DNA of 64,000 nt from Sphingomonas sediminicola (GTDB lineage: Bacteria > Pseudomonadota > Alphaproteobacteria > Sphingomonadales > Sphingomonadaceae): positions 1,178,001-1,242,000 of the forward strand of contig NZ_CP060782.1 in the NCBI RefSeq assembly GCF_014489515.1, read 5' to 3'. A program made the position numbers and the translations under genes. The notes beneath the pieces are model-generated. The model was not told the DNA's origin. It saw only the letters and a program-made list of their open reading frames with translations, and searched no databases. Below are positions 1-64,000 of the stretch, one piece after another (the first letter of the stretch is position 1; each line of letters begins with the position of its first letter).

Positions 1-1574
<1,574 letters not shown>

Positions 1575-1646
1575 TGGGTCGCAAGCTTCCTTCGAGTTCG
1601 GGATTTGACCGCGAGTTAGGCGATGAACGGCGGGATTTCCACCCCG

Positions 1647-3266
1647 TCAGTCGCGCCCGACCATCTCCTCGGCATTCCGGAAGCGATAGTCCTTGAACTG
1701 CTGCCGGAGCTGGAGCTTTGAAAGCTTGCCTGTCGCCGTATGCGGAAGCTCATCCACGAACTCGATGGCATCCGGCATCCACCACGATGCCACATGCTTT
1801 TTCATATGATCGCGGATCTCACCCTCGGTGATGCTGCTTCCCTTGGCACGGACGACGCATAGGAGCGGCCGTTCGTCCCATTTCGGGTGCGGAATTCCGA
1901 TAGCAGCCGCCTCTGTGACCCCGCCGCAACCAACCGCCGCATTCTCAAGCTCGATCGAGCTGATCCATTCGCCTCCCGACTTGATCACGTCCTTCGACCG
2001 GTCGGTGATCTGCATCGTACCGTCGGGATGAAGGACGGCTACGTCGCCGGTATCGAACCATTGCTCTTCGTCGGTCGCGTCCTGCTCGGCTTTGAAGTAG
2101 CGCTTGATGACCCACGGTCCGCGGCATTGAAGCCGGCCCGACGACTTGCCGTCGCGCGGCTGAACATTGCCCTCGTCGTCGACGATACGAAGCTCGACGC
2201 CGAAAGGCACTCGTCCCTGCCGCGCGATATATTCGACCTGTTCGTCGTCGCTCATCTCATCGAATCCTTGCGGAGGCGCTCCGCAAGTTCCGATCGGCGA
2301 CGTCTCGGTCATTCCCCAGGCATGGCCAACCCTAACGCCGCGCTCGCGAAGCCAGCGGATCATCGCTCTTGGAGCAGCGGATCCGCCGATCGTGACCTGC
2401 TGAAGATCGGGGAACGTGTCTCCTGTGCGCTCGACGTGTTCGATCATCGTCAGCCAGACGGTCGGGACGCCGGCTGAATGGGTGACCCTTTCATCGCGGA
2501 AGAGCTGGCACATCTTTTCCGGACGATAGTCGGCCGACAGGACGAGCTTCGCACCTGCGGCCGGCGCAGCCCAAGGCACGCCCCAGGCATTGGCATGGAA
2601 CATGGGGACGATTGGAAGCACGATCGCCTGCTTCGAAATGCCCATGATGTCGGGGCTCAGCTGGGACAGCGTGTGAAGCATCGTCGAGCGATGCTCGTAG
2701 AGCACGCCCTTGGGATTCCCCGTGGTGCCGCTCGTGTAGCAAAGGCCGATCGGTTCGCGCTCGTCGCCATCAATCCAGGTGTAATTGCCGTCTTCGGAAT
2801 CGATCCATTCACGGAAACCCGGCTGGCCTGGTTCCGGGTCAAAGCAGATGTAATGCTCGATCGTTTTCCACTTCGGCTTCATCCGCTCGACGATCGGCGT
2901 GAAGACCCGGTCGTAAAACAGGACGCGGTCCTCGGCGTGGTTCGCGATATAGTCCAGCTGGTCGTCGAACAGCCGCGGATTGATCGTGTGAAGCACCCCA
3001 CCCATGCCGGTCGTGCCGTACCAGGCAATCAAGTGGTGCTCATGGTTCATCGCGAGAGTGGCGACGCGATCACCTCGGTTGATCCCTAGCCGCTCAAGGG
3101 CCTGCGCCATTTTCCGCGCGTCGCGAGCGACGTTGCGCCAGTTCGTTCGTGTCAGCCGTCCATCGGCCCAAGCGGTCACAACCTCCCCGTCGCCATGCTC
3201 GCGTTCGGCATGATCGATCAGCCGCGTGACGCGCAGCGACCAGTCTTGCATCGCCCCAAGCCGCAC
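1647..3266 (-). CDS. Medium/long-chain fatty acid--CoA ligase (AMP-binding enzyme)
   Basis: ANL-superfamily enzyme that activates a fatty acid with ATP and transfers it to CoA. The protein has 539 residues. The phosphate-binding motif [11 protein letters not shown] is at residues 177-187, followed by GWGMTETSP-like sequence ([11 protein letters not shown]), the hinge region with DTGDVA and [15 protein letters not shown], and the C-terminal catalytic lysine in TATGKLSK. I chose the GTG at 3266 because a GGGGAGAG ribosome site lies about five bases upstream and relatives carry a few residues before the MQDW segment; an ATG at 3251 is the alternative. It resembles the AlkK-like medium-chain ligases used for beta-oxidation. 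Substrate chain length cannot be read from sequence. It stands alone on the minus strand, 72 bases from ettA. Confidence 0.9.
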
Positions 3267-3353
3267 CGTTCTCTCCCCAACTGCAGCGGGAGCAGTGTGT
3301 ACTTTCAGTTCGAAACCGACAACTGGTTCGTTTTCGCTACGGAAATCAGCTGT

Positions 3354-3682
3354 TTAAAAGGGCATTTTCATTCCCGGCGGCAGGGGCAGGCCGCTGGTTA
3401 CCTTCTGCATTTCCGAATTCGCCGCCTGGTCAGCCTTGGCGCGGGCGTCATTGATGGCAGCGGCGACCAGATCCTCTACCATCGCCTTCTCGGACGGCTG
3501 GAGCAGGCTCTCGTCGATATCGATGCCGAGGATGGTGCCCTTGGCAGTCGCACGAATCTTCACCAAGCCCCGCCCGCGATGCCTTCAACCTCGATGCTTT
3601 CGAGGTTCTGCGTAGCCTTCTGAAGCTCGCTCTGGGCGTTCTGCGCCATCTCCATGAGCTTGTTGAGGTCTAGGTCGGGCAT
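3354..3682 (-). CDS. ybaB: YbaB/EbfC nucleoid-associated protein, frame broken by one missing base
   Basis: YbaB/EbfC is a small dimeric DNA-binding protein commonly encoded directly after dnaX, as here, with a 3-base gap to the dnaX stop. The start is the ATG at 3682, reading MPDLDLNKLMEMAQNAQSEL. The frame hits a TGA after about 39 codons, while the conserved rest (VKIRATAKGTILGIDIDES to the PPGMKMPF end) continues in the next frame. Adding one C to the CCCC run at 3568-3571 restores the family motif EGIAGGGLVKI. The restored protein has about 109 residues, normal for the family. I take the break as a sequencing artefact because the two halves match perfectly and many neighbours show the same kind of loss. 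Confidence 0.85.
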
Positions 3683-3685
3683 GTT

Positions 3686-5313
3686 TCAGGCGCCTTTCGT
3701 GGAAACAAAGGATTCAAGCGTGGCATCCGGAAACGCTTCGAACGCAGCGCGCACCGCCGGATCGGCCAGCACTTCGGAGCGAACGCGCTCCTCGGCGATT
3801 TTCTCCTGATCCAGCAGCGACGGCTCGCCCGTCTCGTCAGAAAGCGACACTTGCCAGTTGCCGCCCGTAGCATCTTTCAGGGCAGCCGCTAGGTCACGCG
3901 GCCAATCGCCGCCAAGCGGACGCAGCGGCCTCAGAACAATCTCTGGCGGCGCAAAGCGAACGAGGCCGACCTGATCGTGAAGCTGCACGGCAAGCTGATG
4001 CCTTCCCGACCTTTCAAGCGAAGCGATGAGAGCCGGGAAGTCAGCGGGAAGCTGGGCTCTCGGCCCGGCTGGCCGCGACGTCGCGGGCGCCGAGACCGGG
4101 ACAGCCCCCGCCTCACCAGACAGGCGCGACAGGACGCTTGCGGGATCGGGCAAGTCGGCCGCGTGGATCAGCCGAAGAAGCGCCATCGTCGCCGCTTCCC
4201 GGGGATCCGGGGCGACCTGGACGTCGGAGAGACCCTTCAGGAGCATCTGCCAAACTCTGTGGATCTGTCCCCACCCGAGTTGCTCGGCAAGCCGCTCAGC
4301 CGATTCGCGCTGCTCGACTGGAAGAGATTCGGCAGAGGCCCCAGCCTTGGTCCGAGTCGCCAGATGCAACTCTTCCATCAACCCACGGATCAGCGAGCCC
4401 GGATCGATGCCAAGATCATGCGCTTCATCGAGGTCGGCGAGTGTCGCTCCCGCGTTTGCGGAAAGCACATGTTCCAGCAATCGACGAATGCGGCCACGAT
4501 CCGCGAGGCCGAGCATGTCACGGACCTGCTCGGCGGTCACGGTACCGCCGCCGTGAGCAATCGCCTGGTCGAGGATAGAGAGACCGTCGCGGGCGGAACC
4601 TTCGGCTGCCCGTGCAATCATCCTGAGCGCGTCCTCGTCCACTTCGACACCCTCGGCCTTCGAAACTTCCGCGAAATGAGCCGCGAGCTTTTCAGCTGGA
4701 ATCCGCCGGAGGTCGAAACGCTGGGTCCGCGACAGGACAGTGAGCGGAACCTTTTCCACTTCGGTCGTTGCGAAAAGGAATTTCACATGCTCAGGCGGTT
4801 CTTCAAGAGTCTTCAGCAACGCGTTGAAAGCGCTCTTTGAAAGCATGTGGACTTCGTCGATGATATAGATCTTGTAGCGCGCGCTGACCGAGGCATAGCG
4901 GACCGCGTCGATGATCTCCCGGACGTCGTCCACACCCGTGTGTGATGCGGCGTCCATTTCGATCACATCGATATGTCGTCCTTCCGCGATCGCCTTGCAC
5001 TGTTCGCAAATGCCGCAAGGCGTGATGGTCGGACCGCCTTGCCCGTCCGGCCCAATGCAGTTGAGCGCTTTGGCCACGAGACGCGCGGTCGAGGTCTTGC
5101 CGACCCTCGGACGCCGGTGAGCAGGAATGCGTGGGCAATGCGGCCGCGCTGGATCGCGTTGGCGAGCGTTTGCACCATGGCATCCTGCCCGATTAGCTCG
5201 GAGAAATCCTGCGGGCGGTACTTTCGCGCAAGCACGCGATACGGAGAGGCGGCAGCCTTCTGAGGCACTTCGGGCAAGTCGAGGCCCAGGCCAGGCGATT
5301 CGGATTCGTCCAT
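3686..5313 (-). CDS. dnaX: DNA polymerase III subunit tau/gamma (clamp loader), frame broken in the P-loop
   Basis: DnaX is the ATPase motor of the clamp loader that places the sliding clamp on DNA; it is essential. The start ATG at 5313 gives MDESESPGLGL, then the conserved YRVLARKYRPQDFSELIGQD. The frame breaks inside Walker A: it reads LLTGVRGSARPRP, but one extra C in the CCC run at 5104-5106 gives GVRGVGKTSTARLVAKALNC. Downstream come the four zinc cysteines (C of ALNC and CGICEQC), Walker B (YIIDEVHMLS), sensor 1 and a C-terminal tau-type region. The restored length is about 542 residues. The break is not at the place or of the type of the known programmed dnaX frameshift, which lies after the ATPase domains. 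ybaB follows within 3 bases. Confidence 0.9.
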
Positions 5314-5361
5314 CAGCTGTGGTTTAGGGGCGCTGTGGGGTCCGCGCCAAGGGCTGGAGGT

Positions 5362-5450
5362 GGGAGCCGGAACGACCCGAGACGAAATCGTTGTGGCTGC
5401 TTCCTTCCGGATCTGACCAGGTTGGCGACAGCCTCGTCCGCCCGACTCCC
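5362..5450 (-). ncRNA. ffs: Signal recognition particle RNA (4.5S, small bacterial type)
   Basis: The minus strand carries the hallmark SRP S-domain core CTGGTCAGATCCGGAAGG followed by AAGCAGCC, which binds the Ffh protein and holds the GGAA tetraloop. Flanking sequence pairs to a long hairpin: GGGAG at 5446-5450 with CTCCC at 5362-5366, with inner GGCTG/CAGCC helices. The RNA works with Ffh and FtsY to target membrane proteins. A location just upstream of dnaX-ybaB is common in alphaproteobacteria. The mature ends are estimated from the outer helix and could extend some bases either way. Confidence 0.88.
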
Positions 5451-5565
5451 GCGGCGCATATGGGTTAAGACCTGGGGGCGCGCAAGTTTGCTGCGTATCA
5501 TGCCCCTTCATCGACCATTCACGCAGCCTGCAGGATGTCGCGATAGCCGAGCCGGAGGCGCCTGC

Positions 5566-6282
5566 ATGTTCCTATTCGCTTTGATTTCATTTCTCGCTTC
5601 CGCAACGCAGGCGGAGGAACCAACGGCGCCGATCATTGTCAGAGCATATCCCTGGGCGCCGTTCATAAGCCCGATGGGAGAGCCGTTTCGGTCGCACGCG
5701 CCGGATGATGATCCGTTTGCACGCTGGTTTCACCAAGCCGACCGAAACCAGGACGGAATGCTGACAGCCGACGAAATGCGTAGCGACGCGGAGCGGTTCT
5801 TTGCCAGGATCGACGCCAATCAGGACGGCAGAATCGATTCCGAGGAACGCATGACTTACGAATCGGAAATCGCACCGGAGGTTCAGTCCGGCTCACAGTG
5901 GAAGCGCAGGCGCCAGGAGAGCACTGCAGAGCCTTGGTTGGGGGATGATTCGCAACGAAGCGAACGGCACCGGCGATGGGCGAACGACATCGACGGATAT
6001 CAACCGGACGGCCTGCAGGGTGCGGCCCGATACGGCTTACTCAATCTCCCGGAACCCGTCGCGGGCGCGGATGCGGATTTCGACCGATTCGTTTCGCTGG
6101 ACGAATTCAGGCGCGCTGCCTCATATCGCTTTCAACTGCTCGACAACGATCGCTCGGGCCGGCTCTCAATGCAGAACCTCAAAGTGCTTCTGCCGTCCCG
6201 ACCGAAAGAGGGAAAGCGCGTCAAGCGCCCCAAGAACGCCCCCGACACGAGAATCGGTCTTCCCCTGCCAGAGAGGAGCTAG
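5566..6282 (+). CDS. Exported EF-hand calcium-binding protein
   Basis: The 238-residue protein starts at the ATG at 5566 with a typical signal peptide (MFLFALISFLASATQA, cut before EEP). Four EF-hand loops are visible: ADRNQDGMLTADE, IDANQDGRIDSEE, a looser DADFDRFVSLDE and LDNDRSGRLSMQN. It therefore probably binds calcium in the periplasm or outside the cell. The middle is rich in arginine and low in complexity. The open frame extends upstream to 5335, but that part overlaps the SRP RNA and has no signal-like sequence, so the internal ATG is preferred. It is a monocistronic gene between the SRP RNA and a convergent ferredoxin gene. The specific role is unknown. A second EF-hand gene lies at 43211. 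Confidence 0.8.
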   Translation: MFLFALISFLASATQAEEPTAPIIVRAYPWAPFISPMGEPFRSHAPDDDPFARWFHQADRNQDGMLTADEMRSDAERFFARIDANQDGRIDSEERMTYESEIAPEVQSGSQWKRRRQESTAEPWLGDDSQRSERHRRWANDIDGYQPDGLQGAARYGLLNLPEPVAGADADFDRFVSLDEFRRAASYRFQLLDNDRSGRLSMQNLKVLLPSRPKEGKRVKRPKNAPDTRIGLPLPERS

Positions 6283-6323
6283 GTCCTCGGGACCCGTGCC
6301 CTCAATCCATTAATCCGCCTTCT

Positions 6324-6659
6324 TCAGCCGTACAGCCAATTCTTGGAACCCGCTGGAATGCGGACGCCCAAAGTCTCCATGTCCTCGGTAAGGATGATCT
6401 GGCAGGCGAGCCGAGACGTTCTGGTCGCGTGGGCGGCGAGATCCAGTAAGTCCTCTTCCTCGTCGCTTGCATGCGGCAATTTCTCGAAATCCACCTTGTC
6501 GACGATTACGTGGCAGGTCGAGCAGGCCATGACGCCCTCACAGGCACCCTCAATGGGCTGGCCCGCGGCCCAGGCGACATCGAGCAGCCGCTGACCGGAC
6601 TTGGCCTCGACTTCCTTGTCGAGGGTGCCGTCCGGCTTGTGGAAACGCACCTTGATCAC
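6324..6659 (-). CDS. [2Fe-2S] ferredoxin, adrenodoxin type
   Basis: A 111-residue electron carrier. The cluster ligands are in CEGVMACSTC (spacing C-x5-C-x2-C) plus the later cysteine in RLACQIIL, the standard ISC/adrenodoxin-type arrangement. The ATG at 6659 overlaps the stop of the upstream cysteine desulfurase gene (ATGA at 6656-6659), so the two are probably translated together. This suggests a role in iron-sulfur cluster assembly, as electron donor next to a sulfur donor. P450 or hydroxylase partners cannot be excluded from sequence, but none is encoded nearby. Confidence 0.93.
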   Translation of the reverse strand: MIKVRFHKPDGTLDKEVEAKSGQRLLDVAWAAGQPIEGACEGVMACSTCHVIVDKVDFEKLPHASDEEEDLLDLAAHATRTSRLACQIILTEDMETLGVRIPAGSKNWLYG

Positions 6660-7769
6660 GCGGCCAGGCCTCGTTGGGTGCGGGCAGCCGCGTCAATGCG
6701 GTTCACGGCGTCGAGGACCTCTTCCTTGCTGGTGTACCTTCCGAACCCGAGCCGGATGGATGAGCGGGCATCGCGATCACTGAGACCGATGGCGCGCAAC
6801 ACGTGGCTCGGGCGGCCAGATCCGCTTGCGCAGGCTGAACCGAGAGAAAAAGCAACATCCCGAAGCTCGGCGATGATCCGAGCCGCGTCGACGCCGGGCC
6901 AGCATATATTGAGGTTCCCATGGTAGCGCTGGGTCATGCTGCCGTTGATGATCCAATCGGTCATCAGTGAAGAACCGGCTGCGATCCAAAGCTCTTCGAC
7001 ATGCTCGTGATCGGATTGGCGGCGCTCCGTGGCCAGCTTCGCCGCAACTCCGAATCCGACGCACAGTGCTGGAGACAAGGTTCCTGAACGCAACCCCATC
7101 TCCTGCCCGCCTCCATGGATCAACGGCGCCGGCTCAACGCCGTCCCGCATCCAAAGCGCTCCGATGCCCTTCGGCCCGTGAATCTTATGGGCAGATACGG
7201 CGGCGAGATCGGGTCCCTCCGGTATTTCGACACGCCCAAGCCCTGAACCGCGTCGCAAAGCATCAGCGCTCCAACCTCATGCGCGAGCTCCGCAATTTCG
7301 GCGATCGGCTGGATCACACCGATCTCATTGTTGACGAGCATGACTGCGACAATCGCAACGCGGTCATCCAACTCGGCCTTCACATTTTCGAGATTGAGCA
7401 GGCCGTCGGCCCCGACGGGAAGGCGCGTAAGGTCAAAGCCCCTCCCTTGAGCCACTCGCACGTATCGAGGACCGCGGCATGCTCGGTGGCGACCGTAACG
7501 ATTCGATTGCGGCCCTTCGTCTTTTCCAGCGTGCCCTTGAGGGCCCAGTTGAGAGCCTCTGTCGCGCTCCCGGTAAACGCCAGGCGTCCGCCAGTGAGCC
7601 CGATCGCCTCTGAAACCTCCTTACGGGCCATTTCGATGGCCGCAGCGGCCTCACGGCCCCAGCGCGAGGGCGAGTGAGGATTGGCGAACTTCTCCTCGAT
7701 CCAGGGCCGCATCGCGTCCGCGACTTCCGGAGCGACCGGAGTGGTGGCCTGATAATCGAGGTAGATCAT
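6656..7769 (-). CDS. Cysteine desulfurase, IscS/NifS family (copy 1), frame broken twice
   Basis: PLP enzyme that removes sulfur from cysteine for cluster and thiolation pathways. The start ATG at 7769 overlaps the stop of the second desulfurase gene (ATGA). The reading begins MIYLDYQATTPVAPEV and runs through TGSATEALN and TEHAAVLDTCEW. It then shifts at the CCCC run at 7439-7442 and again at the CCC run at 7241-7243. Adding one C at each gives a continuous protein with VNNEIGVIQP, LCDAVQGLGRVEIPEG, the PLP lysine in SAHKIHGPKG and the sulfur-carrying cysteine loop SLGSACASGSGRPSH. The restored length is about 371 residues, normal for the family. Two losses in one gene look like sequencing error. 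Confidence 0.85.
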
Positions 7770-8842
7770 GCCGCCCTGGACGCGGCTCGCTCGTATATCC
7801 GCCGCCATTCACCAAGGAAGCGATCGATATCCGCTTCATTCGTCTGCGGACCGAAGCTGATGCGGATGAAGCAGCTGCCGACTTCCGCTGGCAGACCCAT
7901 TGCCTCGAGAACCCGGCTCGGCTTCATGCTCCCCGATGAGCAGGCGCTACCCGCAGACACTGCTATTCCGGCTAGGTCGAACTGGACCAGCTGGCTCGAA
8001 CTGGCGACGCCCGGCATCGCATAGGCTCCGATCGTCGGATTGCGCGGACTGTCGCCGGCAATGACAGTACCACCTGCCGATACGATTGCGTCCTCGAGGC
8101 GAGTGCGCAACGCGGTCAGGCGGTCCATGTCATAGGGCTTCGCTGCAAGTGCCGCAGCGAAACCAGCTGCGCTCGGAACATCCTGGGTACCGCGCCTATA
8201 GCCCTTCTCCTGCCCGCCGACCGGCTCAAGAGTTGCGAGATCCCTGACCAGCAACACACCGACGCCAGGTGGTCCGCCAAGCTTGTGAGCACAGGCCGCG
8301 ATGAAGTCGGCATCGGGAAGCGGCAATTTGCTCGCTGACTGAGCGCAGTCGGCCAGAAGCAACGATCCCGCCTCACGAATACGCGGCGCCAATCGCTCCA
8401 GCGGCTGGACGACCCCCGTTTCGTTGTTCACGTGCTGAATCGCGACGAGGGCCGGCCCATCGGCAATGATCGCGTCGAGAGCATTCTCGTCGACTAGACC
8501 GTCCGAACCAACCGGTATGACCTTTGATGCCTCACCCATGGCATGCGGGACGATTGCATGTTCCGTCGCCCCGTAGACCCGCCCTGGAATTCGCGCGCGG
8601 CTGCCCGCGATCTCCACGGCCTCACTCGCACCTGATGTGAAGATGACGTCATGGCGCCAGTCGAGAACCTCGGCGATTGTGCCGCGCGACTGCTCGAGCA
8701 GCCCGCGGGCAGCGCGTCCCTCGGCATAAGGCGAATTCGGATTCGCCCATGAGTCGAGTGCATTGGCGATGGCTGCTCTCGCCTCCGGAAGAACGGGAGT
8801 AGTCGCTGCATGGTCGAGATAGAGGCGGTCGTTGACGGTCAA
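7766..8842 (-). CDS. Cysteine desulfurase family protein (copy 2)
   Basis: A second, intact NifS-like PLP enzyme directly upstream of and overlapping copy 1. The conserved start is RLYLDHAATTPVLPEA, followed by SGASEAVE, HVNNETGVVQPLE, the PLP lysine in ACAHKLGGPPGVG, the RGTQDVP segment and an active-site cysteine loop SAGSACSSGSMKPS. I prefer the TTG at 8842 (358 residues), because an AGGA motif lies about 11 bases upstream and family members start just before the YLDHAATTP motif; an ATG at 8911 would add 23 unconserved residues. It heads a three-gene unit with copy 1 and the ferredoxin. It could supply sulfur to a different acceptor than copy 1. Confidence 0.88.
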   Translation of the reverse strand: MTVNDRLYLDHAATTPVLPEARAAIANALDSWANPNSPYAEGRAARGLLEQSRGTIAEVLDWRHDVIFTSGASEAVEIAGSRARIPGRVYGATEHAIVPHAMGEASKVIPVGSDGLVDENALDAIIADGPALVAIQHVNNETGVVQPLERLAPRIREAGSLLLADCAQSASKLPLPDADFIAACAHKLGGPPGVGVLLVRDLATLEPVGGQEKGYRRGTQDVPSAAGFAAALAAKPYDMDRLTALRTRLEDAIVSAGGTVIAGDSPRNPTIGAYAMPGVASSSQLVQFDLAGIAVSAGSACSSGSMKPSRVLEAMGLPAEVGSCFIRISFGPQTNEADIDRFLGEWRRIYERAASRAA

Positions 8843-8953
8843 AACGCTCGGATTCCTGCCGATTGCCAGTTGAACGGCCGCACCTATATAGGAGCCACCG
8901 CCGCGGTGCACCCGCAGTTGCGGCCAAAGCTATACGCGAACTCACGGAATTCC

Positions 8954-9625
8954 ATGCCCGAAGTCATTTTCCCTGGCCCCGAGGGCCGCCTCGAAGGTCG
9001 TTTCCATCCCGGCACGCGCCCGCGCGCGCCGGTCGCCATGGTCCTGCACTCACATCCGCAGGCCGGCGGCACGATGAACAACAAGATCGTCCAGCTGCTC
9101 TATCAAACCTTCGTGAAGCGCGGCTTTGCGACCCTGCGGTTCAATTTCCGCGGCGTTGGCAAGAGCCAGGGCACGTTCGACAACGGCATCGGAGAGCTCA
9201 GCGATGCAGCTTCGGCCCTCGACTGGGTGCAGCAGATTCACCCGGAGGCCGAGACGACCTGGGTTGCCGGCGTCAGCTTCGGTGCCTGGATCGGCATGCA
9301 GCTTCTCATGCGCCGTCCGGAAATCCGCGGTTTCATCTCGATCGCTCCGCCGGCGAACATGTACGACTTCAGCTTCCTAGCGCCATGTCCCTCTTCAGGC
9401 ATCATCATCCAGGGCGAGGCGGACGAAGTCGTGACGCCAAGCGCTGTCCAGAAGCTCGTCGACAAGCTCCGCACCCAGCGGCACATCACCATTCATCACG
9501 ACACGATCCCGGGCGCGAACCACTTTTTCGCGAACGAACTCGATCTGCTGATGAAGAGCGTCGACGATTATCTCGACATGCGGCTGGCAACCGACAAACC
9601 GGCTCCGGCGATCACCAAGCGCTAA
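8954..9625 (+). CDS. Alpha/beta hydrolase
   Basis: A 223-residue alpha/beta-fold hydrolase. The start ATG at 8954 gives MPEVIFPGPEGRLEGRF. The fold signature is visible: VLHSHPQAGGTMNNKI (oxyanion region), RFNFRGVGKSQGTFD, a nucleophile elbow GVSFGAWIG with the serine in G-x-S-x-G, an acid near GEADEVVTP and a histidine in PGANHFF. It has no signal peptide, so it is cytoplasmic. It is divergent from the desulfurase unit, a neighbourhood often seen in alphaproteobacteria near iron-sulfur genes. The substrate is unknown; the short form resembles CocE/YsgA-like esterases. Confidence 0.85.
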   Translation: MPEVIFPGPEGRLEGRFHPGTRPRAPVAMVLHSHPQAGGTMNNKIVQLLYQTFVKRGFATLRFNFRGVGKSQGTFDNGIGELSDAASALDWVQQIHPEAETTWVAGVSFGAWIGMQLLMRRPEIRGFISIAPPANMYDFSFLAPCPSSGIIIQGEADEVVTPSAVQKLVDKLRTQRHITIHHDTIPGANHFFANELDLLMKSVDDYLDMRLATDKPAPAITKR

Positions 9626-9628
9626 AGC

Positions 9629-9796
9629 TCAAACCGTCCAGATCAGGACGTTCGCCACCAAGACGGCCGCGGCTCCCAGCATCAGGAGTCCGCGGCCGCG
9701 GTCTTCCTTGCGCCTGAGCATCCGGACCCCGCCGATGACCAGCAGGAAGGCGGCGATCATCACGATCGCCATCAAAGTCGAACCTAAGCCCCCCAA
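9629..9796 (-). CDS. Small two-helix membrane protein
   Basis: A short minus-strand gene in the gap between the hydrolase and the next plus-strand gene. From the TTG at 9796 it encodes 55 residues; from the ATG at 9772, 47 residues (MAIVMIAAFLLVIGGVRMLR). It has two hydrophobic segments, AIVMIAAFLLVIGG and LLMLGAAAVLVANVLIW, joined by a positively charged loop (RMLRRKEDRGRGR-like). A GGGAG sequence precedes the TTG. The hydrophobic pattern and fit to the gap support a real small membrane protein. The function is unknown. It overlaps no other gene and converges on the hydrolase stop. Confidence 0.5.
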   Translation of the reverse strand: MGGLGSTLMAIVMIAAFLLVIGGVRMLRRKEDRGRGLLMLGAAAVLVANVLIWTV

Positions 9797-9850
9797 AATT
9801 CCGCTCCCGTTTCACCAAGACTTAACTGCTGCTGCCTTAAGGCAGGCGTC

Positions 9851-10102
9851 ATGCCGATCGAAGAGCAGCAGGCACGCCTGGAAGAGGCGTTCGACCGAAT
9901 CGAGGAAACGATCCTCCCCTGCATCGCAATGATGCTGGAGACGTTGCTCGAAGCCTCGGAAAGCGTCGCGAAGACCGACCCGAAAGCCCTGGCCGCCGAA
10001 TTGCAGATCCTCGCTGCCGAACTCGAAGAGCTCACCCGCGCCGTGGAGCGCAGCAGCCCGGTCCACGTCGAGCCCGGCGAATACAAGACGGCTGCAGCCT
10101 AA
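9851..10102 (+). CDS. Hypothetical helical protein
   Basis: An 83-residue protein, highly acidic and alanine/leucine-rich, predicted almost wholly helical with heptad-like leucines (ALAAELQILAAELEELTRA). No signal peptide, membrane segment or known motif. It starts at the ATG at 9851 and its stop overlaps the last bases of the convergent dehydratase gene. I do not recognise a family. It is a plausible real gene because it fills the gap exactly, but no function is suggested. Confidence 0.55.
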   Translation: MPIEEQQARLEEAFDRIEETILPCIAMMLETLLEASESVAKTDPKALAAELQILAAELEELTRAVERSSPVHVEPGEYKTAAA

Positions 10103-11046
10103 GCGACGATCTCGGCATGCAGCGCCGGATCGATATTTCCGCCGGACAGCACAACAACAGTTCCATCGGCAGGTTCGACCTGGCCCGACAACAATACAGC
10201 AAGCGCGACTGCACCTCCCGGCTCGACGACCAATTGATGCCTCTCCCAGGCCCAGCGGATCGCCTTGCGGACCGCCTCCTCGCTGGCTGACAGCGCTTTC
10301 GCATCCCCATTGCGCAGAATTTCGAACGTAATCGGCGAAACTCGCGGCGTCTGGAGCGCGTCACACAGCGTGGGCGACGCATCGGAGCTGACGGGGACGA
10401 TCTCTCCGACCTCCAGCGAGCGTTTCATATCGTCCCAGCCTTCCGGCTCGACGATGACGATCTCCGTGTCCGGACATGCCAGCACTATGCCGGATGCCAA
10501 CCCGCCGCCGCCGCAGGGCACCACAATGCGCGTGGGTGCTTCCGGCATCTGCTCCAGTATTTCGAGGCCGACCGTGCCTTGTCCGGCCACGATGTGTGCA
10601 TCGTCGAAGCTGGGAACGACAGTTGCACCGGTTTCCTTGGAGATTCGCTCAGCGATCGCCTCGCGGCTTTCGCGATAGCGGTCGAAGAAGATGATTTCGG
10701 CGCCCTCAGCCCGGGTGCCGTCGACTTTCACTGCCGGCGCATCCTTCGGCATGACAATTATTGCCCGAATCCCGAGGCGTCTGGCCGCGATTGCGACCCC
10801 TCGGGCATGATTTCCCGAAGAAAATGCCACCACCCCGCTCTTCCGCTCTTCTTCCGATAGCTGGAGCAGCCGATTGCTCGCTCCGCGCAGCTTGAAGGCG
10901 CCGCCCGTCTGTAAACACTCGCATTTGAGCCAGATCGTCCGGCCATCCAGGTCGGATCCAATCAGTGGAGTGTGCTCGATCGAGGCTGCAATGCGTCTTC
11001 CAGCCTCGACAACGTCGGTTCGCGTCACCGTCTGAGTGTCGTTCAA
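10099..11046 (-). CDS. PLP-dependent threonine/serine dehydratase
   Basis: Fold-type II PLP enzyme, 315 residues. The PLP lysine is in GGAFKLRGASN and the phosphate-binding glycine loop is PCGGGGLASG. It also shows FSSGNHARGVA and the C-terminal SGGNIDP motif. It lacks the ACT regulatory domain of biosynthetic IlvA, so it is more like catabolic threonine/serine dehydratases or serine racemases that deaminate to 2-oxo acids. It is divergent from the decarboxylase gene at 11237 with a 190-base shared upstream region. The exact amino acid cannot be assigned. Confidence 0.88.
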   Translation of the reverse strand: MNDTQTVTRTDVVEAGRRIAASIEHTPLIGSDLDGRTIWLKCECLQTGGAFKLRGASNRLLQLSEEERKSGVVAFSSGNHARGVAIAARRLGIRAIIVMPKDAPAVKVDGTRAEGAEIIFFDRYRESREAIAERISKETGATVVPSFDDAHIVAGQGTVGLEILEQMPEAPTRIVVPCGGGGLASGIVLACPDTEIVIVEPEGWDDMKRSLEVGEIVPVSSDASPTLCDALQTPRVSPITFEILRNGDAKALSASEEAVRKAIRWAWERHQLVVEPGGAVALAVLLSGQVEPADGTVVVLSGGNIDPALHAEIVA

Positions 11047-11116
11047 GACTTTGATTTTCCTACCGTTTCGACCAACCGTTGCACGAAGGGGACAAAAGTT
11101 CTCCTTCGAGCCTTAA

Positions 11117-11145
11117 TTGTTCGGAAAATTCTTTACTTGAGGATA
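11117..11145 (+). promoter_or_regulatory. Putative promoter of the decarboxylase transcript
   Basis: TTGTTC at 11117-11122 and AGGATA at 11140-11145 are separated by 17 bases, a plausible housekeeping -35/-10 pair. It would start a leader of roughly 85 bases that includes the hairpin at 11178-11231. This is a pattern match only. Confidence 0.3.
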
Positions 11146-11177
11146 CCCCATACATATATCGCGCGTCCGCTGCCCAT

Positions 11178-11231
11178 GGGACTTCCAACCGCAAGGCAGC
11201 TCTCTCTGTCGAACTACCAGTTGGAGGTCCC
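11178..11231 (+). promoter_or_regulatory. Leader hairpin masking the decarboxylase ribosome site (candidate speF-type motif)
   Basis: GGGACTTCCAAC at 11178-11189 pairs with GTTGGAGGTCCC at 11220-11231: twelve base pairs with one U-G wobble and a 30-base loop. The 3' arm contains the GGAGG (11223-11227) that serves the TTG start at 11237, so folding would hide the ribosome site. Alphaproteobacterial ornithine decarboxylase genes are known to carry a conserved leader called the speF motif. This element sits in the matching place, but I cannot confirm the full consensus. Feedback by polyamines is an inference. Confidence 0.5.
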
Positions 11232-11236
11232 TTGAG

Positions 11237-12460
11237 TTGCACAAGCACCATAGCGCGCTGGGGCTAGCTGCCACCCCTCTCGGCAATCCAGTTGCCGATA
11301 TCGCAAATAGCCGACCCGCTCAGCCGGTGACGCTTCTCCGACCGCATGCTGCGCGCCGCGCGGCTCGCTTCTTCGTGGACAAGTTCCCGGGACGGTCGCT
11401 GTACGCTGTGAAGGCGAATCCGTCGCCGGAACTGCTCAAGATCCTCTGGGACGAGGGCGTGACTCACTATGACGTCGCGTCGATCGGCGAGGTGCGACTG
11501 GTTCACGAGACGCTGCCCGAGGCAGTGCTCTGCTTCATGCACCCGGTGAAGGCCGAGGAAGCCATTGCAGAGGCCTATTTCGGGCATGGCGTGAAGACCT
11601 TCAGCCTCGATACGCTCGAAGAGCTGGAAAAGATCGTTCGCGCGACCTCGAGGGATGGCGTTGCGCCGACCGATCTCAACCTGCTCGTTAGACTTCAAGT
11701 GAGCAACGAACACGCCAAGCTCAGTTTGGGAGCCAAGTTCGGCGCTGCGGCCGATGAGGTAAAGGCGCTTCTGTTCGCAGTTCGCCAGGCTGCCGATGCC
11801 TTGGGAATCTGCTTCCACGTCGGAAGCCAGGCAATGACTCCCTCGGCGTACGCCCAGGCGATGTCCCGAGTTCGCGACGCGATCGTCGAAGCAGCGGTTA
11901 CCGTCGACATCGTCGATGTTGGCGGCGGTTTTCCGTCGACCTACCCCGGCATGGAGCCTCCGCCCCTGGAGGCTTATTTCGAGGTCATCCACTCGGCGTT
12001 CGAAGCACTTCCGATCAGCTACTCGGCCGAATTGTGGTGCGAGCCGGGCCGTGCGCTTTGCGCCGAATATGCGAGCCTGCTCGTGCGTGTCGAAAAGCGC
12101 CGCGGCAGCGAACTGTACATCAACGACGGTGCTTATGGCGCCCTCTTCGATGCAGCGCACATCGGCTGGCGTTATCCCGTACGGTTGATCCGGGACGGCG
12201 GGTCCAACACACGCCCGATGGATTTTAGCTTCTACGGGCCGACCTGCGACGACCTCGATCACATGACGGGACCGTTCCAGCTTCCGGGCGATGTCGCCAA
12301 CGGCGATTACATCGAGATCGGAATGCTGGGCGCATACGGTTGCGCCATGCGCACCGCGTTCAACGGTTTCGGCGCCGAGCGCACCGAAATCGTCGACGAT
12401 GAGCCGATGGCGACGCTCTATGCGGGCGAGACCAAGCGCTCCAACGTCGTGACGCTGTAA
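11237..12460 (+). CDS. Type III PLP decarboxylase (ornithine/diamino acid decarboxylase)
   Basis: Fold-type III (alanine-racemase-like) PLP decarboxylase, 407 residues. The PLP lysine is in SLYAVKANPSPELL, followed by HYDVASIGEVRL, CFHVGSQ, IVDVGGGFPS, CEPGRAL and the NDGAYG segment; a C-terminal YGPTCDDLDHM motif carries the cysteine and aspartates expected at the active site. It probably turns ornithine into putrescine. The TTG at 11237 is supported by GGAGG nine bases upstream. A deoxyhypusine-synthase-like gene follows at 12581, so the pair probably makes putrescine and then a longer polyamine. The leader hairpin suggests translational control. Lysine or arginine as substrate is possible. 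Confidence 0.88.
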   Translation: MHKHHSALGLAATPLGNPVADIANSRPAQPVTLLRPHAARRAARFFVDKFPGRSLYAVKANPSPELLKILWDEGVTHYDVASIGEVRLVHETLPEAVLCFMHPVKAEEAIAEAYFGHGVKTFSLDTLEELEKIVRATSRDGVAPTDLNLLVRLQVSNEHAKLSLGAKFGAAADEVKALLFAVRQAADALGICFHVGSQAMTPSAYAQAMSRVRDAIVEAAVTVDIVDVGGGFPSTYPGMEPPPLEAYFEVIHSAFEALPISYSAELWCEPGRALCAEYASLLVRVEKRRGSELYINDGAYGALFDAAHIGWRYPVRLIRDGGSNTRPMDFSFYGPTCDDLDHMTGPFQLPGDVANGDYIEIGMLGAYGCAMRTAFNGFGAERTEIVDDEPMATLYAGETKRSNVVTL

Positions 12461-12464
12461 GGAA

Positions 12465-12500
12465 CCCTCCCCTCCTGCTTCGCGTAGGAGGGGAATGGGG
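12465..12500. repeat. GC-rich palindrome after the decarboxylase gene
   Basis: CCCCTCCT at 12469-12476 pairs with AGGAGGGG at 12486-12493 around a GCTTCGCGT loop, with outer CCC/GGG pairing. It lies four bases after the decarboxylase stop. There is no U-run, so it may be a weak terminator, an RNA-stabilising hairpin or a copy of a dispersed palindromic unit. No second copy of the full unit was noticed in this window. Confidence 0.5.
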
Positions 12501-12580
12501 TGAGGCTGTCCCCCGCTAACAAAACGACATGCCCTTTTCCGATGTCGAGCCTATAGGCGCGGCAACCATTGGAGCATGAA

Positions 12581-13663
12581 ATGACGACCGATACGCTGAA
12601 CAAGGTTCAGGACGCCGAGCGCATCAACGACACGCGCAAGTCCGAGCTTCTTTCGACGCCGATCGAGCATATCGACATCACCAAGTTCGATGCCCGCCCG
12701 ATCATCGATTCAATGGGCAAGATGAGCTTCACCAGCCGCGACCTGTCCCGCGCCACCGGCATCTACAACACGATGCTGGAGGACAAGGACTGCTCGATCA
12801 TCCTGGTGATCGCCGGATCGACCTCGGCCGGCGGCTGCATGGATCTCTATGCTGAGCTCGTGAAGTCCAATATGGTCGACGCGATCGTCGCCACCGGCGC
12901 CTCGATCGTCGACATGGATTTCTTCGAAGCACTTGGCCACAAGCACTACCAAGCCAATGAAATTCCTGACGATGATACGCTGCGCTCGCTCTACATCGAC
13001 CGCATCTACGACACCTACATCGACGAGCAGCAGCTACAGGATTGCGACTTCACCATCGGCAAGATCGCCGACAGCCTGGAGCCGCGCGCGTACTCCAGCC
13101 GCGCCTTCATCCGCGAGATGGGCAAGTGGCTGAGCGAGGGCAATGCCAAGAAGCAGGGCAGCCTCGTCCAGCTAGCCTACGAGCATGACGTGCCGATCTT
13201 TTGCCCGGCGTTCGTCGACAGCTCGGCCGGCTTCGGCCTTGTGAAGCACCAGGTCGACGCGATGAAACGCGGCGGCCACTATATGGTGCTCGACGCGATC
13301 GCGGACTTCCGCGAGCTCACCGATATCAAGATCAAGGCGGGCACGACCGGCCTGCTGATGATCGGCGGCGGCGTTCCCAAGAACTTCACCCAGGACACTG
13401 TCGTCTGCGCCGAAATCCTCGGTCACGACGATGTCGAGGTGCACAAGTACGCAGTGCAGATCACCGTCGCAGACGTCCGCGACGGTGCCTGCTCCTCCTC
13501 GACGCTTCAGGAAGCGGCGAGCTGGGGCAAGGTCTCGACCGCCATGGAGCAGATGGTATTCGCCGAAGCGACTAGTGTCCTTCCGCTGCTGGCGTCCGAC
13601 GCCTGGCACCGCGGAGCATGGCGTAATCGCGAGAAGCGCCGCTTCGCCAAGCTCTTCGACTAA
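12581..13663 (+). CDS. Deoxyhypusine synthase-like protein (probable homospermidine/spermidine synthase)
   Basis: A 360-residue member of the deoxyhypusine synthase family. Visible family parts are IVIAGSTSAGG-like NAD-binding sequence (VIAGSTSAGGCMD), IVATGASIVDMDF, FCPAFVDSSAGF, LMIGGGVPKNF and the catalytic lysine motif ASWGKV (lysine about residue 317), which matches the lysine that forms the enzyme-imine intermediate in eukaryotic DHS. Bacteria of this group lack eIF5A, so the likely role is transfer of an aminobutyl group to putrescine, giving homospermidine or spermidine. The ATG at 12581 is chosen because GGAG lies just upstream. It follows the decarboxylase gene by 120 bases, consistent with one polyamine pathway. 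The exact product is inferred. Confidence 0.85.
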   Translation: MTTDTLNKVQDAERINDTRKSELLSTPIEHIDITKFDARPIIDSMGKMSFTSRDLSRATGIYNTMLEDKDCSIILVIAGSTSAGGCMDLYAELVKSNMVDAIVATGASIVDMDFFEALGHKHYQANEIPDDDTLRSLYIDRIYDTYIDEQQLQDCDFTIGKIADSLEPRAYSSRAFIREMGKWLSEGNAKKQGSLVQLAYEHDVPIFCPAFVDSSAGFGLVKHQVDAMKRGGHYMVLDAIADFRELTDIKIKAGTTGLLMIGGGVPKNFTQDTVVCAEILGHDDVEVHKYAVQITVADVRDGACSSSTLQEAASWGKVSTAMEQMVFAEATSVLPLLASDAWHRGAWRNREKRRFAKLFD

Positions 13664-13691
13664 TCGATTGCCAACCGTAACGAACTGAAGC

Positions 13692-13722
13692 AGCCTCCCT
13701 CTGGAAGCAGGGGAGGCTTTTT
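13692..13722 (+). terminator. Rho-independent terminator whose 3' arm doubles as the next ribosome site
   Basis: AGCCTCCC at 13692-13699 pairs with GGGAGGCT at 13711-13718, followed by a T-run to 13722. It ends the polyamine transcript. The GGAGG inside the 3' arm (13712-13716) lies seven bases before the ATG of the MAPEG gene at 13724, so it can also act as that gene's ribosome-binding site. Confidence 0.75.
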
Positions 13723-13723
13723 C

Positions 13724-14169
13724 ATGGAATACAGCCCGATTCTCGTACCGGTGGTGGCGCTGGTCGCGTGGACCCTCGTGGTGATGGTCTGGATGGTCGT
13801 GACCCGCATCCCGGCAATGAGAAAGGCGGGGATAACGTTGGGCACAGCTCGCCGGGGTGGGCGCGGCGCGAACCTCGACGGAGTTCTACCTGACGAAGTC
13901 CAGTGGAAATCCCACAATTACATGCACCTGATGGAACAGCCGACGATCTTCTATGCGATCGCGCTGACCCTCGCACTGATGGGCATGGGCCACGGCATCA
14001 ACTACTGGCTCGCCTGGGTTATGTCGGCCTGCGCATCCTCCACAGCCTCATTCAGTCGACTGTGAACATCGTCCTCTACCGGTTCACGATATTCGCCTTG
14101 GCCTCATTGTGCCTGCTCGGCCTGACGGTGCACGCAGGCGCTCGCATACTTCACGATTGCCTGGGCTGA
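13724..14169 (+). CDS. MAPEG-family membrane protein, frame broken
   Basis: MAPEG proteins are small four-helix membrane enzymes related to glutathione transferases and leukotriene synthases. The start ATG at 13724 gives MEYSPILVPVVALVAW, then ARRGGRGANLDGVLPDEVQWK and the family-typical HNYMHLMEQPTIFYAIAL. The frame breaks at GGG 14016-14018. One extra G gives NYWLAWGYVGLRILHSLIQ, the conserved MAPEG core, then two more hydrophobic helices ending HDCLG. The restored protein has about 148 residues. It converges on the RNA methyltransferase gene 14 bases away. The substrate is unknown. Confidence 0.82.
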
Positions 14170-14183
14170 GGCCTGTTCGTCCA

Positions 14184-15355
14184 CTAACGGCTGAAGGCGG
14201 CTCCCAGCTCGACGTGGGTCGACCAGCGAAACTGGCCGACCGGGCGTATCCAATCGATCCGGTAACCACCATCGGCCAAGATCATCGCGTCTCGGGCGAA
14301 GGTCGCAGGATTGCAGCTGACATAAGCGATCCTCGCGACGCCCGAGGATGCGAGCTCTTTCACCTGTTCCTCGGCCCCTGCTCTCGGCGGATCGAGAACA
14401 ACTGCGTCGAAGCTCTTCAGATCGTCCTTGTCGAGCGGACGGCGGTAAAGGTCCCGATGCTCGACCGCGATATTGGGCGCGGCACGTTTCAGCGCCTGAA
14501 CCGCGTCGCGAGACGCCTCGGCAGCATAGACCTTTCCGGGCAGGGCAAGAGCGAAGGTACCGAGCCCAGCGAACAGGTCGGCAATACGCTCGCCCCCTTG
14601 AACCGCTTCGCGAACGCATGAGCCGAGCGTCTCTTCGCCGTCCTCGGTCGCCTGGAGGAAGCCACCGACCGGGAATCCGACGGGCACGCCAGAGAGAGAT
14701 ATCGTCGCCGGGAAGGGCTCGTACAGCGTCTCCGGCCCCAATCCCTGGTCGACCGACAGCCGCGCCAGCCGATTGCTCTCGCAAAAGCTGGTAAGGCCCT
14801 CCATCGCCTCATAGCCTTCAGGCTCGACGCCCTTGAGCAGAACGTCCGCGCCCTGCTCGACGAGCGTGAGTTGGACCTCGGCCGTCCGGCGCTGAAGCAA
14901 CAGGCCTCCAAGCAGCGATCTCAAAGGGGCGATCAAGTCGAACAGTTCGGGCCGAAGGATATGGCACTCGCGCATGTCGACGACGCGGTTTGATTTAGCC
15001 GCGTTGAAGCCGATCACGGCTCCCTGCCCGACTTTCAGCGCGCGAAGACTCGCTCGACGGCGTGTCCGCGGCGGCGACAGGTGCGGGTCGCGGATATCGG
15101 TCGTCAGGCCGTGCTGCGCAAGCGCCGTCACCACCCGCGAGACAAGGTAATTGCGGTAGGCATCGTCATCGACATGCTGGAGTTGGCATCCCCCGCACTC
15201 GGGAAAATGACGGCATGGCGGTTGCTGGTGATGAGGACCGGGGCGATGGTCCCGTCGCCCAACAGCATGTCACCCGGAACGCCGAAAGGCACATGCCTGC
15301 CGGTCGAGCTGACGCCATCGCCCCGTGCGGCAATGCGAACGATCTGCTCAGTCAT
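14184..15355 (-). CDS. Class I SAM-dependent RNA methyltransferase (RlmD/TrmA family), frame broken
   Basis: A 23S rRNA or tRNA uracil-5 methyltransferase-like enzyme. The ATG at 15355 overlaps the end of the nnr gene by 8 bases. An N-terminal part ending GDGTIAP is followed by a lost base next to 15238-15243; adding one C or G gives an iron-sulfur motif CRHFPECGGC plus the later cysteine in MRECHIL, as in RlmD-type enzymes. The SAM site is DLFAGLGTFAL, and the catalytic motif YVSCNPATFARD carries the nucleophilic cysteine, with DPPRAG before it. The restored protein has about 390 residues. The target base (for example m5U1939 or m5U747 of 23S rRNA) cannot be decided. Confidence 0.82.
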
Positions 15356-16706
15356 TCAGTAGTGCGAGCGCTTGTGGAATGGCCGCGGCGAGGTCGTCGG
15401 CGATCATCTGCGCACCCGCGATCTCGGCAGCACGCCCGTGGAGCCAGACGGCGGCGCTCGCGGCTTCGAATGCCTCCAGGCCGCGGCCACGCATGGCAGC
15501 AATCATTCCGGCAAGGACGTCACCAGTTCCGGCGGAGGCGAGCCAGGCCGGGGCCGGCGGAGCGAAACCGAGGCGCCCGTCAGGGGAGGCAACAAGGGTG
15601 TCTGGTCCCTTATAGACAATAACCGCCCCGGAACGCTTCGCAGCTTCGAGCGCGCGATCTGCCTTCGAACCCTCGAGTTTGCCAAACAGACGCTCGAACT
15701 CGCCTTGGTGCGGGGTGATAATCGCGTCCTGCCCACGAAGCCGTTCTGGTTCGCCCAGATGAGTGATCGCGTCGGCATCGATGACCTTGGGCGCGTGTGA
15801 CGTCAGAGCGAGGGTTAGAACCCGCGGGATGTCCCCCATGCCCGGACCGACGATCAAGCACCCGATCCTCCCATCGTTGATCTCAGCTGTGTCGGTCTGG
15901 ACGATAGCGGAAGGCAGGCCGTCGATGCTCCGCGATGTGCTGACGCGGACGTAACCTGCGCCCGAATAGGCGGCCGCTTTCGCGGAGAGCGCGATCGCGC
16001 CCGGCATCTTGCCTGCGAGGGCATGAACAAGTCCGCGTGAGTATTTGTGACCACCAGGGTCGAGCGCCGGAAGAACGGGCTGCCCAAGCTCATGCCATTC
16101 TGGGCTCGCCTCGATCCCAATGTCGGCCAGCACGACCCTACCGCATTTGCCCATCGAAGGCATGAGGCGGTGCGCAGGTTTCAGCGCCCCGAATGTCACC
16201 GTCATTTCGAAGCCTGGGACTGAGCTCAGTTCAACTCCGGAATCGCTGTCGACGCCGCTCGGAACGTCGCAGGCAATCCGCATCTGTGAGTCTGCAGCCA
16301 GGCGATAAAACTGTTTCTGTAGAGCATCTTCCAGCCCTTCTCTGAGACCTGTCCCGAACAAAGCGTCAATCAGGAGCAGCGATGGACCGGTCGAAGAGTT
16401 CAGCGCCTCGACCTCGCCACGCCACTGTCCCCGCGCCCATTTGGCGGCTTCGCTTTTCGGTTCGGAGATCGCTGCGATGCGAACCTCGACGCCCCTGTCG
16501 GCCAGGTGTCGCGCGGCCACGTAGCCATCACCGCCATTGTTGCCGGGGCCGCACAGGATCAGCGCGGGCATTTTTCCAGCGTGGCAGTAGGCCGCCTCCG
16601 CCAGCGCAGCCCCCGCTCGCTCCATCAGCGCTTCCACGCTGGTCCCCGCAGCGATTGCGCGTTGCTCGGCGGCCCTCATGGCCTCGGCGGTCAGAATTGG
16701 TCTCAC
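15348..16706 (-). CDS. nnr: Bifunctional NAD(P)H-hydrate epimerase/dehydratase
   Basis: Repairs hydrated NAD(P)H. The N-terminal epimerase (YjeF_N) half shows CGPGNNGGDGYVAARHL and DALFGTGL. The C-terminal dehydratase half of the ribokinase fold shows GGHKYSRGLVHALAGKMPGA, TPHQGEFERLFG and ASAGTGDVLAGMIAAM. I chose the GTG at 16706 (VRPILTAEAMRAAEQ, 452 residues), 10 bases after the ispE stop; the longer frame to 16784 would overlap ispE and adds no conserved sequence. It is part of the chain ETF-QO, TPR, ispE, nnr, RNA methyltransferase. Confidence 0.92.
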   Translation of the reverse strand: MRPILTAEAMRAAEQRAIAAGTSVEALMERAGAALAEAAYCHAGKMPALILCGPGNNGGDGYVAARHLADRGVEVRIAAISEPKSEAAKWARGQWRGEVEALNSSTGPSLLLIDALFGTGLREGLEDALQKQFYRLAADSQMRIACDVPSGVDSDSGVELSSVPGFEMTVTFGALKPAHRLMPSMGKCGRVVLADIGIEASPEWHELGQPVLPALDPGGHKYSRGLVHALAGKMPGAIALSAKAAAYSGAGYVRVSTSRSIDGLPSAIVQTDTAEINDGRIGCLIVGPGMGDIPRVLTLALTSHAPKVIDADAITHLGEPERLRGQDAIITPHQGEFERLFGKLEGSKADRALEAAKRSGAVIVYKGPDTLVASPDGRLGFAPPAPAWLASAGTGDVLAGMIAAMRGRGLEAFEAASAAVWLHGRAAEIAGAQMIADDLAAAIPQALALLND

Positions 16707-16716
16707 GCGGCGCGCC

Positions 16717-17520
16717 TTAGCGCAGATAGGTCGAGAGCCGCCACCATTCGCGAGGCACAGCGATTTCGACCTGGTCCCTCGCAATTTCCGTATCGAACAA
16801 GGCGAAGCAGGTCGCGCCGCTGCCCGACATGCGGACGAAATGAGCCCCCGGCTGAACCGAAAGCCACGCGAGGACGGTGCCGATCAGAGGAAACTGCTTC
16901 ACGGCTGCTTCCTGCAGGTCGTTCCGTCCCGCCCGCCAATCGTCGAGCGGGCCCTTGTCCTCACCGCTCCAGGCTGTGAACACCTCTGCGGTCGAGACCG
17001 CAACGCGCGGATTTACGAGCAAGATTGGCGTGCCGCTCACTCCGGCATCGACCGACTTGAGCTCGTCACCGGCGCCGTCGCCCCGGACGCTCATGCTCAG
17101 CAGGCACGCCGGGACGTCGGCACCCAGCGCTGGAGCAACGGCGGACGCGTGTGACGGGTCGATGCTCCACATGCGCGTGAGCAGACGAAGGACGGCTGCA
17201 GCGTCCGCCGACCCGCCGCCGATACCCGACGCAACCGGCAGGTTTTTGGTCAGCACGAGAGACGCGCCTCCGCTGACGCCTGCATCCTCCCGGAGCGCAC
17301 GGGCGGCTCTCAGCGCCAAATTATCGTCAGGATCGCCCAATTCGCCGGAAAACGGGCCTTTCACCTGCAACGACACTTCTTCGGCTGGACCCGCCGCGAC
17401 CCGATCACCGTCCGTGCAGAAGGCAAAGACGGTCTCCAGCCGATGGCGGCCATCCGGCAGCTTCCCGCGGACATGGAGGGCCAGGTTGATCTTGGCTGGT
17501 GCTAGCTCTTCCAGCTGCAT
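16717..17520 (-). CDS. ispE: 4-diphosphocytidyl-2-C-methyl-D-erythritol kinase
   Basis: GHMP kinase of the MEP isoprenoid pathway that phosphorylates CDP-ME. The 267-residue protein starts at the ATG at 17520 with LAPAKINLALHVRGKLPDG, followed by the ATP loop LPVASGIGGGSADAAAVLR and the C-terminal SGSGATCFALF. Its start overlaps the stop of the TPR gene (ATGA). The length is somewhat short for the family, but all GHMP motifs are present. It supplies precursors for quinones and carotenoids. The frame is intact. Confidence 0.93.
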   Translation of the reverse strand: MQLEELAPAKINLALHVRGKLPDGRHRLETVFAFCTDGDRVAAGPAEEVSLQVKGPFSGELGDPDDNLALRAARALREDAGVSGGASLVLTKNLPVASGIGGGSADAAAVLRLLTRMWSIDPSHASAVAPALGADVPACLLSMSVRGDGAGDELKSVDAGVSGTPILLVNPRVAVSTAEVFTAWSGEDKGPLDDWRAGRNDLQEAAVKQFPLIGTVLAWLSVQPGAHFVRMSGSGATCFALFDTEIARDQVEIAVPREWWRLSTYLR

Positions 17521-19192
17521 CAGGGTGCAGCGGTCGCAGGCGTCAGGCCGGTTTCGATCTTCGTTTTCAGCCGCGTGGCGACTTCATCCTCGGCGGTCTG
17601 CAAAGCGGCCGACCACGCATATCGCGCCTCGAAGCGGTTTCCGGCCCGGTAGAGCGCGTCACCGAGGTGCTCGTGGATCTCGGCCTGGGCCGGATCCCCT
17701 TTTGCTGCCCTGGAGAGGATCTCGATCGCTTCCTTGATCCGCCCGCGCTTGTAGACCGCCCAGCCAAGCGAATCCGTGATCGAGGAGTCGTCCGGAGCGA
17801 GCGCGCTGGCCTTGCGGATCATCGCTTCAGCTGAATCCATGTCCTCGCCGCGCTCGAGCTTCGCGTAGCCGAGGAAGTTGAGGATGACGGCTTCGTTCGG
17901 CGCGAGCGCGAGCGCCTGTGTCAGGAGCCCGCGGGCCTCCGGCCAGCGATTGCCTTCTTCAAGCGCGCTAGCCTGGAGGATGAGGAGCGGCCACCGATCT
18001 TCCGGTCGGCCTTGCCCCACCAGCTGAAGCGCTTGTCCGTAGGCTGCGGCGGCTTCGTCATTGCGCTTCATGTTCGCGAGGACGTCGCCAAGGCGAGCGT
18101 AGTCGGCAACCCCGGCATTCCCTCCGGAGATGGCTCGCTGCGCAGCCTGAAGCGCTTCCCTTGACGCTTTGCGCCAAGCAAGGTCCTTACTTCGGCATCC
18201 CTTGCCTGAGGCGACAAGGGATCTGAATCGGGCACGGTTCGCAGCGCGATTACGGCCTCATCGACCCTGTCGCGGCTGCCGAGCATCAAGCCGAGCATCA
18301 CCGAAGCCGCGCTATTGTCGGGGGCCGCGTAGCGCGCGACCTGAGCCAGCGCGACCGGCATCTTCTCATTGCGAAGGCGGTTCAGCTCTGCAGCGAGCAC
18401 CACGAGCAGCTCGGAGAAAGCCCGCCGGCCATTGTCGATGCGGATTCCGCCGGGCCTGCCCTGCAACACCTTGTCGCCGGCCTTGCCCAATTCCGTGCTC
18501 ATGCCCTGAACGATCGCGGACGCACGCGCTTTGTCTCCGGCCCGCAGGTAGGCGTCCGAAAGGGCCAGGCGAAGGCGCGCCTCACGGCCGCCGCTCACCT
18601 TGATCGCCTGGTCGACGAACGGCTGCGCCTCTGCGGTCCGGCCGAACTTCAGCAGAATCAACGCCCGATGCTCGGGCACCAGGGCACTCAGAAGGTTTCG
18701 CGACGAAACGGCGTCGAGAGCCGTGAGCGCGCGAGCCTGATCTTTCGCGTCCGCAGCTGCCCAAGCCCGTAGGAATGGCGCCACGAAAGCGAGATCTCCC
18801 GCCGCCGATCCGCTCTGAAGAAGGGAGATCGCCCGAGCCGGATCATCGGAGCGCAGAGCGTCCGCTGCCTGAAGCATTTGCGCTTCGATCGGCGTGCTGG
18901 TGGCGGGAAGTCCTCGGACCAGGCGAAGCGCCAGTTTCATGTCGCCGGCGCTGATAGCCTGCGAAACCGCTTCGCGCGTGATGTCCGCATTGGCCGAACT
19001 GGCGTCGACCAGTTGCGCAAGCAGCTCCGCCGAGCGCAGGTGATTTCCCTCGATCGCCGCTGCACGGGCTTCCATGTACGTCCAGGCTGCATTCGACGTT
19101 CGGACTGCTAGCGCTGGTGACGGCCAGAGTGCGGCTAGAATGACGGCAGCAGCGGGAAGTGACTTACATGTTCGGATAATTGGGTCCTCCAC
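17520..19192 (-). CDS. Exported tetratricopeptide-repeat protein, frame broken
   Basis: A TPR scaffold protein. The GTG at 19192 is preceded by GGAGG and gives VEDPIIRTCKSLPAAAVILA, a signal-peptide-like start; it overlaps the ETF-QO stop by about 29 bases. The body is a series of 34-residue helix pairs. The frame breaks at CCC 18158-18160; one extra C joins LLGAKRQG to EALQAAQRAISGGNAGVADY and on to clear repeats such as DSLGWAVYKRGRIKEAIEI and HEHLGDALYRAGNRFEAR. The restored protein has about 557 residues. The role is unknown; a position between ETF-QO and ispE is common in sphingomonads. Confidence 0.8.
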
Positions 19193-20813
19193 CGCCCTCC
19201 GGAGTAACCCAGTTGATGTTCTGGGTTGGGTCCTTGATGTCGCAAGTTTTGCAATGGACGCAGTTCTGGGCATTGATCTGCAGCCGCGGCCTCCCATCCG
19301 CCTCCTCGACGAACTCGTAAACGCCTGCCGGGCAATAACGCTGCTCCGGCCCGTCATAGAGTTCGAGGTTCACCTCAACAGGTATGGCTGGATCCTTTAG
19401 CGTCAGGTGAACGGGCTGGTCTTCTTCATGGTTGGTGTTCGACAGGAACACTGACGTAAGGCGATCGAAGGTCAGCACGCCATCGGGCTTGGGATAATCG
19501 ATCTTCCGGACCTCGCCCTTCCGCTTGAGGGTCGTGTTGTCGGCCTTGTGCTTGAGCGTCCACGGCAGTCGGAGTCCGAATTGGCCAAGCCACATGTCGA
19601 ACCCCGCATAGAGCGTTCCGAGAAAACCGCCGAAATGCGCCACTGCCGGTTGGGCATTGCGAACGAGACGCAATTCCTTGTCGATCCAGCTCGAACGGAC
19701 AGCCGGTTCGTAGGCCTCGAGGACATCGGCAGACCGATCCTTGCAGAGAGCATCGAACGCGGCCTCGGCGGCCAGCATCGCCGATTTCATCGCCGTGTGC
19801 GTGCCCTTGATGCGTGGAACATTCACGAAGCCGGCAGAGCAACCGATCAGCGCTCCGCCCGGGAAAGCCAGTTGCGGAATGGCCTGCCAGCCGCCCTCGT
19901 TGATGGCGCGAGCGCCATAGGAGACGCGGCGGCCGCCCTCGATCTCGGCGCGAATAGCCGGATGGGTCTTCCACCGCTGGAATTCCTCGAACGGCGAAAT
20001 GTACGGGTTCGCATAGTCGAGCGCGACGACGAAGCCGAGCGCGACCTGGTTGTTTTCCTGATGGTAGAGAAAGCCACCACCCCAGGCGTCCTCGAGCGGC
20101 CAGCCCTGCGAGTGGATAACTCGGCCGGGCTTATGCTTGTCGGCAGGAACGTCCCACAACTCCTTGACGCCAAGGCCATAAACCTGCGGTCCCGACTTGT
20201 CACGAAGACCGAAAAGTCGGCTCAGCTCCTTGGTCAGGCTGCCCCGCGCACCTTCCGCGAAGAAGGTGTATTTCGCATGGAGTTCCATGCCCGGCTGGTA
20301 ATCGGCACGGTGAGAGCCGTCGCGGGCGATGCCCATGTCGCCGGTTGCCACCCCTTTCACCGAGCCGTCCTCGTTGAACAACACCTCGGCGGCAGGGAAT
20401 CCTGGGAAGATTTCGACGCCTAGCTCTTCGGCCTGCGTGGCAAGCCAGCGGCAAAAATTGCCTAGGCTCAGCGTGTAGGTGCCCTTGTTGCGCATGAACG
20501 GCGGCAAGGCGAAGTGCGGCATGCCCCACTTGCCGGTCTTCGTGAGCACCCAATGATGGTTTTCCGTCACCGGCACTGTGAGCGGCGCTCCCCGTTCCTT
20601 CCAGTCCGGGACCAGCTCGTTGAGCGCCTTCGGGTCGACAACTGCACCTGACAGGATATGCGCGCCGACCTCGCTACCCTTCTCAAGGATGCAAACCGAA
20701 ATCTCGCGTCCCGCGGCCGCTGCAAGCTGCTTCAGCCGGATCGCCGCGGACAGGCCGGCGGGTCCCGCACCGACGATTACCACGTCATAAGCCATGGACT
20801 CGCGTTCGCTCAT
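19164..20813 (-). CDS. Electron transfer flavoprotein-ubiquinone oxidoreductase
   Basis: Membrane-bound FAD and [4Fe-4S] enzyme that passes electrons from ETF (fed by fatty-acid and amino-acid dehydrogenases) to ubiquinone. The protein has 549 residues. The FAD motif is VVIVGAGPAGLSAAIRLKQ near the N-terminus, and EKGSEVGAHILSGAV follows. The C-terminal cluster domain has cysteines in RYCPAGVY and QNCVHCKTCDIKDP, ending TPEGGGGPNYPNM. The frame is intact and the length is normal. It begins the minus-strand chain that continues with the TPR gene and ispE. It fits with the acyl-CoA ligase at 1647 as part of fatty-acid oxidation. Confidence 0.96.
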   Translation of the reverse strand: MSERESMAYDVVIVGAGPAGLSAAIRLKQLAAAAGREISVCILEKGSEVGAHILSGAVVDPKALNELVPDWKERGAPLTVPVTENHHWVLTKTGKWGMPHFALPPFMRNKGTYTLSLGNFCRWLATQAEELGVEIFPGFPAAEVLFNEDGSVKGVATGDMGIARDGSHRADYQPGMELHAKYTFFAEGARGSLTKELSRLFGLRDKSGPQVYGLGVKELWDVPADKHKPGRVIHSQGWPLEDAWGGGFLYHQENNQVALGFVVALDYANPYISPFEEFQRWKTHPAIRAEIEGGRRVSYGARAINEGGWQAIPQLAFPGGALIGCSAGFVNVPRIKGTHTAMKSAMLAAEAAFDALCKDRSADVLEAYEPAVRSSWIDKELRLVRNAQPAVAHFGGFLGTLYAGFDMWLGQFGLRLPWTLKHKADNTTLKRKGEVRKIDYPKPDGVLTFDRLTSVFLSNTNHEEDQPVHLTLKDPAIPVEVNLELYDGPEQRYCPAGVYEFVEEADGRPRLQINAQNCVHCKTCDIKDPTQNINWVTPEGGGGPNYPNM

Positions 20814-20903
20814 CGTTCCCCTCGTCGTGCAGGCAGGGCGCCTTGCCCGCGCTAGCCCTGCTTTTCCTTGACCTCGGCGTCAATGCTGAGGCCTAATCAA
20901 ATC

Positions 20904-21618
20904 ATGGGTGGGGAGCACGACCGCTTGACTGCGGCCGAGGCTGCCAGCGTCATTGGCTGGTGGATCGAGGCGGGAGTCGATGTTGCGATACAGGAGCAAC
21001 CGCGCGCCTGGCTCGGCGCGACCGCGGCCGTGACTTCTGTCGAGACCCACACGCTCGGCGCTCCCGAGCCAACCCCGGAACTTCCTGCAAGTCTCGAGGC
21101 ATTTCGACACTGGCTCGGTGAGACGCCTTCTCTTCCGTTGGCAAAGGCCAATGCTCGTCGTGCTCTTCCGATAGGAATTGAAGCGGCCGAGGTGATGCTT
21201 CTTGCCGATATGCCTACGCCCGAGGATGTTGCCGAAGGACAACCCATCGCGGGGCCGGCTTGGGAACTCACCCAGCGCATGCTTGCAGCGATCGGCTTCG
21301 ATAGCAACCAGGCCTATGTCTCGGGCCTGACCTGCTTCCATAGCCCGGGCACCCGCCTTTCCGGCAACGATCTTGAAGCCTGCGCGACACTTGCGCGAAG
21401 GCACGTCGCCCTCGCCAAGCCGAAGCGACTGCTGCTTCTGGGGATGCACCATGCCGGGCACTGCTCGGAAAGCCGCTCACAGTCGCCCGCGGTCATGTTC
21501 ACAAAGTTGAAGGGTGCGTGCGGTAGCAACCTTCCATCCGCGGTTCCTGCTCGATCGACCGTCGAACAAGGCGCTGGCGTGGCGTGACCTTCTACTTCTG
21601 ATGGAGGAAGAGGTTTGA
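20904..21618 (+). CDS. Uracil-DNA glycosylase-superfamily protein, divergent, frame broken twice
   Basis: About 238 residues after repair. The pattern AEVMLLADMPTPEDVAEGQP then IAGPAWELTQRMLAAIGF aligns with the family 4/5 glycosylase core (GEAPG...GxPFVGxAGxLLxxML), and the restored C-terminus reads VATFHPRFLLDRPSNKALAW, matching the H-P-[AS] substrate-binding motif. Two one-base losses break it: GGGG at 21440-21443 and GGG at 21512-21514. The usual GEAPG motif is replaced by ADMPT and the iron-sulfur cysteines of family 4 are absent, so glycosylase activity is doubtful. I use the ATG at 20904; an ATG at 20883 and a TTG at 20868 are also in frame. Confidence 0.65.
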
Positions 21619-23465
21619 GCATTCATCTGTTTCTTGCAGCAGCTGCAGCCGCGGCGGTGCAGGGCCAGGCCTCGGACCCGCTCGCACCGCTTCCGTCACA
21701 ACCGTCAGTTAGCCCGCTTCCAGTCCTCGTTCCTGTGGCGGGAACGGAGCAGGCCCAATCGAACGTAACTTCCGATCCCGTCGCTCAGGGTCCGGTGACC
21801 GTCGTCCCGCCCGTAATTGCTCCTCCGCCGACGGCACCGGTCGTCGCGGTCCGGGTTCCCCGCAACTACGGAGAGGTCTTCTCCGCAATTCGCGGCGGCC
21901 GCTGGGCCGAAGCGCAGATCGGAATCGCGACGCTTCCGCAGAGCATCCTTACCCCCGTGGCCAAGGCCGAGCTTTATACCGCCAAGGGATCACCGGTCGT
22001 GTCGCTTGGACAGATCCAGGCCCTTCTTGCTGAGGCGCCGGAGCTCCCGGAGGCGGAGCAGCTTGCGCGAATGGCGCTTACGCGTGGCGCAACGACGCTT
22101 CCGCAATATGTCACGCGCCGCCCGACGACCTGGCTAGGCAACTCTCCCAGCCGGTACAAGGCTAAGGCCGTCACCGGCGAGCCAGCAGCAGATGCGCTCC
22201 GGGCGCAGCTCGATCCGCTCATCAAGGTGGACGACGCCGTCAACGCGGAGCTCCTGCTGATGCAGGCAACGCCGCTCCTCTCCTACGAAGCGCGTGCGGA
22301 AGCGGGTCAGCGGGTCGCCTGGTCCTATTTCGCCGTTGGCCGCGATGCCGATGCCCGCCGGGTCGCCGATACATATCGGGTTGGCGCCAGCGGCGATTGG
22401 GCGAGCCAGTCGGCATGGGTTTCGGGCCTTGCCTCCTGGCGGCTCAACGACTGCAATTCCGCGTCCATTGCCTTTCGCGAGGTCGGATCCCGGGCACAGC
22501 AGCGGGAGCTGGCTGCGGCCGGCTACTACTGGGCGGCCCGCGCCGAACAGGCATGCCGCAGACCAAACTCGGTAGCGCCTTTGCTAAAGGTTGCCGCCAA
22601 CTCGCCCGAGAGCTTCTACGGCCTTCTGGCGCGCGAGACCCTCGGCATCGACAAGAGGCTTCCGCCGGATATCCACAACGGCATTGGGCGCATCGAAAAC
22701 CTTCCCAACGTCCGCCGCGCCGAAGAATTGGTTCAGATCGGCCAGCCCTGGCTCGCGGAAGCGCTGATCAAGCACCAGGCGCAGATCGGGCGCGTCCAGG
22801 ACCATCACTCGCTGATCGAGCTCTCGAAAAAGCTCGATCTGCCGTCGGCGCAATATTGGCTCGCCCATAACGGCCAGTACGGCGCCGTCGTCGATGCGGT
22901 CGACCGCTACCCCATCCCGCGCTGGATGCCGCGCAGCGGCTGGCGGATCGATCCGGCGCTTGCGCTTGCGCATATGCGGCAGGAATCGAACTTCCGTGTC
23001 GATGCGGTCAGCCCGGCTGGAGCGGTCGGACTGATGCAGGTACTGCCGACCACCGCGAACGCGATGGCCCGGCGGAATGGCTATGACGCCGGAAGCCTGT
23101 TCGACCCCACAGCCAACATCGAGTACGGCCAGAGCTTCATTGAGACGATGCGCGTTTCGACGTCCACGCAAGGTCAGCTTCCAAAGATCATCGCGGCTTA
23201 CAATGCGGGTCCACTGCCCGTCGCTCGTTGGTCGACGTCCTTGGGCGGTCAGGGCGATCCCCTGCTCTGGATCGAGTCCATCCCCTATTGGGAGACGCGC
23301 TACTACGTCCCGGCGGTGTTCCGGAACCTGTGGGTCTATCAGGGTCTCGCGAAAGCCGACACGCCGACGCTGAGCGCTCTTTCGCAACATCGCTGGCCTG
23401 CCTTCCCAACGGCGCAGACCAACCTTGCCGCAGCAACTCAGATGGCACCCACCGGCGAGCCCTGA
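21615..23465 (+). CDS. Soluble lytic murein transglycosylase (SLT domain)
   Basis: Periplasmic enzyme that cuts peptidoglycan glycan strands. The TTG at 21615 overlaps the stop of the previous gene, and GGAGGAAGAGG upstream is a strong ribosome site. MSIHLFLAAAAAAAV is a short signal peptide, then comes a proline-rich stretch. The middle is a helical superhelix like the U-domain of Slt70. The C-terminal SLT domain shows AHMRQESNFRVDAVSPAGA (catalytic glutamate in RQESNF), VGLMQVLPTTAN, NIEYGQSFI and AAYNAGPLPVARW. The protein has 616 residues and the frame is intact. Confidence 0.93.
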   Translation: MSIHLFLAAAAAAAVQGQASDPLAPLPSQPSVSPLPVLVPVAGTEQAQSNVTSDPVAQGPVTVVPPVIAPPPTAPVVAVRVPRNYGEVFSAIRGGRWAEAQIGIATLPQSILTPVAKAELYTAKGSPVVSLGQIQALLAEAPELPEAEQLARMALTRGATTLPQYVTRRPTTWLGNSPSRYKAKAVTGEPAADALRAQLDPLIKVDDAVNAELLLMQATPLLSYEARAEAGQRVAWSYFAVGRDADARRVADTYRVGASGDWASQSAWVSGLASWRLNDCNSASIAFREVGSRAQQRELAAAGYYWAARAEQACRRPNSVAPLLKVAANSPESFYGLLARETLGIDKRLPPDIHNGIGRIENLPNVRRAEELVQIGQPWLAEALIKHQAQIGRVQDHHSLIELSKKLDLPSAQYWLAHNGQYGAVVDAVDRYPIPRWMPRSGWRIDPALALAHMRQESNFRVDAVSPAGAVGLMQVLPTTANAMARRNGYDAGSLFDPTANIEYGQSFIETMRVSTSTQGQLPKIIAAYNAGPLPVARWSTSLGGQGDPLLWIESIPYWETRYYVPAVFRNLWVYQGLAKADTPTLSALSQHRWPAFPTAQTNLAAATQMAPTGEP

Positions 23466-23514
23466 TCGCCCATTTGTTCTTGTTCTGTTCTTACTGTCGG
23501 CGTAGTTTGCCGGC

Positions 23515-24585
23515 ATGCCGGTCGAGTCGATCAAAGGGCGCGGAGCGACGCGCAATTCAACGCCGAAGCGCTTCAATCTTCAGGAGCGGCTGGTCGAAGG
23601 TGAATGGCTCGACAGCGTAGAGGCGCTCGATGGAGTTCCGAAGCGCCGAACGACGGTCACGATCGAGCATCCGAAGTCGATCCTCACCCGCAATCGCTCG
23701 CCGGACATTGGTTTCGACCGATCGGTGAATGCGTATCGCGGCTGTGAGCATGGCTGCATCTACTGCTTCGCCAGGCCGACGCACGCCTATCATGACCTGT
23801 CGCCGGGCGTGGATTTCGAATCCCGGCTGTTCGTGAAGCCCAAAGCCGCCCAGCTTCTCCACGCAACGCTGTCGCGGCCGGGCTACGAATGCGCGCCGAT
23901 CGCAATGGGGACAAACACGGATCCCTACCAGCCGATCGAGGAAAGATGGCGGATCACGCGCTCGATCATAGAACTACTGGTGGAAACCAAGCACCCATTC
24001 ACGATCACCACCAAGTCGGATCGCGTTCTGCGCGATCTCGACCTGCTGAAGCCCGCGGCCGAGCTCGGGATCGTATCGGTCGCGCTGTCGGTGACGTCAC
24101 TTGACCCGAAGATCGCCCGGACGCTCGAGCCTCGCGCTCCAACCCCACATCGGCGGATCGCGGCGATCAAGGCGCTCAATGAGGCGGGCGTCCGATGCCA
24201 CATCGCCATTGCCCCGGTCGTCCCGCAGATCACCGACCACGAGCTCGAGGCGATCGTCGAAGCGGGAGCTGGAGCCGGCGCATGCGGAGGTTTCTATTTG
24301 CCGGTGCGGCTTCCGCATGAGGTGGCGCCACTGTTCCGGGCATGGCTGGACGAGCATTTTCCCGATCGGGCCAGCAAGGTGATGTCAACCATCCAGTCGC
24401 TGCGCGGCGGCCGCGAGAACGATCCCAACTTCTTCAGCCGCATGCAGGGTCAGGGGCCGTGGGCGGACCTCATCCGGACTCGCTTTGAGAAGGCGGCCGC
24501 TCGCTATGGCCTGCAGCGATCGAAGTTCGGCCTTCGCCGCGACCTGTTCCAACCGCCTCAAGGCAACCAGCTTCGCCTTCTTTGA
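23515..24585 (+). CDS. PA0069-family radical SAM protein
   Basis: A 356-residue radical SAM enzyme of the SplB-like subgroup. The cluster motif is CEHGCIYC at residues 77-84 (C-x3-C-x2-C) followed by FARPTH. GTNTDPYQPIE and the FTITTKSDRVLRD segment are typical of this conserved uncharacterised family. It probably cleaves SAM to a 5'-deoxyadenosyl radical; the substrate is not known. The SplB relation has led to speculation about DNA photoproduct repair, which the sequence does not prove. It starts at the ATG at 23515 and stands between the transglycosylase and a peptidase gene. Confidence 0.88.
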   Translation: MPVESIKGRGATRNSTPKRFNLQERLVEGEWLDSVEALDGVPKRRTTVTIEHPKSILTRNRSPDIGFDRSVNAYRGCEHGCIYCFARPTHAYHDLSPGVDFESRLFVKPKAAQLLHATLSRPGYECAPIAMGTNTDPYQPIEERWRITRSIIELLVETKHPFTITTKSDRVLRDLDLLKPAAELGIVSVALSVTSLDPKIARTLEPRAPTPHRRIAAIKALNEAGVRCHIAIAPVVPQITDHELEAIVEAGAGAGACGGFYLPVRLPHEVAPLFRAWLDEHFPDRASKVMSTIQSLRGGRENDPNFFSRMQGQGPWADLIRTRFEKAAARYGLQRSKFGLRRDLFQPPQGNQLRLL

Positions 24586-24655
24586 TGGAGTGCCGCATGC
24601 TTTTTATCGAAGCGCATGGTGACTTGGCGTGCGTCCCTGCCCTAGGCAATCGCCC

Positions 24656-26025
24656 ATGACCAAGCATCTGTTCGCCGCGTTCCTGCTCGCATCCGCCGCC
24701 CCTTCCCTCGCTCAGCCTGCGCCTACGCAGGTTGCCCAGCTTCGCGATGACGCGCTGAAGGACAATTATGCTTGGGACATCGTCGAAGGCCTTACGACAG
24801 AGGTCGGCCCCCGGATGGCCGGAACCGAGGCCGAGGCGCGCGCTCGCGAATGGGCGGTGAAGAAGCTCAAGGCGATGGGCTTTGCCAATGTCCGGATCGA
24901 GCCGTTCGATATGCCTGTCTGGACACGGGGCGCGGAAGGCGCGGAGGTTCTCACACCGTTCCCGCAGCGGATGGTGATCACGGCGCTCGGCAACAGCGCA
25001 TCGACGCCTCCTGAAGGGATCACCGGGGAAATCGTCGGGTTCAACTCGATGGCCGAATTCGAAGCCGCGCCGGCTGACGAAGTGCGCGGAAGGATCGTCT
25101 TCGTCTCCCACGCGATGCCGCGAACGCAGGACGGTTCGGGCTACGGCTTCTTCGGAGGGCCTCGCCGGCAGGGCCCGACCGTCGCGAGCAAGAAAGGTGC
25201 CATCGCAATCGTCGTGCGCTCGATCGGCACCGACTATCACCGGAACCCGCACGCGGGTGTCCAGACCTTCGCGGATGGTGTGAAGCCGATTCCCGCTGGA
25301 GCACTCAGCATTCCTGACGCGGAGCAGCTTCAGCGCATCCTGAAGCGTGGCCAACCGGTGACGATGCATCTGACGCTCGTTTCGCAGGTAACCCAGGGGA
25401 AGTCGGGCAACGTGATCGCCGAGGTCCCGGGGCGAGATCCCAAGGCACCCTTCATCCTCGTCGGCGGCCACCTCGACAGCTGGGACCAGGGCACCGGCGC
25501 TATAGATGATGGGTCAGGCGTCGCCATCACGACCGCCGCCGCAAAACGCATCATGGACGCGGGCGGCCGCTCCGCACCATTCGCATCGTCTGGTTCGGTG
25601 CCGAGGAAGTCGGCCTCTTTGGCGGCATCGACTACCAGAAGAAGCATGGCACCGAGCTGCATTATGCGATCGCAGAGAGCGACTTCGGCGCTGACCGCAT
25701 CTGGAAGGTCGACAGCAAGCTCGGCAAGGACCGCGAAGCGGAGGCCAAGGCGCTTCAAATCGCGCTCGCACCGCTAGGAATCGTGCCGGGCTCGCTTGAG
25801 AAAGCGGACGGATCCGACATCGAGCCCCTGCTGAACGCTGGCCTGCCAGGTGTCGGCCTGAGTCAGGACGGCACTCACTATTTCGACATCCACCACACGC
25901 CCGACGACACACTCGACAAGATCGATCCGGAGGCGCTTCGCCAGAATGTCGCGGCATGGACCGCCATGCTTGGCGTGCTGTCGGGCGGAATCGAGCCGGA
26001 GCCGAAACGGGCCAAGCGGCGTTGA
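24656..26025 (+). CDS. Exported M28-family zinc aminopeptidase, frame broken
   Basis: The ATG at 24656 gives a signal peptide MTKHLFAAFLLASAAPSLAQ. A protease-associated insert domain precedes the zinc site: VGGHLDSWDQGTGAIDDGSG carries the first metal histidine and the bridging aspartate. The frame breaks at GGG 25561-25563; one extra G gives MDAGRPLRTIRIVWFGAEEV with the catalytic and metal glutamates in GAEEVGLFGG, then the final metal histidine in DIHHTPDDTLDKI. The restored protein has about 456 residues. It probably degrades peptides in the periplasm. Two pieces in different frames match one family end to end. Confidence 0.85.
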
Positions 26026-26046
26026 GCCCCCAAAAGGGAGGAAACT

Positions 26047-26307
26047 ATGCGAGTTCTTTTTGCCGTTCCGCTTCTTCTGCTCGGTGCCTGCCAAGTCACG
26101 AAGGACGACAATTCGACGACCTTGTCGTTCAATGAAGACGTTGCCGCGAATGCCGCCGAAGACATCGGAAACGCCGCCGAGAACCTGGGTGGCGCAATCG
26201 CCAAGGAAGCCGATCAGACCGCCGCAAAGGTCGAGAACAAGGTTGGTGACGTCGATGTCGACGTGAATGTTACGCATAAGGACGACGAGCACACCAACCA
26301 ACAATAG
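26047..26307 (+). CDS. Small lipoprotein
   Basis: An 86-residue protein with a clear lipobox (LLLLGAC, cysteine 15), so it is probably lipid-anchored after signal peptidase II cleavage. The mature part is alanine-rich and amphipathic ([19 protein letters not shown]), resembling small entericidin-like or apolipoprotein-like helices, and ends in an acidic, histidine-containing tail. A GGGAGG ribosome site lies just upstream. It follows the peptidase by 21 bases. The function is unknown. Confidence 0.75.
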
Positions 26308-26358
26308 GCGGATTCAGGCGGTTGTTCCTGGCGGCGCTGCCGTGTAGCAGGCCGCCGT

Positions 26359-26436
<78 letters not shown>

Positions 26437-26514
26437 CCTCACCATTTCGTGCGGCCACGAGCGTCCAATTCTCGCGGCGTACGAGTTCCGGCTAGCTGCA
26501 GTGGCGAGCGCGCC

Positions 26515-27840
26515 TCAGGCGGTGAGCGGCGCCATCACCGGACCTTCCGCCGGACGCCGGGCGAAGATGCCGAACCCTGCGATGATCGCGTAGCAGAGCG
26601 CGGGGAGTAGCAGCGCGAACTGCAGGCTACCCGACTGGTCGGCCAGGAAGCCGGTCGCCAGCGGCACTACGGCCCCGCCGAAAATCGCGATATTGATGAT
26701 ACCGGAGCCGTCCGCAGCACGCGGACCGAGCTTTTCGCACGCCAGGCTGAAGATCGTCGGAAACATGATCGAGTTCATGAGCCCGATCGCGAGCAGGCTG
26801 TAAGCAGACAGCGTGCCGGTCGTGTTGGCCGAAATCGCGATCAGCAGGATCGCGCCCGTCGAAACCGAGGCCAGGATCTTGCCCGGGCTCATGACCCGCA
26901 GGAAGTAGGATCCGATAAAGCGGCCGACCATCGCGCCGCCCCAATAATACATGATCAGCTTGCCCGCGGCCGCATCGGAGATTCCGAGCACGTGCTTCTG
27001 CATCAGGTAATTGACGATCAGCGACCCGATCGACACTTCCGCGCCAACATACAGGAAGATACACAACGCCCCGAAGCCGAAGCGAGGGCGCTTCAGCAGG
27101 GAAAAGCCCGCGAGCGGCGAGCTGTGATCGTGCTTTTCACCGGGAAGCTTGTCGCGGAACATCCAGACCACCGCAGCGATCACCGCGAGAGCGACGGCGA
27201 GGCCGATGTAGGTCGAGACGATCGCCTGGGTCTCTTCCATCCGATACTGGTCGAGCGCCGCGCCCGAGAGCTGCGAAGCCGACACGCCGGCGAGACCACC
27301 GAGAATGAGCGCCGAGCCGACACGCGGGAAAATGGTGGTGCCGAGGCTGTTGAACGCCTGGGCAAAGGTCAGCCGGCTGTGCACCGTCTTTGCGGGGCCA
27401 AGCAGACTGATGAGCGGGTTGGACACCACCTGCACGACGACCACGCCGCTGGCGAGGACGAACAGAGCAAGCAGGAACAGGCCGTAAGTCGCGGTCCGCG
27501 ATGCCGGAATGAACAGCAGGCATCCCACCATCATGATCAGCAGGCCCGCCGCTGCTCCACGCATGTAGCCGATCTTCTTGACGAGCTGAGCTCCGGGAAT
27601 TCCGATCACGAGATAGGCCGTGAAGAAGCAAAACTGGACAAGCATCGCTTGCGTGTAATTGAGCGTGAACAGCTCCTTCAGCTTCGGGATGATCACATCG
27701 TTGAGGCTGGTGATGCCGCCGAAGATGAAGAACAGCGCGAACACGAAATAACGCAGGCTCGGAGCGTCCACTCCGCCGTCCGGCAACTCCAGCGGAGTTG
27801 CATTGGCCTCGCCTTCGCCGATCCCAGTTGCGATAACCAT
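26515..27840 (-). CDS. Sugar MFS transporter, FucP/glucose-galactose type
   Basis: A 441-residue major facilitator with about twelve membrane helices. It shows FFIFGGITSLNDVIIPKLK, a FucP-family helix 1, and VVQVVSNPLISLLGP, the family version of the NPxxxxLG motif. Such transporters bring in fucose, glucose, galactose or similar sugars by proton symport. It is the last gene of a minus-strand cluster (glucokinase, second MFS transporter, SMP-30 protein), suggesting uptake and phosphorylation of a hexose. The start at 27840 is a GTG or ATG-like codon upstream of the first helix; the N-terminal 25 residues are not conserved. Confidence 0.87.
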   Translation of the reverse strand: MVIATGIGEGEANATPLELPDGGVDAPSLRYFVFALFFIFGGITSLNDVIIPKLKELFTLNYTQAMLVQFCFFTAYLVIGIPGAQLVKKIGYMRGAAAGLLIMMVGCLLFIPASRTATYGLFLLALFVLASGVVVVQVVSNPLISLLGPAKTVHSRLTFAQAFNSLGTTIFPRVGSALILGGLAGVSASQLSGAALDQYRMEETQAIVSTYIGLAVALAVIAAVVWMFRDKLPGEKHDHSSPLAGFSLLKRPRFGFGALCIFLYVGAEVSIGSLIVNYLMQKHVLGISDAAAGKLIMYYWGGAMVGRFIGSYFLRVMSPGKILASVSTGAILLIAISANTTGTLSAYSLLAIGLMNSIMFPTIFSLACEKLGPRAADGSGIINIAIFGGAVVPLATGFLADQSGSLQFALLLPALCYAIIAGFGIFARRPAEGPVMAPLTA

Positions 27841-27957
27841 TCTGCGGATGCTCCCTCTCTGCCGGCACCGCCGAATGGCGCGACCTTGAAGACCATGGGT
27901 GCATAGGAACGCATGGCGTTGTCAACGCATTCGCGCTCCGTGGCATGACATTGATCG

Positions 27958-28829
27958 TCAGTCTGCGATCGGCGGCGTGGGGATTCCCGACACACCCGCC
28001 TGAAAGGCGAACAACGACCCAGCAAGCGGCTCCCTCAGCAGCTTTTCGGGTGACAGCAAATGTTGGGCTGTGGTCGCGAAGGCCGTGTTCAGGTCTCGCC
28101 CTCCGAACGCAATCTTCGTGATGTTCGAGACGGGAAAACGAACCCGCTCCAGCAGCTCGCCTGCGGGCGAATATCGACGCGCTTCCGATCCGGAATAGAG
28201 GCTGATCCAGATCGCGCCCTCGCGATCTACGGTCGGACCGTCCGGATGACCTTCCCGCGGGTCGATTCTTACCACCAGTTGGGAGGGCCCCAGCTGTCCA
28301 TCACCCCAAATCTCGCACGCGGAGATCGTGCCCCTCAGCGTATCGACCCAATAAAGGATGGCCCCGTCGGGGAGACCGCCGGGCCATTCGTGATCGCGAT
28401 GCTCGTGACATTGGTTCGCGTGAGCTTGCCGCGATGGAAGCAGTAATAGGCGCCCGTCTTGGACTTTTCGCTGTCGTCCATCGTGCCGAACCACAGGCGA
28501 CCTTTCGGATCGACTACGCCATCGTTCAACCGATTGTCCGGGCTACCGGGTTCCACGGCAACCAGGAGCTTGAACTTTCCCTTCTTCGAATCGAACCGAT
28601 GAAGGCCACTCTGAAGTCCGACGATGTAACCGCCGCTCTTTGCGGGGAAGATGAAGCCGGCCTGCTCTGGCGTATCCCAGCTGTGATGGTCGCCGCTTTC
28701 GGGATCGTAGCGGTGGATCTTCTTGCGCTTGATGTCCGTAAACCAGAGCGCCTGGTCGCGCTCTACCCAGACAGGCCCCTCGCCCAGCTGGGCGCCAACT
28801 TCCAAGGCCAGATGAGCTTCACGGGTCAT
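27958..28829 (-). CDS. SMP-30/gluconolactonase/LRE-family protein, frame broken
   Basis: Six-bladed beta-propeller metal-dependent lactonase. The ATG at 28829 follows a GGAGGGGGA ribosome site and gives MTREAHLALEVGAQLGEGPV, the family start with the metal glutamate in GEGPVW. DNRLNDGVVDPKGRLWFGTM holds the metal asparagine. The frame breaks at the GGGG run at 28369-28372; one extra base joins TNGPAVSPDGAILYWVDT, and HPDGPTVDREGAIW follows. The restored protein has about 290 residues. It probably opens a sugar lactone in the same pathway as the neighbouring transporters. Confidence 0.85.
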
Positions 28830-28885
28830 TCCCCCTCCGTCACTCAGCTCGCGCGCCGCAATAGGCGCCAATCGTTTACACCGGA

Positions 28886-30471
28886 CTACACACCCGTCGC
28901 CGCAAATGTATGGCCATCGGGATCAAGATCACGAAGGTCGCGGCCGCGTGTTTCCTTGCCGAACATGGCTACGAGGACGAGCGCACCGATCGTCGGAACG
29001 ATGATGATCAGCGACACGACATCAAGCGGCGGGACGAGCGCGAGGATCGCCAGGAATTGCGCGAACATGCCACCCGCCTTCGTGCAGGCCGCCACCGTGC
29101 CGGTTGTCCTGCCGCGAATCCTGAGCGGGAAGCTTTCGGCCGCATACGGGAGCAGCATCGCAATCAATCCGTTCGTGCCGACGATCAGGAGCGCGACGGG
29201 AAGGACCGGGCTCCCGCTTCCGGTGAACTCCAGCCAGAGGACGCCGGCAAGCCCGGCAAGAGTCACCGCGATGGACCCGACAACGGACCATTTGGTGCTC
29301 CAGCTGCTGTACAGATAGGCAACAATGAACACCGTCGGGAATGCGATCAGAGCGGATTCCGCCAGCAGCTTGCTGGTCACCTCCATGCTGTAGCCCCGCG
29401 ATACGAGGTCCGCGGGCAGCCACAGGAGCAGCCCGAAATTGATGAGACCGTAGCAGATAGCCGCAAGACTCAGTGCGAACAATTTGCCGAAGAAAGCCTT
29501 GCCGGTCAGAGCGACCGACGGCCCTTTCGTAAAAGCGGCTTCTTCGGCGCGGGTAGTGCTGCGCGCCTCCGACCCGAAGCGCGCCATCACCGCCCTCGCC
29601 TCTTCGCGACGGCCGCGAGCGAGGAGGAACTTCGCGGACTCGGGAATGAACGCGCCGAGCAAAACGAGCGACAATCCAGTCGGCAGGTTCAGCAACCAGA
29701 GGATGCGCCATCCGAAGAAAGGCTGGAGGAGCGCGGAAAAGCCGCTCGCAGCGAAATAGCCGCCCACGGCACCCAGCCCCCGACGAGCACAAGCGCCCAG
29801 CCGCGGTGCTTGCTGGGCATCATTTCGGCGAGAAGCGCGTAGGTAACCGGCAGCATGCCGCCCGCCGCCGCGCCCATCATGAAGCACATGCCGATGTTCC
29901 AGGCGAGCGATGGCATGGCGCCGCAGATGGAGGTCCCGACGAACATCACAGCCGAGAGCAGAATGGAAGCTTTTCGGCCATAGATGTCGGCAAGAATTCC
30001 CCAGACAATCGAGCCTACGACCGTCCCAACCAATGCGAAGAAGGGTACCATCGAAGCGGTCTGCTTCGGAACCCGATACTCGTCGATCATTCCGGGGATC
30101 GTGAATCCGAGGCTCGCGGGCTTCATGATGTCGATGACGAGGGCGAGAACGAGAACGCCCATCAAAACCCAGTGTGCTCGAGACAATGGCGCGTCTTCGG
30201 GCGGAGATACGACAATGTCCTGAGAGGCCGACAGGATACCCGAGACGTTTCGTGGCAACAGCCCGTAAGCCGCGACACCGACCCCGCCGACAATGAGGAA
30301 CATACCGGCGATCATGTCCGCGCCCATCGGCATGCCCGCGAGCATGAAATGCAGGTTCCGGCCCATCCAGAACATGGGCGCGTGAAGGAGCACGCCCGCA
30401 GTAACGGCGATCACGCCGATACCGAAGGCCACCAGGCCCCGGCGGTCGGAAAGCGTGCTGGCGCTAAGCAT
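28886..30471 (-). CDS. MFS transporter with an extra N-terminal membrane domain, frame broken
   Basis: The ATG at 30471 overlaps the glucokinase stop. About 80 residues with two hydrophobic segments precede the canonical transporter, which starts near HWVLMGVLVLALVIDIMKP. The MFS loop is GILADIYGRKASI (D-x-x-G-R-[KR] motif). The frame breaks at CCCCC 29777-29781; one extra base gives LVLVGGLGAVGGYFAASGF, and the rest of the helices follow, including FIPESAKFLLARGRREEA, typical of the sugar porter family. The restored protein has about 528 residues. Position next to glucokinase suggests sugar uptake. Confidence 0.82.
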
Positions 30472-31450
30472 TGGCCTCGATCACGCCGTGGCCGCTCGCG
30501 AACGCCTCTGCAGCGCCGAAAAGGCCAGGCTGTGGATGGGTGATCACTTTGACCGGCATCTCATCCATCATTCGCTCGAAGCGCCCCTTGGCGATGAAGC
30601 GATCGCGGAAGCCCGATTTCGGCAAATAATCGACGAGCCGCAAGCCAAGTCCCCCCGCAAGAACTACGGCATGCCCGCCCTGCGCGAGTGCGAAGTCCCC
30701 GGCGGCGGCCCCGAAGGTCAGGCACAAGCGGTCGAGCGCCGCGGACGCGAGGGTATCGCTCCCAGACAAGGCCGCGGTCCACAGGTCCTTCTCGTCGCGG
30801 AGGGTGAACTGGCGCTTCTCCATCGTTCCGAGCGCTTCGTAGATGTTGAGAAGGCCTCTGCCCGACACAAGCCGTTCCACCGACACGCGCCGGAAGTTCT
30901 CCCGCAAATGCTGCAGGATCCCATCCTCGAGCGAGTCGAGAGGTGCGAAGTCCACGTGGCCTCCCTCGGTCGCGATGACCTCATATCCGCCTGCACGCTT
31001 TAGCAGGCTCGCAACGCCAAGGCCGGTGCCGGGTCCGACGATCGTGATCACGCCTGTGTCGGGCAGACCCCGCTCAGGGCCACAAACGTGACGGTAAGCC
31101 GATGCATCCAGCCCCGCGACGGCATGGGCGATTGCAGCGAAATCGTTGACGATTACGAAGCGCTCGACGCCGAGCCTCTCAAACATAAGCGCGGGGCGGA
31201 TGACCCACGGATTGTTGGTGAGCTTCAGCACGTCGCCGCCGACGGGGCCCGCAAAGGCGATCGCCAGTTCCTTGGGAAGCGGCTGCTCGATGCGACGGCC
31301 GAATTCCTGCCACGCATGTTGGAAGCTCGCGAATTCACCGGTCTTGACCGTCACCGGCTCGCCGAGGTCGACCACCTGGCAGTCGTCGATTGCTGCCAAC
31401 GCGAAACGCGCATGCGTTCCACCGACGTCGGCAGTCGCAATCACTCTCAT
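30464..31450 (-). CDS. glk: Glucokinase
   Basis: ATP-dependent phosphorylation of glucose, cytoplasmic. The 328-residue protein starts at the ATG at 31450: MRVIATADVGGTHARFALA, the phosphate 1 motif of the bacterial Glk family. It also shows IVNDFAAIAHAV, VGPGTGLGVASLL, a catalytic aspartate region, EGGHVDFAPLD and the late AGGLGLRLVDYL motif. It lacks the zinc-binding CXCGXXGCXE of ROK kinases, so it is Glk and not ROK type. The longer frame to 31621 adds no conserved residues. It heads the sugar cluster, overlapping the transporter gene by 8 bases. Confidence 0.92.
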   Translation of the reverse strand: MRVIATADVGGTHARFALAAIDDCQVVDLGEPVTVKTGEFASFQHAWQEFGRRIEQPLPKELAIAFAGPVGGDVLKLTNNPWVIRPALMFERLGVERFVIVNDFAAIAHAVAGLDASAYRHVCGPERGLPDTGVITIVGPGTGLGVASLLKRAGGYEVIATEGGHVDFAPLDSLEDGILQHLRENFRRVSVERLVSGRGLLNIYEALGTMEKRQFTLRDEKDLWTAALSGSDTLASAALDRLCLTFGAAAGDFALAQGGHAVVLAGGLGLRLVDYLPKSGFRDRFIAKGRFERMMDEMPVKVITHPQPGLFGAAEAFASGHGVIEANA

Positions 31451-31524
31451 CCGCGTTTTCTCCCCATTCCGTGGAATGGGCGCCCTCGTACTAAGCTGCG
31501 TCCGCAGCCGCCAGTGCCGATCTC

Positions 31525-31899
31525 CTAGGCCGCGTCGCGCGCGTCCTGCTCCGCGTCGAAGCGCGCCTGGGCACCATGGATCGCGTCGACATTTTCCATG
31601 GCCCAGGTCGCCAGACCGCAAATCGGCTTCTGAAGCGATTTGCCGAGCTCGGTCAGCTCATAGTCGACCCGCGGCGGGATTGTCGGAGTAACGGTCCGGT
31701 TGACCAACCCGTCCCGCTCCAGGTTGCGTAGCGTAAGCGTCAACATGCGCTGGGACACGCTCGGGATCTCGCGCCGAAGCTCGTTGAACCTCTTCGATCC
31801 ATCGCCGAGCGTCTGAACGACAAGCACGGTCCACTTGTCGCCAATGCGCGAAAGCAAGGTGCTGATCGTCCGGCAGACTGGATTCGCTGGATCTTTCAT
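31525..31899 (-). CDS. HxlR-family transcriptional regulator, possible redox sensor
   Basis: A 124-residue winged-helix regulator. The family core is GDKWTVLVVQTL, FNELRREIPSVSQRMLTLTL and LNRTVTPTIPPRVDYELTELG-like (VNRTVTPTIPPRVDYELT). Cysteine 9 in NPVCRTIS matches the position of the single sensing cysteine of YodB-type quinone sensors; a second cysteine is at 94. It faces the azoR gene across 129 bases, the arrangement in which YodB-like repressors control azoreductases. Control of azoR is therefore likely but inferred. Confidence 0.88.
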   Translation of the reverse strand: MKDPANPVCRTISTLLSRIGDKWTVLVVQTLGDGSKRFNELRREIPSVSQRMLTLTLRNLERDGLVNRTVTPTIPPRVDYELTELGKSLQKPICGLATWAMENVDAIHGAQARFDAEQDARDAA

Positions 31900-31982
31900 C
31901 TCGTGGTCACCTCAATGTTCCCGGCTCACAAATTTGTTCGTCCGCCACAAAAAAGTGCGTTCTTGCCAGCGCTTTTCATGTG

Positions 31983-32005
31983 GTTACTTAGGGTGCCTCG
32001 GTAAC
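31983..32005. promoter_or_regulatory. Candidate HxlR operator
   Basis: GTTAC at 31983-31987 and GTAAC at 32001-32005 form an inverted repeat with a 13-base spacer, inside which GGTGCC is nearly self-complementary. Spaced GTAAC-like half sites are typical of HxlR/MarR-size operators. It lies between the divergent regulator and azoR starts, close to azoR. Confidence 0.4.
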
Positions 32006-32028
32006 AAATACATACCAAGGAGGCAATA

Positions 32029-32580
32029 GTGACCATCCTGCATATTGACAGCAGCATCAGTGGCGAAAACAGCGCCAGCCGCGCGGTCAGCCGCTCCATC
32101 GTCGATCGGCTTCGCGCTCAGACGCCCGAGGCCGATATTGTCGTCCGCGACCTGGTGTCTGACCCCCTGCCCCACCTGACCTTCGATGCATTCGCCGACG
32201 GGACAGTCCTCGACGAATTTCTAGGAGCGGACACGGTGGTGGTCGGCGCGCCAATGTACAATTTCACTCTGCCGACCCAGCTCAAGGCCTGGATCGACCG
32301 GCTGCTGATCGCCGGCAAGACCTTCCGCTACACGGAGACAGGCCCCGAAGGCCTGGTCAAGGGCAAGCGCGTGATCGTCGCACTCGCCCGGGGCGGTTTC
32401 TACGATGACGGCTCGCCGGCCGCGTCGCTCGAACATCTTGAGAGCTACCTCCGTGGGGTCTTCAACTTCATCGGTGTCGAGCCGGAGTTCGTTGCCGCCG
32501 ACGGTCTCGCCGTGAGCCCCGAACAGCGGGAGAGCTCGATCAAGCAGGCGGTTGGGGAAACCCTGCGCCTCGCAGCCTAA
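32029..32580 (+). CDS. azoR: FMN-dependent NADH-azoreductase / quinone reductase
   Basis: Flavodoxin-fold oxidoreductase, 183 residues. It starts at the GTG at 32029 with a strong AAGGAGG ribosome site. The FMN phosphate loop is HIDSSISGENSASRAVS, followed by GAPMYNFTLPTQLKAWIDRL (isoalloxazine-binding MxN) and ALARGGFYDDG. It reduces quinones and azo compounds by two electrons, protecting against electrophile stress. It is slightly shorter than the E. coli enzyme at about 200 residues, but all core motifs are there. It is probably controlled by the divergent HxlR regulator. Confidence 0.9.
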   Translation: MTILHIDSSISGENSASRAVSRSIVDRLRAQTPEADIVVRDLVSDPLPHLTFDAFADGTVLDEFLGADTVVVGAPMYNFTLPTQLKAWIDRLLIAGKTFRYTETGPEGLVKGKRVIVALARGGFYDDGSPAASLEHLESYLRGVFNFIGVEPEFVAADGLAVSPEQRESSIKQAVGETLRLAA

Positions 32581-32593
32581 GCTTTCACCGAGC

Positions 32594-32626
32594 GCTCCGG
32601 TCGCGACTTCACCGCGCGGCCGGAGC
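32594..32626 (+). terminator. Hairpin after azoR, possible terminator
   Basis: GCTCCGG at 32594-32600 pairs with CCGGAGC at 32620-32626, 13 bases after the azoR stop. Only a short mixed T-containing tract follows, so intrinsic termination would be weak. Confidence 0.3.
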
Positions 32627-32648
32627 ACCAGTCTTCCGTAAAACACCG

Positions 32649-33434
32649 TTGCAGTCGATGCTCGGGTCGGCTGTGGTGGACGCGATGCTCAATACCGACA
32701 AAGCGTGGGAAAAATTAGGGAAGCGCGATCCCTATTTCGGCGTTCTCGCGGACGAGAAGTTCTCGATGAACAAGATCCTCGAGAATCGCGACGAGTTCTT
32801 CCAAACGGGCCGACAGACAATTGCCCACATCATCAAGCGATATGAGACGCATTTCGGTAGCTTTCCTCGGGGACGCGCTCTCGATCATGGCTGCGGCGTC
32901 GGCCGGCTTGCGTTGCCGCTTACGCAGGAATTCGAAAATGTATTGGGACTCGATGTCTCACCATCGATGATTGCCGAAGCTAGGACCAATGCCGAACAGT
33001 TCGGCGTAGCGAACGTGCAATTCCTGCTCGCCGACGATGAGCTTTCAAATGCACTGGGGCAGTTCGACTTCGTCACCAGCTACATGGTCCTTCAGCACAT
33101 ACCGGTCCGCCGCGGACTGCCGATCATCTCGCGACTGATTGACAAGGTGAGCCCGGGCGGCGGCTTTCATATCCACTTCTCGCTGAGATCGGACGGCCTG
33201 GCATCCCGCTCCCTCTGGTGGGCTAGCCACCACATTCCCGGCGTGAAGATCTGGCAGAACATCTGCGCCGGTCGTGACTGGAACGCACCGGGGATGCAGA
33301 TGAACAACTACCGGCTTAACAAGATTGCCATGATCATGGCGGCACACAGCATTGGCGAGTCCGCTCTGCTCACCGAGCATCATGGAAAGTTTCTAACTTG
33401 CAGCCTGATCGGCAAGAAACCCGATAGGGATTGA
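32649..33434 (+). CDS. Class I SAM-dependent methyltransferase
   Basis: A 261-residue methyltransferase of unknown target. The SAM motif I is ALDHGCGVGRLALPL (D-x-G-x-G), motif II acid is in VLGLDVSPSMI and motif III region is FLLADDEL. A helical N-terminus precedes it. The frame opens at the TTG at 32649; ATGs at 32658 and 32685 are possible starts and the last may be the true one because conserved sequence begins there (LNTDKAWEKLG). It stands alone between azoR and a tRNA gene. Small molecule or sugar methylation is equally possible. Confidence 0.75.
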   Translation: MQSMLGSAVVDAMLNTDKAWEKLGKRDPYFGVLADEKFSMNKILENRDEFFQTGRQTIAHIIKRYETHFGSFPRGRALDHGCGVGRLALPLTQEFENVLGLDVSPSMIAEARTNAEQFGVANVQFLLADDELSNALGQFDFVTSYMVLQHIPVRRGLPIISRLIDKVSPGGGFHIHFSLRSDGLASRSLWWASHHIPGVKIWQNICAGRDWNAPGMQMNNYRLNKIAMIMAAHSIGESALLTEHHGKFLTCSLIGKKPDRD

Positions 33435-33443
33435 ATTCGGGTT

Positions 33444-33517
33444 TGGTGGGCCCGGAGGGATTCGAACCCCAACCTAGCCGTTATGAGCGGCCGGCTCTAC
33501 CGTTGAGCTACAGGCCC
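33444..33517 (-). tRNA. tRNA with CAT anticodon (tRNA-Met or tRNA-Ile2)
   Basis: A 74-base cloverleaf on the minus strand with CCA encoded. The acceptor GGGCCTG pairs with CGGGCCC, the anticodon loop is CTCATAA with CAT, and the T-loop is GTTCGAATC. The first pair is a normal Watson-Crick pair, so it is not the initiator. C4-G69 and C5-G68 in the acceptor stem are features used by TilS to recognise the isoleucine tRNA whose C34 becomes lysidine, so tRNA-Ile2 is a real possibility. Confidence 0.9.
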
Positions 33518-33561
33518 TCCCCGGTTCAGAAGCGTTAGCCCCCGCCCGCATTGGGCGCAAG

Positions 33562-35220
33562 CTAGGTCCTGCGCCGGGGTAGAACCAGCGCCAGCTTGTC
33601 GCCGGCGACCCGGAGATCGCCGCCAGCGGTCTGCGCGATTCCGCGTGCCAGCTTCAGCGAAAAGCTGCTGGCGAGCACGTCCGCACTGTCGGAACTTCGT
33701 CCGAACAATTGCGCGTCACTAAGGCCGCTCAGGGACTGCGGACGGTTCATGGTAACGAGGCATTGCCCGACGTCGCAATCGACCGCGATCGAGAGGCGCT
33801 CGCGAGACGAAGCTACATCGACAAGCGCGAAACAGAATCGCCGCATCAAGCGCTCGAGCACGGCGCGGTCGAGCGAACAGATCGCCGGTGCACGTGAGGT
33901 CGTGACCGCGAGTGCTGCTCCACGCTCGCCTGCCCGTTCCTTCAACTCGGGCGTCAACTCCGTGAGCAACTCGTTTAGGTCGGTCGACGTATCCGAGAAT
34001 GCGGACGACGAACGTAGCTGCGCGGCAACATCAAGATCCTCGATCGCCGAAAGTAGCAACCGCGCCTGGCTGACGATCTCGGCGGCGCGCTCGCGATAAC
34101 TGTGATCGGCGGGGCCAAGATACTGGCCGTCGATGATCTCTGCGAACCCGATGATCGCGTTCAGGGGCGTCCTGAGCTCATGAATCAACTCGCGCAGGGC
34201 GTCTTCGTCGAGCGGCTCCTCATCAGCTTCGGCCGACGGCTGTTCCTCCTCGTCCGTGTCGGCCGAACGGATCCCAACGCCGCGGTAGCCGGCAAATCGG
34301 CCGTCTGCCGGTTCGAATGCCGGCACACCACTAAGCTTCCAGTCACCGGCGGCGGGTCCGTCCCCCGAGACGGTCAGCATCGCGTCGCGAAAGGGCGCCC
34401 TCACGGCGAAGGCACGCTGGATCCGCTGGTCTACGCCATTGTGCTCGCCCGGGTTTGCGAGGGACCGTCCGATCAAGGGTCCGCGCGGAACCCCCTCGAC
34501 CCAGGCGATTTCGCCGGATGGTCCGCATTCCCAACGAAACAGGGGCGCAGCGCCAAATCCGGAGCTTGCAACGAAGGCGGGCTGCGGACGCGCTTGAGGC
34601 TGTGGGCGAACGACGTGCCGCTCCTGCCGCAGATGCTCGATCCGCGCGAGGACTTCGCTGATCGATGGAATGGGCCCGCTCGGCGCCGCCGGAGCTGCCG
34701 GAGGTGGCGTCGGCTCAGCCTCCGGTTCCTGCTCCGGCTGCGGTTCTGGTGGCGTTGCTGTTGCCGGCTCGGTTCTACGCTCGGGCTCAGGCACGGCAAC
34801 GACCGCCTCTGCCGGCGGCGCTGCAGCAAGCGCCCAGGCGGACAGATCGGGATAGAGCGACGCGATGAACCGGCGGCTATCTGGGCTCGCTGTTGCAAGG
34901 GCGTCCCGCCATTGCGACGGCTGGAGCGAAGACGCCGACAACACCGGCGCGGCGACTGCAAGATTGTCGGCAGCAAAGACGATCACCAGTGGCAGCGGCA
35001 AGTGTGGACCAGCGACCGAGCGCGCAGCGGCAGCCCGCAATTGCGGATCGATCAGGGCTGCTTGCGCGAGGACTTCCTCGAGCGCTCTTTGAGCGGACGG
35101 CGAAGAGAGATCGTTCGAGCGGGCAAGCAACTCCACCAACTGACGCCAGCGGACGGCGCGGTCGTGCGGGTTGGCTGCAGGCTGTGCCAACACGGTATCC
35201 AGGCGATCATCGAACCGCAC
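33562..35220 (-). CDS. Sensor histidine kinase with conserved H-box but degenerate ATPase lobe
   Basis: A 552-residue cytoplasmic protein with no membrane segment. Residues 1-135 form a helical alanine-rich domain, 140-185 a Pro/Glu-rich linker, about 220-320 a PAS-like region, and 344-410 the HisKA dimerisation domain with RELIHELRTPLNAIIGFAE (phosphoacceptor His347). The C-terminal lobe should carry N, G1, F and G2 boxes, but I find no NxxxNA asparagines and no DxGxG; only a GLGL-less terminal piece (SFSLKLARGIAQTAGGDLRV) resembles HATPase_c. It may be a poor kinase, a phosphatase or a scaffold. No response regulator gene is adjacent. Confidence 0.8.
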   Translation of the reverse strand: MRFDDRLDTVLAQPAANPHDRAVRWRQLVELLARSNDLSSPSAQRALEEVLAQAALIDPQLRAAAARSVAGPHLPLPLVIVFAADNLAVAAPVLSASSLQPSQWRDALATASPDSRRFIASLYPDLSAWALAAAPPAEAVVAVPEPERRTEPATATPPEPQPEQEPEAEPTPPPAAPAAPSGPIPSISEVLARIEHLRQERHVVRPQPQARPQPAFVASSGFGAAPLFRWECGPSGEIAWVEGVPRGPLIGRSLANPGEHNGVDQRIQRAFAVRAPFRDAMLTVSGDGPAAGDWKLSGVPAFEPADGRFAGYRGVGIRSADTDEEEQPSAEADEEPLDEDALRELIHELRTPLNAIIGFAEIIDGQYLGPADHSYRERAAEIVSQARLLLSAIEDLDVAAQLRSSSAFSDTSTDLNELLTELTPELKERAGERGAALAVTTSRAPAICSLDRAVLERLMRRFCFALVDVASSRERLSIAVDCDVGQCLVTMNRPQSLSGLSDAQLFGRSSDSADVLASSFSLKLARGIAQTAGGDLRVAGDKLALVLPRRRT

Positions 35221-35343
35221 CGCTTACATCCGCTTCCTTCAAGATCGGTCGATGCACCGTTCACGTGGTGCACAGTCCTAAGGAAGAGGCTGATGCTTAA
35301 CTATCCCGAAATGGCACAGGCCTAAACGCAGAAAGAACAAACG

Positions 35344-35370
35344 AAAAAGGGCGCCCGGAGCCGGACGCCC
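35344..35370 (-). terminator. Rho-independent terminator of the TPR gene
   Basis: On the minus strand GGGCGTCCGG pairs with CCGGGCGCCC (ten positions, one wobble) followed by five T. It lies 22 bases beyond the stop of the TPR gene at 35392. The remaining bases up to the kinase start at 35220 hold no feature I can support. Confidence 0.82.
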
Positions 35371-35391
35371 TCTCCCGAAACTCAACGTGGC

Positions 35392-36711
35392 TTAAGCCAG
35401 CGTCGAGACGTAGGTCAGCCAGTATTTGGCAATTTCGGCGCGCGGTCCGGTCACGGCATTGAGAGCTGCGGTTGCACCCGCCTTGTCGCCCGCCCTGGCC
35501 AAAGCCATTCCCAGGTGGAGATTGATCATGTTCGCATCGGCACCCGGCTTCTTGAGCGCGGCCCGGAAGATCTCGGCCGCCTTTGCATATTCGCCATAGC
35601 CATAAAGGAGGTCGCCGTTCGCAAGCGCCGCCTTGGCGGTCGGAGCGTTAAGGCCTTTCGTGGCCGCCGCGCCGAGAGTCGCAGCTTCGCCGGCCGACTT
35701 CGCCTTGGCCTGCTCCATTTCCTCCTTGAAGGGCGACTTGCTGAGATCGACGAGCTTCGCAGCAGCGCCCTCCTCGAGAACGAGCTTCGCCTCGCCTGGA
35801 TAGCCCTTGCTAAGAGCCAGATAGGCGTAGCGGTCGTAATCGCCGTCGTCCTTCATCGCCTTGGCGGCGCGGGTCAGACGGAAGAGGTCAAGAGTCGCGG
35901 CCTCGTCGGTGTTGTTGAGGTTGCGATAGATGCGAATCGCATCGCTCCAGTTCGCAGCCGTCGGATAAGCGGCCACCCACTGCCGGCTGATTTCCGCAGT
36001 TACCGGGAGCTTCGCCTTGTAAGCGACTGAAATCGTGCGTTTGTAGAGATCTTCAGGCGCTTTGGCTCCGTTCGCGCTCTGCTGGGCAATCGCCTGGCGA
36101 AGCGTTGCTACGGCGTCTGCCGGATTGCCGCCGATCGAGCGGGCCTGTGCGAGCAGCGGAATGATCTCCTGGTTACCCGGCTCTAGCTGCTGGACCTTCT
36201 CGAAGGCGGCGATCGCCTGCGGGAACTGCTTTAGGTTGTAGCGGGTCTTGCCGAGGTTGAGATAGGCGTTGGACATCTGCCCCTGGTCCAGCATCCCCGA
36301 AGAAATCAACGCTTCAAGCGCGGTCGCCAGCTCGGCGTCGTTCTTCGTCGCGACAGCCGCCTTCAGCTGCGCCTGAGAAGCCAGGTAATGCTCTTCCTTG
36401 GTCTGCGCCGCTGCGTGCGCGGCGGCGACCTTGGCCGGAAGCGTTGCGGTATCGTTTGCTTCGACAGCCGTGACCAGGTCCTGGTAGGCCTTGGCGAATG
36501 CCGCCGAGATCTTGATCTTCTTGTCGCCTAGCGTGACAGTCGCGCTGCCCTTAGGCGCCTTCTCCTGCTTTTCTGCCGCCTTTTCGCTGCGGCTTTGAGG
36601 ATCCGTCGTCTGCGGTCCTCCCCCACCATAATCGCGCTGCGCCTGCGCGCCGGTTGCAAGGACTGTCGAAGCGGCAAGGGCAATGCCAAGCGTTTTGATC
36701 GTTGATTTCAC
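35392..36711 (-). CDS. Exported TPR-repeat protein
   Basis: A 439-residue secreted protein. The GTG at 36711 follows a GGGAG site and gives VKSTIKTLGIALAASTVLA, a signal peptide ending TGAQAQ. The first 80 mature residues are glycine- and lysine-rich, then helical repeats follow: NAYLNLGKTRYNLKQFPQAI, LEPGNQEIIPLLAQARSIGG and, near the end, NLHLGMALARAGDKAGATAA. The repeats suggest a periplasmic scaffold. An intact frame and a good terminator downstream mark it as a single-gene transcript. The function is unknown. Confidence 0.82.
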   Translation of the reverse strand: MKSTIKTLGIALAASTVLATGAQAQRDYGGGGPQTTDPQSRSEKAAEKQEKAPKGSATVTLGDKKIKISAAFAKAYQDLVTAVEANDTATLPAKVAAAHAAAQTKEEHYLASQAQLKAAVATKNDAELATALEALISSGMLDQGQMSNAYLNLGKTRYNLKQFPQAIAAFEKVQQLEPGNQEIIPLLAQARSIGGNPADAVATLRQAIAQQSANGAKAPEDLYKRTISVAYKAKLPVTAEISRQWVAAYPTAANWSDAIRIYRNLNNTDEAATLDLFRLTRAAKAMKDDGDYDRYAYLALSKGYPGEAKLVLEEGAAAKLVDLSKSPFKEEMEQAKAKSAGEAATLGAAATKGLNAPTAKAALANGDLLYGYGEYAKAAEIFRAALKKPGADANMINLHLGMALARAGDKAGATAALNAVTGPRAEIAKYWLTYVSTLA

Positions 36712-36819
36712 TGTTGGTCTCCCGCGCGCCCTACATGGCGCTTCCCGAATGTGGTGCCGGCGCAATAAACTCCGCCGATTGGATCGCCAAGCCGCTGCGA
36801 GATTCTGCCTGAACCGAAT

Positions 36820-36848
36820 TTGAACTCGAGGCCGCGCCCGCGCGCTAA
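36820..36848 (+). promoter_or_regulatory. Putative promoter of an intergenic small RNA
   Basis: TTGAAC at 36820-36825 and CGCTAA at 36843-36848 are 17 bases apart, a plausible -35/-10 pair pointing to the stem-loops at 36873-36996. It is a pattern match without other support. Confidence 0.3.
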
Positions 36849-36855
36849 CTTCTGA

Positions 36856-36996
36856 TAACTACAAAGGTAATCGTGCATGCGGGTATCTATTGCACGGGGC
36901 TCGCCATCCCTTGGCATCGACACCTCAGGAATTGGCGGGTCCCACCCGACAAAGGCGATCCGGCATCCCTCCACTCTGCTGCCGGGTCGCCTTTTT
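36856..36996 (+). ncRNA. Candidate small RNA upstream of gyrA
   Basis: The 431-base gap between the TPR gene and gyrA holds no convincing protein gene but contains consecutive hairpins on the plus strand: GTGCA/TGCAC at 36873-36895, GCCA/TGGC at 36903-36915, CGGGT/ACCCG at 36936-36948 and a strong terminator at 36953-36996. No plus-strand gene lies upstream that this terminator could serve, so a short transcript of about 140 bases is the simplest reading. It matches no RNA family I recognise. A 43-codon frame (36879-37007) overlaps it but runs through the terminator. Confidence 0.4.
36953..36996 (+). terminator. Rho-independent terminator in the gap before gyrA
   Basis: AGGCGATCCGGCA at 36953-36965 pairs with TGCCGGGTCGCCT at 36980-36992 (one internal mismatch or wobble), followed by five T to 36996. 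On the minus strand only a three-T tail is present, so the plus direction is favoured. Confidence 0.8.
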
Positions 36997-37142
36997 CGCA
37001 TGAATTAGCCTCGCGCGCGCCCGCGCGCGCACTGGTGCGAGGGTTCAAACTGGGCTAGGCCTCCCTATCTGGGGGGCAGCGCCGCGCAAAGCGGCGATTC
37101 TCCCTGCGTATTCGCATAAACAGAACCCACAGGATCTTTCAC

Positions 37143-39953
37143 TTGGCCACCGAACCGCCGGCAGAACTTCCCGGCCAGACCGACGACATTGCGCCCATCT
37201 CCATCGTCGAGGAGATGAAGACCTCCTACCTCGATTACGCGATGAGCGTGATCGTGAGTCGCGCGCTTCCGGATGTGCGCGACGGCTTAAAGCCGGTCCA
37301 CCGCCGAATCCTCTACGCCTGCCAAGAAGCGGGCTACGTAGCCGGGCGGCCGTATCGCAAATCGAGCCGCATCGTCGGTGACGTCATGGGTAAATATCAC
37401 CCACACGGCGACAGCGCGATCTACGATGCTCTCGCCCGCATGGTACAGCCATGGTCGCTCCGCGTCCCCCTGATCGACGGTCAGGGCAACTTCGGCTCGA
37501 TGGATCCCGATCCGCCAGCCGCCATGCGGTATACGGAAGCCCGGCTCGCCAAGGTCGCCAACTTCCTCCTCGCGGACATCGACAAGGACACTGTCGATTT
37601 CCAGCCGAACTATGATGCGTCGGAGCGAGAGCCGCAGGTCCTGCCGGCGCGCTTCCCGAACCTGCTCGTCAATGGCGCAGGCGGCATCGCCGTCGGCATG
37701 GCTACCAACATTCCGCCGCACAATCTCGGTGAAGTGCTGGCTGCCTGCCGCGCCTACATGGACGATCCGGCAATCACGTCCGAAGGCCTGATGGAACATG
37801 TAAAGGGCCCCGACTTCCCGACGGGCGCCTTCATTCTCGGCCAGGCCGGAATTCGCAGCGCATACACGACGGGCCGCGGCTCGATCATGATGCGCTCGCG
37901 TTACAAGATCGAAGAAGGCCGCAACGACCGCCGCTCGATCGTCCTCACCGAAATCCCGTACCAGGTCGGCAAGTCAGGTCTGGTCGAAAAGATCGCAGAA
38001 GCCGCCAAGGACAAGCGGATCGAGGGCATTTCGGACATCCGCGACGAGTCCAACCGCGAAGGCGTCCGGATCGTCATCGACCTGAAGCGCGACGCGACGC
38101 CGGACGTAGTCCTCAATCAACTCTGGCGGCACACGCCAGCGCAGTCGTCTTTCCCGGCGAACATGCTCGCGATCCGCGGCGGCCGCCCGGAAACTCTCGC
38201 GCTTCGCGACATTATCGAGAGCTTCGTCAAGTATCGCGAAGAGGTCATCACCCGCCGCTCGAAGTTCGAGCTGCTGAAGGCCCGCGAGCGCGCGCACATC
38301 TTGCTCGGCCTGGTTGTGGCCGTCACCAACCTCGACGAGGTGGTGAAGCTGATCCGCGGGTCGGCAAGCCCGGCGGAAGCGCGCGAAAAATTGCTCGACC
38401 GCAAATGGCCCGGCGCCGAAATCCGCCCTTACATTGCCTTGGTCGAAGCCGTCGAACCGCAGGGCAAGTCGGAGACGTACCAGCTCTCCGAAGCGCAGGT
38501 GAAAGCGATCCTCGAGCTTCGCCTGCACCGCCTAACCGCGCTCGGCCGCGACGAGATCGGCAATGAGCTTGCTGGGCTCGCGGACTCGATCGGCGAGCTG
38601 CTCGAAATCCTCGCCAATCGCGCCCGACTCTACGAGGTCATGCGCGAGGAATTCGACGAGGTCGAAGCCGAGTTTGCAACGCCGCGCATGAGCGAGCTCG
38701 CGCCCGCCGCCGACGGAATCGAAGACGAAGACCTCATCGAGGTCGAGGACATGGTCGTGACCGTGACCATGACCGGCTACATCAAGCGCACTCCGCTGGC
38801 ATTGTTCCGCGAGCAGAAGCGTGGCGGCAAGGGCCGCGCTGGAATGCAGACGAAGGATGAGGATGCCGTGACGACCCTGTTCGTCACCTCGACTCACAAT
38901 CCGGTACTGTTCTTCTCCAACCTAGGGCGCGTGTACCGAATGAAGGTGTGGCGCCTCCCGGAAGGCGGCCCGAATACGAAGGGCCGTCCGATGATCAACC
39001 TGCTGCCGCTTGCGGAAGGCGAGACCATCTCTACCGTGCTTCCTTTGCCCGAGGACGAGAACGAGTGGGGCGGCCTGCATATCATGTTCGCGACCGCGCA
39101 CGGCACGGTGCGCCGCAACAGCATGGCGGCGTTCACGAACATCCCAACCGCCGGCAAGATCGCGATGCGCTTCGGCACTTCGGCGGTCGAAGGCGCGGAC
39201 AACGGCGATGACAGCGAAGAGCAGTCCGACCTCTCCGACCGCCTCATCGGCGTTGAGCTTCTGACCGAGGAAGACGACGTCCTCCTCGCCACCCGCAACG
39301 GCAAAGCGATCCGCTTCAGGTCCACCGACGTCCGCGAATTCCAGTCACGCACCTCGACGGGCGTACGCGGCGTTCGACTGCTCGCCGGCGACGAGGTCAT
39401 TTCAATGTCGATCCTCCACCGGGTCGGCACCACTCAGGAAGAACGCGAGGCCTACCTCAAGTGCCCGCCATGGCGTGACCGCGAGGACGTCGAATGCTCG
39501 CTACCCGCGGAGCGCGTGGCCGAAATGGCGGAGAAGGAACAGTTCATCCTCACCGTTACCGAGAACGGCTACGGCAAGCGTTCGTCCGCTTACGAGTACC
39601 GCCGCACCAACCGAGGCGGCCAGGGCATCACGAACATCGACACGTCCGAGCGTAATGGCCGCGTCGTCGCCAGCTTCCCGGCGCATACCGGCGAGCAACT
39701 CATGCTCATCACCGACCAGGGCAAGATGATCCGCACGACGGTCGGCGACATCCGGGTCATGGGCCGCAATACTCAGGGCGTGACCATCTTCCGCGTCGCC
39801 GAGAACGAGCACGTCGTCAGTGTCGCTCGCATCGATGAGAGCGACGAGGACGAGATTGAGCTTGACGCGGGCGACGAGAAAGCGCCGGAGGAAGGCGCCG
39901 TCGTGGGCGAGAGCGAGCTCGATCGCTCGGCCGATCCGGAACTTGGGGCGTAG
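37143..39953 (+). CDS. gyrA: DNA gyrase subunit A
   Basis: Breakage-reunion subunit of gyrase, essential for negative supercoiling. The 936-residue protein starts at the TTG at 37143 (ACAGGAT site upstream) with [20 protein letters not shown]. The quinolone-target segment [15 protein letters not shown] keeps serine and aspartate at the positions equal to E. coli 83 and 87, so no classic resistance change is seen. The catalytic tyrosine is in [12 protein letters not shown], and the C-terminal wrapping domain carries the GyrA box as QKRGGKG, which separates it from ParC. An acidic tail ends the protein. The frame is intact. Confidence 0.96.
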
Positions 39954-39980
39954 CATCCGAACCCCGTAAGATTGCGGATG
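39954..39980 (+). terminator. Hairpin directly after gyrA
   Basis: CATCCG at 39954-39959 pairs with CGGATG at 39975-39980, beginning at the base after the gyrA stop codon. No T-run follows, so this may protect the mRNA end or weakly terminate. Confidence 0.3.
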
Positions 39981-40043
39981 AACAGTAGGAACGACGGTGG
40001 GTTAGCTCGCGTTCGTTGTTGAAACGAAAGCAAGGAGAAATTC

Positions 40044-40517
40044 ATGGCCCTTCCCCATCGCGCTCTGGTCCTTGTCGCCGACGGAAAGAAGGTTCTCTTC
40101 CTTCGCAATCACGGTGACCAGAACCAGATCGACCTGCGCACAGAATCCCACGATGCTCGCAAGGACCGCAAGGACAGCGACATCAAGACGGACGCGCCCG
40201 GCGCGACGAAGCAGAGTATGGGATTTGGCCGCGCTGCGATGGAGGAAACCGACTTTCACCAGCAGGAGGAAGACCGCTGGGTGAAGGACGCGGCGGACGA
40301 ATTGAAGAAGCGCGCTCTCCGGAATGACTTCGATGCCCTGGCGGTCATCGCTCCACCTAAGGCGCTCGGTGTCCTCAAGAAGTGCCTCCACAAGGAAGTC
40401 CAGAAACGCATCGTCGTGACCATCAACAAGGAAATGACGGATCGCCCGATTCCCGACATCGAGGAGTTGCTCGTCGGCGAGGGAGCTCCCCGGCCTGAGG
40501 CTGTGGTGTATTGCTAA
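40044..40517 (+). CDS. Host attachment-family protein
   Basis: A 157-residue protein of the Host_attach family, named for a plant-attachment gene of Agrobacterium. It starts RALVLVADGKKVLFLRN, has a charged middle (ESHDARKDRKDSD) and ends with the typical DALAVIAPPKALGVLKKCLH and a C-terminal DRPIPDIEELL. The GAGAA-rich leader includes an AAGGAG ribosome site. It is cytoplasmic by prediction. The true function is unknown; the fold resembles release-factor-like domains. It lies 90 bases after gyrA. Confidence 0.78.
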   Translation: MALPHRALVLVADGKKVLFLRNHGDQNQIDLRTESHDARKDRKDSDIKTDAPGATKQSMGFGRAAMEETDFHQQEEDRWVKDAADELKKRALRNDFDALAVIAPPKALGVLKKCLHKEVQKRIVVTINKEMTDRPIPDIEELLVGEGAPRPEAVVYC

Positions 40518-40590
40518 TATATAGCACCTGATCCCATTCGCTCGTCCCGCCGCTGGCCGATTTGTCGGCCAATCCCCTGTGCTCGTCGAG

Positions 40591-40606
40591 TTGGCATGGT
40601 TCTTGA
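40591..40606 (+). promoter_or_regulatory. Sigma-54-like -24/-12 element (imperfect)
   Basis: TTGGCATGGTTCTTGA has GG and G at the proper 12-base distance for a sigma-54 promoter, but the essential GC at -12 reads GA. It lies 46 bases before the gene at 40652. Confidence 0.2.
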
Positions 40607-40651
40607 AGTGATCTCCCTGCAGCGCCCCGCTGCGCAAAAAGGGAGACAAGA

Positions 40652-40915
40652 ATGACGATAATGACGACGATCGTAGCCGTCGCGCTTGGACTGGCGCCAA
40701 TCGGCAAGGATGGGATCGTACAGCCGGTGAACGCGAAGGACGCGCATGAGATCGGCCGCTATTCCGAAACGGTGGACGATACCGGCACGACTCACCTGCA
40801 GGGCATCAATCGCCGGACCGGCGAAGTCTTCCACCTGACGGTCAACCCCTTTGGCCGCGTTGAAGGATCGGTCGGAAACTGGGTCGTAACATTTCAAGTC
40901 AGCGAGACTGCCTGA
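40652..40915 (+). CDS. Hypothetical small protein
   Basis: An 87-residue protein with an AAAGGGAG ribosome site before the ATG at 40652. The first 15 residues are hydrophobic (TTIVAVALGLAPIG), possibly a weak signal segment. The rest alternates beta-like segments (HLQGINRRTGEVFHLTVNPF and VEGSVGNWVVTFQV) suggesting a small beta-sheet fold. It has no close family I recognise. It lies between the host attachment gene and a convergent DUF488 gene. Confidence 0.6.
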   Translation: MTIMTTIVAVALGLAPIGKDGIVQPVNAKDAHEIGRYSETVDDTGTTHLQGINRRTGEVFHLTVNPFGRVEGSVGNWVVTFQVSETA

Positions 40916-40930
40916 CGTCCACAGAAATTG

Positions 40931-41362
40931 TCAGGCGAAGAGGTCCTCGATCTCCGCGTCCGGCGCCACGGCTTCGAGCAGCAGTGTGCGATGGCACGCT
41001 GCGGGATCGCGCTCATAACAAAGGAGAGCGCTCGGCTTCTCGCGGGAGAGGTCGAGCATCTTCCCACTCTCGGCTATCGCTTCGGGCAGCTCCAATTGTC
41101 CTGCGTAGATGCGTTTGAGCTCGTCTTTCCGACCCGCTCGCGCTGCGGCGCGCCCATCCGCGGGCGTCCCAAGGGCGCGCAGGTGGACATAGTCGATCCC
41201 CGCCTCGGCGAGCGCATTGCGCAATGGCGTCTTCGAAAAGCCGGGCCGCCGTGAATTGGGCACGGCCCTGATGTCTATGATCCGTTCGACGCCTGCTTTC
41301 TGAAGCGCCGCCAGGAATTCAGCGACCGTCGCGCCCTCATAGCCGATGGTGAAGATGCGCAT
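40931..41362 (-). CDS. DUF488-family protein
   Basis: A 143-residue protein from the ATG at 41362. The family markers are MRIFTIGYEGATVAEFLAAL, the DIRAVPNSRRPGFSK motif, the Y-x-HLRALGTP segment and LLCYERDPAACHR, where the cysteines and histidine may form an active or metal site. The family is uncharacterised and widespread. It is divergent from trmFO, with 41 bases between them. Confidence 0.85.
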   Translation of the reverse strand: MRIFTIGYEGATVAEFLAALQKAGVERIIDIRAVPNSRRPGFSKTPLRNALAEAGIDYVHLRALGTPADGRAAARAGRKDELKRIYAGQLELPEAIAESGKMLDLSREKPSALLCYERDPAACHRTLLLEAVAPDAEIEDLFA

Positions 41363-41403
41363 GGCGGCTGGATAGCGCCTCACGGGACGACTAACAGCCC
41401 TCC

Positions 41404-42734
41404 ATGTCCTTCGACATCCACATCATAGGCGGCGGGCTCGCCGGATCCGAAGCAGCCTGGCAGCTTGCCGAAGCGGGCCTCCGAGTCCGTCTTTCCGAGA
41501 TGCGTGGCGGTGGCGCCATGACCCCGGCGCATGAAACCGATCGCTTTGCCGAGATGGTCTGCTCGAACAGCTTCCGCTCCGACGACGCCGAGAACAATGC
41601 CGTCGGCCTCCTTCACCAGGAGATGCGGGCGCTCGGCTCGCTGATCATGACCGCCGCCGAAAAACACCGCGTTCCCGCCGGCTCGGCCCTGGCCGTCGAC
41701 CGCGAAGCCTTTGCTCTTGAAGTCACGCAAGCAATCGAAGGTCATCCGAACATCGAGATCGTCCGCGAGCGTATCGATGCGCTTCCCGATCATCCGACGA
41801 TCATTGCGACCGGGCCGCTGACCGGGTCGAAGCTCGCCGAGGCGATCGCCGCCGAAACCGGCCAGGGTGCCCTTGCCTTCTTCGACGCCATCGCGCCCAT
41901 CGTTCATCGCGACAGCATCGACATGGACATCTGTTGGATGGCCGCGCGGTGGGACAAGGGCGGCAAGGACTACATCAACTGCCCGCTGGACAAGGAGCAG
42001 TACGAAGCTTTCGTCCAGGCTCTTCGCGACGGAGAGAAGACCGAGTTCAAGGACTGGGAAAAGGACACCCCCTACTTCGAAGGCTGCATGCCGATCGAGG
42101 TGATGGCGGAGCGCGGTTTGGACACGCTTCGCTATGGCCCGATGAAGGGCGTCGGCCTCGATAATCCGCGAACGGGACGCTGGCCTTACGCCGTCGTCCA
42201 GCTTCGGCAGGACAATGCGCTCGGAACCCTATGGAACATGGTCGGATTCCAGACCAAGCTGAAGCATGGCGAACAGGTACGGATTTTCCGCACCATTCCG
42301 GGATTGGAGAATGCGGAGTTCGCACGGCTTGGCGGGATCCACCGCAACAGCTTCATCAATTCCCCTCGCCTGCTCGACGGCGAACTGCGCCTGAAGTCGA
42401 AGCCCAACATCCGCTTCGCCGGCCAGATCACCGGCTGCGAAGGCTATGTCGAAAGCGCCGCGATTGGATTGATCGCAGCACGTTTTGCCATCGCGGAACG
42501 GACGGGTGAAACGTTGCCTCCGCCACCTCCCGAGACGGCTCTGGGGCTCTCCTCGGTCACATCACCGGCGGCGCCGATGCCGAGAGTTTCCAGCCGATGA
42601 ACATCAACTTCGGACTGATGCCTCCGCTCTCCGGGCGTCAGAAGAAGGCCGAGCGGAAGAAGGCCTACACCGACCGTGCGCGAGAGAAATTGGCCGGGTG
42701 GTTGGAGCGCGAGCCGGTCGCCGAGCCGGCCTAA
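41404..42734 (+). CDS. trmFO: Folate/FAD-dependent tRNA methyltransferase TrmFO, frame broken
   Basis: Makes m5U54 in the T-loop of tRNA using methylenetetrahydrofolate and FAD. The ATG at 41404 gives [20 protein letters not shown] (FAD Rossmann motif), then [19 protein letters not shown] with the conserved cysteine, [14 protein letters not shown] and [16 protein letters not shown]. The frame breaks at GGGG 42543-42546; one extra G gives [20 protein letters not shown] and the conserved end [20 protein letters not shown]. The restored protein has about 443 residues. Its stop overlaps the end of the convergent BLUF gene by three bases. Confidence 0.9.
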
Positions 42735-43150
42735 CTGGGGAACTCAATCGTCGAGATCAGCTCCGTCATCCGAAGCAAGCGCGCCCTGATCGCTTCGGGG
42801 ACGGTCTCGGGCAGCCGCTCAGCAATTGCATCCCTGGCCTCGAAGAAGCTCGGGTTCACCTGAACCAGTTCCATACGCCAATCGGGAAAGCTCCGTCTCT
42901 CGATCTTGCGCTTGTCACGGATTTCGAAACCCGAATGACGACTATCCTTTCGCAGTCGATCGACCAGATCCTCAATCGCTTTTTCCGATCCCTCTATGAT
43001 CTGGAGAAAATGCGTGCCGTTGAATACCAGCAATCCGGTTATCCCGTCGGCCGAATTTCTGGTTCTAGATACCTGGTGAATTTGGTCCAAATCGGAGGAT
43101 TGAGGGTCGAGACGGGCAAGGCTTGTGTACGTCACCGAAGTCAACTGCAT
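42731..43150 (-). CDS. BLUF-domain blue-light sensor
   Basis: A 139-residue single-domain flavin photoreceptor. The three residues of the BLUF photocycle are in place: Tyr8 in [10 protein letters not shown], Asn32 in [12 protein letters not shown] and Gln50 in [13 protein letters not shown] short C-terminal helical tail ([18 protein letters not shown]) follows, with no output enzyme, so it must act by protein contact. No obvious partner gene adjoins it. It is a stand-alone gene with a start at 43150. Confidence 0.9.
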
Positions 43151-43210
43151 ACCTGATCGCTAGCCGCATTTTTGCCAGTCTCAAGCGGTAACGTCGGGTT
43201 GAAGACATAA

Positions 43211-43642
43211 TTAACACGAACAGCGCTTTTTCTTCGGCGGAAGGGCTGCCGTAGTCGCATATTCGGCCGCATTCAGCCATCCGGACCGGTCCTTGTCGGC
43301 CCCAGCGAACTTGTCGATCGTCTTCACGGCCCATTCGTCGAACGACAGCGAGCCGTTTCCGTTCTTGTCGATCTTGGCGGAGGCCTTGCGACGGCTTGCG
43401 AGCAGTTCCTCGCGCTCGATGCGCTCTTTCTTGTCCTTGTCGGCGCGAGAAGATCGCTTCTCCTCGCGGCTCTTGGCGGACGCTTCGGGCGGCGCGGGCA
43501 AGCTCGGCGCTTGCACGCCGGACGATGCCATTCGCGCTGGGGTGCAGGGGAAGCTGTGGCGCCTCGGCTCTGCCAGAAGAGGAAGGCTCCGGTCAGGGGT
43601 AGGAAACAGGCCGCAGCCCCGGTTAGGAAACGCGCTAATGCG
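43211..43642 (-). CDS. Exported EF-hand protein, N-terminus and frame uncertain
   Basis: Two EF-hand loops are clear (IDKNGNGSLSFDE and ADKDRSGWLNAAE) before a lysine- and cysteine-rich end (PPKKKRCSC). The long open frame gives an N-terminus without a signal, but a neighbouring frame encodes LARFLTGAAACFLPLTGAFL, a signal- or anchor-like segment, behind an AGGAG at 43646-43650. One lost base in the GGGG at 43539-43542 or 43547-43550 would join that segment to the EF-hand part. No ATG, GTG or TTG fits just after the AGGAG; only ATT or TTA does, so a further error at the start is likely. The start given is approximate. Confidence 0.6.
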   Translation of the reverse strand, partial: RISAFPNRGCGLFPTPDRSLPLLAEPRRHSFPCTPARMASSGVQAPSLPAPPEASAKSREEKRSSRADKDKKERIEREELLASRRKASAKIDKNGNGSLSFDEWAVKTIDKFAGADKDRSGWLNAAEYATTAALPPKKKRCSC

Positions 43643-43711
43643 GTTCTCCTTCAACATAAGGAGATTCGGCATGGCAAAACTTGCGTCGGGAACGGACGGT
43701 CTCAGCGGCGA

Positions 43712-44392
43712 TTAAATGCGTCCTGTCAGCTGATGCCGAAGCATCGCCGCCAAACGCGGCGGTGAGCCCTCAATCTCGAACGGCGCGCCCTGCTTCAGGT
43801 CGCGCGTTGCAAGCTTGGCTAGGGCCGTCAAAGGGCGCAGGGGTTGCGGGAAGCGCTGCCTCACAAGGGCTGGCGCGTAGGTCTCGGCCTCATCCAGCAG
43901 TTCCAGAACGCCACGTCGGACGACTGAGACCAAAGCGTAAAGTGCACCCGCTTCAAGGGTCCGGGTTTCGTCGGCACCAAGCAACCGGGCCGCGAGGCGG
44001 AAAAGCTTTATCCCACGCTCCGCCACACGGGCCGCATCGACATGCTCCTCCAGCAGAGCCACCCAACCGTCTTCAAGTGCCGCCAACTCTGCACCGGTGA
44101 CGTTCGCGGGGAGCAAATGTTCGGCAGCTGCCTGCAGTCGAGGCTCGGCCGGAGCCGGCCCAGTATCGAGTTCCGCCAGCCTGTCACGCCACCAGGCAAG
44201 CTTGATGGCGGCAAGCGCCGGCTGTGTCGCTCGCGCGACCACATCGCCCATCGCAGCATCGACCTGCCACAAGGCTTCGGTAGCCGCGCGAACCTCAGCA
44301 GGGACTTGACGGAGCATAAGCACGCGATCGCCACCGATCGCAGCCGCTAGCTCCTCGTCAGCGGTAACAGACAGCCTTTGCGGCCTCGACAA
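43712..44392 (-). CDS. Squalene/phytoene synthase-family protein
   Basis: A 226-residue member of the trans-isoprenoid synthase fold. The segment [20 protein letters not shown] followed by [17 protein letters not shown] is typical of the short alphaproteobacterial and NDUFAF6-like branch. The two aspartate-rich DxxxD motifs needed for prenyl transfer are not recognisable, so catalysis is doubtful. The NDUFAF6 relatives help complex I assembly in mitochondria. It overlaps the end of pdhB; the TTG at 44392 is the only upstream start, and a GTG or ATG about 60 to 70 bases downstream is possible. Confidence 0.7.
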
Positions 44393-45767
44393 CGTCCGAC
44401 GCCTTGATCAGCGCCAATTTCTCAAGGTTGGCGGCATAGGGCAGCGGCACATCGACGTTGGTCACGCGCAACACCGGCGCATCAAGGTCGTCGAACCCTT
44501 CGGTCATCGCGATGGCGATGATCTCCGAGCTGATCGAGCAGGTCGGCCAGCCTTCTTCGACGACAATCATGCGGTTGGTACGCTTGAGGCTCTCCAGCAC
44601 CGTCGCTTTATCGAGCGGTCGCAGAGTGCGGAGATCGATGACCTCGGCATTGATACCCTGCCCCATCAACTCCTGCGCGGCCTCCAGAGCGACACCGACG
44701 CCGATGGAATAGCTGACGATCGTAACGTCCTTGCCCGGACGAACGATGCGGGCCTTACCGATCGGAAGGACGTAATCGTCCATCTGCGGCACGTCGAAAT
44801 GCTGGCCGTAGAGCAATTCATTCTCGAGGAAGACGACCGGATCTTCACTCCGAATCGCGGCCTTGAGCAGTCCCTTGGCGTCCGACGCACTGTACGGCGC
44901 GATGACGATCAGGCCGGGCACGCTCGCGTACCACGGGCCATAGTTCTGGCTGTGCTGGGCACCCACCCGCGCCGCGGCACCATTCGGGCCGCGGAACACG
45001 ATCGGGCAGCGCATCTGGCCGCCGGACATGTAGTTCGTCTTCGCGGCCGAATTGATGATGTGGTCGATCGCCTGCATCGCGAAGTTGAAGGTCATGAACT
45101 CCACGATAGGACGAAGGCCGCCCATCGCGGCACCCGAACCGAGACCCGCGAAGCCATATTCCGTGATCGGCGTATCGATGACCCGCCTCGGACCGAACTC
45201 GTCGAGCAGGCCTTGCGTCACCTTGTAGGCGCCCTGGTACTGAGCGACTTCCTCGCCCATCACGAAGACGCGATCGTCCTTGCGCATCTCCTCCGCCATG
45301 GCGTCACGGAGGGCCTCGCGGACGGTCGTGCTGACCAGCGGCGTGCCTTCAAGGACTTCCGGCTCGTCGACGGTATTGGCAACGTCGGCGACCAGGTCGC
45401 GTGCTGCTGTCTCGAAGACGTGCGGCGTCGGGGTTGCTTCCTCTTTCTGCTCCGCGGGCTGCGGTGCCTGAGCAGCCGGCTCTTCGGCCTTCCCTGGCGC
45501 CGCAGGAGCATCGCTCACTGCCTCGCCATCCGCTGCGAGCAGAGCGATCGGCTGGCCGACCTTCACGCCGTCGGTGCCTTCTGGAACGAGGATCTTCGCG
45601 ATCTTGCCCTCGTCGACAGCTTCGAATTCCATTGTGGCCTTGTCGGTCTCGATCTCCGCAAGAATATCGCCCGACTTCACGTCGTCGCCTTCTTTGACGA
45701 GCCACTTCGCAAGCGTGCCCTCTTCCATCGTCGGCGACAGCGCCGGCATCTTCAGCTCGGTCGCCAT
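44358..45767 (-). CDS. pdhB: Pyruvate dehydrogenase E1 beta subunit with N-terminal lipoyl domain
   Basis: Beta subunit of the heterotetrameric pyruvate dehydrogenase. The ATG at 45767 begins a lipoyl domain ([19 protein letters not shown]; lipoyl lysine 43 in [12 protein letters not shown]), then an Ala/Pro-rich linker, then the transketolase-like body with [38 protein letters not shown] and [11 protein letters not shown] lipoyl domain on E1 beta is characteristic of alphaproteobacteria. The protein has 469 residues. Its start overlaps the pdhA stop by one base (TGATG). The E2 and E3 genes are not in the window. Confidence 0.95.
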
Positions 45768-46822
45768 CAGTAGGTCTCCACCAGCACGTCGGTATGGAGC
45801 TCGCCAGGATCCGGCTCCGGCGCCTCTTCGGCGAACTTCGCGGCTTCGACAACGATGTCCTTGATCTCCTTGTCGATCGCCTTGAGCTCTTCCTCCTTCA
45901 CGCCCATCGCCTCCAGTTCCTTGGAGACGCGGTCGATCGGATCGTGATGCTCGCGATAGTCCTGCACTTCCTCGCGTGACCGGTATTTGGCCGGGTCGGA
46001 CATGGAGTGGCCGCGATAGCGATAGGTCAGGAATTCGATGATGATCGGGCCCTTGCCGGCGCGCGTCCATTCGAGCGCGACTTCGGCCGCGCCGCGAACC
46101 GCAAGCACGTCCATGCCGTCGACCTGGATACCCGGAATGCGAAAGCTCTCGCCGCGCTTGTAGAGCAAAGGCTCGGACGACGAGCGCTCGATGCTCGTGC
46201 CCATGGCGTACTTGTTGTTCTCGATCGCGTAGATGACCGGCAGGTCCCACAGCTGAGCCATGTTGAAGCTCTCGTAGACCTGGCCCTGATTGACCGCGCC
46301 ATCGCCGAAATAGGTGAGGCAGACGCCGCCATCCTCGCTATACTTGTGCTTGAGTGCGAGGCCGGTCCCGAGCGATACCTGCGCGCCGACGATGCCGTGG
46401 CCGCCGTAGAAGCCATGCTCAACGCTGAACATGTGCATCGAGCCGCCCTTGCCCTTTGAAATGCCGGCGGCGCGTCCAGTCAGCTCGGCCATGATCACCT
46501 TCGGGTCGATGCCGTAAGCGAGCATATGTCCGTGGTCGCGATAGCCGGTGATCACACTGTCCTTGCCGACGGTCATCGCCGACTGGAGGCCGACAGCGAC
46601 GGCTTCCTGGCCGATGTAAAGGTGGCAGAAACCGCCGATCAGGCCGAGGCCGTAAAGCTGGCCCGCGCGCTCCTCGAAGCGGCGGATGAGCAGCATCTCG
46701 CGGTAGAATTGTAGAAGCTCGTCCTTGGTCGCTTTGTAGCGCTTGGGCTCCGCGGGGCGTTCCCTGTTCGGGATTTGCGGTGCTGCGCTTGCAGCGGCTT
46801 TGGTCTTCGCGGAACGCGCCAC
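45767..46822 (-). CDS. pdhA: Pyruvate dehydrogenase E1 alpha subunit
   Basis: Thiamine-diphosphate subunit of pyruvate dehydrogenase, 351 residues. A lysine/alanine-rich N-terminus precedes [45 protein letters not shown] and the ThDP motif [20 protein letters not shown] ending near [10 protein letters not shown]. The phosphorylation-loop-like [13 protein letters not shown] is present. It belongs to the unit eno, ftsB, pdhA, pdhB, as in other alphaproteobacteria. The frame is intact. Confidence 0.96.
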
Positions 46823-46905
46823 GTCTATCCCTCTTTATCGCGCTAATGGAATGAGCGGCGCGTCTATAGGTTGCACCGCTTCAGGCGGCAATGGCAGCCG
46901 TAGCG

Positions 46906-47217
46906 TCAATCGAGCGGGACGATAACCTCATCGGGCCGGACAAGCCCGAGGTCGCGGCGCACGAGTTCGTCGGCCATGTCCGGGTCTGCCTTGCGGGGAT
47001 CCAACAGTGCCGAACGATGGCGCAGCTGCTGCTTTTGGGCCTCAAGTTGTGCCAACTCTAGCTTTCGGGCCTGAAGGTCGCGGTGATAGCCGCCCCAGGC
47101 GAGCAGGCCGTTGGGTCCGGCAACCGCATAGCCGGCAAAATTACCGACCACGATCAGCGCAAGCGCGGGCCAAAACGCCCGACGCATCAACCCGAAACTG
47201 CGAGCAGCACCCCCCAT
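46906..47217 (-). CDS. ftsB: Septum formation initiator FtsB/DivIC-family protein
   Basis: A 103-residue bitopic cell-division protein. One membrane helix (FWPALALIVVGNFAGYAVAG) is followed by a coiled coil (ELAQLEAQKQQLRHRSALL) and the family end ADELVRRDLGLVRPDEVIV. It would act in the FtsQ-FtsB-FtsL complex. The position between eno and pdhA is the usual one for alphaproteobacterial ftsB. The start at 47217 has a weak ribosome site; an ATG at 47187 directly before the helix (MRRAFWPAL) is an alternative. Confidence 0.88.
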   Translation of the reverse strand: MGGAARSFGLMRRAFWPALALIVVGNFAGYAVAGPNGLLAWGGYHRDLQARKLELAQLEAQKQQLRHRSALLDPRKADPDMADELVRRDLGLVRPDEVIVPLD

Positions 47218-47285
47218 AAGTTCTAAGAATCACGATGGAGTCATGAAGGCAAGGAAAAAGAGCCCTTTGGGGATAATGCTGTGGA

Positions 47286-48655
<1,370 letters not shown>

Positions 48656-48713
48656 TCAGCAGTCAGGAACGACGGTAACGGTTCAGGGTTGAGGAAGGAC
48701 AAGGAGACTCGCC

Positions 48714-49237
48714 ATGGGTGACGACAGAACCGACCTTCCCGAAGGCACCGACACGATACTTGCGGGCGCATCGAATACGGACGACACCACGAACGTGGAT
48801 ACAACGGAGACAGGCCTGGTGACTGAAACGAGAACTCCCGCAACTCGAAGCAATCCGGACCTGCGGAAGCGCATTCGGGAGGGCGGAGAGCGGCTTTCCA
48901 CGGAAGCAACCGATCGCGCCCGCGGCCTTGTCAGCCAGGGACTCGAACGTTCGGCCGAAGCCCTTGCAAACGTCAGCAAGCTGGTCGGCGACACCGCGGA
49001 CGGCCTCGATGAACGGCTCGGCCAGGAATATGGCGACTACGCTCGCCGCGCCGCAACAGCGATCGAAGATACGGCCAACAAGATCGCATCCAAGAACCCG
49101 ATGAATTGATCGAGGACACCCGCGACTTCGTTCGCAACAGTCCCGGACTCGCCGTTGCGGGAGCCGCAATCGTCGGCTTCGTCGTCGCTCGGCTGCTCAA
49201 GTCCGGACTGAACCGCGACGAGGAAGACGATAGCTAG
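48714..49237 (+). CDS. ElaB/YqjD-like membrane-anchored protein, frame broken at the C-terminus
   Basis: A long helical, charged domain (QGLERSAEALANVSKLVGDT) follows a disordered acidic start at the ATG at 48714. The frame ends early at MN-stop, but one extra C in CCC 49097-49099 continues KNPDELIEDTRDFVRNSPGL and then AVAGAAIVGFVVARLLKSGL, the C-terminal membrane anchor typical of DUF883-like YqjD/ElaB proteins, which bind ribosomes in E. coli in stationary phase. The restored protein has about 174 residues. It leads an operon with a YqjE-like protein at 49251 and two more genes. Confidence 0.75.
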
Positions 49238-49250
49238 GGGCGAACCGGAC

Positions 49251-49604
49251 TTGCTGAAGCCGCCCAACGAACCCGAAGGAGCGACGGGCGACAATGAGCG
49301 CCCGATTGGCGAGCTCGTCCACGAACTGATCGAGGACGGCAAGGCCTATGCACGGGCAGAGGCGGAGGTGATCAGGGCGATCGCCACCGCGAAGGCCAAT
49401 GCGCTGAAAATCCCGTCCATCATGTTCGGGATGGCGTTCCTACTTGCGTTGGCGGCGATCGCCGCCCTCGCCGTCGGCGTGGCTATGGGTCTCGCTACAT
49501 TGATCGGACCGCTAGCCGGCGGAATTGTCGCTTTCCTCCTTTTGGCGGCCGTTGCCGGCGGCCTCGGCTGGTACGGCGCCAAGCGTTTGCGGGAGGATCT
49601 ATGA
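49251..49604 (+). CDS. YqjE-like phage-holin-family membrane protein
   Basis: A 117-residue protein with two strong membrane helices (MFGMAFLLALAAIAALAVGV and GGIVAFLLLAAVAGGLGWYG) after an amphipathic N-terminal part (ELVHELIEDGKAYARAEAEV). This is the Actinobacterial holin-X / YqjE family, which is not a phage lysis gene in this context. It starts at 49251, a TTG, 13 bases after the preceding stop, and overlaps the next gene (ATGA at 49601-49604). The function is unknown, possibly envelope stress. Confidence 0.8.
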   Translation: MLKPPNEPEGATGDNERPIGELVHELIEDGKAYARAEAEVIRAIATAKANALKIPSIMFGMAFLLALAAIAALAVGVAMGLATLIGPLAGGIVAFLLLAAVAGGLGWYGAKRLREDL

Positions 49605-49969
49605 CCCGCGAATTGCCGGAAGTGACTGCCGCCAAGCTCGAAGCGGAGCGCGCCCGCTTGCAACTGATGAGCACGGCCAATCGCCTCCAGGCGCGGATGA
49701 GTCCCGGCACGCTTGCTTCCAACGCTTGGCATGATGCGAAGAACAAGGGCGCGGATCTCGCGGAAAATGCAGTCGACGCAGTTCGCAAGCGACCTGTCGC
49801 CGCGACAGGCGTTGTCGCCGCAATTGCCTTGTTCCTCGCCCGCGAACCGCTGATGGATCTCGCAGGAAAGGTGGCCAACGGCGTGAAGCGCAAAGTGCCG
49901 AAGACAACCCAGCCAAAGCCAAGACCAAAGCCTAGGACACGAACCAAATCCACGGAGAATCCCGTATGA
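49601..49969 (+). CDS. DUF3618-like membrane protein
   Basis: A 122-residue protein. A helical N-terminal segment (LEAERARLQLMSTANRLQAR) resembles DUF3618, one membrane helix follows (VAATGVVAAIALFLAREPLM), and the tail is strongly basic (KPRPKPRTRTKS). It overlaps both neighbours by four bases (ATGA at each end), so the operon is translationally coupled. The basic tail may contact nucleic acid or the ribosome; that is inference. Confidence 0.75.
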   Translation: MTRELPEVTAAKLEAERARLQLMSTANRLQARMSPGTLASNAWHDAKNKGADLAENAVDAVRKRPVAATGVVAAIALFLAREPLMDLAGKVANGVKRKVPKTTQPKPRPKPRTRTKSTENPV

Positions 49970-50391
49970 CCGAGAATCGCAATTCCAATCGGGACGAAGC
50001 TCGCCACTCAACGCCCCGCCAGCGGGCAATTGAGGCCTATGGCAACGCCCGCGACCGGGTCTCGAACGCCGGACGCCGCGCAGGCGAGACGATCGAAGAA
50101 GCTCCGCTGATCGTGCTGGCCGCCGGGCTGGCTGCGGGTGCGGCCATCGCCGCACTGCTTCCGCGCACCCGGGCGGAGGATAAGCTCGTCAAACCGGTGG
50201 CCGATCGTGCGCGGGAAACCGCCCGCACTGCGGTCCAGGCTGCCAAGGATGCCGGTCAGGACCGGCTCGATGAGCTCGGCCTCACGCGTCAGAAGGGATC
50301 AGACGTCATCCGTTCAATCCTCGAGGGCGCGGGCGACGCTGCGAAAGCTTCGGCGCAGGCGGCGCTGGGCACTGTCCGACGCGGCGAATGA
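49966..50391 (+). CDS. Hypothetical membrane protein of the YqjD-like operon
   Basis: A 141-residue protein. A disordered, basic start (RNSNRDEARHSTPRQRAIEA) is followed by a helix, one membrane segment (LIVLAAGLAAGAAIAALLP) and a long amphipathic helix with alanine-rich heptads. The layout, helix-anchor-helix, resembles the YqjD-like protein two genes upstream, suggesting ancient duplication. It is the last gene of the unit 48714-50391. Confidence 0.7.
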   Translation: MTENRNSNRDEARHSTPRQRAIEAYGNARDRVSNAGRRAGETIEEAPLIVLAAGLAAGAAIAALLPRTRAEDKLVKPVADRARETARTAVQAAKDAGQDRLDELGLTRQKGSDVIRSILEGAGDAAKASAQAALGTVRRGE

Positions 50392-50442
50392 TCGTCCGAG
50401 AGCCGGTTCGCATGGCCTTAGAATCCTGCTAGCGGGCGCGCC

Positions 50443-50679
50443 ATGAGCAAGCTTCATCTCGTTTTCGGAGGCCGCGTTAAGGACCCGCGCGGCCTGGACT
50501 TCGTCGATCTCGACCACATCGACTTCGTCGGCCTTTTCCAGAGCTATACCGAAGCCGAAGAGGCCTGGCGCGGCCGGGCCCAGCGGACCGTGGACGACGC
50601 GGAAATGAAGTATGTCGTCGTCCACCTACACCGGCTGCTCGAGCCGGAGAGCGACAGCGGCACCGCCTCGGCCGCCTAG
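50443..50679 (+). CDS. DUF4170 protein
   Basis: A 78-residue protein. It begins MSKLHLVFGGRVKDPRGLDF and continues VGLFQSYTEAEEAWRGRAQ and VDDAEMKYVVVHLHRLLEP, the pattern of the alphaproteobacterial DUF4170 family. It is cytoplasmic with no known function. The last bases overlap the end of the convergent rhomboid gene by four bases. Confidence 0.8.
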   Translation: MSKLHLVFGGRVKDPRGLDFVDLDHIDFVGLFQSYTEAEEAWRGRAQRTVDDAEMKYVVVHLHRLLEPESDSGTASAA

Positions 50680-51302
50680 GCGTTCCTGTACCGCCAGATC
50701 AGCAAGGGACGCTGCAGAAGCAGACCGGCCACGAAGCCGCCAATGTGTGCGGGCGTCGCGAGCAGGAACCCCTGCGTGCCGGCGAGTAACCCGGTCATGA
50801 CCTGAAGCACGACCCAGGCAGCGAGCAGCCATAAGGCATTCAACGATCGGTTGAGAGCCGCCGAGCTGACGATCTTCTTTTGCTGGCCGAAGCTGAGCGC
50901 GAACGCGCCGATAATCGCGCTGATCGCACCGCTGGCACCAATCATTGGCGTCGCCGAGGCCGGATCGACCAGCCACTGCGCGATGGCGGCCGTGTAGGCA
51001 CCGACTGCATAGAGGAAGACCAAAGGTCCCGGACCGAGAATGCGCTCGACCTGCGTTCCGCACCATACGAGCATCAGCATGTTGAGGGCCAGATGAAGCC
51101 CACCGCCGTGCACCAGAGTTGACGTCAATGGCGTCAACCAGGCGGGAACAGCCGGCGTGAGGTCGATCAGGCCGCTTAGACGGGCCGGGATCACGCCCAT
51201 TATCACCGCTGCCCGGCTGTCTGCACCGAGCAGGGCCGTGAGCAGCCATGCGATGGCCGTCACGACGGTGATAGTGACGGTTGCGGTGCGTGGTAGGCGC
51301 AT
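50676..51302 (-). CDS. Rhomboid-family intramembrane serine protease
   Basis: A 208-residue protein with six membrane helices. The catalytic serine is in GASGAISA and the histidine in PAHIGGFVAG; the first-loop motif HGGGLHLALNML is also present. Rhomboids cut membrane proteins inside the bilayer; the substrate is unknown. It follows greA on the minus strand with 14 bases between them. The start at 51302 precedes the first helix. Confidence 0.9.
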   Translation of the reverse strand: MRLPRTATVTITVVTAIAWLLTALLGADSRAAVIMGVIPARLSGLIDLTPAVPAWLTPLTSTLVHGGGLHLALNMLMLVWCGTQVERILGPGPLVFLYAVGAYTAAIAQWLVDPASATPMIGASGAISAIIGAFALSFGQQKKIVSSAALNRSLNALWLLAAWVVLQVMTGLLAGTQGFLLATPAHIGGFVAGLLLQRPLLIWRYRNA

Positions 51303-51316
51303 CAGCGCGTCACGGC

Positions 51317-51796
51317 CTAGATGAACTCGATCTTCTTGATCTCGTAGTAGCGGTCACCCGACGGCGTCGACACTTCCACTTCCTCACCCTTGTGGCGGCC
51401 GATCAAAGCGCGGCCGAGGGGAGAATTGTAGCTGATGCGGCCATCCTTCGCGTCGGCCTCGACCTGGCCAACGAGCTGGTAGCGAACTTTCTTCTCGTCC
51501 TCGTCCAGCAGGGTGACGGTGGCGCCGAACACCACCTTGTCGCCCGAAAGCGTGGTCGGATCGATCACCATCGCGCGGCTCAGCTGGTCGTCGATGTCGG
51601 CGATCATCGCCTCGATCTGACCCTGACGCTCCTTCGCCGCGTGATATTCTGCGTTCTCGGACAGGTCGCCATGCGCGCGAGCGGCTTCAATCGCCTCGAC
51701 GACCGCCGGGCGCTCGACCGTTTTCAGGTGCCGCACCTGCTCGCTGAGCTTGCGGTGGCCCTCGGCCAGCATCGGGACCTTTTCGGCAGTCGCCAT
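51317..51796 (-). CDS. greA: Transcription elongation factor GreA
   Basis: Rescues stalled RNA polymerase by stimulating RNA cleavage. The 159-residue protein starts at the ATG at 51796 ([20 protein letters not shown]). The coiled-coil tip has the acidic pair in [17 protein letters not shown], and the C-terminal domain ends [18 protein letters not shown]. The frame to 51817 would add seven unconserved residues. It follows carB on the same strand; carA-carB-greA is common in alphaproteobacteria. Confidence 0.95.
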
Positions 51797-51879
51797 GTCA
51801 ATGGCCTTCCTCTTCAAAACGCCGCCTGCCGCGCCCTGACCAGGGTTCGCGAAGCTTCAGGCGGATTGTATGGTGAATT

Positions 51880-54800
51880 TCAGCTTTCGGAGGCGGAATA
51901 ATAGGATTGGAGGGAGCGGACTTCAAGCGCATGTCCTCTCAGCGCTTCGATTGCCCGTGCCGTAGCCAGGCTCCCTGCCGCCGTCGTGAAGTATGGCACT
52001 TTCCTGATAAGCGCCGTCGAACGGATCGAATGGCTGTCCTTCAGCGACTGCCAACCCTCGGTCGTGTTGAAGACAATCTGGACCTCACCATCCATCAGCT
52101 TGTCGACGATGTGCGGACGTCCCTGGGCAACCTTGTTCACTCGTTCGATCGGTAGGCCTTTGCCCGCCAGATGATCGGCAGTGCCGCCCGTAGCGATGAT
52201 CGAATAACCGAGTTCAATCATCTTCTCGACGGCAGGAATGATATTGTCCTTGTCGGCGTCTTTTACCGATACGAAAACCGTTCCCTTGTTCGGAAGGCTG
52301 ATGCCTGCGGCGATCAAGGCCTTGCCGAAAGCAAGGTCGAATTCCCTGTCAATTCCCATGACTTCGCCAGTGCTCTTCATTTCCGGTCCGAGAACGGGAT
52401 CGGAACCCGGGAACCGGGCGAAGGGGAAGACGGACTCTTTTACTGCGACATGGTCGATGGCGCGGTCAATGCCGCCTAGGTCGGCCAGCTTCTCACCGGC
52501 CATGACCCGTGCTGCAAGCTTGGCAACGGGACGTCCGATCGCCTTGGCGACGAACGGCACCGTACGGCTGGCACGCGGATTGACTTCGATAAGGTAGACC
52601 TGGTCCTCCCTCACTGCGAACTGGACATTCATCAGCCCGCGGACGTCGAGCGCCAGGGCAAGTTCCTTTGCCTGCCGTTCGATTTCCGTCACCACCTCAT
52701 CTGAAAGGCTGTGTGGCGGGATGGAGCAGGCGCTGTCGCCCGAGTGCACACCGGCTTCTTCGATGTGCTGTAGAATTCCGCAAACCGCGACGTCGGTTCC
52801 GTCGCAGATGGCATCAACGTCCACCTCGATCGCATCTCGAAGGTAACGGTCAATGAGGACAGGGCTCGATCCCGACACAGCCACGGCGGTCGCAATGTAG
52901 TGATCGAGCTGCTCCGGCCCGTCGACCACCTCCATGCCCCTGCCGCCGAGCACGTACGATGGCCTAAGGAGCACCGGATACCCAATGCGCGAAGCGACCT
53001 GGATTGCCTCTTCCCGGCTTCGCGCAAGCCCGTTTTCAGGCTGCTTGAGGCCCAGTTTGTCGACGAGCTGGGCAAAGCGCTCCCTGTCTTCCGCCAGATC
53101 AATCGAATCCGGCTTGGTGCCTAGGATCGGGATGCCCGCCGCACCCAGGTTCGCCGCCAGCTTCAACGGGGTCTGGCCACCCAGCTGGACGATGACGCCC
53201 AGCAATTCCCCCTTCTCCACCTCGCGGTGCAGGATCTCGAGCACATCCTCCGCTGTCAGAGGCTCGAAATAGAGTCGATCCGACGTGTCAGGGTCGGTCG
53301 ACACCGTCTCCGGGTTGCAGTTGACCATGATGGTCTCGAACCCCGCCCCATCACGCCCGAGCGCAAACGCCGCGTGGCAGCAGCAATAATCGAACTCGAT
53401 GCCCTGCCCAATGCGGTTTGGTCCGCCGCCAAGGATGGCGACCTTCTTACGATCGCTGATCTCCGCTTCGTCCTCGGGCTCACCGAACAGCGGAGCCTCA
53501 TAGGTCGAGTAGAGATATGGCGTCGCCGCATCGAACTCCGCGGCGCAGCTGTCGATCCGCTTGAACACTGGCCTGACGCCGAGCTTGTGCCGATGATCCC
53601 GCACTTCCGTCTCGGTAACGCCACCCGTCATGTGCTTCAGCGCGTCGTGCATGATGCCCGAACCGCCGGCGATCATCTCGCTCATCTCGCGCTCAACGTG
53701 CGCCGACCGGAGCGCCAGCTGTGCAAGGCGCGCATCCGAGAAACCCATCGCTTTCAGCCGCCGCATCTCCGCCGGGTCCTGCGGCAGGCCGTCGCGCCGG
53801 ACTTGCGCCTCCGCGTCCACAATCTCCTGCAAGCGCTGGAGGAACCAGGGATCGAACCCAGCAATCTGGGCGATCCGCTCGACTGTGAAGCCCTGACGGA
53901 GAGCTTCGGCAGCCACCAGTAGACGGTCCGGAGTCGCCTTCGCCAGCGCATTCTCGATCACCACCGGGTCGGCGCCGTCGTACTGCATTACCCGATCGAG
54001 ACCGGTGAGGCCCGTCTCCAGCCCGCGAAGCGCCTTCTGGAGGCTCTCCGCGAACGAACGGCCAATGGCCATCACTTCGCCGACCGACTTCATTGACGTG
54101 CTTAGCAGCGCCGGAGAACCTGCGAATTTCTCGAAAGCAAAGCGCGGGATCTTGGTCACGACATAATCGATGGTCGGTTCGAAGCTCGCGGGCGTTGCGC
54201 CGCCCGTGATGTCGTTGGCGATCTCGTCGAGCGTGTACCCAACGGCCAGCTTCGCCGCGACCTTGGCAATCGGGAAGCCGGTAGCCTTGGACGCGAGCGC
54301 CGAGGACCGCGAAACGCGCGGGTTCATCTCGATCACGACCATGCGACCAGTCTTCGGATCGACTGCGAACTGGACGTTAGAACCGCCTGTTTCGACGCCG
54401 ATTTCCCGAAGGACGGCAATCGAAGCAGAGCGCATCCGCTGATATTCCTTGTCGGTCAGCGTCAGCGCCGGAGCGACAGTGATGGAATCGCCGGTGTGAA
54501 CGCCCATAGGATCGATATTCTCGATCGAGCAGATGATGATGGCATTGTCGGCGCGGTCGCGGACGACCTCCATTTCAAACTCTTTCCAGCCGAGCACCGA
54601 TTCCTCGATCAGCACCTCGGTGGTCGGGCTGGCCTCCAAGCCGCCCCTAACGATCGCCTCGAATTCCTCGCGGTTGTAGGCGATGCCCCCGCCCGTCCCG
54701 CCAAGTGTGAAGCTCGGGCGGATGATCGCCGGCAGCCCGACGCTTTCGAGCGCCGCCCAGCCGTCGTCCATGCTGTGCGCGATTGCCGAGCGCGGGCTTT

Positions 54801-55224
54801 CCAGCCCGATCTTGTCCATCGCCTCACGGAACTTGAGCCGGTCTTCGGCCTTCTCAATCGCCTCGGCATTGGCTCCGATCAGCTCAACCCCAAGCCGTTC
54901 CAGCGTGCCGTCCTTCGCGAGCGATAGCGCCGTATTCAGCGCTGTCTGACCACCCATCGTCGGGAGGATGGCGTCAGGCTTCTCCTTCTCGATGATCTTG
55001 GTGACGAACTCTGGCGTGATCGGCTCGATGTAGGTCGCGTCCGCAAGCTCCGGATCGGTCATGATCGTCGCCGGGTTCGAATTGACGACGATGACCCGGT
55101 AGCCCTCTTCTTTCAGGGCCTTGACCGCCTGGCTTCCCGAATAATCGAACTCGGCGGCCTGGCCAATGACGATCGGGCCGGCGCCGATGATCAGGATGGA
55201 GGATATGTCGGTGCGTTTTGGCAT
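51880..55224 (-). CDS. carB: Carbamoyl-phosphate synthase large subunit
   Basis: Uses ammonia from CarA to make carbamoyl phosphate for arginine and pyrimidines. The 1114-residue protein starts at the ATG at 55224 ([20 protein letters not shown]). Two ATP-grasp halves are visible, each with a GQ[TA] loop and [16 protein letters not shown] or [16 protein letters not shown]. An oligomerisation helix lies between them, and the C-terminal MGS-like allosteric domain ([19 protein letters not shown]-like) is present. The frame is intact. Its start overlaps the stop of a small lipoprotein gene. Confidence 0.96.
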
Positions 55225-55490
55225 CAGCTCGCTGGATAATTGATGGCGTTGACGAAGACGGTCTTGAGCCCGTTTTTCCGCGCCCATTTGGCAACGCAGG
55301 CGCGCTCCTCGGGTGAGGAATCCGGACGGAACAGAAAGATGAGGCGCTTCTCGCTCTCATCCTGGAACAGCTCTCCCACGGCGAGACCACAATTCTGGCC
55401 GACGTCGTTGAGTTCGGCCTGGGTGTGCATGCGGGCAGTGACACAGGCGGGTAAAGCAAGAGCAGTGCAAACGAGAGCCGCCATCCTCAC
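55224..55490 (-). CDS. Small predicted lipoprotein between carA and carB
   Basis: An 88-residue protein with a signal sequence and a lipobox-like LALPAC (cysteine 16; proline before alanine is unusual). The mature part has three further cysteines, one in [13 protein letters not shown] and one in [14 protein letters not shown], and ends in [10 protein letters not shown]. Its end overlaps the carB start and its beginning overlaps the carA end (TGA/ATG junctions), so it is embedded in the car operon. No family is recognised and no link with carbamoyl phosphate is evident. Confidence 0.65.
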
Positions 55491-56655
55491 TTCATGGCCC
55501 CGACGAACTTCTTGAACAGGTAGAAACTGTCCTGCGGCCCCGGGCTTGCCTCTGGGTGATATTGCACGCTGAACACCGGGCGGTCCTTCAGTTCAATTCC
55601 GCAATTGCTGTTGTCGAACAGCGAGACGTGCGTCTCGCGCACATTGTCCGGCAGGCCTTCACGCTCGACTGCGAACCCGTGGTTCATGCTGGTGATCTCG
55701 ACCTGACCGTCCTCGAGCCGCTTCACCGGATGGTTCGCGCCGCGGTGGCCCTGAAACATCTTGCTGGTCTTGCCGCCGACCGCGAGCGCAAGCATCTGGT
55801 GACCAAGACAGATACCGAACAGCGGCTTGCCGGTTTCCAGCATCTTGCGGATCACCGGCACCGCATATTCGCCCGTCGCCGCCGGATCGCCAGGCCCGTT
55901 CGACAAGAAGAAGCCGTCCGGATTGTGCGACATGACCTCGTTGAATGACGCACTCGCCGGTACCACCGTAACCCGCGCGCCGGCCTCGACCAGGTTGCGG
56001 AAAATGTTGCGTTTGGAGCCATAGTCGACGGCGACAACGTGCGGACGCTCGTCATCGTCCCCACCCATTTCATAGCCCTCGCCCCAGACCCACTTGCCGC
56101 CGGTCCAGCGCTCGACCTGAAGCCGACTGACGTCCTTCGCCAGATCCATGCCTTCCAGACCCGGCCAATCCGCCGCCATCTTCTGAAGCCGCTCCAGGTC
56201 GAACTCGCCAGTAGCGTTGTACGCGATCGTGACCGTGGGCGGCCCCTCTTCACGGACGAGCTTCGTCAGCGCCCGTGTATCGACTCCGGAAATGCCGATC
56301 CGGCCCCACTTCCGCATCCAGTCGGAAAAACCCTGGTTCGCCCGGTAATTGCTCGGCTCGGTGACCACCTCGCGCACCAGGCAGCCGAGCGCGTGCGCTT
56401 CCCCTGCCTCGACGTCCTCGTCGTTGGCGCCGACATTGCCGATGTGCGGGAAGGTGAAGGCGATGACCTGCTTCGCGTAGGAAGGATCGGTCATCACTTC
56501 CTGGTAGCCGGTCATGGCGGTGTTGAAGCATAGCTCGCCGACGGCTTCGCCCTCGACCCGAAGCCCTTGCCCCACACGACCCGGCCATCGGCGAAGACCA
56601 CGACTCCCGTCGCGCCTTTCGGTTGAGGCGCGGACAAGGGTCGAGCGTCGGCCAT
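55487..56655 (-). CDS. carA: Carbamoyl-phosphate synthase small subunit, frame broken at the N-terminus
   Basis: Glutaminase subunit that supplies ammonia to CarB. The ATG at 56655 gives MADARPLSAPQPKGATGVVV and FADGRVVWGKGFG, then the frame breaks at CCC 56557-56559. One extra C joins VEGEAVGELCFNTAMTGYQE. The class I glutamine amidotransferase domain has FGICLGHQMLALAVGG (nucleophile cysteine), NHGFAV and the catalytic histidine and glutamate in VQYHPEASPGPQDS. The restored protein has about 389 residues, normal length. carA is required for pyrimidine and arginine synthesis. Confidence 0.93.
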
Positions 56656-56800
56656 GGGCGGGAAAGCCTTCCGTCAAAGAGTTTGCAGCGATGTCGCTAA
56701 GACACTGCCGCTAGGCCCCAGCGGACTTGAGGTCAACGCTGTAAAATCGCGAATTTCCGCGTTACGGGCTGTCCTTTCCACCAAAGGGCACAGGGCGAGC

Positions 56801-57253
56801 ATGATTCGCGACGAAATCAAGGCGGCATTGGTCACGGCGATGAAAGGTGGCGACAAGGCCGCGACGGGCACGATCCGCCTCATCCAGTCGGCTATCAAGA
56901 ACCGCGACATCGAGCTTCGGACTTCCACTGCCACCACGGACGACGACCTGGTCGTCACCGACGTGCTCCAGAAAATGATCAAGCAGCGCCGCGAATCCGC
57001 AGACCTCTACCGCAAAGGCAACCGCGAGGAGCTCGCCGCGACCGAAGAGGCCGAAATCGCGGTTATCGAGCGCTTCCTGCCCAAGCAGATGAGCGACGAG
57101 GAAGCGAGCGCGGCGATCCAGACGATCATCGCCGAGACCGGCGCCTCGGGCATGAAGGACATGGGGAAGGTCATGAGCGAGGTGAAATCGCGTCTCGCCG
57201 GCCAGATCGATCCGGCGCGGGCCAGCGCAATGGTCAGGACTGCACTGGTCTGA
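56801..57253 (+). CDS. GatB/YqeY-domain protein
   Basis: A 150-residue protein homologous to the C-terminal tail of the GatB amidotransferase subunit. It starts MIRDEIKAALVTAMKGGDKA, the family start, and contains VIERFLPKQMSDEEASAAIQ and GMKDMGKVMSEVKSRLAGQ. It probably helps tRNA-linked functions, but its role is unknown. The yqeY-dnaG-rpoD order is widespread in alphaproteobacteria. The open frame extends upstream to 56654 without conserved sequence. It is divergent from carA. Confidence 0.9.
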   Translation: MIRDEIKAALVTAMKGGDKAATGTIRLIQSAIKNRDIELRTSTATTDDDLVVTDVLQKMIKQRRESADLYRKGNREELAATEEAEIAVIERFLPKQMSDEEASAAIQTIIAETGASGMKDMGKVMSEVKSRLAGQIDPARASAMVRTALV

Positions 57254-57259
57254 CGAAGA

Positions 57260-57288
57260 AGGCCCCGCCGCGGTAAGCGGCGGAGCCT
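57260..57288. terminator. Hairpin between convergent yqeY and membrane-protein genes
   Basis: AGGCCCCGCCGC pairs with GCGGCGGAGCCT around a GGTAA loop, seven bases after the yqeY stop and 18 before the end of the convergent gene. A T-rich tract (TTCTTC) follows on the minus side only, so it may serve both genes. Confidence 0.6.
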
Positions 57289-57305
57289 CTCAAAATGTTC
57301 GAAGA

Positions 57306-57683
57306 TTATCTTGCGGTTGCGGCAGTTCCGCTTGCGGCGGCGCTGCCGGTTAGGCCCATCACCCCTTCCATGACGAGTTCATACATCAGCATGGCAAGTG
57401 CGGTGGCGGCTGCGCCGGCGATACCCATTTGGAGATTGCCCATCACGGCACTGAGTTGGGCGCCGATGGCCGGGATCGTCGAAAGCGCCGTGCCTATGAT
57501 CGGCAGTGCGACGACCGCCACCATGGCAAGCACCAATCTTTCCCTGGGCATCGAGAGTCCGGCGATCAGGCCGAGGACGACAAGTATCAACGCAACATTC
57601 AACCCACCCATGGCGACAAATCCAGCCACGATCGCGAGGACGATGTAGATTGCGCGGGCAAGCCCGCCGACCTTGTTCATCAT
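57306..57683 (-). CDS. Hypothetical membrane protein
   Basis: A 125-residue protein with about four hydrophobic segments (AIYIVLAIVAGFVAMGG, VALILVVLGLIAGL, LVLAMVAVVALPIIGTALS and IAGAAATALAMLMYELVM). The ATG at 57683 follows GGAGGGGTTACC. It has no charged catalytic pattern and no family I recognise. It lies between yqeY and dnaG on the opposite strand, breaking the usual order. The function is unknown. Confidence 0.65.
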   Translation of the reverse strand: MMNKVGGLARAIYIVLAIVAGFVAMGGLNVALILVVLGLIAGLSMPRERLVLAMVAVVALPIIGTALSTIPAIGAQLSAVMGNLQMGIAGAAATALAMLMYELVMEGVMGLTGSAAASGTAATAR

Positions 57684-57915
57684 GGTAACCCCTCCAATTC
57701 GTTCCGCGCAGCGGCTCCCCACCGCTGCACTTCGGAACAAAGAAGAGATTAACCCTATTTCCGCTCATTCCGCAGGAGAAATAATCCCGTCGATTCCGTC
57801 CCTTGCGGGCATGGTCAAATCTTCACCTGCAAAATCGGCCCACCTCATCTGTGGATAAATCGCCTTCATGCGCTTGCCGCGCGCCGAGTCGGATGCGAGA
57901 AAATCCGGTCGCCCA

Positions 57916-59772
57916 ATGAGCTTAAGTCCCGCCTTCCTCGACGAGCTTCGTGCCCGGACCTTGCTGTCGGCGGTTATCTCGCCGTCGGTGAAGCTGATCC
58001 GCGCTGGCCGCGAATGGAAAGCCTGCTGCCCCTTCCACAATGAGAAGACGCCCAGCTTCACGATCAACGACGAAAAGGGCTTCTATCACTGCTTCGGATG
58101 CGGCGCGCATGGCGACGCGATCCGCTTCCTGACCGATGCGCGGGGCTTGCCCTTCATGGATGCGGTGAAGGAGCTTGCGGGCAAGGCCGGGCTCGAAGTC
58201 CCTGCCCCCGACCCACAAGCACGCGAACGATCCGAGCGCACCTCAACGCTGACTGACGTCATGGCGTCGTGCCAGAAATGGTTCGCCGAGCAACTCGCCG
58301 GGATCGAAGGCGCAGAGGCCCGCGAATATTTGAAAAACCGCGGCATCGGCCCAGCAACCGTCGCCCGCTTCGGCATCGGTCTAGCGCCTGAGGGACGAAA
58401 CAAGCTCAAGACCGGACTATCGAGCCTCGGCGAGGACAAGCTCGTCGAGACGGGCATGCTCGTCAAGAATGACGAGGGCGAGACCTACGACCGCTTCCGC
58501 GGCCGGATCATGATCCCGATCCGCGACGCCCGTGGTCGGGTGATCGCATTTGGCGGCCGCATCCTGGGCGCCGGCGAGCCCAAGTACCTCAACTCCCCCG
58601 ACACACCGCTCTTCGACAAGGGCCGCACCCTCTACAACCTTGATCTCGCCAGCCCGGCGACCCGTTCGGCGAAGCGCCTGATCGTCGTCGAGGGCTACAT
58701 GGACGTGATCGCCCTCGACCGAGCCGGCATCGCCGAGGCCGTGGCGCCCAACGGCACCGCCGTCACCGAGCACCAGCTCGAGCGGATGTGGCGGCTCGAT
58801 CCGAACCCGATCCTCTGCTTCGATGGCGACAGCGCAGGCCAGAAGGCCGCCATCCGCGCAGCAACCCGCGCCCTTCCCCACCTCGGCCCTGAACGGACCC
58901 TGCGGTTCGTCGAGCTTCCGGCGGGCCAGGACCCGGACGACGTCGTCAACAACGGCGGCCGCGAGGCATTGGAAGCCCTGTTTGCCGAACCCGAGCCGCT
59001 GGTCGACCGCCTCTGGCGCCACGAGCTCCAGGCGCAGCCGCTGACGACGCCCGAGGCCCGAGCCGGTCTCCGCCAGCGCCTGATCGAGCATTCTCAGGCG
59101 ATCGGCGACCAGGCGCTTGCCCGCCTCTACCGCGAAGAGTGGCTTCGGCGATTCCACGATGAGGTCACACCCGCCCGCCCGCAATTCCAGCCGCGCCGCG
59201 AGTTTCAGTCCAGATATTCTGGCCAGCCAAACCAGCGCGGCGCGCGCTGGGTACCGCCCAAGCCTCCCGCGGGCCCTGCCGTACGCGCCATTGCAGCGAC
59301 TGGCATCGACCGAACCATGGCCCGCGCCCTGGTCCTCGGTTTTGTTAATTTTCCGGAGGCGCTGGAGCATCATTGCGAGCAACTGGCCTCCCTTCCGATC
59401 GGCGAGGCGACCCTCGCACGGATACGCGACCGGCTGGTCGATGCAGCCGTTTCCGGCGAAATGCTTGATCGGGAGGCACTTGCTACCATATTGCGCGACA
59501 GTGGAGCGGCGGCCGACCTCGAGAAAGCGCGCCGAACCGGAACAATGGCTTTTTCCTTCACCCGCAGCGACACGGATCCAGACCGGGCCGTACGCGACCT
59601 CGGGACCGCGATCGATGCGTTGATGGCGGACGGGGAGATAGGTGCGGCCCTGAAAGCCGCGACCGAGCGTTTGAAGGAAGGCGAAGAGGATGCGTTCGAG
59701 GAGCAGCGTCGGCTGCACTCGAAACGTGAGGAAATCAAGGAGCGGCTGGCGTCTCTCGCCGGCAGTGACTAA
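57916..59772 (+). CDS. dnaG: DNA primase
   Basis: Makes RNA primers at the replication fork. The 618-residue protein starts at the ATG at 57916 (MSLSPAFLDELRARTLLSAV); upstream ATG frames from 57868 add little. The zinc finger has cysteines and histidine in CCPFHNEKTPSFT and FYHCFGCGAHGD. The TOPRIM domain shows VVEGYMDVIALDRAGI and CFDGDSAGQKAA. The C-terminal helical part binds DnaB helicase. rpoD follows after 12 bases. The frame is intact. Confidence 0.95.
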   Translation: MSLSPAFLDELRARTLLSAVISPSVKLIRAGREWKACCPFHNEKTPSFTINDEKGFYHCFGCGAHGDAIRFLTDARGLPFMDAVKELAGKAGLEVPAPDPQARERSERTSTLTDVMASCQKWFAEQLAGIEGAEAREYLKNRGIGPATVARFGIGLAPEGRNKLKTGLSSLGEDKLVETGMLVKNDEGETYDRFRGRIMIPIRDARGRVIAFGGRILGAGEPKYLNSPDTPLFDKGRTLYNLDLASPATRSAKRLIVVEGYMDVIALDRAGIAEAVAPNGTAVTEHQLERMWRLDPNPILCFDGDSAGQKAAIRAATRALPHLGPERTLRFVELPAGQDPDDVVNNGGREALEALFAEPEPLVDRLWRHELQAQPLTTPEARAGLRQRLIEHSQAIGDQALARLYREEWLRRFHDEVTPARPQFQPRREFQSRYSGQPNQRGARWVPPKPPAGPAVRAIAATGIDRTMARALVLGFVNFPEALEHHCEQLASLPIGEATLARIRDRLVDAAVSGEMLDREALATILRDSGAAADLEKARRTGTMAFSFTRSDTDPDRAVRDLGTAIDALMADGEIGAALKAATERLKEGEEDAFEEQRRLHSKREEIKERLASLAGSD

Positions 59773-59784
59773 GCGGCGGCACAC

Positions 59785-61836
59785 ATGGCGAAAAACGAAG
59801 CAGTAGAAACCGAGACCCAGGACAGCGGCGATGCACCGCTGATCGATCTCAACGACGCGTCGATCAAGAAGATGATCGCCCGTGCGAAGAAGCGCGGGTT
59901 CATCACCATCGACGAGCTGAACGAAGCTTTGCCCCAGGACCAGATGTCCTCGGAGCAGATCGAGGATATCATGTCCGCGATCAACGACATGGGCATCAAC
60001 GTCGTCGAGAATGAGGAAGCCTCGGACGACGAAGAGGACAAGCAGGAAGAGGACACGACCGAAGACGAGGTCGATCCCCTCGACGACGGCGGCCCGCGCC
60101 CTGCCGCCGCGACTAAGAAGGAACCTACCGACCGCACCGACGACCCCGTCCGCATGTACCTTCGCGAGATGGGTGCAGTGGAACTCCTCTCCCGTGAGGG
60201 CGAGATTGCCATCGCCAAGCGCATCGAGGCGGGCCGCGACATCATGATCTGGGGCCTTTGCGAAAGCCCCATGACCTTCAACGCCATCATTGATTGGTCG
60301 AACGCCCTCAACGAGGGCCGCATGCAGCTGCGCGAGATTATGGATCTCGAAGCCATGCTGTCGAAGGGCCCGACCGCCGAGCAGATCGCGCAAAGCGAGG
60401 AAGGCGATGAAGGCGGAGCCGAGGGCGAAATAAGCGAGAAGACCGCCGGCCCGTCCATCAAGGAAGAGGACGAGGTCGCCGATGAGCCCGAGGCCGGGAC
60501 CAACGAAGACGACGAGGACATGGTCGACCGCCGCACCAAGCCGCAGGTCGAAGAGGAAGACGACGAAAACGCCCTGTCGCTCGCCCAGATGGAGGAGCAG
60601 CTCAAGCCACAGGCGCTGGAGAAGTTCGCGACCATCACCTCGCTCTTCAAGAAGTTCTCGAAGCTCCAGGCCGCGCGCCTTGATGCGCTTCAGAGCGGCT
60701 CGGAATTCCCGCCCGCCGATGAGAAGAAGTACCAAAAGCTCCGCGAGCAGCTTACCGCCGAGGTCGAGAGCGTCCAGTTCCACAACGCGAAGATCGAGTT
60801 CCTCGTCGAGCAGCTCTACAGCTACAACCGCCGCCTAATGGCACTGGGCGGACAGATGCTGCGCCTTGCCGAGCGGCATCGCGTGCCGCGCCGCGCTTTC
60901 CTCGACAGCTATACGGGCAATGAGCTCGACGACAGCTGGCTCGACCGCGCCGCCGGAATCGACAAGAAGTTCGCGGCCTTCGCAACCGCCGAGCGCGAAA
61001 GCGCCGAGCGTATCCGCACCGACATCAGCGAAATCGCGCAGGCCGTCGGCACCTCGCTCCCCGAATACCGCCGCATCGTGAACATGGTGCAGAAGGGCGA
61101 GCGCGAGGCCCGCATCGCGAAGAAGGAGATGGTCGAGGCCAACCTCCGCCTCGTGATTTCCATCGCCAAGAAGTACACGAACCGCGGCCTGCAGTTCCTG
61201 GACCTCATCCAGGAAGGCAACATTGGCCTGATGAAGGCGGTCGACAAGTTCGAGTACCGCCGCGGCTACAAATTCTCGACCTACGCCACCTGGTGGATCC
61301 GGCAGGCGATCACCCGCTCGATCGCCGACCAGGCGCGGACCATCCGCATCCCGGTCCACATGATCGAGACGATCAACAAGCTCGTCCGCACGGGCCGCCA
61401 GTTCCTGCACGAGACCGGCCGCGAAGCGACACCGGAGGAACTCGCCGAACGCCTTTCGATGCCGCTCGAAAAGGTCCGCAAGGTGATGAAGATCGCCAAG
61501 GAGCCGATCAGCCTCGAAACGCCGATCGGCGACGAGGAAGACAGCCACCTCGGCGATTTCATCGAGGACAAGAACGCCGTCATCCCGGTGGACGCGGCGA
61601 TCCAGTCGAACCTCAAGGAAACGGTGACGCGAGTCCTCGCATCACTCACCCCACGCGAAGAGCGCGTGCTGCGCATGCGTTTCGGCATCGGCATGAACAC
61701 CGATCACACGCTGGAGGAAGTCGGGCAGCAGTTCAGCGTGACCCGCGAACGTATCCGTCAGATCGAGGCGAAGGCGCTGCGCAAGCTGAAGCATCCAAGC
61801 CGCTCGCGGAAGATGCGGAGCTTCCTGGACCAGTAG
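59785..61836 (+). CDS. rpoD: RNA polymerase sigma factor RpoD (sigma-70)
   Basis: Primary sigma factor, 683 residues. Region 1.1 ([20 protein letters not shown]) is followed by a very acidic non-conserved stretch (about residues 75-280). Regions 2.1-2.4 read [40 protein letters not shown] and [20 protein letters not shown]. Region 3 has [20 protein letters not shown], and region 4.2 ends [20 protein letters not shown]. It directs transcription from housekeeping promoters. The stop is 3 bases from the convergent histidine kinase gene. The frame is intact. Confidence 0.97.
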
Positions 61837-61839
61837 CCG

Positions 61840-63507
61840 CTAGGCGCCTGTCTTGGCGCGCGTCGGAAACCGAACGACCTTCTCGTCTCCGGCGGTAAGG
61901 TTTGCCAGCGCGGCCGCAATCTCGGCTTGGCCAAAGGGCTTCGCCAGCCGCGGCAGGTTCAGGGCGTCGCCGCTTACACCCGTGTAACCGGTGATGATCA
62001 GGACTGGGACCGATGGACGCGTCTCGCCGATTTGCTGCGCAAGCTGGGCTCCATCCATCCGCGGCATTTTGTAGTCAGTAATCACGACGTCGACTTCCAG
62101 ACCCTGACGGAGTTGCTCCAAGGCTTCGACGCCGCTTCCAACGTCGGTCACCCTGTGGCCGAGCTCACGAACCATTTCCGCCGTTGCAAACCGGACGAGA
62201 TCCTCGTCGTCGACGAGGAGTACCGACAGCTTGCGCTGGCTGGGTCGCGACGTGCCGGCGGAGGGAATATCCGTCTCGGAGGCCTGCTCGGCCGCGATCG
62301 GGAAGTAGAGATCGACGGACGTCCCCTCGCCCAGTTCGCTGGAGATGGAAAATCCACCACCCAGCTGGGCGGCAAGACCATGAACCATCGACAAGCCGAG
62401 CCCGGTCCCTCGTCCAACCTCCTTGGTAGAATAGAACGGCTCGATCGCGCGGGCGAGCGTGTCGCCGGACATGCCGCAACCGTCGTCGATGACCGACAGC
62501 CGAACATAATCGCCTGGCGCCAGCATGGGGACTTCGCCTGCGCGCACAGACTCCTGTCGAAGAGCGATCGTAAGATGGCCGCCGTCGGGCATGGCGTCAC
62601 GCGCGTTCACGCAAAGGTTCAGGATCGCGAGTTCGAGCTGGTTCGGGTCGACGACGGCGCCCGGAAGCTCAGCCTCATGCTCGAAACGAATTTCAATGGT
62701 CGGACCGATTGAGCTCGCAATAAGGTCGCGCATTCCCGTGATCAGACGAACGATGTCCACCGCCTCGGTCTGCAGCGTCTGACGCCGCGCAAAGCCAAGC
62801 AACCGTTGAACAAGCGTCTTGGCCCGGTCCGCCGCTTTCAGCGCATTGCCAAGAAGCCTCGCCGAGCGAGGGTCCGTATCGCCATATTGCTTGTGAAGAA
62901 TATCGAGGGCGCCGGTGATCGGAGTGAGCAGATTGTTGAAGTCGTGCGCCACTCCGCCCGTCAACTGGCCCAAGGTTTCCAGCTTCTGCACTTCATGCAG
63001 CTGGGCCACGGCCGCTTCATGCTCGGCCGTGCGTTCCTCGACCCGGCGCTCCAAATCCTTGGCCAGGTCATTGAGCTCCTTGAGCCTTGCACGCGCTTCA
63101 TATTGCCTGCGCCGCCCCCTGAGTGCGGACTGGGCCAGGCTGACCAGAGTCGTCGGGTGGAACGGCCGCTCCAGGAACGTGGCGTTGCCCAGCAACTCCA
63201 GATAGCGGGCGGCCGACGGGTTTCGCTCGAGCCCGCCACCGCGCCGCGTCAACAGGACGAACGGAAAGTCGGACCATTCCTCCTGACCCGCGATCCAGTC
63301 AGACAGGCCATGAAGAGGCGAACCAGCCAACGCCTCCTCCGTTACGATTGCGAAACCGGCGCCGGCATCCAGATTGGCGATCAGTTCGCCGAGGTCGCCG
63401 ACGATCTGGCTTCGCAATCGAGCCTCGTGCAGCATCGCGGCCGCTACCGCAGCATCACGCCCCTGCGGAGCCAGTATCAGAGCTCGTTCCGAGAGGTGTG
63501 GAATCAT
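61840..63507 (-). CDS. Hybrid sensor histidine kinase / response regulator
   Basis: A 555-residue soluble protein. Residues 1-130 resemble a degenerate receiver domain, a coiled coil follows (LKELNDLAKDLERRVEERTA), then the H-box GQLTGGVAHDFNNLLTPITG (His188), the N-box LELAILNLCVNARDAMPDGG, DDGCGMS, GTGLGLSMVHGLAA and a full C-terminal receiver (VLLVDDEDLVRFATAEM; aspartate in VVITDYKMPRMDG). All kinase motifs are complete. Its ATG overlaps the stop of the KaiC-like gene, so the two are coupled and probably work together. The signal is unknown. Confidence 0.92.
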   Translation of the reverse strand: MIPHLSERALILAPQGRDAAVAAAMLHEARLRSQIVGDLGELIANLDAGAGFAIVTEEALAGSPLHGLSDWIAGQEEWSDFPFVLLTRRGGGLERNPSAARYLELLGNATFLERPFHPTTLVSLAQSALRGRRRQYEARARLKELNDLAKDLERRVEERTAEHEAAVAQLHEVQKLETLGQLTGGVAHDFNNLLTPITGALDILHKQYGDTDPRSARLLGNALKAADRAKTLVQRLLGFARRQTLQTEAVDIVRLITGMRDLIASSIGPTIEIRFEHEAELPGAVVDPNQLELAILNLCVNARDAMPDGGHLTIALRQESVRAGEVPMLAPGDYVRLSVIDDGCGMSGDTLARAIEPFYSTKEVGRGTGLGLSMVHGLAAQLGGGFSISSELGEGTSVDLYFPIAAEQASETDIPSAGTSRPSQRKLSVLLVDDEDLVRFATAEMVRELGHRVTDVGSGVEALEQLRQGLEVDVVITDYKMPRMDGAQLAQQIGETRPSVPVLIITGYTGVSGDALNLPRLAKPFGQAEIAAALANLTAGDEKVVRFPTRAKTGA

Positions 63508-64000
63508 ACTGTAGCGGGCTCGAGCAACGATTCCCCTTTGCCGACGAGCTCAGGGACGCCGCGAAGCACGCCCTGGAAGTTCATCAGTGGCTCACCCAGT
63601 GTGATTCCCTCGCTGCCGATGCGATATTCGCGGATCGTATCTTCGTGGGCGCTCGTGCGCTTCTTGATTACCGAGATGGCGCGCCGAACCCGCCCGCGCG
63701 CTTCGAAATAGCGAAGCAGGATGACCGTGTCGGCGAGGTAGGTCACATCGACCGGCGACTTCATGTCGCCGACCAGCCCATGCTGGGCCACGGTCAGGAA
63801 TGTCGAGGCGCCCTTGCGGTTCAGATACTGGAGCAGCTCGTGCATGTGCAGGATGAGCGACTGCTCCTCCGGCATCGCCGCCTGGTATCCGTTGAGGCTG
63901 TCGATGACGACGGTTCGCGCGCCGCTGTCTTCGACGCAGTACCGAACGCGCTCGGAAAGCTCGCCCGGCGTCAACTCCGCCGCATCCACCTGCTCGATCA
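63504..64000 (-). CDS. KaiC-like RecA-superfamily ATPase, 5' end outside window
   Basis: The visible C-terminal 165 residues include Walker B (RTVVIDSLNGYQAAMPE), STFLTVAQHGLVGDM, VTYLADTVILLRYFEARGRV and the KaiC signature RAISVIKKRTSAHEDTIREY, followed by GITLGEPLMNFQGVL. The Walker A part lies beyond the window. Non-cyanobacterial KaiC homologues paired with histidine kinases are known in alphaproteobacteria and have been linked to stress or light responses. The four-base overlap with the hybrid kinase gene supports a joint function. No kaiA or kaiB is visible here. Confidence 0.88.
   Translation of the reverse strand, partial: IEQVDAAELTPGELSERVRYCVEDSGARTVVIDSLNGYQAAMPEEQSLILHMHELLQYLNRKGASTFLTVAQHGLVGDMKSPVDVTYLADTVILLRYFEARGRVRRAISVIKKRTSAHEDTIREYRIGSEGITLGEPLMNFQGVLRGVPELVGKGESLLEPATV

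Follow-up and report, generated by a model that had tools for sequence, protein, structure and literature searches.

SpeFL and TnaC, peptides encoded by short leader ORFs of genes for the degradation or decarboxylation of amino acids, stall ribosomes and thereby control their own genes, while the SAM-II riboswitch is an H-type pseudoknot that hides the Shine-Dalgarno sequence. Another leader, the speF element, is located before COG0019 decarboxylase genes, as described in the text of PMC1273637. The closest described system is the odc1 (uORF-25-1) motif, for which 272 representatives were reported (PMC8632094; RNA Biol. 2021). In the text of that paper odc1 is presented as a hairpin whose right shoulder contains the ribosome site, a pseudoknot between the loop and the 5' end, two UUG codons with two bases between them and an 11-residue peptide, with an ornithine decarboxylase gene downstream and a pfam01124 (MAPEG) gene nearby. 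The same text reports that, in E. coli, both starts of the Sphingomonas echinoides copy were used, with approximately three-fold more expression from the uORF; that three mutants in strictly conserved nucleotides lowered main-start expression instead of raising it, two of the three having little effect on the uORF; and that the wild-type motif gave only modest expression in this host, with no ligand known. Our literature search on the odc1 motif found no description besides PMC8632094.

Here we analyse a leader of this kind in Sphingomonas sediminicola. It lies in a window (the whole stretch of DNA that was analysed) of 64,000 nucleotides, and all features given below are on the plus strand. 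A sequence-only reading of the window had proposed that a hairpin of 12 pairs, one of them a wobble, with a 30-base loop covers the ribosome site of a decarboxylase gene. This stem (P2, 11178-11231) is real: its 5' arm GGGACUUCCAAC (11178-11189), recognised by folding and covariation, pairs with the 3' arm GUUGGAGGUCCC (11220-11231), recognised by pairing and covariation. The geometry is as claimed, the wobble being a U.G pair, and the Shine-Dalgarno sequence GGAGG (11223-11227) is indeed contained in the 3' arm. The description was thus correct as far as it went, but it lacked a second helix crossing the stem, as well as the TTG at 11232 and the 11-codon ORF that begins there.

Excised alone, the stem folds with -23.8 kcal/mol, compared with -14.4 (sd 3.0) for its shuffles, of which 1 in 200 equalled it; folded with its flanks it is less striking (z -1.76; 10 of 200 shuffles equal). 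Six comparable stems, four of them nested in one place, are present on the plus strand of the window, and five dinucleotide shuffles of the window yielded 0, 1, 4, 6 and 7. Such stems are not rare, and neither their number nor the sequence alone is sufficient for significance. It is position and conservation that raise this stem above chance, since the same sequence and pairing recur ahead of the same gene family-wide.

The loop of the hairpin contains GGCAGC (11195-11200), the partner of GCUGCC (11169-11174) immediately 5' of the stem. The helix formed by these two segments, P1, crosses P2, which makes the whole an H-type pseudoknot with two linkers, L1 (CAU, 11175-11177) and L2 (CGCAA, 11190-11194), and a remaining part of the loop (11201-11219) that is variable in both length and sequence in the alignment of leaders. 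In 99 diverse sequences, P1, which is absent from the model behind the alignment and was therefore not favoured by it as the P2 pairs were, is paired in 97.5% of cells, a figure that under-counts losses of this helix because the sequences were selected for full-length matches; P1 is apparently lost in a few distant genera. L2 is nearly invariant in the same sequences (C 94 with 5 gaps, G 99, C 97, A 99, A 99). Three of the six P1 pairs have changed on both sides, with U-A replaced by A-U or C-G at one position and C-G by U-A at the next. For P1 and P2 together, both-side changes were found in 9 of 18 pairs against 2.5 in shuffles, and the observed covariation value was attained by 0 of 500 shuffles on any of five measures, although with this tool related sequences may beat shuffles without any structure. 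When the partners were slid by 1-3 columns, at most 56% of cells were paired, compared with 92.6% in register. Covariation among relatives, the check that the sequence-only reading had named for its stem, is present in P2, whose inner three pairs are poorly kept (62.7% of cells paired). Comparison across the family thus bears out that the ribosome site of the decarboxylase gene is covered by a leader structure that is conserved and covaries.

The alignment of 63 distinct leaders (A1), from which the covariance model R1 was built, contains 31 invariant columns, including GGG and GGUCCC at the ends of the stem, GCAAGGC in its loop and CCCA on its 5' side. In the CCCC run at 11173-11177 the window copy is one C short, the sole such row of the 63, so that its L1 lacks a C that all 62 other leaders have; this reflects either a real shortening or a homopolymer sequencing error. 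Four other leaders of the same gene (L131, L142, L144 and L145) have a 5' end like CCCCUG...CAGGGG. Such an end could pair with the 5' arm of P2, freeing the ribosome site, and a changed switch design is possible in these distant genera. A third helix, GCUGCCCCA with UGGGGCUAGC within the gene, was suspected from the conserved CGCGCTGGGGCTAG. It was set aside because a base that would be paired varies freely (column 32) and because the other half of the family is without this segment yet keeps P1. Upstream of the structure, TTTACT (11132-11137), 17 bases and TATATC (11155-11160) form a probable promoter (11132-11160), suggested by a TTTAC...CATATAT pattern kept in most of the leaders inspected; a scan with promoter consensus sequences found no promoter. 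Transcription would then start at about 11166-11168.

The stem is followed directly by UUGAGUUG (11232-11239), and the Shine-Dalgarno sequence hidden in it is common to two starts, TTG 11232 and TTG 11237. The first opens a uORF of 11 codons (11232-11267; MSCTSTIARWG) that overlaps the start region of the decarboxylase gene in a different frame and ends with TAG at 11265-11267. We compared 191 loci (different genomes, as judged by eye), omitting L158 (a partial match to the model) and L159 and L162 (no match). The uORF has exactly 11 codons in 188 of them, the window included, and 9, 16 or 48 in the others; its part beyond the third codon lies outside R1. In nearly all loci its stop is found 28 bases beyond the enzyme start. 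The start pairs (uORF/enzyme) were TTG/TTG in 182 loci, GTG/TTG in five and ATG/ATG in four, counts that lean to TTG, since the locus pattern demanded a TTG main start and a TTG or GTG uORF start, and since R1 spans both starts. Wherever any start is ATG, both are. The uORF stops with TAG in 180 loci, TAA in eight and TGA in three, while 35 long ORFs of the window end with TGA (15), TAG (13) and TAA (7). A TAG at this point requires CTA or GTA in the enzyme frame, codons that account for 3.4% of leucine (CTA) and 6.7% of valine (GTA) codons in the same 35 ORFs. A leader peptide starting from ATG 11176-11178 (MGLPTARQL...) was also considered and rejected; its end frame differs, as read by eye, among close relatives, and in some leaders (e.g. 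L052, L055, L068) the ATG is replaced by CCCCAA or CCCCAG.

The main ORF (11237-12460, TTG start, 407 aa) encodes an ornithine/lysine decarboxylase-type enzyme (Pfam PF02784 and PF00278). Its nearest solved structures are lysine/ornithine decarboxylases, no NCBIfam model scored above cut-off, and the substrate is probably ornithine. The next gene (12581-13663), possibly in the same operon, is deoxyhypusine-synthase-like (PF01916), and its product scores above the cut-off of NF002699, the NCBIfam model for 1,9-bis(guanidino)-5-aza-nonane synthase, so plain homospermidine may not be the end product of the pathway, nor perhaps the signal. It is followed by a MAPEG-family gene (13724-14065; PF01124), a neighbour that is also listed for odc1 in the Figure 3 legend of PMC8632094.

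The leader is a member of the odc1 motif, since every feature named in the text of PMC8632094 is found here: the hairpin with the ribosome site in its 3' arm, the covarying pseudoknot helix from the 5' end to the hairpin loop, the two UUG codons two bases apart, the 11-residue uORF and, downstream, the decarboxylase gene, with ornithine as the presumed substrate. The earlier proposal of a speF-type element, plausible yet wrong, is hereby corrected. The search of the leader with the Rfam speF model, suggested along with that proposal, gave no match to RF00518 at E up to 10, and none was found in the whole genome. With the same model, speF was detected in 11 of 289 genomes of the class, nine of them above the family cut-off. 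More generally, no Rfam 15 family reached its gathering score in the window or in five other leaders, and there was no plausible match to the window leader at E up to 10. A diverged speF element would share with this leader the bacterial class and the position 5' of a COG0019-type decarboxylase gene of a polyamine pathway (judged here from PF02784), which is where speF likewise occurs in the text of PMC1273637. We regard this identity as barely credible and rejected it: the model is silent despite a working control, the core hairpin and the GAAGAGGCACACC-type sequence of speF are absent when compared by eye, the fold is another one, and the leader is short (about 70 bases, versus a construct of -400 to +3 in that paper). 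In all three speF loci scanned (L071, L076 and L078), the ar45 sRNA (Rfam RF02347) was found 8 bases upstream of speF, and ten speF flanks (L072-L081) end in a similar AGCAACGACG...GGGCTTTTT stretch. The ar45 RNA may correspond to the 5' portion of a speF leader that ended early.

Throughout almost all of the family as sampled, the element and the decarboxylase gene occur together. Matches to the decarboxylase were found in 136 of 149 relatives, and a leader was located by pattern at 68 of the first 70 loci; as for the other two, the contig of L005 ends 8 bases 5' of the gene, and L065 is included below under the name L141. R1 matches 280 of 298 sampled genomes of the family, once in each, in 94 of 96 genera. 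Its matches in a sample of the class (5 of 385) are all in the same family, as is each listed match in a sample of the order (110 of 196). Among the 18 unmatched genomes of the family, five (genus g324) are without a homologue above 31% identity, two are incomplete and without a homologue, one has a fragment only, and the remaining ten have a homologue at 64-77% identity; in these ten, R1 gave seven full or near-full matches, one match cut by a contig end and two none. Of the seven, the match was strong at L167, reached E 0.0001 to 0.002 at L161, L163, L165 and L166, and was weak at L164 (E 0.017) and L160 (E 0.056). Element and gene thus go together, some copies having diverged. A pattern scan of named genomes returned at least 120 leader stretches, mostly from Sphingomonas, Novosphingobium, Sphingopyxis, Erythrobacter and their relatives, with a few labelled just Proteobacteria or similar. 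In genus g324, all five sampled genomes (G489, G555, G607, G647 and G682) are without the element and without a close decarboxylase homologue.

Two regimes of the uORF can be distinguished in the family. Defining a group by the peptide end RWG is circular, and the test was therefore redone with loci chosen by enzyme residues only. At the 115 loci (67 distinct uORFs) where the enzyme has ALG at residues 7-9, the uORF ends with RWG in 111 (63 distinct). The enzyme wobble bases hardly vary at this end (66, 64, 65 and 67 of 67), while the last wobble base of the uORF varies (44 C, 13 G, 9 T, 1 A). This pattern points to selection on RWG at the peptide level; an RNA-level constraint could instead account for the fixed bases at the uORF end, where free variation is confined to one of the last twelve bases. 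At the 62 loci (59 distinct) where the enzyme has DA at residues 6-7, RWG is never found, the ends are varied and the enzyme wobble bases vary at the overlap with the uORF end, and the uORF persists at the same length. The enzyme wobble positions of the wider non-RWG group have a mean entropy of 1.23 bits, versus 0.94 and 0.85. One half of the family thus keeps the peptide end RWG-stop, the other mainly the length of the uORF. In a tree of enzyme N-termini that includes the overlapping residues, a deep branch separates 67 rows, 60 with RWG, from 68 with none. When the overlapping residues are left out, this branch is weak and the RWG label is still clustered (8 changes versus 44 in shuffles); both trees, resting on 85 and 73 columns, are poorly resolved. 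The best topology of the second implies three changes to ATG starts, of which well-supported branches force only one. The structure, its covariation, the conservation of the uORF and the distribution of the element are established by these comparisons.

The explanation that we favour, with a probability of roughly 0.6, is an odc1 pseudoknot gate combined with a competing uORF at a shared Shine-Dalgarno sequence. A short leader RNA, beginning at about the transcription start, would fold into the H-type pseudoknot with P1 crossing P2, and the 3' arm of P2 would bury the Shine-Dalgarno sequence. This single site would feed two overlapping starts five bases apart, those of the 11-codon uORF and of the decarboxylase, so that an entering ribosome would translate one or the other. 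The pseudoknot, in which CGCAA is nearly invariant, may restrict access and also bias the choice of start, the uORF acting as a competing sink that diverts a share of ribosomes from the enzyme. Where the uORF ends in RWG-stop, in one half of the family, slow termination or arrest is probably an additional effect. A polyamine would be the most likely signal, feeding back on the first step of its own synthesis, as the decarboxylase and the adjoining deoxyhypusine-synthase-like gene suggest. From these data we infer competition as the purpose, the signal and the peptide effect alike. Tentatively, the element might be seen as a start-site splitter, which sets how large a share of ribosomes goes to a fixed-length decoy ORF and how large a share to the enzyme. 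It is possible, if doubtful, that selection would then keep the geometry, i.e. one Shine-Dalgarno sequence, two starts matched in strength at a spacing of five bases and a stop at codon 12. With similarly low confidence, the RWG-stop effect could be specific to one half of the family, having arisen there or disappeared from the other, and the paired ATG starts might, as a speculative suggestion, be a trace of selection on the start ratio.

The other mechanisms considered differ in the role that they assign to the uORF. In a plain metabolite riboswitch it would be secondary: a polyamine would bind the pseudoknot, lock P2 and shut both starts. The conserved loop, the pseudoknot covering the Shine-Dalgarno sequence and the polyamine genes downstream fit such a device, which is one possibility raised by the motif's authors in the text of PMC8632094. 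We nevertheless consider it unlikely, because the mutants in conserved nucleotides reported there hit the two starts differently and because a plain gate would not need a uORF whose length is kept in 188 of 191 loci. These mutants, together with the fixed uORF, also speak against a hairpin that is simply on or off, and the statement of the sequence-only reading that folded means no translation is too simple. An arrest peptide, whose end would stall the ribosome on a small molecule and so block the enzyme start, agrees with RWG being present in 111 of the 115 loci picked by enzyme residues alone, but seems improbable given the 62 DA loci, where varied ends accompany a uORF of the same length. 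In translational coupling, ribosomes that terminate step back to a nearby start. Applied to this locus, translation of the uORF would open P2 and ribosomes ending at 11265 would step back to 11237, so that the uORF would aid expression of the enzyme. Although the nearly constant distance of 28 bases from the enzyme start to the uORF end suits this model, one Shine-Dalgarno sequence already serves both starts, and start-codon mutants abolished expression in their own frame (PMC8632094, in whose text this is reported in general terms only); we therefore judge coupling very improbable. For the favoured gate with a competing uORF, the two halves of the family allow peptide and geometry to be tested separately, and the paired start-codon changes constitute a natural experiment.

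The leader shares its architecture with SAM-II, in that the second helix of a pseudoknot holds the ribosome site, but it has two starts instead of one and no Rfam match. Like SpeFL and TnaC, it carries a short ORF ahead of a decarboxylating gene, although this ORF, unlike theirs, shares its Shine-Dalgarno sequence with the enzyme and overlaps the enzyme start. The closest likeness is with odc1, from which the window copy differs in lacking one C of the linker. In addition, most peptide positions are conserved according to the text of PMC8632094, whereas half of the family studied here is without the RWG end, and ATG/ATG starts, unlike the UUG pair given there, occur at four loci. The window copy itself is another member of a motif already described in PMC8632094; the text of that paper contains neither the division of the uORFs into two regimes nor the matched ATG pairs nor a census of the family.
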